Source: Phycisphaerae bacterium
GTDB taxonomy: Bacteria; Planctomycetota; Phycisphaerae; Phycisphaerales; UBA1924
DNA length: 41,657 bases
Reading direction: 5' to 3'
NCBI GenBank assembly: GCA_030426395.1
Contig: JAUHYE010000017.1
Location: 1-41,657 of the forward strand
A program made the position numbers and the translations under genes. Positions 1 through 41,657 of the stretch are shown piece after piece (position 1 is the stretch's first letter; each line of letters opens with the position of its first letter). Below the pieces are notes generated by a model, which saw nothing but the letters and a program-made list of their open reading frames with translations, did no database searches and had not been told where the DNA came from.

Positions 1-450
1 TACATAGTCCTTCACGATGCTCTTCACCAATAACTCTCCCGCTCCCCAAGGGTCTCGTTTCCAACGACCAAGATCACTTTGAAACCCGTAGACCGCCTGT
101 CGACCCTGAACGATAATCATTCTGGGCGTGACCGTTGCAGTAACCACTTCCTCCGTCGAGGAAAGATCCATTTCCACCCACCGTTGTAACCGCCCTGAAA
201 ATCCAAGCAACCGTGTGGTTGTCTGAACATATCCCGTCACACCTTTGCTTTCCACAACCAGGACCTCTTCTCCCGACGCTAACACTTTCCCGGCAATTCC
301 CTCACCGGACGTGATACCAAACAGCTGTCCCCTTACTGACGTGATGGTAACCTGATCAGTGACAATGTCTTGCGGCCAGACTTGGTGCGGCCAAACGGCT
401 AAGCCCCATAACACCATCATGGCGACCATGCGCATGCGCATAGACCTCAT
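1..450 (-). CDS. Exported protein of unknown function, C-terminally cut by the window edge
   Basis: An open frame of 150 codons starts at the ATG at 450 and runs off the window edge. The N-terminus (MRSMRMRMVAMMVLWGLAVW...) has Arg residues followed by a hydrophobic stretch, so it looks like a signal peptide ending near VWPQ. The remainder is beta-rich with many Val, Thr and Gly residues, and no family is recognised. Several in-frame ATGs lie within the first 8 codons, so the exact start is open; GAGG upstream of the second or third ATG could serve as ribosome binding site. The start lies 11 bases after the lptD stop, so the two are probably one transcript and this may be a periplasmic or outer-membrane partner. 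Base composition matches the lptD fragment and not the rest of the window. Confidence 0.55.
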   Translation of the reverse strand, partial: MRSMRMRMVAMMVLWGLAVWPHQVWPQDIVTDQVTITSVRGQLFGITSGEGIAGKVLASGEEVLVVESKGVTGYVQTTTRLLGFSGRLQRWVEMDLSSTEEVVTATVTPRMIIVQGRQAVYGFQSDLGRWKRDPWGAGELLVKSIVKDYV

Positions 451-461
451 TTGCTTGACGG

Positions 462-2090
462 CTACCGATAGTCCCAAGGAATTCCATGCTCCCCCGCCAT
501 GATGGGACCCAAAATCAACTTCATTAGTTGCGTTCCATTTCCCTGGGTTCCCCACAAGCCAGTCAAACTGATGAGAAATTCAAATTGGGAGCGGTCAGGA
601 AGCCGTGTATATGTGAGCCCGAGCGAAAAACATCGACAAGGATTTTGATATAGCCCGACCACATCCCATTCGGCAGTCTCTCCTGTTCGGAGGTCATGAT
701 ACCACTTGCTGCCTAAAGTCACCCCATACGGCAACCGCACTCCACCTCCAGTTGTCAGATAGAGAATTTCCTCGGCCGGAGCCAACACCTCATTAAACGA
801 CACGGGGTTCCAAATATCTCCCCGGCGGACTCTCGTCCCCGCTTTCGTGTAACGCTGCCCTACCGTCATATACCACGTTTTTCGGCTTTGGATGAGCACG
901 TCGGTATTCATCTGAGAGAAATATTTTTTGTTCGGATCGTAGAACGCATCCACCTTCACATTGAAAGCCGAGATGAATGCTGAGGAATCGACCGGTGAAT
1001 GAAAATGCCCCCGTGTCCAGATATCTGAAAAACGGGAGGCCAAGGGCGGAGGATTGGCCACATGATAACTTTGAGCAAATAACAGATCCAACCAGGTATT
1101 GGATTTTCCGCCACCAATTTGGCTCAATCGATTTTTCAATGAATAGGTCACCAGACTCTTTTGAATCAAATCATCCACCGCATCGATTTGGACTAATTCC
1201 GCTTGTTTCGTCTGTGGCACATACTCATAAATCACATTCGGTTGTATTGAATGGCGGATCCAATTCCCATCGCCGAGAGAAAACCGTTTCGAGACATTCG
1301 AGAACAATTCAGCTCCCACCCAAAACGTTTCACGATGTTGCGCTGATTTTTTCGTGAGCCCCCGCGTATAACCCACCTCACGAAATTTCACCTGAGGACG
1401 AAATCCCAACGTGTGCCCAAAATGGAGCCCCTCCATCGACAATCCCGGCAATATATCAATACGACCCACATTGAATCCCGTCTTTCTGTAAAATTGCACT
1501 GCGGTCGTTTCGGCCGTCAGCAATATGGGACTTCCCAAGACACTGGGGTTCACGAAGCGATGCCCGATTTCAGGCAACCGCTGAAAGGTCGAATCGCCGC
1601 CTTCACTTAACGGCTGAATATATTGACCCGATAGATACAGTGCCCCATGATCCAGTCGTTGTAAAAGAGTGAGATACGACTCTTGACTGGGCAAAGCCCG
1701 TTGAGTCCCAGAACTGCTGAAGTTTTGCAAAACCGTTCGATCACTGGAAAAATTGGCGCGCATACGTAAAGACAAATTAGGGTTGAATTGCTGAACATGA
1801 GCCCCTCGAACTTCGGCTCGTCCACGATTTTGCTGGGTATCATAGAGCGAGCGAACCAACCATTCTCCCTTTGTGAGCCGGTTCCACGCATAGCGATATT
1901 CCAGATCCGCACCACCTCCACGCTCCGTTAATATTTGGGGGGAAATGGTTACATCATTACTGGGGTCGATGGCCCAAAAATACCCCTGCCGATCCTGGTA
2001 ACCGAAGTTCGTATTGTATCCTGTCGTAGGAAATAAGAATCCGCTTTTTCGAGAAGCGCCCAGCGGGTATCGAAAGGTGGGAAGCGGGAT
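462..2090 (-). CDS. lptD: LPS-assembly protein LptD, C-terminal barrel fragment
   Basis: LptD is the outer-membrane beta-barrel that inserts lipopolysaccharide into the outer leaflet together with LptE. The frame opens with the family-typical segment PLPTFRYPLG, RKSGFLFPT and GYNTNFGYQ, then continues for over 500 residues of alternating short beta strands with aromatic girdle residues and ends at FEFLISLTGLWG followed by a short tail (stop at 462). The N-terminal signal peptide and OstA/LptA-like periplasmic domain are missing. Upstream of about 2,090 the frame continues without a stop into a ClC channel of a different base composition, so the true 5' half is absent. The GC content is near half by eye, against about two thirds in the rest of the window. 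Family call is firm; origin (perhaps Nitrospirota) is inference. Confidence 0.8.
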   Translation of the reverse strand: MPLPTFRYPLGASRKSGFLFPTTGYNTNFGYQDRQGYFWAIDPSNDVTISPQILTERGGGADLEYRYAWNRLTKGEWLVRSLYDTQQNRGRAEVRGAHVQQFNPNLSLRMRANFSSDRTVLQNFSSSGTQRALPSQESYLTLLQRLDHGALYLSGQYIQPLSEGGDSTFQRLPEIGHRFVNPSVLGSPILLTAETTAVQFYRKTGFNVGRIDILPGLSMEGLHFGHTLGFRPQVKFREVGYTRGLTKKSAQHRETFWVGAELFSNVSKRFSLGDGNWIRHSIQPNVIYEYVPQTKQAELVQIDAVDDLIQKSLVTYSLKNRLSQIGGGKSNTWLDLLFAQSYHVANPPPLASRFSDIWTRGHFHSPVDSSAFISAFNVKVDAFYDPNKKYFSQMNTDVLIQSRKTWYMTVGQRYTKAGTRVRRGDIWNPVSFNEVLAPAEEILYLTTGGGVRLPYGVTLGSKWYHDLRTGETAEWDVVGLYQNPCRCFSLGLTYTRLPDRSQFEFLISLTGLWGTQGNGTQLMKLILGPIMAGEHGIPWDYR

Positions 2091-2105
2091 CACCGGCACG
2101 CTGGT
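2070..2105. other. Probable chimeric junction between two genomes
   Basis: Within these bases the minus-strand reading frame changes from a ClC channel (last channel-like residues ...AILRKIAVTSV) to LptD (PLPTFRYPLG...). GC content and codon choice shift at the same point: GC-rich third positions on the right, many A/T-ending codons on the left. The two families have unrelated folds and topologies, and each is incomplete at the joint. The exact base cannot be fixed by eye because VPVIPLP could belong to either protein, which is what a short shared overlap in an assembly would produce. Confidence 0.8.
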
Positions 2106-3563
2106 GACGGCGATCTTGCGCAGGATGGCCAGGTCGCCCGTGCGGCCGATCCGCAACCCGGCCCGGCGCAGCGGATGGGTATAGACATTGTCGCGATCGA
2201 TGGCCTGGGCCACCAGCGTCGCGATGACGGCCGCCAGCATGATGGGCAGCAGCACGTAGGGGTCGCGTGTGATCTCGAACAGCAGCAGGATGGCCGTAAG
2301 CGTCGCGTGCGTGCTGCCCGCCACCACCGCCGCCATGCCCACCAGGGCGTACGCGGCGGGCGAGCCGTCCTGGGGCAGCAAACCCACACGCTGGAGCGCG
2401 ATACCCAGGGCCGCGCCGCCCGCGGCCCCGATGAACAGGCTGGGGGCGAAGACGCCACCGCTGCCGCCGCTGGCCAGCGTCAGGCTGGTAGCAACCGCCT
2501 TGAAGAGCGCCAGCAGCGCGATGAGCCAGATGGCCAGCGGCAGGGCCGCCTCCTCGTGTGCCATTGCTCCGAACGCCGCGTCGTAGCTGGCTGGGTCGAG
2601 CAACCAGCGGATGGCTTCGTAACCGTTGCCGTAGAAGCTGGGGATGTGGCCCGCCTCGGAGCCCGCGTCACCCGGAGCGGCACGAACAAGCAGGATCCAC
2701 ACCAGGCCCAGGGCGCCCAGCAGCAGGCCGCCGGTGATGGGCGCCACGAGCCAGTGCAGCTTGAGCTTCGCGTAGACGCCCTCGCACCAGTGCAGCATGC
2801 GGTTGAAGCCCACCGCAAGCACCCCGCAGATGAGCCCGAGCACGAGGTAATTGGGCAGCTCCCAGCCGGTGAACTGGACCTTTTGCAATGCGTCGCTGGC
2901 GGCGAAGATGGCCTCGTTCTGGCCCGTGGTGATGTGCGTCACCGCCGCCGCGAACACGGCCGCCACCACGATGGGGGTAAAGGTCTTGAGCGAGAAGTCG
3001 CGCAGCAGCACCTCGAGCGCGAAGAAGACGCCCGCGATCGGGGCGTTGAAGATCGCGCTGATGCCCGCCGCGGCCCCGCAGCCCACCAGCGTCATCATCT
3101 GCTCGCGGCTGACACCCAATCGCTGGGCGATCACCGAGCCGGCGGTGGCCCCGATCTGCACGATGGGGCCCTCTGTACCGCTCGAGCCGCCGCTGGCGAC
3201 AGTGGCGATGCTGGCCACCACCTTGGTGAGCCCGACGCGTGCGGGGATGTGCCCGCCCTTTTCGATCAGCGCCCGCATGACCTGGGGCACGCCATGCCCG
3301 CTGGCGTCGCTGGCGAACACGCGGACGAGGATGCCGGTGACCATCAGGCCGATGGTCGGCCCCAAGAACAGCAGCCAGATGGGCAGGGCGAGCTGGCCGT
3401 GCTTGACGTGGTGCTCGACCTCGTGCAGGGCCCAGGCGAAGCCCAGCGTGCCCAGGCCCGTCAGGGCGCCCACTCCCGCTCCGGCGGCGACCATGAACCA
3501 GTCCTTGCGCAGCCTCAGGCGCTTGGTCAGGCGGGTGGCGAGGTCGGAGAGGGGGCGGGCCAT
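2091..3563 (-). CDS. ClC-family chloride channel/transporter, 3' end lost
   Basis: ClC proteins move chloride, often in exchange for protons, across the inner membrane. Starting at the ATG at 3563, about 490 residues remain. The chloride-site motifs are in order: GHGVPQV (the GxGIP position), SGTEGPIVQIG with the gating Glu, and GSGGVFAPSLFIGAAGG. Many hydrophobic helices surround them. The last sure residues follow the membrane domain, where family members of this type often continue into CBS domains; that part is replaced by LptD. The frame extends upstream of 3563 but those residues look like non-coding translation. A TATATT at 3574-3579 on the minus strand would place transcription start only a few bases before the ATG. 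It is divergent from the beta-helix gene at 3729. Confidence 0.85.
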
Positions 3564-3695
3564 GGGAACTGGCAATATAGCGGGGTGGCGGCAGGGACCG
3601 AGATCGGGCGAAACCGCAACCCATGCGGGCCCGGCGGTGTAGGGTCTCTGGAGGGCTCTCCGGGAGAGGGGCCCGAGATTGATCAAATAATACCG

Positions 3696-3724
3696 AAAAT
3701 GGGGAGAACAAAAATGGGGAGAAC
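3696..3724 (+). repeat. Tandem duplication of a 14-base leader segment carrying ATG and Shine-Dalgarno
   Basis: AAAATGGGGAGAAC occurs at 3696-3709 and again at 3711-3724, a 15-base step. Each copy holds an in-frame ATG and a GGGGAGAA that can act as ribosome binding site; the second copy lies right before the ATG at 3729. Because the step is five codons, all three ATGs share the frame of the downstream gene. Confidence 0.75.
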
Positions 3725-3728
3725 ATCG

Positions 3729-5393
3729 ATGCTCGAGCAACGACGAACGGCACTGTGCGCTTCGGCGATCCTGTCACTGGCCGGCATCGCTCTGGCCGAC
3801 CAGTTGACCGTCCCGAGCCCGGAGTACCCCACGATTGGGGCGGCGATCGCCGCCGCGGTCGATGGCGACGAGGTCCTGCTGCTCGACGGCGTCTACGAGG
3901 GCACGGGCAACTGGGACGCCACGGTGTTCGCCCAGATCACCATCCGCGGGGCGTCGGGCGACGCGTCGGCGGTCGTCATCCAGGGCCCCGACCTCTCGGG
4001 CTTCCCCGTCGACGCCCACCGGGCGTTCCGCGTTCTCGACGACGTGACCATCGCCGACCTGACCCTTCGGGGCTTGAGCAACTCGGCCGTGCTGGTCGAG
4101 AGCGCCGCGACGGCGACCTTCCGCAACGTCCTGTTCGATGGCAACATCATCCCCGACAACGACTCTTGCGAGACGAGCTTCGGCGCCGCCGCCGTGGTCG
4201 AATCGGCCACCGCCACCTTCGACCAGTGCGTGTTCATCGACAACGTCGCCTACTCGCCCACGTGCTCGGGCACGGGCCGGGCCTTCGGCGGGGCCATCTG
4301 GGCCGAGTCCGCCCGGCTCACGCTGCGAGACTGCGAATTCACGGCCAACCGCGTGAGCGGGTCGGAGCTCGGCCGCGGCGGCGCCATCGCGGCCACCGAG
4401 AGCGACCTGCGCCTCGAGCGGACCACGTTCGCTCGCAACGCCGTGACCGGCGACGCCACCTCGGGCGGGGCCATCAACACCGAGCGGGGCACGCTCGAGG
4501 TCCTGGGCTGCCGCTTCGAGGACAACCGGGCCACGGGGTCCGTCTTCGGCGTGCTGGGCGGGGCCATCAACGCCTCGCGCGGCGGCGTGGCGACCATCAC
4601 AAACACGACCTTCGCCGCCAACACGGCCGACGGACGCTTCGCCGACGCCTCGGAGGTCGGCGGCGGGGCCATCGCCAGCGACGGCGACCTCACCCTGGTC
4701 AACGTGCTCTTCGAGGCCAACGAGGCCGCCGGCCCGTGCGTCGGCTCCTTCGGCTTCGCCCACGGCGGGGCCCTGTACGTCTACGGCGGCGGGGCCCGGG
4801 CCTTCCATGTCACCTCGGTGGGCAACACCTCCGGCTGCGCCGCGGGCGTGCACGTGGCCGGCGGGGCGACCCTCTTCCTGGGCAACAGCATCGTCCGCGA
4901 CGGGGCCCCCGTCGCCGACCCGGGCGGCACCATCGAGGCGACCTACTCGAACATCGAGGGGGGGCTCGCCGGCGAGGGCAACATCGACGCGGCGCCCATC
5001 TACCAGCCGGGCTCCTATCGCCTGGCCAGCGGCTCGCCGGGCGTCGACGCGGGCAGCGTCGACAACCTGATCGCCGACGAGCTGGACATGGACGGCGACG
5101 GCGACACCAGCGAGCCCACGCCGCTGGACCTGGACGGCAACGCCCGCCGCTCGAACGACCCGGCCACGCCCGACACCGGTTCGGGCACGGCCCCGCTGCC
5201 CGACATGGGGGCCTACGAGCTGGTGGTGTGCATCGCCGACTTCGACGGCGACGGCCAGCTCACCCTCTTCGACTTCCTGGCCTTCCAGAACGCCTTCGAC
5301 GCGGGCGAGCCGGCGGCCGACTTCGATGGCGACGGCGAGCTGACGCTGTTCGACTTCCTGGCGTTCCAGAACGCGTTCGACGCGGGGTGTTGA
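3729..5393 (+). CDS. Exported right-handed beta-helix (pectate-lyase-like) protein with dockerin-like C-terminal repeats
   Basis: Protein of 554 residues. The start at 3729 is preceded by GGGGAG at good spacing and followed by a signal peptide (MLEQRRTALCASAILSLAGIA...). Residues ~25-480 carry short repeating strands such as GGAIxA, TxFxxN and the YPTIGAAIAAAVDGDEVLLLDG opening, typical of parallel beta-helix polymorphic outer-membrane/pectate-lyase-like proteins. The last ~55 residues are two copies of DFDGDGxLTLFDFLAFQNAFDAG, an EF-hand/dockerin-like calcium loop plus helix, ending in a final Cys. The tail is probably a surface sorting or anchoring module shared with the proteins at 30686 and 36625. 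Substrate and role are unknown; an adhesin or structural surface protein is as likely as an enzyme, since no catalytic site is evident. Followed by a 21-bp repeat array. Confidence 0.85.
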   Translation: MLEQRRTALCASAILSLAGIALADQLTVPSPEYPTIGAAIAAAVDGDEVLLLDGVYEGTGNWDATVFAQITIRGASGDASAVVIQGPDLSGFPVDAHRAFRVLDDVTIADLTLRGLSNSAVLVESAATATFRNVLFDGNIIPDNDSCETSFGAAAVVESATATFDQCVFIDNVAYSPTCSGTGRAFGGAIWAESARLTLRDCEFTANRVSGSELGRGGAIAATESDLRLERTTFARNAVTGDATSGGAINTERGTLEVLGCRFEDNRATGSVFGVLGGAINASRGGVATITNTTFAANTADGRFADASEVGGGAIASDGDLTLVNVLFEANEAAGPCVGSFGFAHGGALYVYGGGARAFHVTSVGNTSGCAAGVHVAGGATLFLGNSIVRDGAPVADPGGTIEATYSNIEGGLAGEGNIDAAPIYQPGSYRLASGSPGVDAGSVDNLIADELDMDGDGDTSEPTPLDLDGNARRSNDPATPDTGSGTAPLPDMGAYELVVCIADFDGDGQLTLFDFLAFQNAFDAGEPAADFDGDGELTLFDFLAFQNAFDAGC

Positions 5394-5497
5394 AGTTTCG
5401 CTTGGTCGGGCGGAGCCCTCCCAGCGCGAGGTAGGAGGAAGTGGTAGGTCCGGTAGGTTGAAGGGTTGGTAGGATGAAGAGGCGATGACGCCGGCCG

Positions 5498-5833
5498 TCG
5501 AACCGGGCTTGGGCGTGGATAGAACGCCCTGAGAGGCCGGGAGGGCGGTTTTCGTGCTCGCCGGGACCGATTCGAGCAGCACCGAACCCGGTTTTCGGAG
5601 CACCGACGCCGGTTTTGAGCGCTGTGGATCCGTTCCACGGCTCGAAGAACCGGCGGCGGTGAGCGCCGGAACGATTCCGGGGCGCGGCGAAGCCATCCCT
5701 GAGCGCACCGAACCCCCTTCGGGGAGCGCAGGAACGGGTTCTGGGAGCGCAGAAATCATTTTTGGGAGCGCAAAAATGATTTCTGCGCTCCCGATTCGGG
5801 CTTGAGCGAATCTCGAAACAATTTTTGCAAGCC
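5498..5833. repeat. Array of sixteen imperfect 21-bp palindromic repeats
   Basis: The 548 bases between the beta-helix gene and fahA hold no credible gene. From 5498 to 5833 the sequence can be cut into 16 ungapped units of exactly 21 bases. Each has a ~15-base core that is a small inverted repeat and a ~6-base linker close to GGAGCG. Cores differ in sequence but keep pairing: GTGGA/TCCAC, CCGGAA/TTCCGG, CCGAA/TTCGG, and A/T-rich versions such as CAGAAAT/ATTTTTG. The first few units (5498-5581) and the unit at 5687-5707 are weaker. 5394-5497 and 5834-5930 hold nothing recognised apart from the fahA ribosome site. Confidence 0.75.
5743..5792. repeat. Perfect 21-bp inverted repeat with 8-base loop inside the array
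   Basis: The arm at 5743-5763 (begins GGGAGCGCAG, ends CATTTTT) is the exact reverse complement of 5772-5792 (begins AAAAATG, ends GCGCTCCC), with GGGAGCGC between. It is formed by neighbouring repeat units facing each other, and is by far the strongest hairpin in the window. No T-run follows on either strand, so it is not a classic terminator. Confidence 0.85.
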
Positions 5834-5941
5834 CCGCCAGGGCCCGAACACCGGCGACCATATCGCGGTCGCGCCGGCCGTCGCCCGGGGCCCTTGGCTC
5901 TACACTGCCCCCCACACGTCCCAAGCCCAGCCGGAGGATTT

Positions 5942-7345
5942 ATGGCCGCCCCTACCAGCCCCCACTCCCCCCACTACCCCATCGACGAGACCCACGACCC
6001 CAAGCTGGAGAGCTGGGTCGAGAGCGCCAACGACCCGGGGACGGACTTTCCGATCCAGAACCTGCCGCTGTGCATGATCGCCGCGCCCGTGGAGGACGAG
6101 CCCGACGCGATGAGCGTGCACCCGGCGGTGCGGATCGGCGACATGGTGCTCGTGCTCGACATGCTCGCGCACTTCGAGATCGTCGACGGTTCCGCCGACG
6201 AGTGGCAATGGCTCTTCGTCGAAGACCTCGCCGAGCAGGGCCTGACCGGCCGCGTCCGCAAGATCGTGCAGGACCTGCTGAAGAAGGACAACGCGACGCT
6301 CCGCGATCATCCCGATTGCGACCAGATCGTCGTGCCCGTCGACGAGGTGTCGCTGGGCGTGCCGCTCATGGACCTGGGCGACTACACCGACTTCTACGCC
6401 TCCCTCTACCACGCAACGAGCGTCGGCAGCATGTTCCGGCCCGACAACCCGCTGCTACCCAACTACAAGCACATCCCCATCGGCTACCACGGCCGGGCGT
6501 CGAGCATCGTCGCCAGCGGCACGGACGTGCGCCGGCCGGTCGGCCAGCAGGCGCCCACGGAGGACGGCGGCGCGCCCAGCTTCGGGCCCTGCAAGCTGCT
6601 GGACTACGAACTGGAGATGGGCGTCGTGGTTGGTCGCGGCAACGAGCTGGGCGACACGATCCCCATCGGCGAAGCCGAAACGCACATGCTCGGCCTGTGC
6701 CTGGTCAACGACTGGTCGGCCCGCGACCTGCAGAAGTGGGAGTACCAGCCGCTGGGCCCCTTCCTGGCCAAGAGCTTCGCGACGACGGTGAGCCCCTACA
6801 TCGTGACGATGGAGGCCCTCGCGCCCTTCCGGACGCCCGCATTCAAGAGGGATGCCGGCGATCCGTCACCCCTGCCCTACCTGACGAGCGAAGGCAACAC
6901 CTCCGGTGGGGGTTTTGACATCACCCTCGAGGTGTATCTCTCCAGCGAGCAGATGCGCAGCAAGAAGATGGAGCCCGTGCGCATCAGCCGCGGCAACTTC
7001 AAGGACATGTACTGGACCCTCGCCCAGATGCTGACCCACCACAGCAGCAACGGCTGCAACATGCAGCCGGGCGACCTGCTCGCAAGCGGCACCGTCAGCG
7101 GCAAGACGAAGGACAGCCGAGGCTGCCTGCTCGAGCTCACCTGGAACGGCGACGCCTTCGCCAGCCCGCCCAAGCTCGTGCCCGGCACCGACCGCACGCC
7201 CATCGATCTCCCGACAGGGGAACAGCGCAAATTCCTCGCCGACGGCGACGAGGTGATCATCAAGGGCTATTGCGAACGCGAGGGCTTCCGGCGGATCGGC
7301 TTCGGCGAGTGCCGGGGCATCATCACGCCGGCGCGAACCATCTGA
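5942..7345 (+). CDS. fahA: Fumarylacetoacetase
   Basis: Fumarylacetoacetate hydrolase carries out the last step of tyrosine/phenylalanine breakdown, splitting fumarylacetoacetate to fumarate and acetoacetate. The 467-residue protein has the two-domain eukaryote-like FAH layout. Diagnostic segments are GYHGRASSIVASGT (catalytic His), RRPVGQ, LDYELEMGVVVG (metal-binding Glu pair), NDWSARDLQKWEYQPLGPF, AKSFATTVSPYIV, and the C-terminal GDLLASGTVSG. The start at 5942 is preceded by GGAGG; the frame is open further upstream but without a ribosome site. No other homogentisate-pathway gene lies nearby. Its TGA stop is immediately followed by a hairpin-pair repeat. Confidence 0.95.
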   Translation: MAAPTSPHSPHYPIDETHDPKLESWVESANDPGTDFPIQNLPLCMIAAPVEDEPDAMSVHPAVRIGDMVLVLDMLAHFEIVDGSADEWQWLFVEDLAEQGLTGRVRKIVQDLLKKDNATLRDHPDCDQIVVPVDEVSLGVPLMDLGDYTDFYASLYHATSVGSMFRPDNPLLPNYKHIPIGYHGRASSIVASGTDVRRPVGQQAPTEDGGAPSFGPCKLLDYELEMGVVVGRGNELGDTIPIGEAETHMLGLCLVNDWSARDLQKWEYQPLGPFLAKSFATTVSPYIVTMEALAPFRTPAFKRDAGDPSPLPYLTSEGNTSGGGFDITLEVYLSSEQMRSKKMEPVRISRGNFKDMYWTLAQMLTHHSSNGCNMQPGDLLASGTVSGKTKDSRGCLLELTWNGDAFASPPKLVPGTDRTPIDLPTGEQRKFLADGDEVIIKGYCEREGFRRIGFGECRGIITPARTI

Positions 7346-7428
7346 CGAACCCCTTCCGTGAGGAAGGGGGCACGAACCGCCTAGAACGCACGCCGCGCCG
7401 ATGCCACCCGCCTCACGGCGGGGGTTCG
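7346..7428. repeat. REPIN-like pair of inverted hairpins filling the gap between two convergent stop codons
   Basis: Hairpin 1 is CCCCTTCC-GTGA-GGAAGGGG at 7350-7369. Hairpin 2 is CCCGCC-TCAC-GGCGGG at 7407-7422, so its loop is the reverse complement of the first. Read outwards-in from each end the flanks agree: CGAACCCC, then a variable stem, then GTGA. The stems differ but remain paired. The element occupies exactly the space between the fahA TGA and the UPF0316 TAA, so each stop codon is directly followed by CGAACCCC. Hairpin 2 followed by GGTTCGTTATTTT may also act as a weak terminator. Confidence 0.65.
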
Positions 7429-8004
7429 TTATTTTCTCAATTGCCCGAACCGCCAGGGCTTCTCGGCTGCCCGCACGCTCGAGATGCCGCTGAAGCCGCT
7501 GACCTTCTCGGCCCGCTCGACCGAGACGATGGCGTCCGGGGCGATGCGGGCGACCTTCTCCATGACGTCGGGCACGACCTTGCGCTTGACGGCCAGGAAG
7601 ACCATCTCGACGGGCCCCTCGCGGGTGAAGCCCCCGCCCCCGCCGTGGCCGTCCATGCGCGTGGTGTGGTAGCCCTTGCGCCGCAGCCGCTCGGCCAGCA
7701 GCAGCTCGGGCCTCGGGTTGATCACGCGGATGACCCGCCAGCCGATAGCCAGCCGCTGCTCGATCTCCATGCCGATGAGCGTGCCCAGCGCGAAGCCCCC
7801 GCCATAGGCGATGAGGGCGACCACGCTGTCGATGTACTGGATGGCCTTGCCCACGGCGATCATCCAGATCATGACCTCGAAGAAGCCCAGCAGGGCCGAG
7901 ACGTAGCGGTGCCCGTTCATCACCATGATCATGCGGACGGTGCCGATGGGCACGTCGAGCAAACGGGCGCAGAAGATCAGGATCAGGATGGGCCATTCGG
8001 GCAT
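7429..8004 (-). CDS. UPF0316 (DUF5698/DUF2179) membrane protein
   Basis: Protein of 191 residues. Three hydrophobic segments occupy roughly residues 1-100 (PILILIFCARLLD, VSALLGFFEVMIWMIAVG, IAYGGGFALGTLIGMEIE), followed by a soluble C-terminal domain with the DUF2179-like pattern (RRKGYHTTRMDGHGGGG, VFLAVKRK). The start ATG at 8004 has GGAGG 8 bases upstream. Members of this family are conserved inner-membrane proteins without an assigned reaction; the C-terminal domain has been proposed to bind small ligands. It converges on fahA with only the hairpin-pair element between them. Confidence 0.85.
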   Translation of the reverse strand: MPEWPILILIFCARLLDVPIGTVRMIMVMNGHRYVSALLGFFEVMIWMIAVGKAIQYIDSVVALIAYGGGFALGTLIGMEIEQRLAIGWRVIRVINPRPELLLAERLRRKGYHTTRMDGHGGGGGFTREGPVEMVFLAVKRKVVPDVMEKVARIAPDAIVSVERAEKVSGFSGISSVRAAEKPWRFGQLRK

Positions 8005-8073
8005 GGGATTCGACCTCCGTGAACCCCAATCGTCGCACCGGCCCGTCGGCGATCAATCCCGGTCAAGCCTCGA

Positions 8074-9597
8074 TCACGGCAGGCTCTCGTAGAACGCGTC
8101 CAGGTCGGCCTTGAGTTGCTCCAGCGAGGGCTGGTGGACGTACATCATGTGGCCCGCGGGGTAATACGCCGTATCGATGCGGTCGCGGTACTCGGGGTCG
8201 AGCCGCAGGCGATTCAGCGTCGTCTCGGCGGCGAAGAAGGGGGTGGCCAGGTCGTGGTGGCCCATGGCGACGAAGACGCGGGTGTGCGGCTGGCGGTGCA
8301 TGGCGTCGCGCAGGCGGTCGGCTACGCTCACGTAGCGGTCGCGGCCGGCCCAGCCGTAGTCCCACGGCCCCACGCCGGTGAGGATCTCGTAGGGCAGGTC
8401 GCTCTCGTAGCCCAGTTCGCCGCGGACGTAGGCGTTGAGCGACTCGGTGTAATTGCTGCGGATGGCCTCGTAGCTGGCGTCGTACTCGTAGCTGTCACCC
8501 ACGTGATCGCCATCGATGCCCAGGAAGCGGGCATCGAGCCGGCCGACCGTCTTGCCGCGGTGGCGGAGCAGTTCCTTGGCGAAGCGGGGCAGGCTCACGT
8601 CTTCGAGGTACTGCGGGCCCAGGCCAGTGAGCTCGCTCATGGTCGTGCGCACGCGGTTGCGCTCGGCCTCGTCGAGGCTGGCGCCCCTGAGCAGCGCGGG
8701 CAGGTAGTCGTCCAGCGCGAAGCGGCGGGCCTCGGCGATCACGTCCTCGACCGGGCGATCCTGCCACTTCTGCGGCAACGCCTCGTGGTAGTGTGCGACG
8801 GCGGCGTAGCTGGGCAGGATCATGGCGTAGGGCAGGTCGTTGCCCTCGCCGAACCGGATCGTCTGGAACTCGAGCACCGGGCTGACGAGAATGACGCCCG
8901 AGGTCGCGATGCCGTGGCGCGAGTGCAACCGCTGTATCAGGCCCGCCGCTCGGGTCGTGCCGTAGCTCTCGCCGGCGATGATCTTCGGGCTGCCCCACCG
9001 CTGCTCGCGCGTGATGTACGTGCGGATGAAGTCGGCGACGGAATCAAGATCGCTCTCGAGCCCGTGGAACTGCTTCTCGCTGGTCTCGCCTTCGGCCCGC
9101 GAGTACCCGGTCGAGACCGGGTCGATGAACACGAAGTCGCTCTTGTCGAGGAGGCTGTGGGCGTTGGGGATGACGCCGTACGGCGGCGGGCCGGGATGGC
9201 CCACTTCATCGGCGTACTCGACGCGCTTGGGGCCGAAGATGCCCAGGTGCAGCCACACGCTGCTGGAGCCGGGGCCGCCGTTGAAGCTGAAGGTGATGGG
9301 GCGCTCGGCGGCGTCGGGAAACTTTGCGCTGTCCGCCCCGCCATCGATCTTGCGATAGGCGATGTAGAAGAGGTTGGCCGTGGGCTCGTCCTTGTCGTTG
9401 ACGAGCGTGATGGTGTCGGCGGTGGCCTCGTAGTGGATCGTCTGCCCGTTGATCTCGACGCTGTGCCGCGTGACGCTGGGGGCGTCGGGGTAGCGTTGGA
9501 AGGTGGCCTTGGGGGTGGGTGTTTGCGGCTCGGGCTCCTGGGCGAGGCCGATGTGAGAAGTGAGGCCGAGCGCGACGAGGAGGGCGAGGTACTTCAT
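8074..9597 (-). CDS. Exported S10-family serine carboxypeptidase
   Basis: Protein of 507 residues from the ATG at 9597, beginning with a signal peptide (MKYLALLVALGLTSHIGLAQ). An alternative ATG at 9621 would add MERPYDRR in front; neither has a convincing ribosome site. The alpha/beta-hydrolase serine carboxypeptidase signature is complete: oxyanion region NGGPGSSSVW, nucleophile GESYG at about residue 208, Asp in VAMGHHDLATP near 452, and His in PAGHMMYVHQP near 483. Such enzymes release C-terminal amino acids, here presumably in the periplasm, and could feed on extracellular peptides. It lies downstream of citrate synthase on the same strand, separated by a REPIN-like repeat, so it is probably transcribed separately. 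Confidence 0.9.
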   Translation of the reverse strand: MKYLALLVALGLTSHIGLAQEPEPQTPTPKATFQRYPDAPSVTRHSVEINGQTIHYEATADTITLVNDKDEPTANLFYIAYRKIDGGADSAKFPDAAERPITFSFNGGPGSSSVWLHLGIFGPKRVEYADEVGHPGPPPYGVIPNAHSLLDKSDFVFIDPVSTGYSRAEGETSEKQFHGLESDLDSVADFIRTYITREQRWGSPKIIAGESYGTTRAAGLIQRLHSRHGIATSGVILVSPVLEFQTIRFGEGNDLPYAMILPSYAAVAHYHEALPQKWQDRPVEDVIAEARRFALDDYLPALLRGASLDEAERNRVRTTMSELTGLGPQYLEDVSLPRFAKELLRHRGKTVGRLDARFLGIDGDHVGDSYEYDASYEAIRSNYTESLNAYVRGELGYESDLPYEILTGVGPWDYGWAGRDRYVSVADRLRDAMHRQPHTRVFVAMGHHDLATPFFAAETTLNRLRLDPEYRDRIDTAYYPAGHMMYVHQPSLEQLKADLDAFYESLP

Positions 9598-9629
9598 GCG
9601 TCGATCATACGGGCGTTCCATCAAACAAC

Positions 9630-9702
9630 GAGCCCACGTCGTGAGACGTGGGTCGCTTCGGATTCGGACGCAAGTGTGACCCACGTCTCACGACGTGGGC
9701 TC
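9630..9702. repeat. REPIN-like inverted pair of GTGA hairpins
   Basis: A 25-base arm at 9630-9654 is repeated as its exact reverse complement at 9678-9702. Each arm is itself a hairpin: CCCACGTC-GTGA-GACGTGGG on the left and the TCAC-looped counterpart on the right, with 23 bases between. The arm head ACGAGCCC resembles the CGAACCCC head of the element at 7346-7428. It sits between the stop of citrate synthase and the start of the S10 peptidase and may also end citrate synthase transcription. Confidence 0.8.
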
Positions 9703-9710
9703 ATAAAAAG

Positions 9711-10841
9711 CTACCGCTTCTCGATCGGCGTGTACGCCACCTTGTGCGGCCCGACGTAGTTGGTCGTCGGCCGGTACAGGCGGTTGTCCTCGAGCTGCTC
9801 GATGACGTGGCCGCTCCAGCCGGCCAGGCGGCTGAGGGCGAACATGGGGGTGAACAGGTCGAGCTTCAGGCCGATGCAGTGGTATGTAGTGGCGCTGTAG
9901 AAATCGACGTTGGGGTAGATGCCCTTGCTGGCGACCTCGCGCTCCATGACCTCCTCGATGGCGTGGCTCTTCTCGTAGAGGTCCATGTTGCCCGTGTCCT
10001 CGGCCAGTTGCCTGGCGAGAGTCTGGAGCTCGCTGGCGCGCGGATCCTTGGACTTGTAGACGCGGTGGCCGAAGCCCATGATCTTGTCTTTGTTCTTGAG
10101 CTTGTTGGTGACGTAGGCCTCGGCCTCGTCGACGCTCTCGAGCTCATTGAGCATGACCATGACGCCCTCGTTGGCCCCGCCGTGCAGCGGGCCGCGGAGG
10201 CTGCCGATGGCGGCCGTCATCGCGCTGTAGAGGTCGCTCAGGGTCGAGATCACCACGCGGGCGGTGAAGGTCGAGTTGTTCAAGCCATGGTCGGCGTGGG
10301 TGATCATGCAGATGTCGAAGGCCCGGGCCATCGCGGCGGTGGGCTTCTCGCCGTTGAGCATGTACATGAAGTTCTCGCTGAAGCCAAGGGACTTATCAGC
10401 GGGCACGAACTTCTCGCCGCGGCGGTGGCGGTCGAAGGCGGCCACGATCGCGGGCGTGGCAGCCAGGATCTTCAGGGCCTTCTCGCGGGCGGCGGGCACG
10501 TCGTTGGCGTTGGGGTTCGGGTCGAACAGGGCCAGCGAGCTCACCAGCGTCCGCAGCACGTGCATCGGCTGGGCGTCCTTGGGCATGTTCTTGACCAGTT
10601 CGAGCACGCCGGCGGGCGGGTCGTAGTTGTCCCTCAGGCCCTTGGTGAAGGCATCGAGCTCGGCCTGGGTGGGCAGCTTCTTGTTCCAGAGCAGGTAGAC
10701 CGTCTCCTCGAAGGTCGAGGACCGGGCCAGGTCGCCGATGGCGATCCCAACGTATTCGAGGACCCCATGCTGCCCGTCGATGAAGGACATCTCGGTCTCG
10801 GCGGCGACAACGCCTTCCAGGCCTTTGCTGAACTCGGGCAT
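9711..10841 (-). CDS. gltA: Citrate synthase
   Basis: Condenses acetyl-CoA and oxaloacetate to citrate, the entry step of the citric acid cycle. The 376-residue length fits the shorter bacterial citrate/2-methylcitrate synthase class. Catalytic segments are visible: ITHADHGLNNSTFTARV near residue 185, GPLHGGANEGVM near 220, MGFGHRVYKSKDPRA near 260, and the catalytic Asp in YPNVDFYSA near 310. The ATG at 10841 has AGGAGGA about 10 bases upstream. 2-methylcitrate synthase activity cannot be excluded by eye. Divergent from the rhomboid gene across about 185 bases in which no firm promoter is seen. Confidence 0.93.
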   Translation of the reverse strand: MPEFSKGLEGVVAAETEMSFIDGQHGVLEYVGIAIGDLARSSTFEETVYLLWNKKLPTQAELDAFTKGLRDNYDPPAGVLELVKNMPKDAQPMHVLRTLVSSLALFDPNPNANDVPAAREKALKILAATPAIVAAFDRHRRGEKFVPADKSLGFSENFMYMLNGEKPTAAMARAFDICMITHADHGLNNSTFTARVVISTLSDLYSAMTAAIGSLRGPLHGGANEGVMVMLNELESVDEAEAYVTNKLKNKDKIMGFGHRVYKSKDPRASELQTLARQLAEDTGNMDLYEKSHAIEEVMEREVASKGIYPNVDFYSATTYHCIGLKLDLFTPMFALSRLAGWSGHVIEQLEDNRLYRPTTNYVGPHKVAYTPIEKR

Positions 10842-11026
10842 CTTCTGCGATCCTCCTGCGGGGGTGCGAAACTCGGGAGTTGTGAGGGGCCCGGGCGGCC
10901 GGGCTTTGGGCGGCAGTCTAGCCGGGCTGGTGGGCCGGGGGGTGTCCGATCCGGGCCGTTCACGGGGCTTTCACGCTTGTCGAGCCGCTCCGCCGCCGGG
11001 CGGCGCTGATTGCGGTACCATCGGCC

Positions 11027-12175
11027 GTGTTGATCCCCCTGGGCACCGACCGACCGCTCCACCGAACCCCGGTGGTGACCTATGCGCTGCTGGCAATCAA
11101 CGTCGTGGCGTACATGGTCCAATCCGCCCTGACCAAAGACCCGCTCAATCCGGTCGCGGCCGCTGTCTGGGACATGGTGCTCATCCCCGGCGTCAGCGGC
11201 TGGTGGACCTGGCTGACCTACGCCTTCCTCCACGGCAGCCCACTGCACCTGGTTGGCAACATGCTCTTCCTCTGGGTCTTCGCCCAAGCCGTCGAGGACC
11301 GCTTCGGCCGCCTCGGCTTCTCGGCGTTCTACCTGGTCGGGGCGGTGGCGACCGGCGGTGCCCACGCGCTCTTCAGTGGGGGCGCCGTGGTGGGCGCTTC
11401 CGGGGCGATCGCCTGCTGCACCGGGGCGTATCTGGTCATGTTCCCCCGGGCCCACGTCCGGGTGTTCATCTTCTGGTACCTCGGCTCGACGCTCTGGCCA
11501 GCCTGGGTGTTCATCGCGATGGCGATCAGTTGGGATGTCATCACCTGGGCTGGTGGCGGCTATGGCGTCGCGGTGTGGGCCCACTTCGGCGGGTACGCCT
11601 ACGGCTTCGCGATCGCGTTCACGCTGCTGGCCTTCCGGGTGGTGCCGCGCGAGCCGTACGACCTGTTCATGGTCATCAACCAGAAACGCCGGCGGAACCA
11701 GATCCGCAGCGCCGTGCGGAGCGCGGGCCTCGACCAGCCCATGGCCGCGCACACCCCGCGGCGCGAGAAGCCGCCATCGCCAGCCGACACCGCCGCCGAA
11801 CTCCGCCGCGGCGTCGAGAACGCACTGAAGGACCGCCGACCAGGCTCGGCCGCGACGATGTACCGCCGCCTGGTCGACGACCACGAGGCCACCGAGTCGC
11901 GGTTTTCCCGAGACCTGCAACTCGAGTTGGCCAACGCGCTGTACCAGCGGGACAAGCACGACCTCGCCGCACGTGCATACGAGGACTTCCTCAAGGCCGA
12001 GGGCGACGACGACGAGGCCCCGATGGTCCGCGTGCTGCTGGCCCGTGTGCTGGCCGAGCACATGGACGAGCCGGACCGCGCCAAGGGCCTGCTCCGCCAG
12101 GCGCTACTCGAGCTCCGCGACCCACAATTGCGCGAGCTGGCCCAGAGTGACCTGGACACGCTCTCGTCCGCCTAA
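11027..12175 (+). CDS. Rhomboid-family intramembrane serine protease with C-terminal TPR-like extension
   Basis: Protein of 382 residues with a GTG start at 11027 (TTG at 11030 possible). Residues ~1-210 form the rhomboid membrane core: LHLVGNMLFLWVFA, the catalytic Ser in VGASGAIACCTGAY near residue 125, and the catalytic His in WAHFGGYAYGFA at about 186. Together these form the Ser-His dyad that cuts membrane proteins within the bilayer. Residues ~250-382 are a soluble helical extension with tetratricopeptide-like pairs (RRGVENALKDRRPGSAATMY, ELANALYQRDKHDLAARAYE), probably for protein contacts. trpF follows after 31 bases on the same strand. Confidence 0.9.
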   Translation: MLIPLGTDRPLHRTPVVTYALLAINVVAYMVQSALTKDPLNPVAAAVWDMVLIPGVSGWWTWLTYAFLHGSPLHLVGNMLFLWVFAQAVEDRFGRLGFSAFYLVGAVATGGAHALFSGGAVVGASGAIACCTGAYLVMFPRAHVRVFIFWYLGSTLWPAWVFIAMAISWDVITWAGGGYGVAVWAHFGGYAYGFAIAFTLLAFRVVPREPYDLFMVINQKRRRNQIRSAVRSAGLDQPMAAHTPRREKPPSPADTAAELRRGVENALKDRRPGSAATMYRRLVDDHEATESRFSRDLQLELANALYQRDKHDLAARAYEDFLKAEGDDDEAPMVRVLLARVLAEHMDEPDRAKGLLRQALLELRDPQLRELAQSDLDTLSSA

Positions 12176-12206
12176 CCCCTAGAACTGACCCCTGGGAGGC
12201 ACGCCC

Positions 12207-12839
12207 ATGCCACGGACCCGCATCAAGATCTGCGGCGTGCGAGACGCCAAGACCGCCGAGCAGGCCGCCGACGCCGGCGCCGACGCCATCGGCCTGGACT
12301 TCCGGCCCGACGCCCGCTGCCATATCGACGCGCACCTCGCCGCCGATGTGCTTTCGGCCCTGCCGCCGTTCATGACCGCCGTAGCGGTGTACGCCGACCC
12401 ATCGCTGGACGACTTCCTCGACGCCGAGGCCATCTGCCCCGCGCCCTACACCCAGCTCCATGGCAACGAAAAGGACAACCTGGTCCGCCGCATCGGTCCC
12501 GACGCCATCAAGGCCGTCAAACTCGACCCCGCCAAGCTCGACGCCGAACTGCGGCACTGGCATGGCATCGAGGAAGTCTGCGCCGTGCTCGTCGAGGCCC
12601 CGGCAGATGCCAATTGGGATGATCTGCTGCCGAAGCTGTCGCGATCGATCGCGCTCTCGCCCACGCGTGTAATACTGGCCGGCGGGCTCACCCCCGACAA
12701 CGTCGAAGCAATCGTGAAGGCCGCCAAGCCCTGGGGCGTGAGCGTTTCGGCGGGCGTGGAGTCGGCAGCGGGTGTCAAGAACGCCGAGAAGATGCGCGCG
12801 TTCTGCAAGGCCGTGCGCAGCGCGGACGCCTCGCGTTGA
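12207..12839 (+). CDS. trpF: Phosphoribosylanthranilate isomerase, divergent
   Basis: TrpF isomerises phosphoribosylanthranilate in tryptophan synthesis on a TIM barrel. The 210-residue protein has the opening RIKICGVRD with the catalytic Cys at residue 9, QLHGNE, the phosphate-binding LAGGLTPDNV, and SAGVESAAGVKN. The segment that usually carries the catalytic Asp and the GGTG loop (LLDxxxxGGTGxxFDW) reads AVLVEAPADANWDDLL here, with Glu130 at the Asp position and no GGTG. It may therefore be a shifted or weakened enzyme. GGAGG precedes the ATG. No other trp gene is in the window; the stop is one base from the convergent ThiF-family gene. Confidence 0.8.
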   Translation: MPRTRIKICGVRDAKTAEQAADAGADAIGLDFRPDARCHIDAHLAADVLSALPPFMTAVAVYADPSLDDFLDAEAICPAPYTQLHGNEKDNLVRRIGPDAIKAVKLDPAKLDAELRHWHGIEEVCAVLVEAPADANWDDLLPKLSRSIALSPTRVILAGGLTPDNVEAIVKAAKPWGVSVSAGVESAAGVKNAEKMRAFCKAVRSADASR

Positions 12840-12840
12840 G

Positions 12841-13896
12841 CTATGCCCCGATGAGCCGTGCGTAGATCGACCTCGCCTCGGCGAGGTCTTCCGTCCCCGA
12901 GATGATCGCGCGGCCATCGGGGAAGATCGTGAGCCCGAATCGCTTCTCGCCCTGGCTGGTCTCGGCCTTCAGCAATGGCCCGACACGCTTGCACGGGCCG
13001 TGAGCTGACAACCGGGTTGCGAGATCGTCGAGCGCTACCGCACCGTGAGTCGCCGGCGACACCTGCACCGCCCCACGACCGCAGAGCGCCACGGCGTCGC
13101 TCCCAGATGAGCCATCGAGCGCATCGAACAGCCGCTGCCCGCAGCACCGGCAGTTTGACCGATCGCCAGCAATGTCCGCAAGATTCAACCGACGCCGCGT
13201 GTTCTTGAACAGATCGAAGTCCAGCATCGTGCCGCTCAGCAGGTCGAGCTTGTCAAGCAGTACCTTCATCGCGTCGGCGGCCTGCTGGGCGGCAACGATC
13301 GCCACGGCGGGCCCGAGCACGCCCGCCGTGTCGCACGTCGGCACGCTACCCGCCGGCGGCGGCTCGGGCAGCACGCATCGCAGACACGGCGTTGCGTGCT
13401 CGCCATCGCCCGACACGAACGTCGCGGCCATGCCCCGGCTGGCGATGACACCCCCATACACATACGGCACTCCCAGCTTCACCGAGAGGTCATTGAGCAG
13501 AAAACGCGTCTCGAAGTTGTCGGTGCCGTCGAGGATGGCGTCGCAACCCTCGGCGAGTTGCTCGGCGTTGTCGCTGGTGAAATCGGCGGCGATGGGTTCG
13601 ATCGTGATGGTCGAATTTACCGCGCGCAATCGCTCGGCCGCGGCATCGGCTTTAACCTTGCCCACGTCCGCCTCGCCGTAAAGCGTCTGGCGTTGCAGGT
13701 TGGTGGGCTCGACGACGTCGCGATCGACGATGCGGATGTGGCCGACGCCCGCCCGAGCCAACAAGTCAGCCTGAACGCAACCGAGCGCGCCGCAGCCCAC
13801 GATGAGTACCCGGCCTTGCGCGAGGCGCTCCTGCCCCGCCATCCCGACCTCGGGCAGCAGCTTCTGGCGGTGGTAGCGATCGACCGGGTCACCCAT
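12841..13896 (-). CDS. ThiF/MoeB/HesA-family adenylyltransferase (E1-like)
   Basis: E1-like enzymes adenylate the C-terminal Gly of a sulfur-carrier protein (ThiS, MoaD or similar). The 351-residue protein opens with RYHRQKLLPEVGMAGQ, then the nucleotide fold VLIVGCGALGC, the IVDRDVVEPTNLQRQ and DGTDNFETRFLLND segments, Zn-binding CxxC pairs (PCLRCV and NCRCCG), and PTCDTAGVLGP with the usual active-site Cys. A C-terminal domain of about 100 residues (from ~250) ends LTIFPDGRAIISGTEDLAEA, a tail seen in some ThiF/MoeB relatives of planctomycetes and cyanobacteria. No thiS or moaD lies next to it, so the substrate carrier is unknown. Confidence 0.88.
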   Translation of the reverse strand: MGDPVDRYHRQKLLPEVGMAGQERLAQGRVLIVGCGALGCVQADLLARAGVGHIRIVDRDVVEPTNLQRQTLYGEADVGKVKADAAAERLRAVNSTITIEPIAADFTSDNAEQLAEGCDAILDGTDNFETRFLLNDLSVKLGVPYVYGGVIASRGMAATFVSGDGEHATPCLRCVLPEPPPAGSVPTCDTAGVLGPAVAIVAAQQAADAMKVLLDKLDLLSGTMLDFDLFKNTRRRLNLADIAGDRSNCRCCGQRLFDALDGSSGSDAVALCGRGAVQVSPATHGAVALDDLATRLSAHGPCKRVGPLLKAETSQGEKRFGLTIFPDGRAIISGTEDLAEARSIYARLIGA

Positions 13897-13916
13897 GCAC
13901 CAAGGCTACGCCTACG

Positions 13917-13940
13917 AAAAAACCGCGAGCAAGCTCGCGG
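13917..13940 (-). terminator. Rho-independent terminator after rpsG
   Basis: On the minus strand, CCGCGAG-CTTG-CTCGCGG is followed at once by TTTTTT. It lies 28 bases beyond the rpsG stop and just before the ThiF-family start, so it ends the rpsL-rpsG transcript. Confidence 0.85.
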
Positions 13941-13967
13941 CCTTGACGGGGGACAGTCGGTAAGCGA

Positions 13968-14459
13968 TCAGGCGAAGTGGGCGAACGCCTTGTTCGCGTC
14001 GGCCATGCGGTGGGTCTGGTCGCGGATGGTCATCGCCTTGCCCTCGCCGCGGGCGGCGTTATAGAGCTCGTCGGCGATGCGGCCGGCCATCGGGCGGCCC
14101 TTCTCGCCGCGGGCGCTCGTGATGATCCAGCGGAATGCCAGGCTCTGCTGGCGGCGGCCCTTCACCGGCTGGGGCACCTGGTAGTTGGCGCCGCCGATGC
14201 GCTTGCTGCGGACCTCGACGTACGGCTTGACGTTGTCGATGGCCATCAGGAACAGCGTCAACGCGTCCTCGGGCGCGTCGGGGTTATTTTCCTTCTTCAG
14301 CTTCTCTTCGATGATGTCCATCGCGTCGTACACCACGCGCGTGGCGCGGGTCTTCTTGCCGTCGCGCATCACGCAGTTGATGAACTTGGACAGAGTGATG
14401 TCGTTGTAGCGGGGATCGGGACGCAGTTGGTCCTCGGAAGCGGTGATCCGTCCGGCCAT
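13968..14459 (-). CDS. rpsG: Small ribosomal subunit protein uS7
   Basis: uS7 starts assembly of the 3' domain of 16S rRNA and contacts tRNA at the E site. The 163-residue protein is slightly longer than the usual ~156 and is full length. Recognisable segments are DPRYNDITLSKFINCVMRDGKK, ALTLFLMAIDNVKPYVEVRSKRIGGANYQVP and the C-terminal RMADANKAFAHF. It follows rpsL on the same strand after 152 bases. In most bacteria fusA and tuf follow; here a strong terminator follows instead. Confidence 0.97.
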   Translation of the reverse strand: MAGRITASEDQLRPDPRYNDITLSKFINCVMRDGKKTRATRVVYDAMDIIEEKLKKENNPDAPEDALTLFLMAIDNVKPYVEVRSKRIGGANYQVPQPVKGRRQQSLAFRWIITSARGEKGRPMAGRIADELYNAARGEGKAMTIRDQTHRMADANKAFAHFA

Positions 14460-14611
14460 GCGAGACTCCTTTGGCTCATCCGCCGACGCAGGAGCGTCAG
14501 CCGTGTGTTCACCCCGCCCCGATGAGGCCAGCGAGCGGGATTACTTGCCTTAATGCAATACAAGAAACAAAACCGGACATCGCGCTTCCACGCAACGCTC
14601 GGGAGTGTGGC

Positions 14612-14983
14612 TTACTTGCCCTTCTTGGTGCCGTACTTCGAACGGCCTTGCTTGCGGCCGTCGACACCCAGGCTGTCCTGCGCACCGCGCACGACGTGGT
14701 AGCGCACGCCGGGCAGGTCGGGCACGCGGCCGCCGCGAACCAGCACGATGGAGTGTTCCTGGAGGTTGTGGCCCTCGCCGCCGATGTAGGCGGTGACCTC
14801 GCGGCCGTTGCTCAGGCGGACACGCGCCACCTTGCGAAGCGCCGAGTTGGGCTTCTTGGGGGTCATCGTCTTCACGCTCAGGCACACGCCGCGACGCTGG
14901 GGGCAGCCCTCGATGTCACGCACCTTGGACTTCACCTTGGGCGTCCGGCGGGGCTTGCGGCAGAGTTGGTTGATCGTCGGCAT
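14612..14983 (-). CDS. rpsL: Small ribosomal subunit protein uS12, Pro at residue 88
   Basis: uS12 lies at the decoding centre and controls translational accuracy. From the ATG at 14983 ([12 protein letters not shown]) it has 123 residues. [11 protein letters not shown] with Lys43 is intact, as is D89LPGVRYH with the Asp that is often methylthiolated. At residue 88, where most bacteria have Lys (RGGRVKDLPG), the codon at 14720-14722 on the minus strand reads CCC, giving [10 protein letters not shown]. This is the classical streptomycin/fidelity position. The frame upstream of 14983 is open but does not look like S12. Confidence 0.97.
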
Positions 14984-15056
14984 AAGCGGCAGGTATCCTG
15001 CTTGGAGGTCGTCGAGCCAAGTGCAATGCCCGCCGAGACCTCTCGGCAGGGCCACG

Positions 15057-15086
15057 ACTATAGCGCCCACGCCTGCTGGCGGTCTA
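15057..15086 (-). promoter_or_regulatory. Likely promoter of rpsL-rpsG
   Basis: On the minus strand TAGACC (15081-15086) and TATAGT (15057-15062) are separated by 18 bases, a fair match to sigma-70 -35 and -10 boxes. The resulting leader of roughly 65 bases holds a 7-bp inverted repeat, GCCGAGA/TCTCGGC at 15032-15047, that could be a control hairpin. Confidence 0.45.
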
Positions 15087-15096
15087 CCGTCGGGGC

Positions 15097-15417
15097 ATGA
15101 CCAGCAGCCAGAACCCCGACATTTCCCTGCGGGACTTCCAAAGCCTCATCCGCGACCGCTACCACGCCACCGACAGCGCCAGGGGCGTGCCGGGCACCTT
15201 CATGTGGCTCATCGAGGAGGTCGGCGAGTTGGCCACCGCCCTCCAGGACTGCGCCCCCGACCGAAACCCGAGCCAGGCGGAGCGGGACAACCTCCAGGAA
15301 GAGTTTGCCGACGTGCTGGCCTGGCTGAGCACCCTGGCCAACATCGCGGGCATCGACCTGGCCGAGGCGGTGAGCAAGTACACCGCCCCGGGGCGGGTCG
15401 AGGGCGTAAAGCACTAA
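15097..15417 (+). CDS. MazG-like nucleotide pyrophosphohydrolase
   Basis: Protein of 106 residues. MazG-type enzymes hydrolyse nucleoside triphosphates to monophosphates with Mg2+ held by Glu/Asp clusters. The two clusters are visible as [11 protein letters not shown] (EExxE) at about residues 38-48 and [22 protein letters not shown] (EExxD) at about 66-85, the single-domain layout of this fold. It could be a house-cleaning NTP pyrophosphatase; the substrate cannot be read from sequence. It is divergent from rpsL and ends in a shared terminator with the sigma factor gene. Confidence 0.85.
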
Positions 15418-15443
15418 AAAACCCGGGCTCGCGCCCGGGCTTT
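15416..15443. terminator. Bidirectional terminator between the MazG-like and sigma factor genes
   Basis: CCCGGGC-TCGC-GCCCGGG at 15422-15439 has AAAAAA on its left (a T-run for minus-strand transcripts) and CTTT on its right, and lies between two convergent stop codons. Confidence 0.85.
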
Positions 15444-15466
15444 GATGCATCGTGATGTTTCCCGAA

Positions 15467-16426
15467 TCAGCCCGCGCTGCGAGAGCGGGCGGCGGCGGCC
15501 ATGGCTCGCGCCCGGGCACGCTCTGGGCTCACCGGCTCGCCCGTGCGAGTGCGGTTCTCACGGAAGAACCGGCTGGGCCGCTCGTCGGTGAGCTGCGAGT
15601 TCAGCCGCGTGATCGCCTCATCGACGATCTGGCGGACACGCTCGCGGCTGAGGCCCACGCGCTCAGCCACCTGCTTCAGGGTGAGCGGGTCTCGGCCATC
15701 GAGCCCGAAGCGGGCGTTGAGGATGGCGGCCTCGCGGTCGTCGATGGTCTCCATCAGACGTCGGAGGGTGGCCAGCTCGTCGGCTTGCAGCGGGGTCTCG
15801 GAGGGCGGGTCGTACCGATCGTCGGCCACGACCTCGGACAAGCCTGGGGTGTCGTCGTCGCCGGTAGCCGATTGGGTCTGGGCGCGTGTGGCACGGATGG
15901 CCCGGCGGATGGCGCGGACCTTCTTGACGGGCAGGTCCATGGCGTCGGCGATCTGCTCGATGGAGGGGGCAAAGCCCGTCTCGCCCTCGAGCTCGCGGGA
16001 GACCTGACGCATCCGGGAGATCAGCTCGACCATGTAGGCCGGCACGTGGATCGGCCGCGAGGCGTTGATCAGGGCCCGCTTGATGGCCTGCTTGATCCAC
16101 CACGAGGCGTACGTGCTGAAGCGGGCGCCCTGGTCGGGGTCGAAGCCCTCAACGGCCCGCATGAGCCCGATGTTGCCTTCCTCGATCAGGTCCGAGAGGA
16201 CCAGGCCGCGGTTGGCGAAGTTCTTGGCGATGGCAACCACGAGCCGAAGGTTGGCCCGGATCATGCGCTCGCGTGCCTCGGGGCAGCTCTCGCGCTGGAT
16301 CCGATAACCCAGCTCGCGCTCCTCCTCGGCTGTGAGCAGCGGCGTCCGCTTGATCTCGTCTAAATAGAGTTGGAGTTCGGAGCGCACCCCGGACCCCAGG
16401 CTCTGGTTATTGGCAATAGCACTCAT
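15467..16426 (-). CDS. Sigma-70 family RNA polymerase sigma factor, group 1/2 type
   Basis: Protein of 319 residues with sigma regions in order: 1.2 (LQLYLDEIKRTPLLTAEEE), 2 (MIRANLRLVVAIAKNFANRG, LSDLIEEGNIGLMRAVEGFD, FSTYASWWIKQAIKRAL), 3 (RPIHVPAYMVELISRM onwards) and 4 with its helix-turn-helix (LTLKQVAERVGLSRERVRQI). Region 1.1 and the long non-conserved insert of RpoD are absent, so it is either a small primary sigma factor or an RpoS/SigB-like group 2 factor; Phycisphaerae genomes often hold several such copies. The C-terminal ~40 residues are Arg/Ala-rich and variable. It would direct promoter recognition for broad gene sets. Confidence 0.9.
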   Translation of the reverse strand: MSAIANNQSLGSGVRSELQLYLDEIKRTPLLTAEEERELGYRIQRESCPEARERMIRANLRLVVAIAKNFANRGLVLSDLIEEGNIGLMRAVEGFDPDQGARFSTYASWWIKQAIKRALINASRPIHVPAYMVELISRMRQVSRELEGETGFAPSIEQIADAMDLPVKKVRAIRRAIRATRAQTQSATGDDDTPGLSEVVADDRYDPPSETPLQADELATLRRLMETIDDREAAILNARFGLDGRDPLTLKQVAERVGLSRERVRQIVDEAITRLNSQLTDERPSRFFRENRTRTGEPVSPERARARAMAAAARSRSAG

Positions 16427-16729
16427 CTACATCCCACCTTTCGCGATGTGCCCCCACGAAAACAGATTCGGAGCACACCGTCCTCCTACCACGTATTCGT
16501 CCGTCAGCCGCATCGGATTCATCGAGCCACCGCGCAATCGGCTCAAATCCGAACGGACGTACGGACTCCGACGAGGTCGGATTCACCCAACAGGCGAAAA
16601 TACTCCGCCTTTGCCGAAGCCCGTCTTGCCTCTCTCCTCAAAGAAGCGCGGGTTGCGGCGACAGCGAACGCGGGTGAGACTTCCTCCGGCACTATGCTAC
16701 ACGGAAGCCAGGGGGGTCTGCAAGGCTAA
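16427..16729. other. Divergent intergenic region without a recognised gene
   Basis: About 300 bases separate the divergent sigma factor and UVR-motif genes. Both upstream regions and promoters must lie here, but no box pair stands out. AAGG four bases before the ATG at 16730 is the likely ribosome site of the plus-strand gene. Composition is slightly lower in GC than the flanking genes. No repeat or RNA is seen. Confidence 0.4.
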
Positions 16730-17533
16730 ATGGACCACATAAACGCGAAATCATCGATGAACCGGGACATATCGGACATTCTGGATGACTGGCCGTTTGA
16801 TCGGACCAGGCCGAACATCCGCCTGATCCAGCGCGAGGACGGCGAGCCTTTGCTCCAGGTACGACTGGACTTAGGGCTTCTGCAGATGTTCGTGGACGGC
16901 CGGCCAGACGGGCGTTCGCCGCATGGTTATAGGAGCTTGCTCGAGTATTACGAAAGTTTGGTTGACGACGCCGAGATGCTCGCCGAAGAGGGCGAGGGCA
17001 CCGGCGAATTCGATCTGTCACCCGAAGACTGCAAACTGCTGCGCGAGGAGGCTGCCCAGTACTACCACCGATACGTGGCCCTGCTGGTGCTCAACGACTT
17101 CGACGGTGTCATCCGCGACACGGGACGAAACCTGCGGCTGATCGAGTTCCTCCAGAAGTTCGCCCGCGAGGAGAGCGACCAGCGGTCGATGATCCACTAC
17201 CGGCCGTTCATCATCACCGTGCGAACGAGGGCGCTGGCCGGGCAGATGATCCGGGCGAACGAGACCAAGGCCGCCGTGGCGATGATCGACGAGGGGCTCG
17301 ACGCCCTGCAGCAGGCGTTCGCCGAGACGGGCGAGCCCGAGGCGTTCGAGGCATCGGCGGAGCGTCGGACGCTCGCGGGCATGCGAGAGGCCATCCAACC
17401 CAAACTCATGCCCAGCCAGTCGGCCGAACTCGAATCTCGCCTGGAGCGCGCGCTCGAAGCCGAGAATTACGAGTTGGCCGCGATCCTGCGGGACGAGATC
17501 AAGTCGCTTCGCGATCGCCCGCCAAAGGCCTGA
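16730..17533 (+). CDS. UVR-motif protein of unknown role
   Basis: Protein of 267 residues. The N-terminal ~90 residues contain IRLIQREDGEPLLQVRLDLGLLQMFVDGRPDGR, and the middle is helical and acidic. The C-terminal ~30 residues (LESRLERALEAENYELAAILRDEIKSL) match the UvrB/UvrC (UVR) coiled-coil motif, which mediates protein pairing in UvrB, UvrC and McsA/ClpC-type proteins. There is no nuclease or helicase domain, so it is not UvrB or UvrC. The protein is widespread in this style in planctomycetes, but no function is known to me. The start at 16730 has AAGG upstream; an internal ATG at 16757 is possible. The CCA-adding enzyme begins 5 bases after its stop, so they are co-transcribed. Confidence 0.75.
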   Translation: MDHINAKSSMNRDISDILDDWPFDRTRPNIRLIQREDGEPLLQVRLDLGLLQMFVDGRPDGRSPHGYRSLLEYYESLVDDAEMLAEEGEGTGEFDLSPEDCKLLREEAAQYYHRYVALLVLNDFDGVIRDTGRNLRLIEFLQKFAREESDQRSMIHYRPFIITVRTRALAGQMIRANETKAAVAMIDEGLDALQQAFAETGEPEAFEASAERRTLAGMREAIQPKLMPSQSAELESRLERALEAENYELAAILRDEIKSLRDRPPKA

Positions 17534-17538
17534 CCGGC

Positions 17539-18891
17539 ATGGCAGAACACGACCAGGACCACGACTCGCCCTTGGCGCGACAGGCCGCGATGGCCGTGGT
17601 AACGCACCTGCGCGGGCAGGGGCACGAGGCGTGCTTCGCTGGTGGTTGCGTGCGCGACGAGTTGCTCGGCCTGCAACCGGGGGACTACGACGTGGCAACG
17701 GATGCCACGCCCGATCGCCTGGAGAGCCTGTTCAGAGGGGCCCGCCTCGTGGGCGCGAAGTTTGGGGTGGTGCAAGTCCGCAAGCTTGGCGTGTGGACCG
17801 AGGTCGCGACGTTTCGCAGCGATGGGTCGTACTCGGACAGCCGGCGGCCCGACGAGGTGACGTTCAGCGATCCGCAGTCGGACGCGGAACGTCGTGATTT
17901 TACGATCAATGCGTTGTTCCTGGATCCGTTGGCCGATCCGGAAAACTGGACAGCGCGACCAAGTGGCGGTGTCATCGAAGGGCGAGTGATCGACCTGGTG
18001 GGCGGGCTCGCGGACCTGAGTGCCGGCGTGCTCCGCGCTGTCGGCGACCCCCACCGCCGCTTGGCTGAAGATCACTTGAGGGCTCTGCGGGCGGTGCGGT
18101 TTGCCGCACGGTTGGGCTTCGAGATCGAGCCCCAGACGGCTCACGCCATCGCCCAGCACGCGGGACAATTGGAAGGCATCAGCAGGGAACGCATCGGCGG
18201 CGAGCTTCGCCGGATGCTCTCGCACGGCACACGGGCGCGGGCGGCTGGCATCATGGAAATGCTCGGGCTCGACGCGTTCGCGCTGCACGAGGAGCACCAC
18301 GGAGCGGGCACGGGCCACTTGCGGCTGGCGAGGCTGCCGGCGACGGCTGATACGCCACTCGCGCTGGCCGCTTGGGAATTGGATCGTGGTCACGGGCTCG
18401 ATCGGGCGGGCGTGGCGGCTACAGCCGCACGGCTGCGAGCGGCGCTGTGCCTGAGTAACGAAGAGCATGGTGCGATCTTGGATTGTCTGAACCGAAGGCT
18501 GGACATCCTCGAAGGGTTTGATGGCCTGAGCAAGGCCGGGCAGAAGCGCCTCGCGGCATCGGCCGGGTTTGAGCCCGCGATGGCCGTCTTGGGATCCGAA
18601 GCGGCCGAATTGGCCCTGGGGGTCCAAAAGCGGATCTCGGCCCTGGCGAACGAGCCGGGGGGGTTGGCGCCAGATCGCTGGGTAACCGGGGCCGACTTGG
18701 TTGAGGCCGGGTGGGATCCAGGGCCGGTTTTTGCTCGGGTATTGGAGAGGCTGTACGACCTCCAATTGGGGGGAGAGGCGACGGATCGCGCGGCTCTGCT
18801 GGAACATCTGGCTAGGCTGGGTGTCGAAGAACATGGATCGGGCCGCGCCGAGGGTGCGGGCCCGAACGAAAACCTGATCGGTCCCGGCTGA
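17539..18891 (+). CDS. cca: CCA tRNA nucleotidyltransferase / poly(A) polymerase family
   Basis: Adds or repairs the 3' CCA of tRNAs. The 450-residue class II nucleotidyltransferase has FAGGCVRDELLG, the metal-binding DYDVATDATP (two catalytic Asp), RRDFTINALFLDP, and the nucleotide-selecting HRRLAEDHLRALRAVRFAARLGF, followed by a helical C-terminal half. It could be a CCA-adding enzyme, an A-adding partner or a poly(A) polymerase; these cannot be separated by eye. It lies 5 bases after the UVR-motif gene. Confidence 0.88.
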   Translation: MAEHDQDHDSPLARQAAMAVVTHLRGQGHEACFAGGCVRDELLGLQPGDYDVATDATPDRLESLFRGARLVGAKFGVVQVRKLGVWTEVATFRSDGSYSDSRRPDEVTFSDPQSDAERRDFTINALFLDPLADPENWTARPSGGVIEGRVIDLVGGLADLSAGVLRAVGDPHRRLAEDHLRALRAVRFAARLGFEIEPQTAHAIAQHAGQLEGISRERIGGELRRMLSHGTRARAAGIMEMLGLDAFALHEEHHGAGTGHLRLARLPATADTPLALAAWELDRGHGLDRAGVAATAARLRAALCLSNEEHGAILDCLNRRLDILEGFDGLSKAGQKRLAASAGFEPAMAVLGSEAAELALGVQKRISALANEPGGLAPDRWVTGADLVEAGWDPGPVFARVLERLYDLQLGGEATDRAALLEHLARLGVEEHGSGRAEGAGPNENLIGPG

Positions 18892-18934
18892 GGCCAGAGC
18901 GCCTGCGAGGCCGGCAGATGGAGGCCCGAAGACA

Positions 18935-20134
18935 ATGAACGCTTACGACAGGAGAGGGCAGGGCCTGATGAACCGCCTGCGCTATGCCATCACGGGTTTG
19001 GTTGCCTTGGTTGCTCTGGCTTTCGTGGTCAGCCCGGCCATCGCCCAGCAGGAACCGGCCAAGGTGTACTACCTCGATGCCGATGGGTGGTACGGCAAGG
19101 ACATCACGTTCACGCCCATGCACGAGGCCTTCGAGGAAGCGCGCGAGCTCGGCGCCGACTACATCATTATCAATGTCGACGTCAACTGGCACCAGCGCGG
19201 CGACCCCGTGCAGGCCGACCTGCCGGACGACTCGGGCATCTTCGACATCTTCGGCATCCGCCCCATTCGCGGGCTGTTCACCGACGAGGGCTTTGCCGAT
19301 TGGGAGAAGAAGCCCAAGGTCGTGTTCTGGGTGAAGAACGCGATGGGCAGTGCGGCGTTCCTGCCTTTCCTTTCGGAGACTATGTACTTTCACCCCGACG
19401 GCCGCATCGGCGGCATCCGTGGCGTGTACCTGCGGTATCAGCAGGGCGACGAGGTGGTGAAGGAGAAGCTTGTGGCCGCCAGCATGGCGACCGCCAAGGG
19501 CATGGTCATCGACTTCGGCTACGAGCCCAAGCTGATCGAGGCGATGGCGCGTGGTGACTACGTGCTGTCGTACCGCCTCGAAGGTGGCCGGCCGGTGTAC
19601 CTGGAGCGGATGCCTCAGAGCACCGATGAGTTCCTACTGACCAACGACGCGCTCGATCGCGACCAGCAGGACAGCATCGCTGACTTGGCCCGCGGCCAGG
19701 GCACGAACTGGCTGACGCTTCGGGCCGATGATGCCCTAGTGCTGGGCGTCTCCAAGGGGACGGCCAAGACGCTCGATGACGTGCTGTTCGAGCTTGGCAT
19801 CTCTCGCAATCACGAGATGATCGGCAACGGCAACAAGATCATGGACGACTGGTCGGCCAGCGTGAAGCGCACCGAGGACGCGCTCGTGCGCCTGTGGCGG
19901 GAGTACCGCGAGATCCGTGTTGACGAGGACGATTGGAACGAACGGCGCCGTGCCCGAGGCCAGCAGCGCGCGAAGCTGCAGCAGATGATTGGGCTGCTCG
20001 AGCGATTCGAGGAGGCAATCGTGCCATGGCAGATTCCAGGCTTCATCCAGGCCGGGTCCCCCGGACAGGTGATTTCTCAGTTTCGCCTGATCATCCAGCG
20101 TCTGGACCTTGAGCAACTGGCCGACGAGCGCTGA
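18935..20134 (+). CDS. Exported ClpP/NfeD-fold protein, first of a tandem pair
   Basis: Protein of 399 residues; GGAGG precedes the ATG at 18935 by 10 bases, and an internal ATG at 18968 is a good alternative directly before the signal peptide (MNRLRYAITGLVALVALAFV). The mature part resembles the ClpP/crotonase-like serine protease fold of NfeD/SppA relatives: EEARELGADYIIINVDVN, then KPKVVFWVKNAMGSAAFLPF with a Ser at the nucleophile position, and later LTLRADDALVLGVSKGTAKTLDDVLFELG, which mirrors the NfeD segment LTLTxxEAxxLGLADG. The C-terminal ~110 residues are helical and charged. The next gene is a paralogue; membrane-associated or periplasmic proteolysis is plausible, but the catalytic Lys is not identified. 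Confidence 0.7.
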   Translation: MNAYDRRGQGLMNRLRYAITGLVALVALAFVVSPAIAQQEPAKVYYLDADGWYGKDITFTPMHEAFEEARELGADYIIINVDVNWHQRGDPVQADLPDDSGIFDIFGIRPIRGLFTDEGFADWEKKPKVVFWVKNAMGSAAFLPFLSETMYFHPDGRIGGIRGVYLRYQQGDEVVKEKLVAASMATAKGMVIDFGYEPKLIEAMARGDYVLSYRLEGGRPVYLERMPQSTDEFLLTNDALDRDQQDSIADLARGQGTNWLTLRADDALVLGVSKGTAKTLDDVLFELGISRNHEMIGNGNKIMDDWSASVKRTEDALVRLWREYREIRVDEDDWNERRRARGQQRAKLQQMIGLLERFEEAIVPWQIPGFIQAGSPGQVISQFRLIIQRLDLEQLADER

Positions 20135-20163
20135 GGCCCGCGAGCCCGAGTGGAGAATCAATC

Positions 20164-21477
20164 ATGATGAAGACTTCAAACAATCTGATCTCGCGCTTGG
20201 CCTGCGGCATGGCGTGCGCGGTGGCGATGTTGGCCTGTGCGCAACTCTCGCTGGCTCTTGACCGCGTGACGCTGAACGATGGCCGCGTGGTCGAGGGCGA
20301 AATCGCCCGCGAACTCAACGGCTCGGTGTGGGTCAAGACCGCCGATGGGCAGACCCAGTTCTTCACGGCTTCTGATGTCCTGCGCATCGAGCGCAACGTC
20401 GAGGCCACTGAGGAAGAGCCCGCCGCGACGCCGGGGGTGACCGATCCATCGCCGAGCGCGAACAGGACGCCGACGGCCAAGCCCGAGAAGCGTGCTGTGT
20501 CGTCCGGTGCGCCTCGTGCAGCCGTGCTGAGCTACGGCGATGCCGATGCTGGCCAGGGCATGGTGGGCACGTACATCACCGCGCAATCCCTGCGGGAGGT
20601 TATCCCGATCCTGGAAGAAGAGAACATCGACATCGTGGTGTTCCGGATTAACTCCGGTGGCGGCGCGGTGCTCGAACTGAACCCGCTCAGCGACGTGCTG
20701 CACAACGAATTCAAGCCCAAGTTCCGCACAGTGGCATGGATCGATTACGCCATCTCGGCAGCATCGCTCACTCCGCACACGCTGTCGGAGCACTACTTCA
20801 TGCGTCGCGGGGCGTACGGCGGCAACACGGCCTGGTTCGGCGCCATGCAGGCGGTGACCGGGCGTGAACTGGAGAACATCCTGTACGACGCCGAGCGTAT
20901 CAGTGAACGCGGCGGCCATGATCCCCGCATCATCCGCGCCATGCAGATCATGGAGCCGCTCTCGGTCGACCTCGATGAGAACGGACGCGTGACGGCGATG
21001 TATCAGAACGAGGAAGGCGAGGTCATCATCAACAAGCAGGGCCGCGTGCTCGCCCTCACCAGCGTGACCGCTCAGCAACTCGGCTTTGCAGATGGCATCG
21101 CCGATACGGTTGATGAACTCGGCAAGGCCATGGGCCTGACCGAGGTGGAGTGGGTCGGTGAAGAGGTCGAGGGGGTGCCCTACCCAGTGTGCAAGGCCGA
21201 GAAGTACCTGCGTCGCTTCCGCGAGCAGACGGCCCGCGACGAGCAGAGCATCAACCAGTACTTCGATGGGTACAACGTCGCGCTGGGCCTGGCTCGTGCG
21301 GCTCAGCCCGACAACCGGGGCAAGTTCATCGGATTTGCCCGCCGCAGCCTGAACCAGATCGTCCGCATGGTCGATAACAACCCGCGTCTGGCGCTCTTCA
21401 TTCTCGGCCGTTCGGTTGAGGACTTCGAGCGTTGGGTGCGTGAGCAGGAACAGATCTTGCGAGACCTGAGCAAGTAA
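20164..21477 (+). CDS. Exported ClpP/NfeD-fold protein, second of a tandem pair
   Basis: Protein of 437 residues; ATG at 20164 with GGAGA 7 bases upstream, then a signal peptide ending near LSLALD. Residues ~32-80 form a small beta domain (RVTLNDGRVVEGEIARELNG) of a kind often fused to planctomycete exported proteins. The protease-like domain runs from ~120: IDIVVFRINSGGGAVLELNP, RTVAWIDYAISAASL with Ser198 at the expected nucleophile position, the block LSEHYFMRRGAYGGNTAWFG, and LALTSVTAQQLGFADGIADTVDEL. The pattern SAA(F/S)L...LSExxYF is shared with the preceding gene, showing that they are paralogues. Likely a periplasmic or membrane-linked NfeD/SppA-like peptidase; NfeD's C-terminal membrane domain is absent. 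Confidence 0.75.
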   Translation: MMKTSNNLISRLACGMACAVAMLACAQLSLALDRVTLNDGRVVEGEIARELNGSVWVKTADGQTQFFTASDVLRIERNVEATEEEPAATPGVTDPSPSANRTPTAKPEKRAVSSGAPRAAVLSYGDADAGQGMVGTYITAQSLREVIPILEEENIDIVVFRINSGGGAVLELNPLSDVLHNEFKPKFRTVAWIDYAISAASLTPHTLSEHYFMRRGAYGGNTAWFGAMQAVTGRELENILYDAERISERGGHDPRIIRAMQIMEPLSVDLDENGRVTAMYQNEEGEVIINKQGRVLALTSVTAQQLGFADGIADTVDELGKAMGLTEVEWVGEEVEGVPYPVCKAEKYLRRFREQTARDEQSINQYFDGYNVALGLARAAQPDNRGKFIGFARRSLNQIVRMVDNNPRLALFILGRSVEDFERWVREQEQILRDLSK

Positions 21478-21502
21478 GCCTGTCAGAATCCAGCAATCCC
21501 GC

Positions 21503-21538
21503 GGGGCCGTTCCTTTTGAGGGGCGGCCCCTGCTCTTT
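21503..21538 (+). terminator. Probable terminator after the NfeD-like pair
   Basis: GGGGCCG (21503-21509) pairs with CGGCCCC (21524-21530) across a 14-base loop, followed by TGCTCTTT, 25 bases after the stop of the second NfeD-like gene. The T-run is imperfect. Confidence 0.55.
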
Positions 21539-21636
21539 GGTCGAATTGCCGGAGCGGTCTATCATGCCCTTCTATGCCGGCTGGGCCAACCCGAGTCGGC
21601 CGCAACTTGACGACGCAGTTCGAGGAGATACTCGCT

Positions 21637-23385
21637 ATGACCACCGCCGCGACCCAGACGGGCCTGGTGCCCGAGGACATCGACGCCACCAAGTGGGACA
21701 ACGTGCGCCCGCTGTTCGACGACCTGGCCGAACGCGAGGTTTCGAGCAAGGCGGAACTCGAGCAGTGGCTGGTCGATCGCAGCGAGTTGGAGGCGGCTTG
21801 CAGCGAGGCGCAGGCCAACCTGTACATCGCGATGACGTGCGACACGGCGAGCGAAAGCAAGCGGACGGCGTACACGAACTTCCTCGAGAACGTCGCACCC
21901 AAGCTCAAGCCGGCGGGCTTTAAGCTGGACCAGCGTCAGGTGGAACTCGCGGAGCAATACGGCCTCGGCGGCGAGCGGTACGAGGTGTTGTCACGCGACG
22001 TGAAGGCCGATGTCGAGCTCTTCCGTGACGAGAACGTGCCGATCCAGACCGAGATCGACAAGGTCGAGCAAACGTACACCGAGACGGTCGGCGCGATGAC
22101 GGTCGAATTCAACGGTGAGGAGAAGACGCTGCCGCAGATGGGCGTGTATCTCCAGGAAACCGACCGCGACGTGCGAGAAAAGGCGTGGCGTGGCATCGCC
22201 GAGCGTCGGCTTCAAGACGCCACGAAGATCAACGGCATCTACGACCGGCTGATCGAGCTGCGCCACCAGATGGCCCGGAACGCCGGGCACGAGGACTTCG
22301 TGGGCTATTCATTCGCGGCGATGCATCGCTTCGACTACACACCCGCGGACTGCAAGGATTTCCACGACGCGGTGGCCAAGGTGGTCGTGCCGTTCAAGCG
22401 CAAGCTGGACGCCCAGCGTCGCGAGAAGATGGGCATCGATCCGCTGCGCCCGTGGGACCTGGCGGTCGATCCCCTCGGCCGCGAGCCGCTCAAACCCTTC
22501 AAGGGCGGTGTGGATATGGTGGCCAAGTCGAAGGCGGCGTTCGAGGCAATCGACCCGAGGCTGGCCAGGATGTTCGCCACTCTTGGTGACGGCAGCAACA
22601 GCAACGGGCCGGCCGATGGGGCTCTGATGGACCTGGACAGCCGCAAGGGCAAGGGCCCGGGCGGTTACCAGTACATGCGTGATCGCGTGCGCCAGCCGTT
22701 CATCTTCATGAACGCCGCTGGGCTGCATCGCGACGTGGAGACCATGGTGCACGAGGCGGGCCACGCGTTCCACAGCATGATGTGCAACGACGAGCCGCTG
22801 CTGCACTACCGCCACAGCCCGATCGAGTTTGCCGAGGTGGCGAGCATGTCGATGGAGTTGCTGAGCATGCCGCACTGGGGCGTGCCCAATGGCTTCTACA
22901 GCGACAAGGCCAACCATGCGCGGGCGATGCGTGAGCAACTCGAGGGCAGCATCTCGATGCTGGCCTGGATCGCGACGATCGACGCGTTCCAGCACTTCAT
23001 CTACAGCAACCCAGGTCACACGCACGAGCAGCGGACCAGGCATTGGCTCGATCTCGATGAGCGCTTCGGCAGCGACGTGTCTTGGGACGGCCTGCAACGC
23101 GAGCGTGAGACGCAGTGGCAGCGGCAGTTGCACCTCTTCAGCCACCCGTTTTATTACATCGAGTATGGCATCGCCCAGCTCGGCTCGCTCCAGCTCTGGA
23201 TGCGTTCGCTCGACGAGGGCGAGGCGGTCGCCATCGACGCGTACCTGCACGCGTTGTCACTGGGCGGCTCGCGGCCGTTGCCCGAGTTGTTCGAGGCGGC
23301 GGGGATCAAGCTGGACTTCTCGGTGGACACGATCGCACGCCTTACCGAACGTGTCGAGGCCGAACTGGCGAAGCTGCCCGAGTGA
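21637..23385 (+). CDS. pepF: M3-family oligoendopeptidase (PepF type)
   Basis: Zinc metallopeptidase that cuts short peptides, presumably in the cytoplasm since no signal peptide is seen. Length 582 from the ATG at 21637, which has GAGGAGA upstream. The zinc site MVHEAGHAFHSM sits at about residue 372, and the third ligand lies in FAEVASMSMELL about 25 residues on. The N-terminal helical half and the C-terminal HLFSHPFYYIEYGIAQLGSLQL segment are typical of the M3B oligoendopeptidase F branch. It is followed 43 bases later by an unrelated M32 metallopeptidase, suggesting a joint peptide-degradation operon. Confidence 0.92.
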   Translation: MTTAATQTGLVPEDIDATKWDNVRPLFDDLAEREVSSKAELEQWLVDRSELEAACSEAQANLYIAMTCDTASESKRTAYTNFLENVAPKLKPAGFKLDQRQVELAEQYGLGGERYEVLSRDVKADVELFRDENVPIQTEIDKVEQTYTETVGAMTVEFNGEEKTLPQMGVYLQETDRDVREKAWRGIAERRLQDATKINGIYDRLIELRHQMARNAGHEDFVGYSFAAMHRFDYTPADCKDFHDAVAKVVVPFKRKLDAQRREKMGIDPLRPWDLAVDPLGREPLKPFKGGVDMVAKSKAAFEAIDPRLARMFATLGDGSNSNGPADGALMDLDSRKGKGPGGYQYMRDRVRQPFIFMNAAGLHRDVETMVHEAGHAFHSMMCNDEPLLHYRHSPIEFAEVASMSMELLSMPHWGVPNGFYSDKANHARAMREQLEGSISMLAWIATIDAFQHFIYSNPGHTHEQRTRHWLDLDERFGSDVSWDGLQRERETQWQRQLHLFSHPFYYIEYGIAQLGSLQLWMRSLDEGEAVAIDAYLHALSLGGSRPLPELFEAAGIKLDFSVDTIARLTERVEAELAKLPE

Positions 23386-23428
23386 TGATCTACGCAAGAA
23401 CTACAACCTTCTGAAAGGATGACAGCCC

Positions 23429-24958
23429 ATGTCGAAGTACGCCGAGTTGTGCGCCTACGGGCGCCGGGGCGCGACACTTAAGTCCATCGCGTCCCTGCTT
23501 GGATGGGACCAGGAGACCTACATGCCCCGCGGCGGCGGCGACGCCCGTGCCGAGCAGATGGCGCTCATGGCGGGCATGATGCACGAGCGCGGCACGTCGC
23601 GCGAACTGGGCGACCTGATCTCGGCGTGTGAGGGCGAGAGCCTGAACGACCAGCAGTCGGCCTGCGTGCGTGAGTTTCGGCGGGACTACGACAAGCGAAC
23701 GAAGCTGCCGCAATCGCTCGTTGAAGAGTTGGCCCGCACGGGCAGCAAGGCCCAGGACGCCTGGAAGGACGCACGCAAGAACAACGACTTCAAGGCGTTC
23801 GCGCCGTGGTTGACCAAGATGGTCGACCTGTCGCGGCAGAAGGCCGAGGCGTATGGTTTCAAGCCCGGCGGTGAGCTGTACGACGCGTTGCTCGACGAGT
23901 ACGAGCCCAACGCAACGGCCAAGGAAGTCGAGGGCGTGTTCACGCCGCTGGGCGAGAAGCTGTCGGCTTTGGTGAAGGAACTCAAGGACTCGGGCGATGC
24001 GCCGAGCGATGGGCCAATCACGATCCATGCGCCCGAGGATCGCCAGCATGCATTGGGCTTGCACGTGCTCAGGGCAATCGGCTTCGACCTGAATGCTGGC
24101 CGGCTGGACATCACGACGCACCCCTTCTGCGAGGGGCTCGCACCGGGCGACACGCGGCTGACGACGCGGTACGACGGGAAGTACTTCCCCGGCGCGCTCT
24201 ATGGCACAATGCACGAGGCCGGGCACGGCATGTACGAGCAGGGCCTGCCCAAGGGTGGCACGCACGACGGGCCGGGTGGCGAGGCGATCCCGAGCTTCGG
24301 CACGCCGCTGGCCGACGATATCTCGCTGGGCATCCACGAGAGCCAGAGCCGGATGTGGGAGAACATGGTCGGGCGCAGCCGGCCGTTCTGGAGTTGGATC
24401 TACAAGGAGGCGTGCGACCAGTTCGCCGAACTCGGGAAGTTCGATCAGGAAGAGGTGTATCGCGCGGTGAACATCGTGCGGCCGTCGTACATCCGGGTCG
24501 AGGCCGACGAGGGCACGTACAACCTGCACGTGATGCTGCGCTTCGGCATCGAGCGGGCGATGATCGCGGGCGACCTGTCGATCGCCGACCTGCCAGGCGC
24601 TTGGAACGAGCGCTTCAAGAAGCTGCTCGGCCTCGACGTGCCCGACGACACGAACGGCTGCCTGCAGGACGTGCACTGGAGCTTCGGGCTCTTCGGCTAC
24701 TTCCCGACGTACACGCTGGGCAACCTGTACGCGGCCCAGTTCTGGCAGACGATCAATAAGGAACTGCCGGGGCTCGAGAGCGACTTCGCCAAGGGCGACT
24801 TCGGGCGGCTGAAGACCTGGCTGAACGAGAACATCCACGCGCACGGCAGGCGGTACAGTGCGGGCGAGTTGTGCGAGAAGGTGACGGGCAAGCCGCTGGC
24901 GTCGCAGCCGCTGATGGACTACCTGGGTGGCAAGCTGCGTGAGGTGTACAAGCTCTAG
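23429..24958 (+). CDS. M32-family carboxypeptidase (Taq type)
   Basis: Metal-dependent carboxypeptidase of 509 residues, full length for the family. Diagnostic motifs in order: TTHPFCEG, TMHEAGHGMYEQG (HExxH near residue 261), SLGIHESQSRMWEN, IRVEADEGTYNLHVMLRFGIE, and GYFPTYTLGNLYAAQ. Together these define carboxypeptidase Taq. It releases C-terminal residues from peptides in the cytoplasm. GAAAGGA lies upstream of the start. Its TAG shares the palindrome CTAG with the stop of the convergent 66-residue gene. Confidence 0.95.
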   Translation: MSKYAELCAYGRRGATLKSIASLLGWDQETYMPRGGGDARAEQMALMAGMMHERGTSRELGDLISACEGESLNDQQSACVREFRRDYDKRTKLPQSLVEELARTGSKAQDAWKDARKNNDFKAFAPWLTKMVDLSRQKAEAYGFKPGGELYDALLDEYEPNATAKEVEGVFTPLGEKLSALVKELKDSGDAPSDGPITIHAPEDRQHALGLHVLRAIGFDLNAGRLDITTHPFCEGLAPGDTRLTTRYDGKYFPGALYGTMHEAGHGMYEQGLPKGGTHDGPGGEAIPSFGTPLADDISLGIHESQSRMWENMVGRSRPFWSWIYKEACDQFAELGKFDQEEVYRAVNIVRPSYIRVEADEGTYNLHVMLRFGIERAMIAGDLSIADLPGAWNERFKKLLGLDVPDDTNGCLQDVHWSFGLFGYFPTYTLGNLYAAQFWQTINKELPGLESDFAKGDFGRLKTWLNENIHAHGRRYSAGELCEKVTGKPLASQPLMDYLGGKLREVYKL

Positions 24959-25155
24959 CTCGGCTTATCCTTGCGGATGCGCACCTCGTCGACGGTGGTC
25001 GTGGTGCGGCGGAGGATGACCTCGTCTTCGTCGGCGAGGTCTCTTTTCTCGTTGCGTTCGTACTGATCGGGGTCGGTTTTGACCGCCTTAACGATCTCGC
25101 CTACGAAGGCGCCGAGGGATCGCATGAGGCCGGGCTTGTCGTTGCCTTCGCTCAT
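24955..25155 (-). CDS. Small charged protein coupled to the PfkB-family kinase
   Basis: Protein of 66 residues (MSEGNDKPGLMRSLGAFVGE...), amphipathic in the first third and rich in Asp, Glu, Arg and Lys after that, ending TTTTVDEVRIRKDKPS. No family recognised. Its ATG overlaps the TGA of the upstream kinase gene as ATGA at 25152-25155, the classic arrangement for translational coupling, and its stop overlaps the M32 stop. The coupling and the codon use support a real gene. Confidence 0.65.
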   Translation of the reverse strand: MSEGNDKPGLMRSLGAFVGEIVKAVKTDPDQYERNEKRDLADEDEVILRRTTTTVDEVRIRKDKPS

Positions 25156-26171
25156 GCCTTGGCCTTGGCGGTGGCGCGGATCATCTTGGGCAGGGGCACC
25201 GAGTCGCGAAGACGCTCAAAGTCGGGACGCTTCACCAACTCGGTGCCGGGGGTAATCGTGGCCGCGGCGCCGGCGGCGACGCCATTGCGAAGGATTTCCT
25301 CGGGCGACAGGCCGCGCTCGATGGCCAGGACGGCGGCGGCGACCATGCTGTCGCCCGCGCCCGTCGCGCTGTGCACGTCGACCTTGGGGGCCTGGCAGTA
25401 CGCGTAGCCGTCCTTCATCGCGAGCACCGCGCCGTCGCCGCCCATGCTCACGAGCACGTAGGTGATGTTGTGCTTCTGGGCGAGCTCGATCGCGGCGGCG
25501 CCGACGACGGCGGGGTCGGATTCGTCGGGGTTCATGCCTCCAACCGTATCGGCCAACTCGCGGCGGTTGGGCTTGACCATGCACACGCCCATGCCCAGGG
25601 CCTCGCGGAGCGCGGGGCCCGAGCTATCGACCACGACGCGGCCGCCGACGGCGCGGACGGCCTCGACGATCGTGCGCACGAAGGGCGGCTGCACGCCGGG
25701 GGGCAGGCTGCCGCTGATGACCGCCAGGCCACCACCTTCAACGCTCCCCACGCCATCGACGAGCGCCGCGAGGCAGGCCTGAGCTTCATCCTCGCTCAGT
25801 TCGGCGCCGGGCATGTTGAAGCGGAACTGGTTGCCGGTGCTGGTCTCGTTGACGATGACGTTCTCGCGCGTGGGCGCCCGGACGGGCACGGCCCGCTGGT
25901 CGCAGGCGATGCCGGTGCAGTAGAAGCCGACGAGGAACTTGAGCAGGTCGCCCACCTTGCCGCCCGCGGGGAAGACGGCCGTCGACTTGCCGCCCAGCTC
26001 GGCGATGGCCCGGGTGACGTTGAGCCCCCCACCACCCGGCTCTCGCTTGGGCTGGCCGCAGCGGAGCTTGTGCTCGGGCTCGACCCGGTCGACCGAGACG
26101 CCCATGTCGATGCATGGGTTGAGCGTGAGGGTGAAGATGCGGGCTGGGGCGTCGGAAGGGCTGGGTGGCAT
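25152..26171 (-). CDS. PfkB-family carbohydrate kinase (1-phosphofructokinase / tagatose-6-phosphate kinase type)
   Basis: Phosphorylates a sugar phosphate with ATP. From the ATG at 26171 the protein has 339 residues and opens IFTLTLNPCIDMGVSVDRVEP, the FruK/LacC-type start. Further motifs: GGGGLNVTRAIAELGG (substrate binding), ISGSLPPGV, VKPNRRELADTVGG, and VHSATGAGDSM with the catalytic Asp near residue 273. The frame is open about 500 bases further upstream, but that part overlaps the PAP-CTERM gene and reads as non-coding translation. No PTS or fructose-operon gene is near, so the substrate could be fructose-1-phosphate, fructose-6-phosphate or tagatose-6-phosphate. Confidence 0.88.
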   Translation of the reverse strand: MPPSPSDAPARIFTLTLNPCIDMGVSVDRVEPEHKLRCGQPKREPGGGGLNVTRAIAELGGKSTAVFPAGGKVGDLLKFLVGFYCTGIACDQRAVPVRAPTRENVIVNETSTGNQFRFNMPGAELSEDEAQACLAALVDGVGSVEGGGLAVISGSLPPGVQPPFVRTIVEAVRAVGGRVVVDSSGPALREALGMGVCMVKPNRRELADTVGGMNPDESDPAVVGAAAIELAQKHNITYVLVSMGGDGAVLAMKDGYAYCQAPKVDVHSATGAGDSMVAAAVLAIERGLSPEEILRNGVAAGAAATITPGTELVKRPDFERLRDSVPLPKMIRATAKAKA

Positions 26172-26224
26172 AGACAATGGTATCGGCTGGATCCGTCGGC
26201 TCCGCCAATGTGAGGGAGGACGCC

Positions 26225-26830
26225 CTATCGCCTGCGCCTTGCCACGGCCGCGAGCCCCATCGTGATCGCCATCGTACCGCCCGGTGCCGGGATGACTTGG
26301 ATCGTGGCGCTGCCCTCGACGACCTGGTCGAGCACGGACACGGAGCGGCCTGATGAGGGATCGGTGTATACATCGAATCGGGTCGTATCGGAGAGCAGGT
26401 CGATGTCGAACGGCGCGGTGGGATCGGTCGGGGCCGTGTACGTGGCGCCCCAGAAGAGTGTCGGGCGTTCGGGACAGATGCCGTGCGGGCAACCACCAAG
26501 AGGTGGGAAATGGAGTTGGCCCGCGATGATGCCCTCCACGCCAGAGGCGGTCAGCACGCCCGCCGTGGTGCCCGGGCCGTCCATCGGCGCAAACAGCGCG
26601 ATGTCGCTCCATCCCTCGGGGCCAGTTGAGATGGTCAAATCCGTCAGGACGCCGGCGATCTTGAACGAGAACGACTCGGGCCACGCGGCGGCCATTGTCA
26701 CCCGAGTGCTCTGGCCGGGCGTGAGTTCGAGATGTTCGACGTCGATAACGATGCCGGTCTGGGGAATGGTCTGGGCGGTGGCGACGGCGGTCATCGCGGC
26801 GAGCGTTACGATCGTGATCGTGATGCGCAT
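26225..26830 (-). CDS. Exported PAP-CTERM protein, second copy of a tandem pair
   Basis: Protein of 201 residues with signal peptide MRITITIVTLAAMTAVATAQ and a C-terminal tail IQVIPAPGGTMAITMGLAAVARRRR: a PAPG motif, a hydrophobic helix and four Arg. This is the layout of PEP-CTERM sorting tags read by exosortase-type systems, with PAP in place of PEP. The central ~150 residues are beta-rich (LTPGQSTRVTMAAAW, VLTASGVEGIIAGQLHF) and align along their length with the upstream neighbour. It starts 3 bases after the neighbour's stop, using GGAGG inside the neighbour's last codons. Function unknown; probably a surface or matrix protein. Confidence 0.8.
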   Translation of the reverse strand: MRITITIVTLAAMTAVATAQTIPQTGIVIDVEHLELTPGQSTRVTMAAAWPESFSFKIAGVLTDLTISTGPEGWSDIALFAPMDGPGTTAGVLTASGVEGIIAGQLHFPPLGGCPHGICPERPTLFWGATYTAPTDPTAPFDIDLLSDTTRFDVYTDPSSGRSVSVLDQVVEGSATIQVIPAPGGTMAITMGLAAVARRRR

Positions 26831-26833
26831 GGT

Positions 26834-27436
26834 TCAGTTCCTCCTCTGGCGGCGTGCGGACAGCAGGCCCAGGGCCAGCAAGAGCGTGCCGGCCGGCGCG
26901 GGGATGACGCGGATGGTGGCGCTGCCTTCCACGACGTGGTCGAGTAGGGAGATGGTCGCGGAACTGCGAATGTCGGGGTAGGCGTCGAAGCGGGTGGTGA
27001 GCGTTGAGAGGTCGACATCAAAGGCCGTGGCCACGTCGGCTGGCGCGGAGTAGGTGACCTGCCAGAAGGGCAAGGGGTAGGGGTCTGGAATGATGCCGCC
27101 GGGGAAGTTCAGTTGGGCCGCCAGGATGCCCTCCACGCCCGCCGGCGAAAGAACGCCCGGGAGCGTGCCGGGCCCGCTCATAGGGTCGATCAACGTCGGG
27201 GCGCTCAGGCCGGTGGAGCCGGCGGAGCTCAGCAGCGAAGTTCCGACAACGGCGATGTCGTCGGCGTGCGGCCAGACGCCTTCCCACGCCGCCGACAGCG
27301 TGATGGTTGTGCTCTGGCCGGGGAGCAGCACCGAGTCCTCTACCGTCATCACGATGCCGGCATCCGGAATGATCTGGGCGGTGGCCGTGGCGGCCAGCAG
27401 CCCCGTAGCGAAGAGACCGATCGCTCGCGTATCCAT
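26834..27436 (-). CDS. Exported PAP-CTERM protein, first copy of a tandem pair
   Basis: Protein of 200 residues; ATG at 27436 with GGAGGA upstream. Signal peptide MDTRAIGLFATGLLAATATAQ, then a beta-rich body (LLPGQSTTITLSAAW, GVLSPAGVEGILAAQLNFPGG, VTYSAPADVATAFDVDLSTL) and the tail IRVIPAPAGTLLLALGLLSARRQRR. It shares order and wording with the downstream copy: IPxTGIV/IPDAGIV, PGQST, GVEGI.AQL.FP, TTRFD, VVEGSATIxVIPAP. This is a clear tandem duplication. The tail predicts exosortase-type processing; no exosortase gene is in the window. Confidence 0.8.
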   Translation of the reverse strand: MDTRAIGLFATGLLAATATAQIIPDAGIVMTVEDSVLLPGQSTTITLSAAWEGVWPHADDIAVVGTSLLSSAGSTGLSAPTLIDPMSGPGTLPGVLSPAGVEGILAAQLNFPGGIIPDPYPLPFWQVTYSAPADVATAFDVDLSTLTTRFDAYPDIRSSATISLLDHVVEGSATIRVIPAPAGTLLLALGLLSARRQRRN

Positions 27437-27625
27437 CTGCGTTCCTCCCTTGCTGTGCGAACCCCCGGCAGGAGATCTGGGACGAGTGTCCCGGCCGCCG
27501 GAGGTCAATCCGCAGCACGGCCCGGCCCGGTTCCCCTATCCTGTGGGTGCGATCCCCGAGCAGCACCCGAGCCCGGCACGGAAGCCCGGCTCGCACACGA
27601 TTCGAAGTCCCGTGGGAACAACGAC

Positions 27626-29041
27626 ATGCAAGCCTTCGACAGCATCCTCGACGCCATCGGCCGCACCCCCCTGGTCAGGCTCAACCGCATCGTGCCGCCC
27701 GGGGCGGCCATGGTGTACGCCAAGTGCGAGTTCATGAACCCCGCCGGCAGCATCAAGGACCGCATGGCCTGGCACATCATCCGCCGGGCCGAGGAGGCCG
27801 GGCTGCTCAAGCCGGGCGGGACGATCGTTGAGAACACCAGCGGCAACACCGGGGCCGGGGCGGCGATGGCCGCGGCCGCGCGCGGGTACCGGGCTGTCTT
27901 CACGATGCCCGACAAGATGAGCCAGGAGAAGATCGACGCGCTGCGGGCCTTCGGGGCCGAGGTCATCATCACGGCCACCGACGTGCCGGGCGACAGCCCC
28001 GACCACTATGTGAATGTCGCCAAGCGGATCGCCAGCGAGACGCCCGGCGCGTTCTACATGGACCAGTACCACAGCCAGTGGAACATCGAGGCCCACGAAT
28101 TGAGCACCGGGCCCGAGCTCTACGAGCAGAGCGATGGCGGCCAGGTCGACGCGATCGTCGTGGGCGCCGGCACGGGCGGGACGATCAGCGGCATCGGGCG
28201 TTACTTCAAGAAGCAGAAGGCCAAGACGCTCATCGTCGGCGTCGACCCCCTGGGCAGCGTGCATTACAGCATCTTCAAGACGGGTGAGCCCAGCACGCCG
28301 TATGTCTACAAGGTCGAGGGGCTCGGCGAGGACATCGTCTGCCGGGCGTTCGACCCCAGCGTCGTCGACGAGATGCACCAGGTGAGCGACTACGAGTGCT
28401 TCACGACGGCTCGTCGGCTCATCCGCGAGGAAGGTCTGTACTGCGGCGGGTCGTCGGGCGGCATGGTGCACGTGGCCATCGAGGTGGCCAAGCGGCTGGG
28501 TGCGGGCAAGAAAGTCATCGCCATCTGCCCCGACTCGGCCGGCCGCTACATCACCAAGTACCTCAAGGACGACTGGATGAAGATGCACGGCTTCCTCGAG
28601 AAGCCACGCGGGCTGGGCGTCGTTGGCGACCTCATCGACAAGGGCGCGAAGGTCATCACCGTGCACGAGGACAAGCCGCTGCGCGACGTGATCGAGCTCA
28701 TGCGTCGCCACGGCATCAGCCAGGTGCCCGTGACCGACGACGCCGGCAAGCCGCTGGGCATGGTGCACGAGATCGACATCCTCCGCGGCCTGCAGCGAGA
28801 CGAGGTTAACATCGACTCGCCCGTGAGCGCCATCGAGACGCAGATCGGCGGCATCCTGAGCCCCTCGGCCCGGGTCGAAGAGCTCTACGGCGTGTTCGGC
28901 GCCGAGCAGGCGGCCATCGTGGTGAGCGAGGGCAGGATCGTGGGCGTGCTGAGCGAGATCGACCTGATCGAGCACCTTGCCCGGGTCGGTGGGGCCGGGG
29001 GCAATGGCGTGACGCGGGGGATGCAGGCCGCGAGGGTCTAA
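27626..29041 (+). CDS. cbs: Cystathionine beta-synthase (PLP domain plus two CBS domains)
   Basis: Makes cystathionine from serine and homocysteine, or acts in cysteine/H2S metabolism. The 471-residue protein starts at the ATG at 27626 (MQAFDSILDAIGRTPLVRLN). The PLP lysine is in NPAGSIKDRMA near residue 44, NTSGNTGAGAA is the substrate loop, GAGTGGTISGIGRYFK binds the phosphate, and YCGGSSGGMVH lies further on. Two CBS domains follow from about residue 345 (VHEDKPLRDVIELMRRHGISQVPV and the last ~60 residues), suggesting control by an adenosyl ligand. No heme-binding N-terminal extension. It precedes the TPR-sulfotransferase by 45 bases. Confidence 0.93.
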   Translation: MQAFDSILDAIGRTPLVRLNRIVPPGAAMVYAKCEFMNPAGSIKDRMAWHIIRRAEEAGLLKPGGTIVENTSGNTGAGAAMAAAARGYRAVFTMPDKMSQEKIDALRAFGAEVIITATDVPGDSPDHYVNVAKRIASETPGAFYMDQYHSQWNIEAHELSTGPELYEQSDGGQVDAIVVGAGTGGTISGIGRYFKKQKAKTLIVGVDPLGSVHYSIFKTGEPSTPYVYKVEGLGEDIVCRAFDPSVVDEMHQVSDYECFTTARRLIREEGLYCGGSSGGMVHVAIEVAKRLGAGKKVIAICPDSAGRYITKYLKDDWMKMHGFLEKPRGLGVVGDLIDKGAKVITVHEDKPLRDVIELMRRHGISQVPVTDDAGKPLGMVHEIDILRGLQRDEVNIDSPVSAIETQIGGILSPSARVEELYGVFGAEQAAIVVSEGRIVGVLSEIDLIEHLARVGGAGGNGVTRGMQAARV

Positions 29042-29086
29042 GCGGTATCGCGACCGTACCGCTGCCGCTCCCGTATCATTCGCGCA

Positions 29087-30592
29087 ATGAGCGGGTACAC
29101 ACAATTGAAGCTCTCGCCCCAGCAGGTCCAGCGGCGGCGCAAGGTCGTCGACCCGGTGCAGCGGGCTTTCGAGGGCGGGCAACTCGCCGAGGCGCACAAG
29201 CTGGCCATGGCCGGTCTGCGGAAGATGCCCGGCGATGCGCAGCTGCACCTGTTCCTGGCGGCTATCGCCGAGCGGGTAGGCGACGCCGAGCAGGTGCGGC
29301 ATCATGGACGCAAGGCGCTCGGACAAGGCCCGAACGCTGGGGCGTTTGCCGTGCTCAGCCGGCTGGAACGGCGGGCGGCGAACACAGAACTGGCGCTGGA
29401 GTTGTGTGACGAGGCTTTGGAGCTGGTGCCCGGCGACGTGCCGCTACGGATCCACCGTGCGGGGTGCCTGGAAGAAGCGGGCCGGACCGACGAGGCGCGC
29501 GAGGTCGTCGACGCGATGGTCGACGAGTTGGAGGCGAGGAACCGGCCGCTGCCGCCCCACCTCCGCTACGAGCGGGCCAAGCTGCGTGTGCAGGACAAGG
29601 ACTACGACGCGGCGATCGAGGTCCTCGACGAGTTGAGCGGCGCCATCGACACGCCCCACGAGCTGCGCAGCGCGGCCTGGCACCTGCGGGCCAAGGCGCT
29701 CGACCGGGCGGGCAGGTACGGCGAGGCGTTCGACGCCGCGACGCAGGGCAACGAGCTCGAAATGAAGCCCTTCGACCCGGATGCCTACGAACGGCAGACG
29801 ACGGCCATCATCGAGATGTGGTCGAAGGAGAACATGGCCACGTTCCCGGAGAGCTCGTGCGAGAGCGAGACGCCGGTGTTCATCGCGGGCATGCCACGCT
29901 CGGGAACGAGCCTGCTCGACCAGATCATCCACGCCCACCCAAAGGCCGCGGGTGTGGGCGAGTTGGACACTCTTGAAAGATTCTTTGCGCAGGTGATGGC
30001 GGCGTACAAGCCCGACGCGCCCGAGGGCAAGCGGTTCGGCAGCCTGAACCACTTCAAGTGGAACCGGGCCGCCGAGGACTATCTACGCGAAATCAGGAAG
30101 CAGGCGCCCGACGATGAGCGGATCGTCAACAAGACCATCGGCAACACCCGGATTGCAGGGCTGATCTCGAGGCTGTTCCCCAGGACACGCATCGTCCACA
30201 TCCGCCGCGATCCGCGCGACGTGGCGATCTCGTGCTACATGGGCGCGTTCAACAACGATGCGATGCCGTGGACGACCAGACTCGACTGGGTCGCGAGAGC
30301 CTACGAACAGAGCGAGCGGCTGATGGCCCACTGGAAGGCCACGCTCGGCGTCCCGATCATGGAAGTGCGCTACGAAGACCTGGTGCGCGACCCCGCCACG
30401 CAGTTGCCCAGGCTCATCGACTTCCTGGGGCTGGAGTGGGACGAGGCGTGCCGCGAGTTCTACAAGTCCAAACGCACGCTCCGCACGCTGAGCTACGACC
30501 AGGTCAACCGGCCGCTGTATACCAGTTCGGCCGGTCGGCACAAGAACTACGCCGAGCGACTCGGGGGCGTCGATTTCCCCACGTACCCCTGA
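29087..30592 (+). CDS. TPR-sulfotransferase fusion protein
   Basis: Protein of 501 residues. Residues ~20-230 are helical tetratricopeptide-like repeats (AFEGGQLAEAHKLAMAGLRKMP, ALELCDEALELVPGDVPLRIH, AIEVLDELSG). The C-terminal half is a PAPS-dependent sulfotransferase: 5'-phosphosulfate loop FIAGMPRSGTSLLDQII near residue 268, and 3'-phosphate site RIVHIRRDPRDVAISCYM. This fusion type resembles tyrosylprotein- or heparan-type sulfotransferases of marine bacteria. The acceptor is unknown; TPRs may bind a protein acceptor. No signal peptide or membrane helix is seen. Confidence 0.9.
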   Translation: MSGYTQLKLSPQQVQRRRKVVDPVQRAFEGGQLAEAHKLAMAGLRKMPGDAQLHLFLAAIAERVGDAEQVRHHGRKALGQGPNAGAFAVLSRLERRAANTELALELCDEALELVPGDVPLRIHRAGCLEEAGRTDEAREVVDAMVDELEARNRPLPPHLRYERAKLRVQDKDYDAAIEVLDELSGAIDTPHELRSAAWHLRAKALDRAGRYGEAFDAATQGNELEMKPFDPDAYERQTTAIIEMWSKENMATFPESSCESETPVFIAGMPRSGTSLLDQIIHAHPKAAGVGELDTLERFFAQVMAAYKPDAPEGKRFGSLNHFKWNRAAEDYLREIRKQAPDDERIVNKTIGNTRIAGLISRLFPRTRIVHIRRDPRDVAISCYMGAFNNDAMPWTTRLDWVARAYEQSERLMAHWKATLGVPIMEVRYEDLVRDPATQLPRLIDFLGLEWDEACREFYKSKRTLRTLSYDQVNRPLYTSSAGRHKNYAERLGGVDFPTYP

Positions 30593-30602
30593 GCCCCGAC
30601 CG

Positions 30603-30645
30603 CCCCGAAAATGGGGTTGCATTGCGATCGATTTTCGGGGACAAT
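30603..30645 (+). promoter_or_regulatory. Possible promoter with overlapping inverted repeat upstream of the exported protease
   Basis: TTGCAT (30617-30622) and GACAAT (30640-30645) are 17 bases apart, a modest sigma-70-like pair. A perfect 10-bp inverted repeat, CCCCGAAAAT (30603-30612) and ATTTTCGGGG (30631-30640), brackets the -35 box. The left arm is part of CCGAAAATGGGG, which also occurs at 3693-3704 before another dockerin-tailed exported protein. The layout would suit an operator. Confidence 0.4.
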
Positions 30646-30685
30646 GGTCACGCCAGGGCGGACATACGCCCAAAAGGAGACCTCG

Positions 30686-32017
30686 ATGCGTCACGCCCTG
30701 CCCCTTGCCCTCCTCGCCTGCGCCACCCTGACCGCCTCGACCCTGCTGGCCGACCCGATCGATCCGGTGTTCGTGCCCGTCCGCGTGTCGAGCGGGCCGG
30801 TCATTGCCGACGATCCCGCGGCCCTGCCGGCCGACGGCCTCGGCCGGGTTTCGATCTACGAGCACACGGTGGCCGTACCCGGTGCCGCGTGGATTCGGGT
30901 GGACTTCGGAGCCGTTGAGTTGGGCGAGGCCGACGCCGGCGCACCGCCCACGATCCTCCGCCTGACCTCGCTGGCCGATGGCGCCGAGCAGCGTCTGGAG
31001 GCTCGACACGTCGAGCAGTGGCGGCATATGTCGGCGTTGTTCAACGGCGACGCCGTGCGTGTCGAGGTGTTGGCCCATCCTGGCTCGAACCTGAGCGACG
31101 TGTCGATCGACCGTGTGCTGGCGCAGCCTGGCTTGTTCCGACCATTCGCCGCGACGGGTGAGCCCGACACCATCTGTGGCCCCACCGACGATCGCGAACT
31201 CTCGAGCGATCCCCGCGTGGCGCGCGGCTGGAGTGCCAGCGGTAGCGCGAACTGCACGGCCTGGATCATCAGCGACTGCATGCGGTGCGTGCTGGCGGCC
31301 GGGCACTGCCGGTTCGTGCAGGTGCACTTCAACAACCCGATCTCGACACCCGGTGGCGTGCCGGTGATGCCCCACCCCGACCACCAGTACGCCATCGACT
31401 CGAGCAGCGTGCAGAGCCAGGAAGGCGGCGTGGGATCGGACTGGTACTACGCCGGCGCGTTTGCCAATCCCAACACCGGCATGCGGCCGCACGAGGCCCA
31501 GGGCGACGCGTTCGATCTGGCAACCACGATCCCAGCGGTCACTGGGCAGCCGATCCGCGTGACCGGCCACGGCGTGACGAGCGCGCCGGTCGACCCGACG
31601 TACTACCGCGCCCAGAAGACGCACGCTGGCCCGTTCGTCGAGTTCACGGGCTCTCGCCTGCGCTACGCGATGGACACTACCAGCGGCAACAGCGGCTCGC
31701 CGGTCATCGATGACACGACGGGCATTGCCCTTGGAATCCACACGCACGCCGGATGCTCGGTCGATGGCGGATCGAACCAGGGCACGGCCATCACGAACAG
31801 CAACCTGCAGGATGCCTTAGGCAATCCGCGCGGCGTGTGCGTGAACCCGTGCCCGGCCGACATGGATTGCGACGGCACGCTCAACCTGTTCGACTTCCTG
31901 GAATTCTCCAACCGCTTCGGCTCGGGCGACCTTCGCGCCGACCTGGACGGCGACGGCGAACTAACGATCCTTGACTTCCTGGAGTATCAGAACGCGTTCG
32001 CGGCGGGCTGCCCCTGA
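30686..32017 (+). CDS. Exported trypsin-like (S1) serine protease with dockerin-like C-terminal repeats
   Basis: Protein of 443 residues with AAGGAGA before the ATG and signal peptide MRHALPLALLACATLTASTLLA. The chymotrypsin-fold protease domain spans roughly 190-375: the catalytic His207 is in CVLAAGHC, and the nucleophile Ser336 in TTSGNSGSPVI. The Asp is not assigned with confidence (candidates in QSQEGGVGSDWYY). An N-terminal ~150-residue beta-rich domain precedes it. The C-terminus has two dockerin-like repeats (DMDCDGTLNLFDFLEFSNRF and DLDGDGELTILDFLEYQNAF) and ends AAGCP, as in two other exported proteins here. Probably displayed on the cell surface or in an extracellular assembly. Confidence 0.85.
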   Translation: MRHALPLALLACATLTASTLLADPIDPVFVPVRVSSGPVIADDPAALPADGLGRVSIYEHTVAVPGAAWIRVDFGAVELGEADAGAPPTILRLTSLADGAEQRLEARHVEQWRHMSALFNGDAVRVEVLAHPGSNLSDVSIDRVLAQPGLFRPFAATGEPDTICGPTDDRELSSDPRVARGWSASGSANCTAWIISDCMRCVLAAGHCRFVQVHFNNPISTPGGVPVMPHPDHQYAIDSSSVQSQEGGVGSDWYYAGAFANPNTGMRPHEAQGDAFDLATTIPAVTGQPIRVTGHGVTSAPVDPTYYRAQKTHAGPFVEFTGSRLRYAMDTTSGNSGSPVIDDTTGIALGIHTHAGCSVDGGSNQGTAITNSNLQDALGNPRGVCVNPCPADMDCDGTLNLFDFLEFSNRFGSGDLRADLDGDGELTILDFLEYQNAFAAGCP

Positions 32018-32047
32018 ACGGCCGGGTCGGTTCGCCAATGATCCGTC

Positions 32048-32665
32048 GTGGTCAGGACGGAATCCAACCAAGCCATGATGGCCGACCATCGCGGCGAGCG
32101 CTGCGGGGTGATCGGTGAGCTGCGCGACCCGCCGCACTTCTTCCCGTTCATGCGACCCGACACGCCGCTGAGCGCTGCCACGACACTGCGGCTGGACATA
32201 ACGCTTGGCCTGTGGTGCGCGGCGGTCGTCGTGCTGCTGGCGATGTTCGCGCGGATGACCGGGCTCGTGGCCAGGGCCATCGGCCCGATGCCGGGGTGGG
32301 TGTTCGCGCTCTGCATCGTGGCGTTTGGCTCGGGCGTGACCGGCTTCCTGATCGCACGCGGCATCGCACGGGCCCACTGGAAGACGGCGGGCAGGATGGA
32401 CGCCGCGATGCTGCTTGCCGCCCGCGGCCAGTGCCCATCGTGCGCGTCGTGGCTGCTCTCCACGCCGCCGGAGTCCGATGGCCGGACCACGTGCCCGGCG
32501 TGCAAGGCCGCGTGGAAGGTCGGCAACACCGATGGCTGCCCGGGCTGCGGCTACGACATGAGCCAGGTGCCCGCGACGGCGGGGCCGCTGGCGATCTGCC
32601 CGGAGTGCGCGACGCTGAGTACGGCGAGTGCCGACGCGACGGATACTCCCCCGCCGAGAGGCTGA
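32048..32665 (+). CDS. Membrane zinc-ribbon protein, first of a tandem pair
   Basis: Protein of up to 205 residues; the GTG at 32048 is the longest start, with ATGs at 32075 and 32150 as alternatives and no clear ribosome site. Two hydrophobic helices (LGLWCAAVVVLLAMFARM, WVFALCIVAFGSGVTGFLIA) are followed by two zinc-ribbon pairs: CPSC...CPAC and CPGCGYDMSQVP...CPEC. The CPxCxYD form is common in planctomycete proteins of unknown role. Same layout as the next gene. Function unknown. Confidence 0.7.
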   Translation: MVRTESNQAMMADHRGERCGVIGELRDPPHFFPFMRPDTPLSAATTLRLDITLGLWCAAVVVLLAMFARMTGLVARAIGPMPGWVFALCIVAFGSGVTGFLIARGIARAHWKTAGRMDAAMLLAARGQCPSCASWLLSTPPESDGRTTCPACKAAWKVGNTDGCPGCGYDMSQVPATAGPLAICPECATLSTASADATDTPPPRG

Positions 32666-32677
32666 CGCGCAACAACC

Positions 32678-33301
32678 ATGCACGGACCCTTCCGCCCATC
32701 CCGCCCGAACGAGCCCGAGACGCCGATGATGCGCGACGACGCGGGCCGCCTGGTGCCGATCGGCGAGAATTTGGACGACGGCCCGTCGCTCGTAGCCGAG
32801 GGCGACACTCCGGGGGCGACGGATCGAGTGGCCACACGGCTTGGCACGGTGGGCTGCGTCGCGTCGGTCATGGTCGTGCTCGCGGGCGTGTGCGTCATCG
32901 GTGCGGGAGTGCTGCTGGTCATCTTCCCATCGTGGAGTTCGTATCATCGCTATGCGCTCGGCGCCGCGATGGCCGTGCTCGCGTCGGTCGCTCTCGCGGC
33001 CATCGTCGAGATCGTCCGCAAGGCCCGCTGGAACGATGGCGGCAGGTTGGACGCGGCCCGTGTCATGGCGGCCAGGGGACGCTGCGCTTCGTGCGGCGGT
33101 GATCTCGATGGCACGAAGTGGGATCGCCTCGGCCGCCTGCGCTGTCCGGCGTGCGACGCCGCCTGGCTCGTCGGGCAGTTGGCGCGTTGCCCACGATGCC
33201 GCTACGACCTCTCGGGTTGCATGGCGGATGCCGACGGCGTCATCACATGCCCCGAGTGCGCCGAATCGTGGCGTTTCCAGGGTGAGACCAACCGCACTTA
33301 G
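32678..33301 (+). CDS. Membrane zinc-ribbon protein, second of a tandem pair
   Basis: Protein of 207 residues beginning 12 bases after the previous stop. Two hydrophobic helices (VASVMVVLAGVCVIGAGVLL, YALGAAMAVLASVALAAIVE) are followed by CASC...CPAC and CPRCRYDLSG...CPEC. Helix spacing, the GGRLDAARVMAARGRC segment (GRMDAAMLLAARGQC in the neighbour) and ribbon order show duplication. Its TAG overlaps the TAA of the convergent glutamate-synthase-like gene in TTAG at 33298-33301. Function unknown. Confidence 0.75.
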   Translation: MHGPFRPSRPNEPETPMMRDDAGRLVPIGENLDDGPSLVAEGDTPGATDRVATRLGTVGCVASVMVVLAGVCVIGAGVLLVIFPSWSSYHRYALGAAMAVLASVALAAIVEIVRKARWNDGGRLDAARVMAARGRCASCGGDLDGTKWDRLGRLRCPACDAAWLVGQLARCPRCRYDLSGCMADADGVITCPECAESWRFQGETNRT

Positions 33302-34989
33302 CCCTTCGGCGCCGTGTCCTGCCCCGCCTTGGGGTCCACCGCCTCGGGCCGCAGGTGCATCGGGTAAGCCCAGTGGTCCTTGTCGGCCCTCGCCCACGCC
33401 GCCGAGCGGCCGTTGTGGCCCACCTCGGGGCCCTCGGCGGGCTCGCCGCCCACGGTCAGCAGCACGCCGGGCTCGTCCCAGTCATACAGATCCCGATAGT
33501 TGGCGATCATCGTGTCGCCGATGCGGCGATTCACGTGGTGCGGTCGCAGGTCGTCGGGGTGGCTCAAACCCAATGCCGCGAGCAATTCCAGAAAGCCCTC
33601 GACCGTGCCCTCATGAAAGTTCTTCACGCGCTCGAACTTGTCCTCGACGACCAAACCCTTCGCCAATCTCGGATCCGTCGTCGCCACGCCCGTCGGGCAT
33701 TTATTCGTGTTGCACCGCAGCGCCTGGATGCACCCGAGCGCGAACATCATGCCGCGCGCGGAATTGCACAAGTCGGCCCCGAGCGCGAGCGCCCTGAGCA
33801 TATGGAACCCGGTCATGATCTTGCCGCTGGCGATGATCTTGATCTTGTCCCTCAGCCCCACACCAACCAGGGCGTTATGCACGAAGATCCACGCGTCGTG
33901 GGCCGGCATGCCGATCGAGTTGGAAAACTCCAAGGGCGCCGCGCCCGTGCCGCCCTCGCCGCCGTCCACGGTGATGAAGTCCGGCCGCAGGCCCGTGGCC
34001 ACCATCGCCTTGCAGATGGCATAGAACTCGTCGTACCGTCCAACACAGAGCTTGAAGCCCACCGGCTTGCCCCCGCTCAGCGCCCGCAGCTTCGCGATGA
34101 ACTCCAGCAGGCCCACCGGCGAGTCAAAAGCCGTGTGCCCCGGGGGGCTGAGCACCGTCTTGCCGGGTTCCAATCCGCGGATGTCGGCGATCTCCTGGGT
34201 GACCTTGCTTCCCGGCAGCACGCCGCCGTGCCCGGGCTTGGCGCCCTGCGAGATCTTCAGCTCGATCATCCGGACCGATTCCCGGGTCGCGTTCTTCTGG
34301 AAGAGGTCGGGGTTGAACGTGCCGTCTTTGTTGCGACAGCCGAAGTAGCCCGTGCCGATCTGCCACACCAGGTCGCCGCCGTGCTCGAGATGGTGCGGCG
34401 AGATGCCACCCTCGCCCGTGTTGTGGGAGAACCCACCGAGCCTCGCGCCCCGGTTGAGGGCCGCGATGGCATTGGGCGACAGCGACCCGTAGCTCATGGC
34501 GCTGATATTCAGGAGCGACGCGCTGTACGGCCTCTCGCACTGGCCCTCGCCGATCGTGATCCTCGGCGGGGTGTCGAGGACCTTCGCGGGCATGATCGAG
34601 TGCTCGGCCCACTCGTAGCCCGCGCCGTACATGTCGCGGTGCGAGCCGAAGGGCACCGTCTCGAGCTCGCTCTTGGATCGCGCGTACACGACGTTGCGGA
34701 ACTCGCGCTCGATGGGGTACGCCTCCAGCGACGATTCGATGAAGTACTGCTGGATCTCGGGCCGCACCATCTCGAGCATGTACCGCGCGTGCCCCAGCAG
34801 CGGGAAGTTCCGCAGGATGGTGTGCTCGGTCTGGTACGCGTCGTAGAAGCCCAGCGCGATCAGCGGCCCGAGGAGGACGAACGCCCAGAGCCCAGCCGGC
34901 CAGAAGAACGCGCAGACCACGCCGAACGCGATCGCGACACCGACGGCGATGAAGAACATCTGTCGAACGGTCATGCCAGCTCCGCTCAT
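33298..34989 (-). CDS. FMN-binding glutamate synthase-like protein with N-terminal membrane helices
   Basis: Protein of 563 residues. Two N-terminal hydrophobic helices (MFFIAVGVAIAFGVVCAFFW, LWAFVLLGPLIALGFYDAY) precede the glutamate synthase central/FMN barrel: ISAMSYGSLSPNAIAALNRGA, HNTGEGGISPHH, ISQGAKPGHGGVLPGSKV, TVDGGEGGTGAAPLEFSNS, KIIASGKIMTGFHML, and the iron-sulfur cluster Cys set CIQALRCNTNKCPTGVAT. The glutamine amidotransferase and beta-helix domains of full GltB are absent. Relatives are annotated as FMN-binding glutamate synthase family proteins with unproven activity. AAGGA precedes the ATG at 34989. Confidence 0.9.
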   Translation of the reverse strand: MSGAGMTVRQMFFIAVGVAIAFGVVCAFFWPAGLWAFVLLGPLIALGFYDAYQTEHTILRNFPLLGHARYMLEMVRPEIQQYFIESSLEAYPIEREFRNVVYARSKSELETVPFGSHRDMYGAGYEWAEHSIMPAKVLDTPPRITIGEGQCERPYSASLLNISAMSYGSLSPNAIAALNRGARLGGFSHNTGEGGISPHHLEHGGDLVWQIGTGYFGCRNKDGTFNPDLFQKNATRESVRMIELKISQGAKPGHGGVLPGSKVTQEIADIRGLEPGKTVLSPPGHTAFDSPVGLLEFIAKLRALSGGKPVGFKLCVGRYDEFYAICKAMVATGLRPDFITVDGGEGGTGAAPLEFSNSIGMPAHDAWIFVHNALVGVGLRDKIKIIASGKIMTGFHMLRALALGADLCNSARGMMFALGCIQALRCNTNKCPTGVATTDPRLAKGLVVEDKFERVKNFHEGTVEGFLELLAALGLSHPDDLRPHHVNRRIGDTMIANYRDLYDWDEPGVLLTVGGEPAEGPEVGHNGRSAAWARADKDHWAYPMHLRPEAVDPKAGQDTAPKG

Positions 34990-35040
34990 GGGTCCTTCCC
35001 CATGCTAGTGTCGCCCGCCGGCCGGGGGCATCCGCTCGCT

Positions 35041-36414
35041 TCAGCGTGACTCCCCCGCCGCCGCCCCGATCCACGCGAACATCTTCCCCGGCTCGTACGC
35101 CTCGACCGCGTGCAGGTAGGGCCGGCTCTGCACGCGGGCGACCACGATGTCCAGCTCGGGAAACACCCACACGCTGGTGTGCAGATACCCCTGCATCGCG
35201 ACGACCTTTGGGTCTTCATAGAGCCACCAGAGGTAGCCATAGCCCGCGCTGGCCTCGGACGGCTTCGCCATCGCGTCGAGCCATTCGGACGAGATCACGC
35301 TGCGATCCCCCACCATGCCATCGTCGAGCACCAGTTGCCCGAAGCGTGCCAGCTCGCGCAGCGTCGTCCTGGCGTCGGCGTAGGTCAGCGTGTTCCCCAC
35401 GCTGTCGCGGCGCATCTCGGTCGTGGTCAGCCCCATCGGCGCAAAGAGCTCGTCCCGCGCGAACTCCCACAGCGGCACGCCGGCCGCGGTCTCGAGCACC
35501 GGCGAGAGGAGCTGCACGCCCTCGTTGCTGTAGACGAACCGCTCGCCAGGTTCGTATTGGATGTCGAGCCCGGCGCAGTACGCCGTCGCGTCGCCGCCGG
35601 CGTTCATGCCCACGCCGCCGCGCACTCGCGGGAGGCCGGACGACATCGTCAGCAGGTGCTCCACCGTCACGCTCGCGCGATCGCCCTCGTTCCACTCGGG
35701 AACGAACGCGCCGACGCGTTGACTGACGTCCAGCTTCCCCGCGTCCACGAGCACACCGGCGAGCAGCCCGGTGATCGACTTGACGCTCGACATCGTGTAC
35801 ACCGGCTCGTGGTACAGCGGCGAGTACCACTCCTGCACGATCGCGCCGCCGCGGGCCACCAGCACGGCGTCGGCCCCGCTCTTCTTGCAGTGCTCCAGGT
35901 GGGCCGCGAGCGGCCGCGCATCGAGCCCGTGGTCCTCGGGCGTCGCGGTGGTCCACAACCCATCGGGCGCCGGCTCGAACGTGTCGGGCTGGTTCTCCCG
36001 GGGCAGCTCATCGCCGAGCGAGTTTCGCAGCAAGCGCATCTGCAACGCGAGCCAATCCAGGTCGCCCTCGTCCGCGATGATCGACTCGAACTCGGCGAGT
36101 GTGTGCGGTGCGGCATCCGAAGCGAGCGCCCGCTCGGCCGCGAAGCGGTACAGCAGCACCTCGGCCCGGATCAACGCGATCGACCCATGCGGCATGGCCA
36201 GCACGATGCCCGCCCACCGCACGCACTCCCGCCAGTCCCTCTCCTGGGCCGACCGCCGCATGCTCCACAGGGCGGCCCCGATGTCGTGGGTCTGCTCTTG
36301 CTCGGCCTGCTGGCCGGTCTGGATGCCCACGGCGAGCGAGCGCACGGGCAACGCCCGCACCCCCGGCGACACGGCGGCGACGGCGAGCACGAACAAAGCG
36401 GGCACGATGGTCAT
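35041..36414 (-). CDS. Exported serine hydrolase of the beta-lactamase/PBP-like family
   Basis: Protein of 457 residues from the ATG at 36414, with GGAGGA 8 bases upstream and a signal peptide (MTIVPALFVLAVAAVSPGV). The penicillin-binding-like fold is shown by SSVK at about residues 208-211 (the SxxK nucleophile motif), YSNEG (the YxN motif) and later GYLHTSVWVFPELDIVVARVQS. Family members include esterases, D-aminopeptidases and peptidoglycan-active enzymes, so the substrate is unknown. About 130 residues between the signal peptide and the hydrolase domain are helical and unrecognised. The frame is open upstream across a 21-bp repeat array, which is not coding. Confidence 0.85.
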   Translation of the reverse strand: MTIVPALFVLAVAAVSPGVRALPVRSLAVGIQTGQQAEQEQTHDIGAALWSMRRSAQERDWRECVRWAGIVLAMPHGSIALIRAEVLLYRFAAERALASDAAPHTLAEFESIIADEGDLDWLALQMRLLRNSLGDELPRENQPDTFEPAPDGLWTTATPEDHGLDARPLAAHLEHCKKSGADAVLVARGGAIVQEWYSPLYHEPVYTMSSVKSITGLLAGVLVDAGKLDVSQRVGAFVPEWNEGDRASVTVEHLLTMSSGLPRVRGGVGMNAGGDATAYCAGLDIQYEPGERFVYSNEGVQLLSPVLETAAGVPLWEFARDELFAPMGLTTTEMRRDSVGNTLTYADARTTLRELARFGQLVLDDGMVGDRSVISSEWLDAMAKPSEASAGYGYLWWLYEDPKVVAMQGYLHTSVWVFPELDIVVARVQSRPYLHAVEAYEPGKMFAWIGAAAGESR

Positions 36415-36470
36415 GGCGCGGGTCCTCCGACCGAGAGCATCGGCCTTTGCCGGCCTGGCCCAGCAGCGGA

Positions 36471-36575
36471 GCCCCGCGATCCCCCGGCCAGGACCCGTCC
36501 CCCGGCCGCCGGCCCCGATCACGGACGAGCCGGCCCCGATCACGCACGATCCGGCCCCGATGGCGCCCGCCCGGT
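36471..36575. repeat. Short array of five 21-bp repeats
   Basis: Five ungapped 21-base units (36471, 36492, 36513, 36534, 36555), the third and fourth nearly identical (CCCCGATCACGGACGAGCCGG-like with two or three changes). They lie in the 210-base gap between the serine hydrolase start and the stop of the LVIVD-type gene. The remainder of the gap (36576-36624) is very GC-rich with small inverted repeats. Confidence 0.7.
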
Positions 36576-36624
36576 CCCCCGCCGCGGCCGGCGGGGCGCC
36601 GGCGTTGCCCCCCTCGAGCGGCCG

Positions 36625-37788
36625 TCAGGGGCAGCCGGCGGCGAGCGCGGCCTCGAAGGCGGTGTAGTCGGCCACCGTCACCTCGCCGTCGGCGTTGAAG
36701 TCGGCCTCCAGGTCGCCCCGGACGTAGAGGTTGAGGAACGCCTGGGCGTCGAAGTAGTTGGCGGCACCGTCGGCGTCGAGGTCCGCCGGGCAGAAGGGGT
36801 ACGGCGGGCAGCCCCCCACGTCGTAGATCGCCAGCCCCTGGTCCGTCAGCGCGTACAGCCGCTGGTCGACCACCTCGAAGCTCAGCCGGCTGCCCCTGGT
36901 CTCGAACTCGCCCAGGGTGCTGGGGTTGGTCGGGTCGCGCAGGTCGTGGATCGCCAGCGTCCTCGCCCGCGACCCATCGGTGTACAGCGCGTCGCCGGCG
37001 ATCTGCCAGGGCGTCTCGTACGACTCGACGTCGAAGTCGCCGCGATGGAAGAGCCGCACCGCGTCGGGCCGGCCCACGTGCACCAGGGTGTACGTCCGGC
37101 GGCCGCCGGGCCGGTCCCGGAGGTAGGCCAGCGAGCCCGAGACCGCCTGCACGGCGGCCCCCTCGCCGAAGCGGTCGAGCTCGCGCAGGTCCTCGGGGTC
37201 GCTCGCGTCGATGGTCACCAGCTGGCTCAGCGTGCTCAGGTACACCGTGGGCCACTGCACGAACAGCCGGATGACGCCGTCGGTGACCATGATCGAGTCG
37301 AGCAGCCGCGGGCTGGCCGGGTCGGCCACGTCGACGGTGTAGAGCGTCGACTGCCCGCGATTCGTGATGTAGGCCACGGTGCCCACGACCTCGATGATCT
37401 CCGGGCCGGCGATGGGAAGGCTCGAGAGCAGCTTGAGGTCGGTCGGGTCCGACGCGTCGTAGATGTCCAGGCTCGCGCCGAAGAGCCGCAGCGTGTACAC
37501 CAGCGACCCCACGGCCTTCACGTCGTACAGGCCCGACACGGGCGTGGCCGACAGCAGCTGTGGGTCGGACGGGTCGCTCACGTCCACGGCGTAGAGCAGG
37601 TCGAGCCCGCGGCACCAGGCGATCGGCCCGTCGACGTCGATCGCGAAGCCGGCGTCGAAGTCGATCGACCCCAGCTCGCGGACCTTGCAGAAGGGGTTGC
37701 CCGTTGTCTGGCCGGAACTCACCGGCGCCGCGCCGCCAAACACCATCCCGGCGGCCACGGCCGCCCCGATCAAACGCATCCGTTGCAT
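36625..37788 (-). CDS. Exported LVIVD-repeat (beta-propeller-like) protein with dockerin-like C-terminus
   Basis: Protein of 387 residues; the ATG at 37788 has GGGGAG upstream and leads into a signal peptide (MQRMRLIGAAVAAGMVFGGAA). The body consists of about seven repeats of the form LYAVDVSDPSDPQLLSAT / LDIYDASDPTDLKLLSSL / LYTVDVADPASPRLLDSI, the LVIVD pattern expected to form a beta-propeller. The final ~55 residues, after CPPYPFCPADL, have two dockerin-like loops (DADGAANYFDAQAFLNLY and DFNADGEVTVADYTAFEAAL) ending AAGCP. Probably a surface-attached binding protein; no catalytic site is seen. It is bracketed by 21-bp repeat arrays on both sides. The frame upstream of 37788 runs through the repeats and is not coding. 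Confidence 0.85.
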   Translation of the reverse strand: MQRMRLIGAAVAAGMVFGGAAPVSSGQTTGNPFCKVRELGSIDFDAGFAIDVDGPIAWCRGLDLLYAVDVSDPSDPQLLSATPVSGLYDVKAVGSLVYTLRLFGASLDIYDASDPTDLKLLSSLPIAGPEIIEVVGTVAYITNRGQSTLYTVDVADPASPRLLDSIMVTDGVIRLFVQWPTVYLSTLSQLVTIDASDPEDLRELDRFGEGAAVQAVSGSLAYLRDRPGGRRTYTLVHVGRPDAVRLFHRGDFDVESYETPWQIAGDALYTDGSRARTLAIHDLRDPTNPSTLGEFETRGSRLSFEVVDQRLYALTDQGLAIYDVGGCPPYPFCPADLDADGAANYFDAQAFLNLYVRGDLEADFNADGEVTVADYTAFEAALAAGCP

Positions 37789-37892
37789 GCTCGCTCCCCG
37801 GGGCCCGAGCCCCGTCCATCGCCCGTGCGCCGGGCCCGGACCTTCCGGGCTCCGGCTCCGTGCCATTGGTGGCCCCCGCACGGTGTACCGCC

Positions 37893-37997
37893 GGGTTTGT
37901 TCCGCGTTGCGGTGGGTTCTCAAGAAGTTGTGCCGGGCTTTCAGGACGTTGCCCCGGGCTCTCAAGACGTTGCCCCGGGCGCGCGGGGTGTTGCGCC
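37893..37997. repeat. Five-unit 21-bp repeat array, reversed orientation
   Basis: Five ungapped 21-base units start at 37893, 37914, 37935, 37956 and 37977; 37935 and 37956 differ at only two or three bases (GGGCTTTCAGGACGTTGCCCC-like). Their reverse complement contains GTCTTGAGAGCCC, close to GTCTTGGAGAGCGCA in the array at 38108-38317, so the two arrays face each other. Units weaken beyond 38000. The bases between the arrays (38000-38107) are extremely GC-rich and hold no gene. Confidence 0.65.
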
Positions 37998-38107
37998 CGG
38001 CGCGCGGGGGAATCCCGCTGGCAAACCAGCGCCCAACCCCCGCAGGAGCCCTCCCGCGGGGCCGCGGCCCGATGCCGGGCGGCCCGCGGCCCGTCCCGCG
38101 TTGTCCA

Positions 38108-38317
38108 GCACCGGCGCTGGAGAACGCACGACCGGTCTTGGAGCACGCAGGACCGGTCTTGAGGAACGCAGCACCGGTCTTGGAGAGCGCAGCACCGGTC
38201 CTGAGAAGCCCAGCGCCGGTGCTGGAGAGCGCAGGACCGGTCTTGAGGACCCCAGCACCGGTGCTGGAAAACACAAGACCGGCGCTGGAGACCGCAGCAC
38301 CGGTCTTGTGCTCCGCG
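38108..38317. repeat. Ten-unit 21-bp palindrome array
   Basis: Ten ungapped units of 21 bases, each with an ACCGGT-type palindromic centre (GACCGGTC, CACCGGTC, GCACCGGTGC, GCGCCGGTGC, GACCGGCG) and a linker close to TGGAGAGCGCA. One unit extends to a perfect 16-bp palindrome, CCAGCACCGGTGCTGG, around 38260. The 654-base gap 37789-38442 otherwise holds only the reversed array and the upstream regions of the two divergent genes. Both strands stay open through the array because 21 is a multiple of 3; this is not evidence for coding. Confidence 0.8.
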
Positions 38318-38442
38318 CGATCGGGCGTGCGGGGTGGGGGTTCTGTGGCCGAGGGGGTGAGGAAGAGCCCCGGTCGGCAGGCAACGCCAGGCGGGCGCCC
38401 ATGTGGCGATGCGGGGAACCAGGCCCGATAGGATCGTTCGCA

Positions 38443-39816
38443 ATGCCCGAACAGAACGACCCGAAGCGGGATGGTGAAGCCACGGGGACCGGGCCGAGCG
38501 GCCACGAGGTCGGCACCGCCGGCGAGCGGTTCATCGAGGAGCTATGGCGGTTGCCGTTCGGGCGCGATTTCCTCTTTGCCAACCCGAAGTACAAGAAGGG
38601 CAAGAACGAACGGGAGGTGTGCGACCTGCTGCTGTTGCTCGATGAATACGCCGTGGTCGTGCAGATCAAGACCGCCGATCCCACATCGAAGTCGGGCTGG
38701 GATGAACAGAAGTGGGCCGACTGGGGCAACGCCAAGGCCAAAGAAGCCCTGAAACAACTCAAGGGCGGCCTGCGGGCGATGCTCGATGGGCGGGCCCCGG
38801 CCGTCGAGAACGATCGCCAGGGCCGCGTGGAGATCGACCCCACGAAGCTGACGCACCTGTTCGGCATCGTGGTCGTCGATAGCCCGGCCCTGGACCACTG
38901 GGGCGTCCACCCGGTCGTGGAGGTCGGCGGACGGTCCGTGCCCGTGCTGCAGACCAGCCACCAGAACATGATCGAGATTGTGACCGAGCTGTCCACGCCG
39001 ATGGATTTAATCAACTATCTAGGGATGCATGCGCGGTTCTTTGAGAAGCACAAACTTCATGGCGTAACCGAGCTCGATCTGCTTGCTGCAATCAAGACAG
39101 AATCCGAGACGTTCGATCGAGCCGACGCCGAGGATGCGAAGATCATCGTGCTCCCCGGCACCTGGCAGCGGTTCCAGAAAGGCTCGCTACGCCAGCACAG
39201 GGCCGCGCTCGATCGCAACTCGTTTGTGGTTGACGCCATGGCCAACAAGCTCCATCTGATCCATTCTGCGGAGCCAGACTTTGTGCGCGAGATGCGAGCC
39301 GAAGATGGAAGGCCGGAGCCGGATAGACATTCCAAGCAGCAGTCCATCAACCAACTCGCACGATTGGGGCGACTGGATCGGCGACATGTCGGCAACAAGC
39401 TATTCGAGAAGAGTCAGCTATGCCTCAAGACCGACCGCAATCGTCACTTTGTCTTCCGGCCTGGAGGTCACAGCCCGATCTGGCATGTCTATCTCGTTTC
39501 GCTTCTGAAAGAACGGAAACGCCTCGAATATCTGAGCGCATTGTGCTCTACATTCCTTGTTGCATACGGACATCGCCAGGTGTATGGCTACGCCATCGAT
39601 CCCGTGATGGTGCGACGGGGATTTCGTGTTGACACGGTCTGGATCCAAGTTGATCCTGCCGAGATCCGTACAGGAATGAAGGCGGAGGAGATCGAGCAGG
39701 CCCGACGGTACTTCACGATGCCGCAAATCTCCTACCACACCGAATTCGGCGGCCCCGAGGCCCCGCCCACGACCCTCCCGCTTGACCCCGGGGATTGGCT
39801 GGGTACCGTTTCCTGA
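38443..39816 (+). CDS. PD-(D/E)xK nuclease-like protein of unknown role
   Basis: Protein of 457 residues from the ATG at 38443, with AGGA 9 bases upstream. The N-terminal ~140 residues carry what looks like a restriction-endonuclease-type fold: E28 in GERFIEELW, then EVCDLLLLLDEYAVVVQIK with Asp61 and Gln74-x-Lys76, the D...QxK form of the PD-(D/E)xK motif seen in Mrr/NERD-like nucleases. The C-terminal ~270 residues are unrecognised. From about 39000 to 39720 the GC content and codon choice drop clearly below both the 5' part and the neighbours. It could be a defence or DNA-repair nuclease; the longer open frame reaching back to about 35110 is an artefact of GC-rich, stop-poor sequence. Confidence 0.7.
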   Translation: MPEQNDPKRDGEATGTGPSGHEVGTAGERFIEELWRLPFGRDFLFANPKYKKGKNEREVCDLLLLLDEYAVVVQIKTADPTSKSGWDEQKWADWGNAKAKEALKQLKGGLRAMLDGRAPAVENDRQGRVEIDPTKLTHLFGIVVVDSPALDHWGVHPVVEVGGRSVPVLQTSHQNMIEIVTELSTPMDLINYLGMHARFFEKHKLHGVTELDLLAAIKTESETFDRADAEDAKIIVLPGTWQRFQKGSLRQHRAALDRNSFVVDAMANKLHLIHSAEPDFVREMRAEDGRPEPDRHSKQQSINQLARLGRLDRRHVGNKLFEKSQLCLKTDRNRHFVFRPGGHSPIWHVYLVSLLKERKRLEYLSALCSTFLVAYGHRQVYGYAIDPVMVRRGFRVDTVWIQVDPAEIRTGMKAEEIEQARRYFTMPQISYHTEFGGPEAPPTTLPLDPGDWLGTVS

Positions 39817-39936
39817 CCGAGCACCGGAGCACGCCCGCACGGGCAATCATCCAGGGGTACTGGCACCGCCACCCCTGCACGCTCGGCCGAGTTTCTCGAC
39901 TGCACCCAACGCCCCAGCGAGGCAAAGGACGAGCGC

Positions 39937-41523
39937 GTGCGTACCGGAATGCAAGACTTTGAAGCCGCCGAGCCGCCCTGCGCGTTGCGTCAGGCGACTT
40001 CGCTGTTCGCCGACCACGGCTGGAACCACGCGGACGCTCGGTGGCTGGCCGAGGCGTGCCTGCGGCTGGTTCCCGACGTCCGGCCCGAGGGGCCGGGCCT
40101 GGGCTTCTCGGCCGAATTGGCCGTCGCGTCGGTCGCCAAGGCGGCCGGCGAGGCCGGCTGGGCCGGGCATCGCCACGCGGCCCTTCTGACCACGTTCGCC
40201 ACGGTGATCGGCTGCCACCGACGGTCGGGGCCGCTGCCCGCGTCACGCGAGAGCAGGGTCGATAGCGGCGGACTCGTCGCCGAAGAGGCCGACTGGGCGC
40301 GTTGGTTCGAGGCGGCCGCGTGCTTCCGATCCAACGGCGCGGACTTCGAGGCCGCGTTCGAGGCCGGCTGGGTTTGGGCCGAGCCGGGCGGCTGGACGCA
40401 CCCGGCCAACCTGCTGGCGTCCTCATGGCGTGGCCAGCCGGACGAGGCCTTCGAGCGTCACCCGACCGTGCGGCTCATGCGCGTGCTGGTCGGTGGGGCC
40501 GGGCTCGACTTGCGACGCGTGGTCGACTTGGAGCCATTGCTCGCGCTCGGTCGTCGGTGGTCCCGCTTCGATCCGGCCGATGGCGAGCGCGACACGCGTG
40601 GTCTGGGCGAACGTCCCGCCATGAAGCCCGGCAACCTGCTGGCGTGGATGATCGGGATCGGGCCGCGCGCGATCCATGCCATGCTGCCGGAACTCGACGC
40701 GACGAAATCCGACGAGCACGCGGCCGCCGTCGCCGGCGGGCTGCGCATCCTGCTCGAGCAGTGGATGCTCGTCAAGCACGGGCACCCGACGTTCGCCCGC
40801 GAGGGCGGGCCCGAACTGCATGCGGCGCTCGCCCCGGTGCTGGATGCCATTGAAGCGCGTCTCACACATGCCGATATCCCAGCCCAGCACGGGCTCCGCC
40901 GCCTCTGGCTCTGGTGCGCCTGGACCGCCTTCGAGGCCAACGAAAACGCATGGCTGGCGCTGGACCCGGACAGGCGCAAGAAGATCCTCGCCGCCGCGAA
41001 CGAGGACCTGGCGAGGATTCGTCCGCTGCTGGAGCGTGCGTCGATCAAGCCGGACGACGAAGTCGCCAAGCGCGAGGCCGAGGACGCTCGATCGGGCCGC
41101 GTCGAGCCGCCCGCCTGGTTGGCGTTCGAGCACGAGCACGAGCACGTGCAATCGTGCGTCTACCTCCTGTTCCAGCACGCGGGCGTGTGGAAGGGCATGA
41201 AGCCGCTGCTCCTGGCGATCCGGCGGATGGGCTGCCCGTGCGTCGCCGGGGACCTGCGATACTGGCCCGAGTTGGAGACGATCGGCGGGTTCAAGCCCAG
41301 GGGCCTGCCCGAGCAGCCGCCCGAGCCGTGGGCGTGGCTGCCGCGCGCGATGGTGAACATGTTCCACGCGTACGCGGGCCGGGAGCAGGAAGCCGACGAG
41401 CACCTGCTCGCGTTGCGGGGCGAGTTCGCCCAGTTCTGCCTGGACCGATTGGGGGATGGCTTCAGCACGAACCAGCGCAAGGCGTTCCTCGCTGAAGGTC
41501 GGGCGAGGCGGCGCGCGGCATGA
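39937..41523 (+). CDS. Large protein of unknown function
   Basis: Protein of 528 residues. A GTG at 39937 has AAAGGA 7 bases upstream (first codons MRTGMQD); an ATG lies four codons on. The protein looks soluble and largely helical, rich in Ala, Trp, Arg and Glu, with no signal peptide or membrane helix. A short EHEHEHEH run near residue 400 is coded by tandem GAGCAC. No known domain is recognised. Base composition is typical of the window, unlike the middle of the preceding gene, and 120 bases separate them, so an operon is possible but not shown. It ends 3 bases before a strong terminator. Confidence 0.7.
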   Translation: MRTGMQDFEAAEPPCALRQATSLFADHGWNHADARWLAEACLRLVPDVRPEGPGLGFSAELAVASVAKAAGEAGWAGHRHAALLTTFATVIGCHRRSGPLPASRESRVDSGGLVAEEADWARWFEAAACFRSNGADFEAAFEAGWVWAEPGGWTHPANLLASSWRGQPDEAFERHPTVRLMRVLVGGAGLDLRRVVDLEPLLALGRRWSRFDPADGERDTRGLGERPAMKPGNLLAWMIGIGPRAIHAMLPELDATKSDEHAAAVAGGLRILLEQWMLVKHGHPTFAREGGPELHAALAPVLDAIEARLTHADIPAQHGLRRLWLWCAWTAFEANENAWLALDPDRRKKILAAANEDLARIRPLLERASIKPDDEVAKREAEDARSGRVEPPAWLAFEHEHEHVQSCVYLLFQHAGVWKGMKPLLLAIRRMGCPCVAGDLRYWPELETIGGFKPRGLPEQPPEPWAWLPRAMVNMFHAYAGREQEADEHLLALRGEFAQFCLDRLGDGFSTNQRKAFLAEGRARRRAA

Positions 41524-41526
41524 TTT

Positions 41527-41552
41527 CATCCGTCGCACGGATGCGTTTTTTC
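41527..41552 (+). terminator. Rho-independent terminator
   Basis: CATCCGT-CGC-ACGGATG at 41527-41543 is followed by CGTTTTTTC. It starts 3 bases after the stop of the 528-residue gene. Confidence 0.85.
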
Positions 41553-41582
41553 TTGCCGTCGCTGTCAGGAGGGTGCTAGAAT
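41553..41582 (+). promoter_or_regulatory. Possible promoter of a transcript running off the window
   Basis: TTGCCG (41553-41558) and TAGAAT (41577-41582) are 18 bases apart, right after a terminator. The remaining 75 bases contain hairpins GAGAG/CTCTC (41605-41620) and CCCCCGC/GCGGGGG (41631-41657), and an open frame from the ATG at 41596 to the edge without a ribosome site. Whether a structured leader, a small RNA or a gene follows cannot be told. Confidence 0.35.
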
Positions 41583-41657
41583 CCAATATACAGTTCATGG
41601 TCTTGAGAGTTGGCGCTCTCCGGATTCCAGCCCCCGCAGGTGACCGCCTCGCGGGGG

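Follow-up and report, generated by a model that had tools for sequence, protein, structure and literature searches.

A 21-bp array of 16 units in the genome of a Phycisphaerae bacterium, termed array1, is in our tentative reading, which we hold at a little short of an even chance, a member of a genome-wide class of intergenic elements in which an exact 21-bp step and not the sequence is maintained, the units being helically phased (21 bp are two turns of B-DNA) and renewed by tandem duplication. The arrays of this class keep their step exactly while each has a private sequence, off-phase units are nearly absent and dyad symmetry is partial. Arrays recur in the same gap in relatives with differing sequence, and across the class they are repeatedly located upstream of the members of one paralogous gene family.

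Array1 and its surroundings

The window, which is the whole stretch of 41,657 nucleotides that was analysed, contains the following features. Here and below, G000 is the own genome, G000 to G006 are seven congeners and L numbers denote sampled DNA stretches or loci.

3726 to 5393, + strand: upstream gene, right-handed beta-helix protein with C-terminal dockerin/EF-hand-like repeats (PF13229, E 7e-12; Dockerin_1 0.005, below the cut-off)
5498 to 5833, no strand: array1, 21-bp array of 16 units (lag-21 identity z 9.5; unit table)
5743 to 5792, no strand: 50-bp inverted repeat near the gene-proximal end of array1 (46/50 positions matching; both strands fold)
5896 to 5911, + strand: GGCTCTACACTGCCCC, -10-region-like element for the downstream gene, kept in G003, G004 and G005
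5942 to 7345, + strand: fumarylacetoacetate hydrolase (FAH) family gene, downstream of array1 (PF01557, E 4.8e-36)
36508 to 36561, no strand: short weak 21-bp run of 2.6 units (TRF; dyad p 0.90)
37905 to 38010, no strand: second 21-bp array of the window (TRF; lag 21 z 8.7; dyad not significant, p 0.77)
38106 to 38304, no strand: third 21-bp array, with a CAGCACCGGTGCTG-like core (TRF; lag 21 z 13.7; strong dyad, 0.753 vs 0.515, p 0.003)

The exact 21-base step claimed in the preliminary description, which had named autocorrelation at lag 21 as the check, is borne out, as the lag-21 identity of 0.511 over 5498 to 5833 lies far above the 0.265 (sd 0.026) of 500 dinucleotide shuffles, none of which reaches it (z 9.5). 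The next-best lags are 63 and then 42, and the highest identity at any lag from 3 to 69 in 100 shuffles of array1 is 0.366. The in-phase signal is clear over about 5582 to 5833 and weaker in the first four units (5498 to 5581). The letters vary widely between units, as had been described; the GGAGCG linker had been called fixed, which is an overstatement, as it is exact only at 5723, 5744 and 5765, with one additional GGAGCA. That the form is kept and not the sequence seems right, and for this the survey of 35 arrays described below is far better support than array1 alone. A coding heptad repeat, 21 bp being seven codons in frame, is rejected on the position of array1 between two genes and a coding fraction of 0% in the codon model, and a CRISPR array on the lack of a constant repeat, with GGAGCG exact in three places only.

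With respect to the palindromes, pairing was said to survive in each core, which does not hold. In a 15-base frame with seven possible Watson-Crick pairs per unit, good palindromes (5-6 pairs) are found in 6 of the 16 units, 3-4 pairs in another six, two pairs in one and a single pair in three. The covariation of the two halves was equally claimed too strongly, the paired fraction being 0.527 compared to 0.459 when the 3' letters are re-dealt within columns (p 0.054, borderline), while dyad symmetry over 5582 to 5854 exceeds the column-permutation control (p 0.020). A feature absent from the preliminary description is the inverted repeat at 5743 to 5792, which consists of one unit and its inverted copy (5771 to 5791), is recovered as a minus-strand BLAST self-match (E 1.2e-13) and, if single-stranded, gives a 22-bp stem with a 6-nt loop. 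Equally absent from it are the further 21-bp arrays of the window at 37.9-38.3 kb. The hairpin of this inverted repeat alone could serve as a terminator. As RNA, either strand of array1 has a better fold than its shuffles (z -7.1 and -5.9). Four Rfam matches (E 0.046-0.28) are all far below the gathering scores.

Downstream, GGCTCTACACTGCCCC adjoins the arrays of G000, G004 and G005, with a version in G003 that carries one change (TACAGT). It looks like the -10 region of the FAH gene, with a putative promoter role, and its conservation beside the arrays suggests that array1 ends just upstream of the FAH promoter. On the other side, the 3' end of the beta-helix gene contains two 81-bp dockerin-like repeats at 5235 to 5386, similar copies of which occur at other genes of G004 and G005.

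A genome-wide class with one step

A sequence-blind detector, which scores identity at a lag and its double for lags 10-70, was applied to 20 stretches of the own genome picked by contig number (229,880 bases; 271,537 bases with the window). Thirteen of the 15 arrays detected in this 271.5 kb have a period of 21 or 42, one of 12 and one of 31, and 9 of those with period 21/42 lie outside the window, from which, as an extrapolation from a sample chosen by contig number, an estimate of about 137 arrays in the own assembly is obtained. Within the arrays of L013 and L020 the units alternate at 42 bp. The related genomes surveyed, of Phycisphaeraceae/Phycisphaerales, had been suggested as a place to look for intergenic arrays of period 21, and such arrays were indeed found in several congeners and in a genome of another genus (G016, one array in 80 kb). 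In G005, 4 of 6 arrays are at 21/42 (340 kb), in G004 10 of 12 detections, of which 9 are distinct (340 kb), in G003 three arrays are accompanied by four lag-63 detections (80 kb), in G006 there is one array in 80 kb and one in a further 100 kb, and in G002 none in 80 kb and one in a further 124 kb. No 21/42 array was detected in 260 kb of G001 nor in 20-80 kb each of G019, G012, G021, G008, G023, G034, G031 and G039. Among FAH loci of Planctomycetota (598 kb) arrays occur in one record only, Phycisphaeraceae ACE_PLA18 (L163), where there are two, and 815 kb of FAH loci from other phyla yielded no 21/42 array. Period-10 detections with a score of 1.0 in L148, L167 and L178 may be runs of N.

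The gene context and symmetry of 31 arrays were assessed, leaving out the four lag-63 detections in L097 (three of them within a called gene) and one overlapping detection in L064. Using a home-made gene caller, 29 of the 31 are covered by called genes to at most 17%, and their gaps are tandem on the + strand (8), tandem on the - strand (8), divergent (8) and convergent (7, two of them doubtful). As arrays occur in all gene orientations, a DNA element fits better than a terminator, and intrinsic terminators at 3' gene ends are rejected as a general explanation, with 8 of the 31 arrays in divergent and 7 in convergent gaps.

In the consensuses of 35 arrays, pooled from several species, the sharing of 4-, 5- and 6-mers stays within the range given by permutation. 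Pairwise consensus similarity averages 10.5 compared to 10.3 when permuted. What is kept is the phase. In 297 units of the 35 arrays that match their own consensus at no fewer than 14 of 21 positions, a single one of 255 spacings below 64 bp is not a multiple of 21, as opposed to 1,265 mismatches within units, although independent changes are fewer than that since mismatches were counted per unit and copied ones recounted. Seven units stand off the main phase, compared to a chance expectation of 13.4 matches from permuted consensuses. In comparison, ordinary noncoding DNA in the alignment of G005 with G004 shows 2,456 mismatches and 391 gap events, a rough comparison as array detection itself uses phase and in-phase arrays are thus favoured. 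A looser wrap-around alignment, replaced by unit spacing for the indel count, counted 198 bases as inserted or deleted, for the most part where it extended into the flanks, which counts against phase-keeping; by unit spacing, apparent phase shifts are seen at 7 of 285 junctions, in 5 of 35 arrays and mostly at array ends. Units strongly drifted in sequence still stand in phase. On the other hand, the likeness of units within an array indicates ongoing duplication, so that mutation alone may have given rise to the fixed step.

Dyads are real, yet not universal among arrays. A significant dyad by column permutation (p<0.05) is present in 12 of 31 arrays (Fisher 8e-10) and absent from 19, and among arrays upstream of the gene family described below it is present in 12 of 39 (Fisher 2.6e-9) with 27 failing, the two sets overlapping in 7 of the 39. 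Covariation is rejected as the main proof, being borderline in array1, while for the pooled value of 31 arrays (Fisher 4e-5, with six of them at p<0.05) the dyad register had been picked from the very data under test, which inflates the result. Long inverted repeats (p<=0.05) occur in 15 of 42 arrays with 14 of the 15 axes towards an end; inverted terminal units thus exist, their side varies, and a gene-side inverted cap as a rule is dismissed.

A partner gene family and arrays in the same gap

The proteins adjoining two of the own arrays belong to one undescribed family of about 220 residues, hereafter the partner family, which has no meaningful match in Pfam or NCBIfam. Its proteins are helical towards the N-terminus and similar to Fn3 domains towards the C-terminus (PDB 3mpc, E 1.4e-8), while AlphaFold2 on a single family sequence gave a poor model (mean pLDDT 39). 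Single members match PHROGs annotated as major tail protein (E 1e-4) and Hoc-like head decoration (E 3e-4), matches which we read as probably reflecting the Fn3-like fold. The own genome contains 69 matches, some of which are fragments, G001 two, and G002, G003, G004, G005 and G006 about 23, 44, 41, 20 and 36, respectively; overall the family is present in 9 of 25 genomes (0 to 69 copies) and, at E<=1e-30, in 15 of 150 genomes of the class. Members among the own matches include L012:3691-4341, L021:5101-5787 and L020:16867-17532. In the array-less congener G001, one of the few matches (L071 15223-15858) holds a stop codon.

Array and partner gene are linked in position. Of 21 members in sampled DNA, 8 have an array 252-344 bp upstream, 7 have one 2.4-4.1 kb upstream and 6 are without array in their stretch, and none has a nearer array downstream. 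A strong array within 750 bp upstream is found for 9 of 20 members in G004 and for 4 of the 82 other gene starts that follow a gap of 200 bp or more (odds ratio 16, p 3.3e-5). The 20 were taken by position from 39 listed, a choice biased towards members close to the query. Gene starts outside the family have such an array in the own genome (8 of 54) and in G003 (6 of 21) as well.

When lags 10-60 are compared in the 1 kb upstream, lag 21/42 is best for 17 of 30 members or fragments, namely in G000 (5/5), G020 (4/4), G016 (3/5), G018 (3/4), G014 (1/4) and G024 (1/4), and for no member of G009, G012 (2) and G027; upstream of some members the best lag is 14 or 20 (L295 and L302 in G024, L292 in G012, L311 in G018). 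In nine further genomes, eight of which belong to other families of the class, lag 21/42 is best for 11 of 12 members, with a score of at least 0.66 in 10; these 12 loci each have another unit. Family copy number follows array density with a Spearman coefficient of 0.93 in 14 genomes and 0.89 in the seven congeners, counts which come from two search methods in related genomes, five of the 14 being double zeros.

The distance from the array end to the family gene has a median of 239 (quartiles 188-313) with no conserved promoter distance evident, and array and gene have no convincing leader motif in common. The partner protein lacks a basic character, with a net charge of -7 to +2 over its first 95 residues. 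Cognate binding of each array by its own partner is rejected, as greater identity between proteins does not go with greater similarity between their arrays (Spearman 0.08, p 0.12, 406 pairs, those with two of the 29 proteins, which were cut short by frame choice, being meaningless). The partner genes are read as the commonest clients of the arrays and not as coding for the binding protein. Arrays with no family gene found nearby include array1 and both arrays of L163; as the window has no match to the family at E<=10, any effect of array1 would fall on FAH or the region at large.

An operon-like order of array, long gene and family member is seen in L064 (12435-17100), L057 (13783-18550), L010 (5900-8811) and L073 (7045-10910), with long genes that code for a KAP-like P-loop protein (by eye), a 1195-aa protein, a 648-aa membrane-like protein and a beta-helix-like protein (by eye).

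The FAH gap itself carries a strong lag-21 array in four of the seven congeners (G000, G003, G004 and G005) and none in G001, G002 and G006. Between the four consensuses only G004 and G005 are alike (15/21, reached by 4 of 500 permutations) with the other five pairs at chance, despite 85-89% DNA identity of the FAH region between G000, G004 and G005. In G003 the upstream neighbour gene is a different one, yet an array stands on the corresponding side of FAH. In the roughly 147 kb that are collinear between G004 and G005, all three anchored G005 arrays have a 21-bp array of G004 in the matching place, one only within a several-kb gap, while of five anchored G004 arrays three have a counterpart in G005, one is without clear counterpart and one, at 146842-147045 of the joined stretch (L073 6842-7045), faces a 46-bp gap.

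At an orthologous partner gene (L012, L053, L061, L100, L257) the flanks are kept and the own array differs, with 12-14 of 21 consensus positions in common compared to 16-19 among the other three and a 99% point of permutations of 13; by these letters, a distant relation of the own array to those at the orthologous locus would be possible. G002 has a single palindrome at this locus, where G003-G005 have arrays, and several array-gene pairs are kept vertically at the same place in 4-5 species. The own paralogues L306 and L318 are 81% identical at the DNA level over about 1 kb starting at about the array edge, with arrays that are much less alike than the genes (15 of 21 consensus positions in common).

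Known repeat classes and the origin of the step

Bacterial tandem repeats of constant length and variable sequence were reportedly described by Subirana and Messeguer (J Bacteriol 2020). In Bacillus such repeats are of 20-21 and 52 nt, and repeats of 20-23 nt occur in many bacterial groups; several unrelated, mostly noncoding families exist per genome, short species-specific sequences common to the repeats of one species are frequent without being defining, and the authors note the two helical turns and propose nucleoid proteins or small RNAs (PMC8161180). The earlier statement that no named repeat class has this pattern was thus half right: constant-length, variable-sequence repeats are in print, whereas palindromes, hairpins and a partner family are not mentioned in the available part of that article (PMC8161180). 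The arrays described here resemble those satellites in having one repeat length (21 or 42 bp in 13 of 15 arrays), sequences that are not conserved from one array to the next and a noncoding location. They differ from what the accessible text reports in that no k-mer is shared above chance (35 arrays, several species pooled), and inverted terminal units, in-phase drift, dyads and recurrence in the same gap with new sequence, which are seen here, are not mentioned in that portion (PMC8161180).

A likeness also exists to REP/BIME elements, which are short extragenic palindromes of 20-40 bp, many per genome and some clustered, reported in Planctomycetes as well (PMC3733652). REPs have a sequence in common, tagged by GTAG or CGTC, together with a Y1 transposase (PMC3733652), whereas the arrays here have no common sequence. 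Y1_Tnp (PF01797) has 0 matches in the own assembly (93% complete), with positive controls in 5 of 14 genomes, and a REP/RAYT system is rejected on this ground and by the lack of a k-mer common to the array consensuses. Plasmid iterons and parC sites are direct repeats at a regular helical step, whose unit sequence is fixed and bound by the protein that the neighbouring gene encodes. The arrays are like them in the regular helical step upstream of a gene and unlike them in their free sequence and in a partner protein that is not basic. A literature search, with most subscription papers outside it, retrieved no account of a partner gene family and none of dyadic, phase-locked arrays of 21 bp in Planctomycetes.

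In the reading that we favour, units would arise by tandem duplication and subsequently drift in sequence, with occasional inversion of a unit, perhaps through hairpins. Off-phase changes would be eliminated, as the array would serve as a platform in helical phase, which would align numerous weak dyads along a single face of the DNA ahead of promoters and might be read by an abundant, sequence-lenient architectural protein or through DNA bending or supercoiling, and so would tune nearby transcription. A more far-reaching version, which is possible and which we consider doubtful, is a spacing-only element with free letters, a kept step and a fresh array sequence at nearly every locus of the class-wide partner family, by a dedicated 21-bp duplication mechanism or by selection on helical phase alone.

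Chief among the rivals is a mutational machine, in which an enzyme or a replication process (slippage over hairpins, template switching or a nick-and-copy activity) would duplicate DNA in steps of 21 bp, the arrays being a by-product or selfish trace and the step reflecting the machine and not selection. Rather unlikely in our view, it is nevertheless consistent with a single step length for many arrays of unrelated sequence across several families of the class, with the similarity within arrays, the alternation in L013 and L020 and the inverted terminal units in 15 of 42 arrays, and with the lone palindrome of G002 and the presence or absence of arrays at orthologous gaps. Such a machine alone would not protect the phase of strongly drifted units and needs an extra reason for its preference for one gene family, and Y1_Tnp, the one enzyme looked for, is absent from the own assembly. 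Ordinary neutral tandem slippage without function or special step, by which tandem repeats arise in all genomes, would agree with the dispensability of the arrays, as indicated by their absence from G001 (260 kb) and many relatives; it is already disfavoured and highly improbable given the step of 21/42 in 13 of 15 own arrays with other steps rare, one off-step spacing in 255 and the link with one gene family across the class.

That the arrays are transcribed and their hairpins act in RNA, as a 5' leader or as small RNAs, is improbable. The folding of array1 beyond shuffles argues for it, as do the transcribed 52-nt repeats reported for Bacillus coagulans (PMC8161180), yet both strands fold alike, arrays lie in convergent and divergent gaps alike, no Rfam family comes near its gathering score and hairpins need no constant 21-bp step. 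Dyad mismatches point both ways, with G.T 150 vs A.C 114 on the sense strand of the family gene and the opposite direction, G.T 55 vs A.C 78, on the sense strand of arrays between co-directed genes. We give equally little credence to a mobile cassette of array and family gene that spreads as a unit and leaves solitary arrays such as array1 as remnants. The range of copies from 69 in the own genome to 0 in many relatives, which tracks array density (Spearman 0.93, 14 genomes), and the paralogues L306 and L318 with their arrays 15/21 alike would fit, but the alignment of the two stops at the array and does not include it, no transposase, ends or target duplications were seen, Y1_Tnp being absent, and several array-gene pairs are vertically kept in place across 4-5 species.

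New here are the keeping of phase while letters drift, same-gap arrays of mostly unrelated sequence, dyads beyond chance and a partner gene family. Repeats of constant length and variable sequence became known some years ago with neither a mechanism nor a partner attached to them, and the arrays described here give a first handle on them: with the phase lock, the recurrence in the same gap with new letters and the partner family, it becomes testable what reads and what writes the 21-bp step, and the role of up to 69 copies of the partner gene is a further question raised. If the proposal is true, information in this DNA would be carried by spacing instead of sequence.
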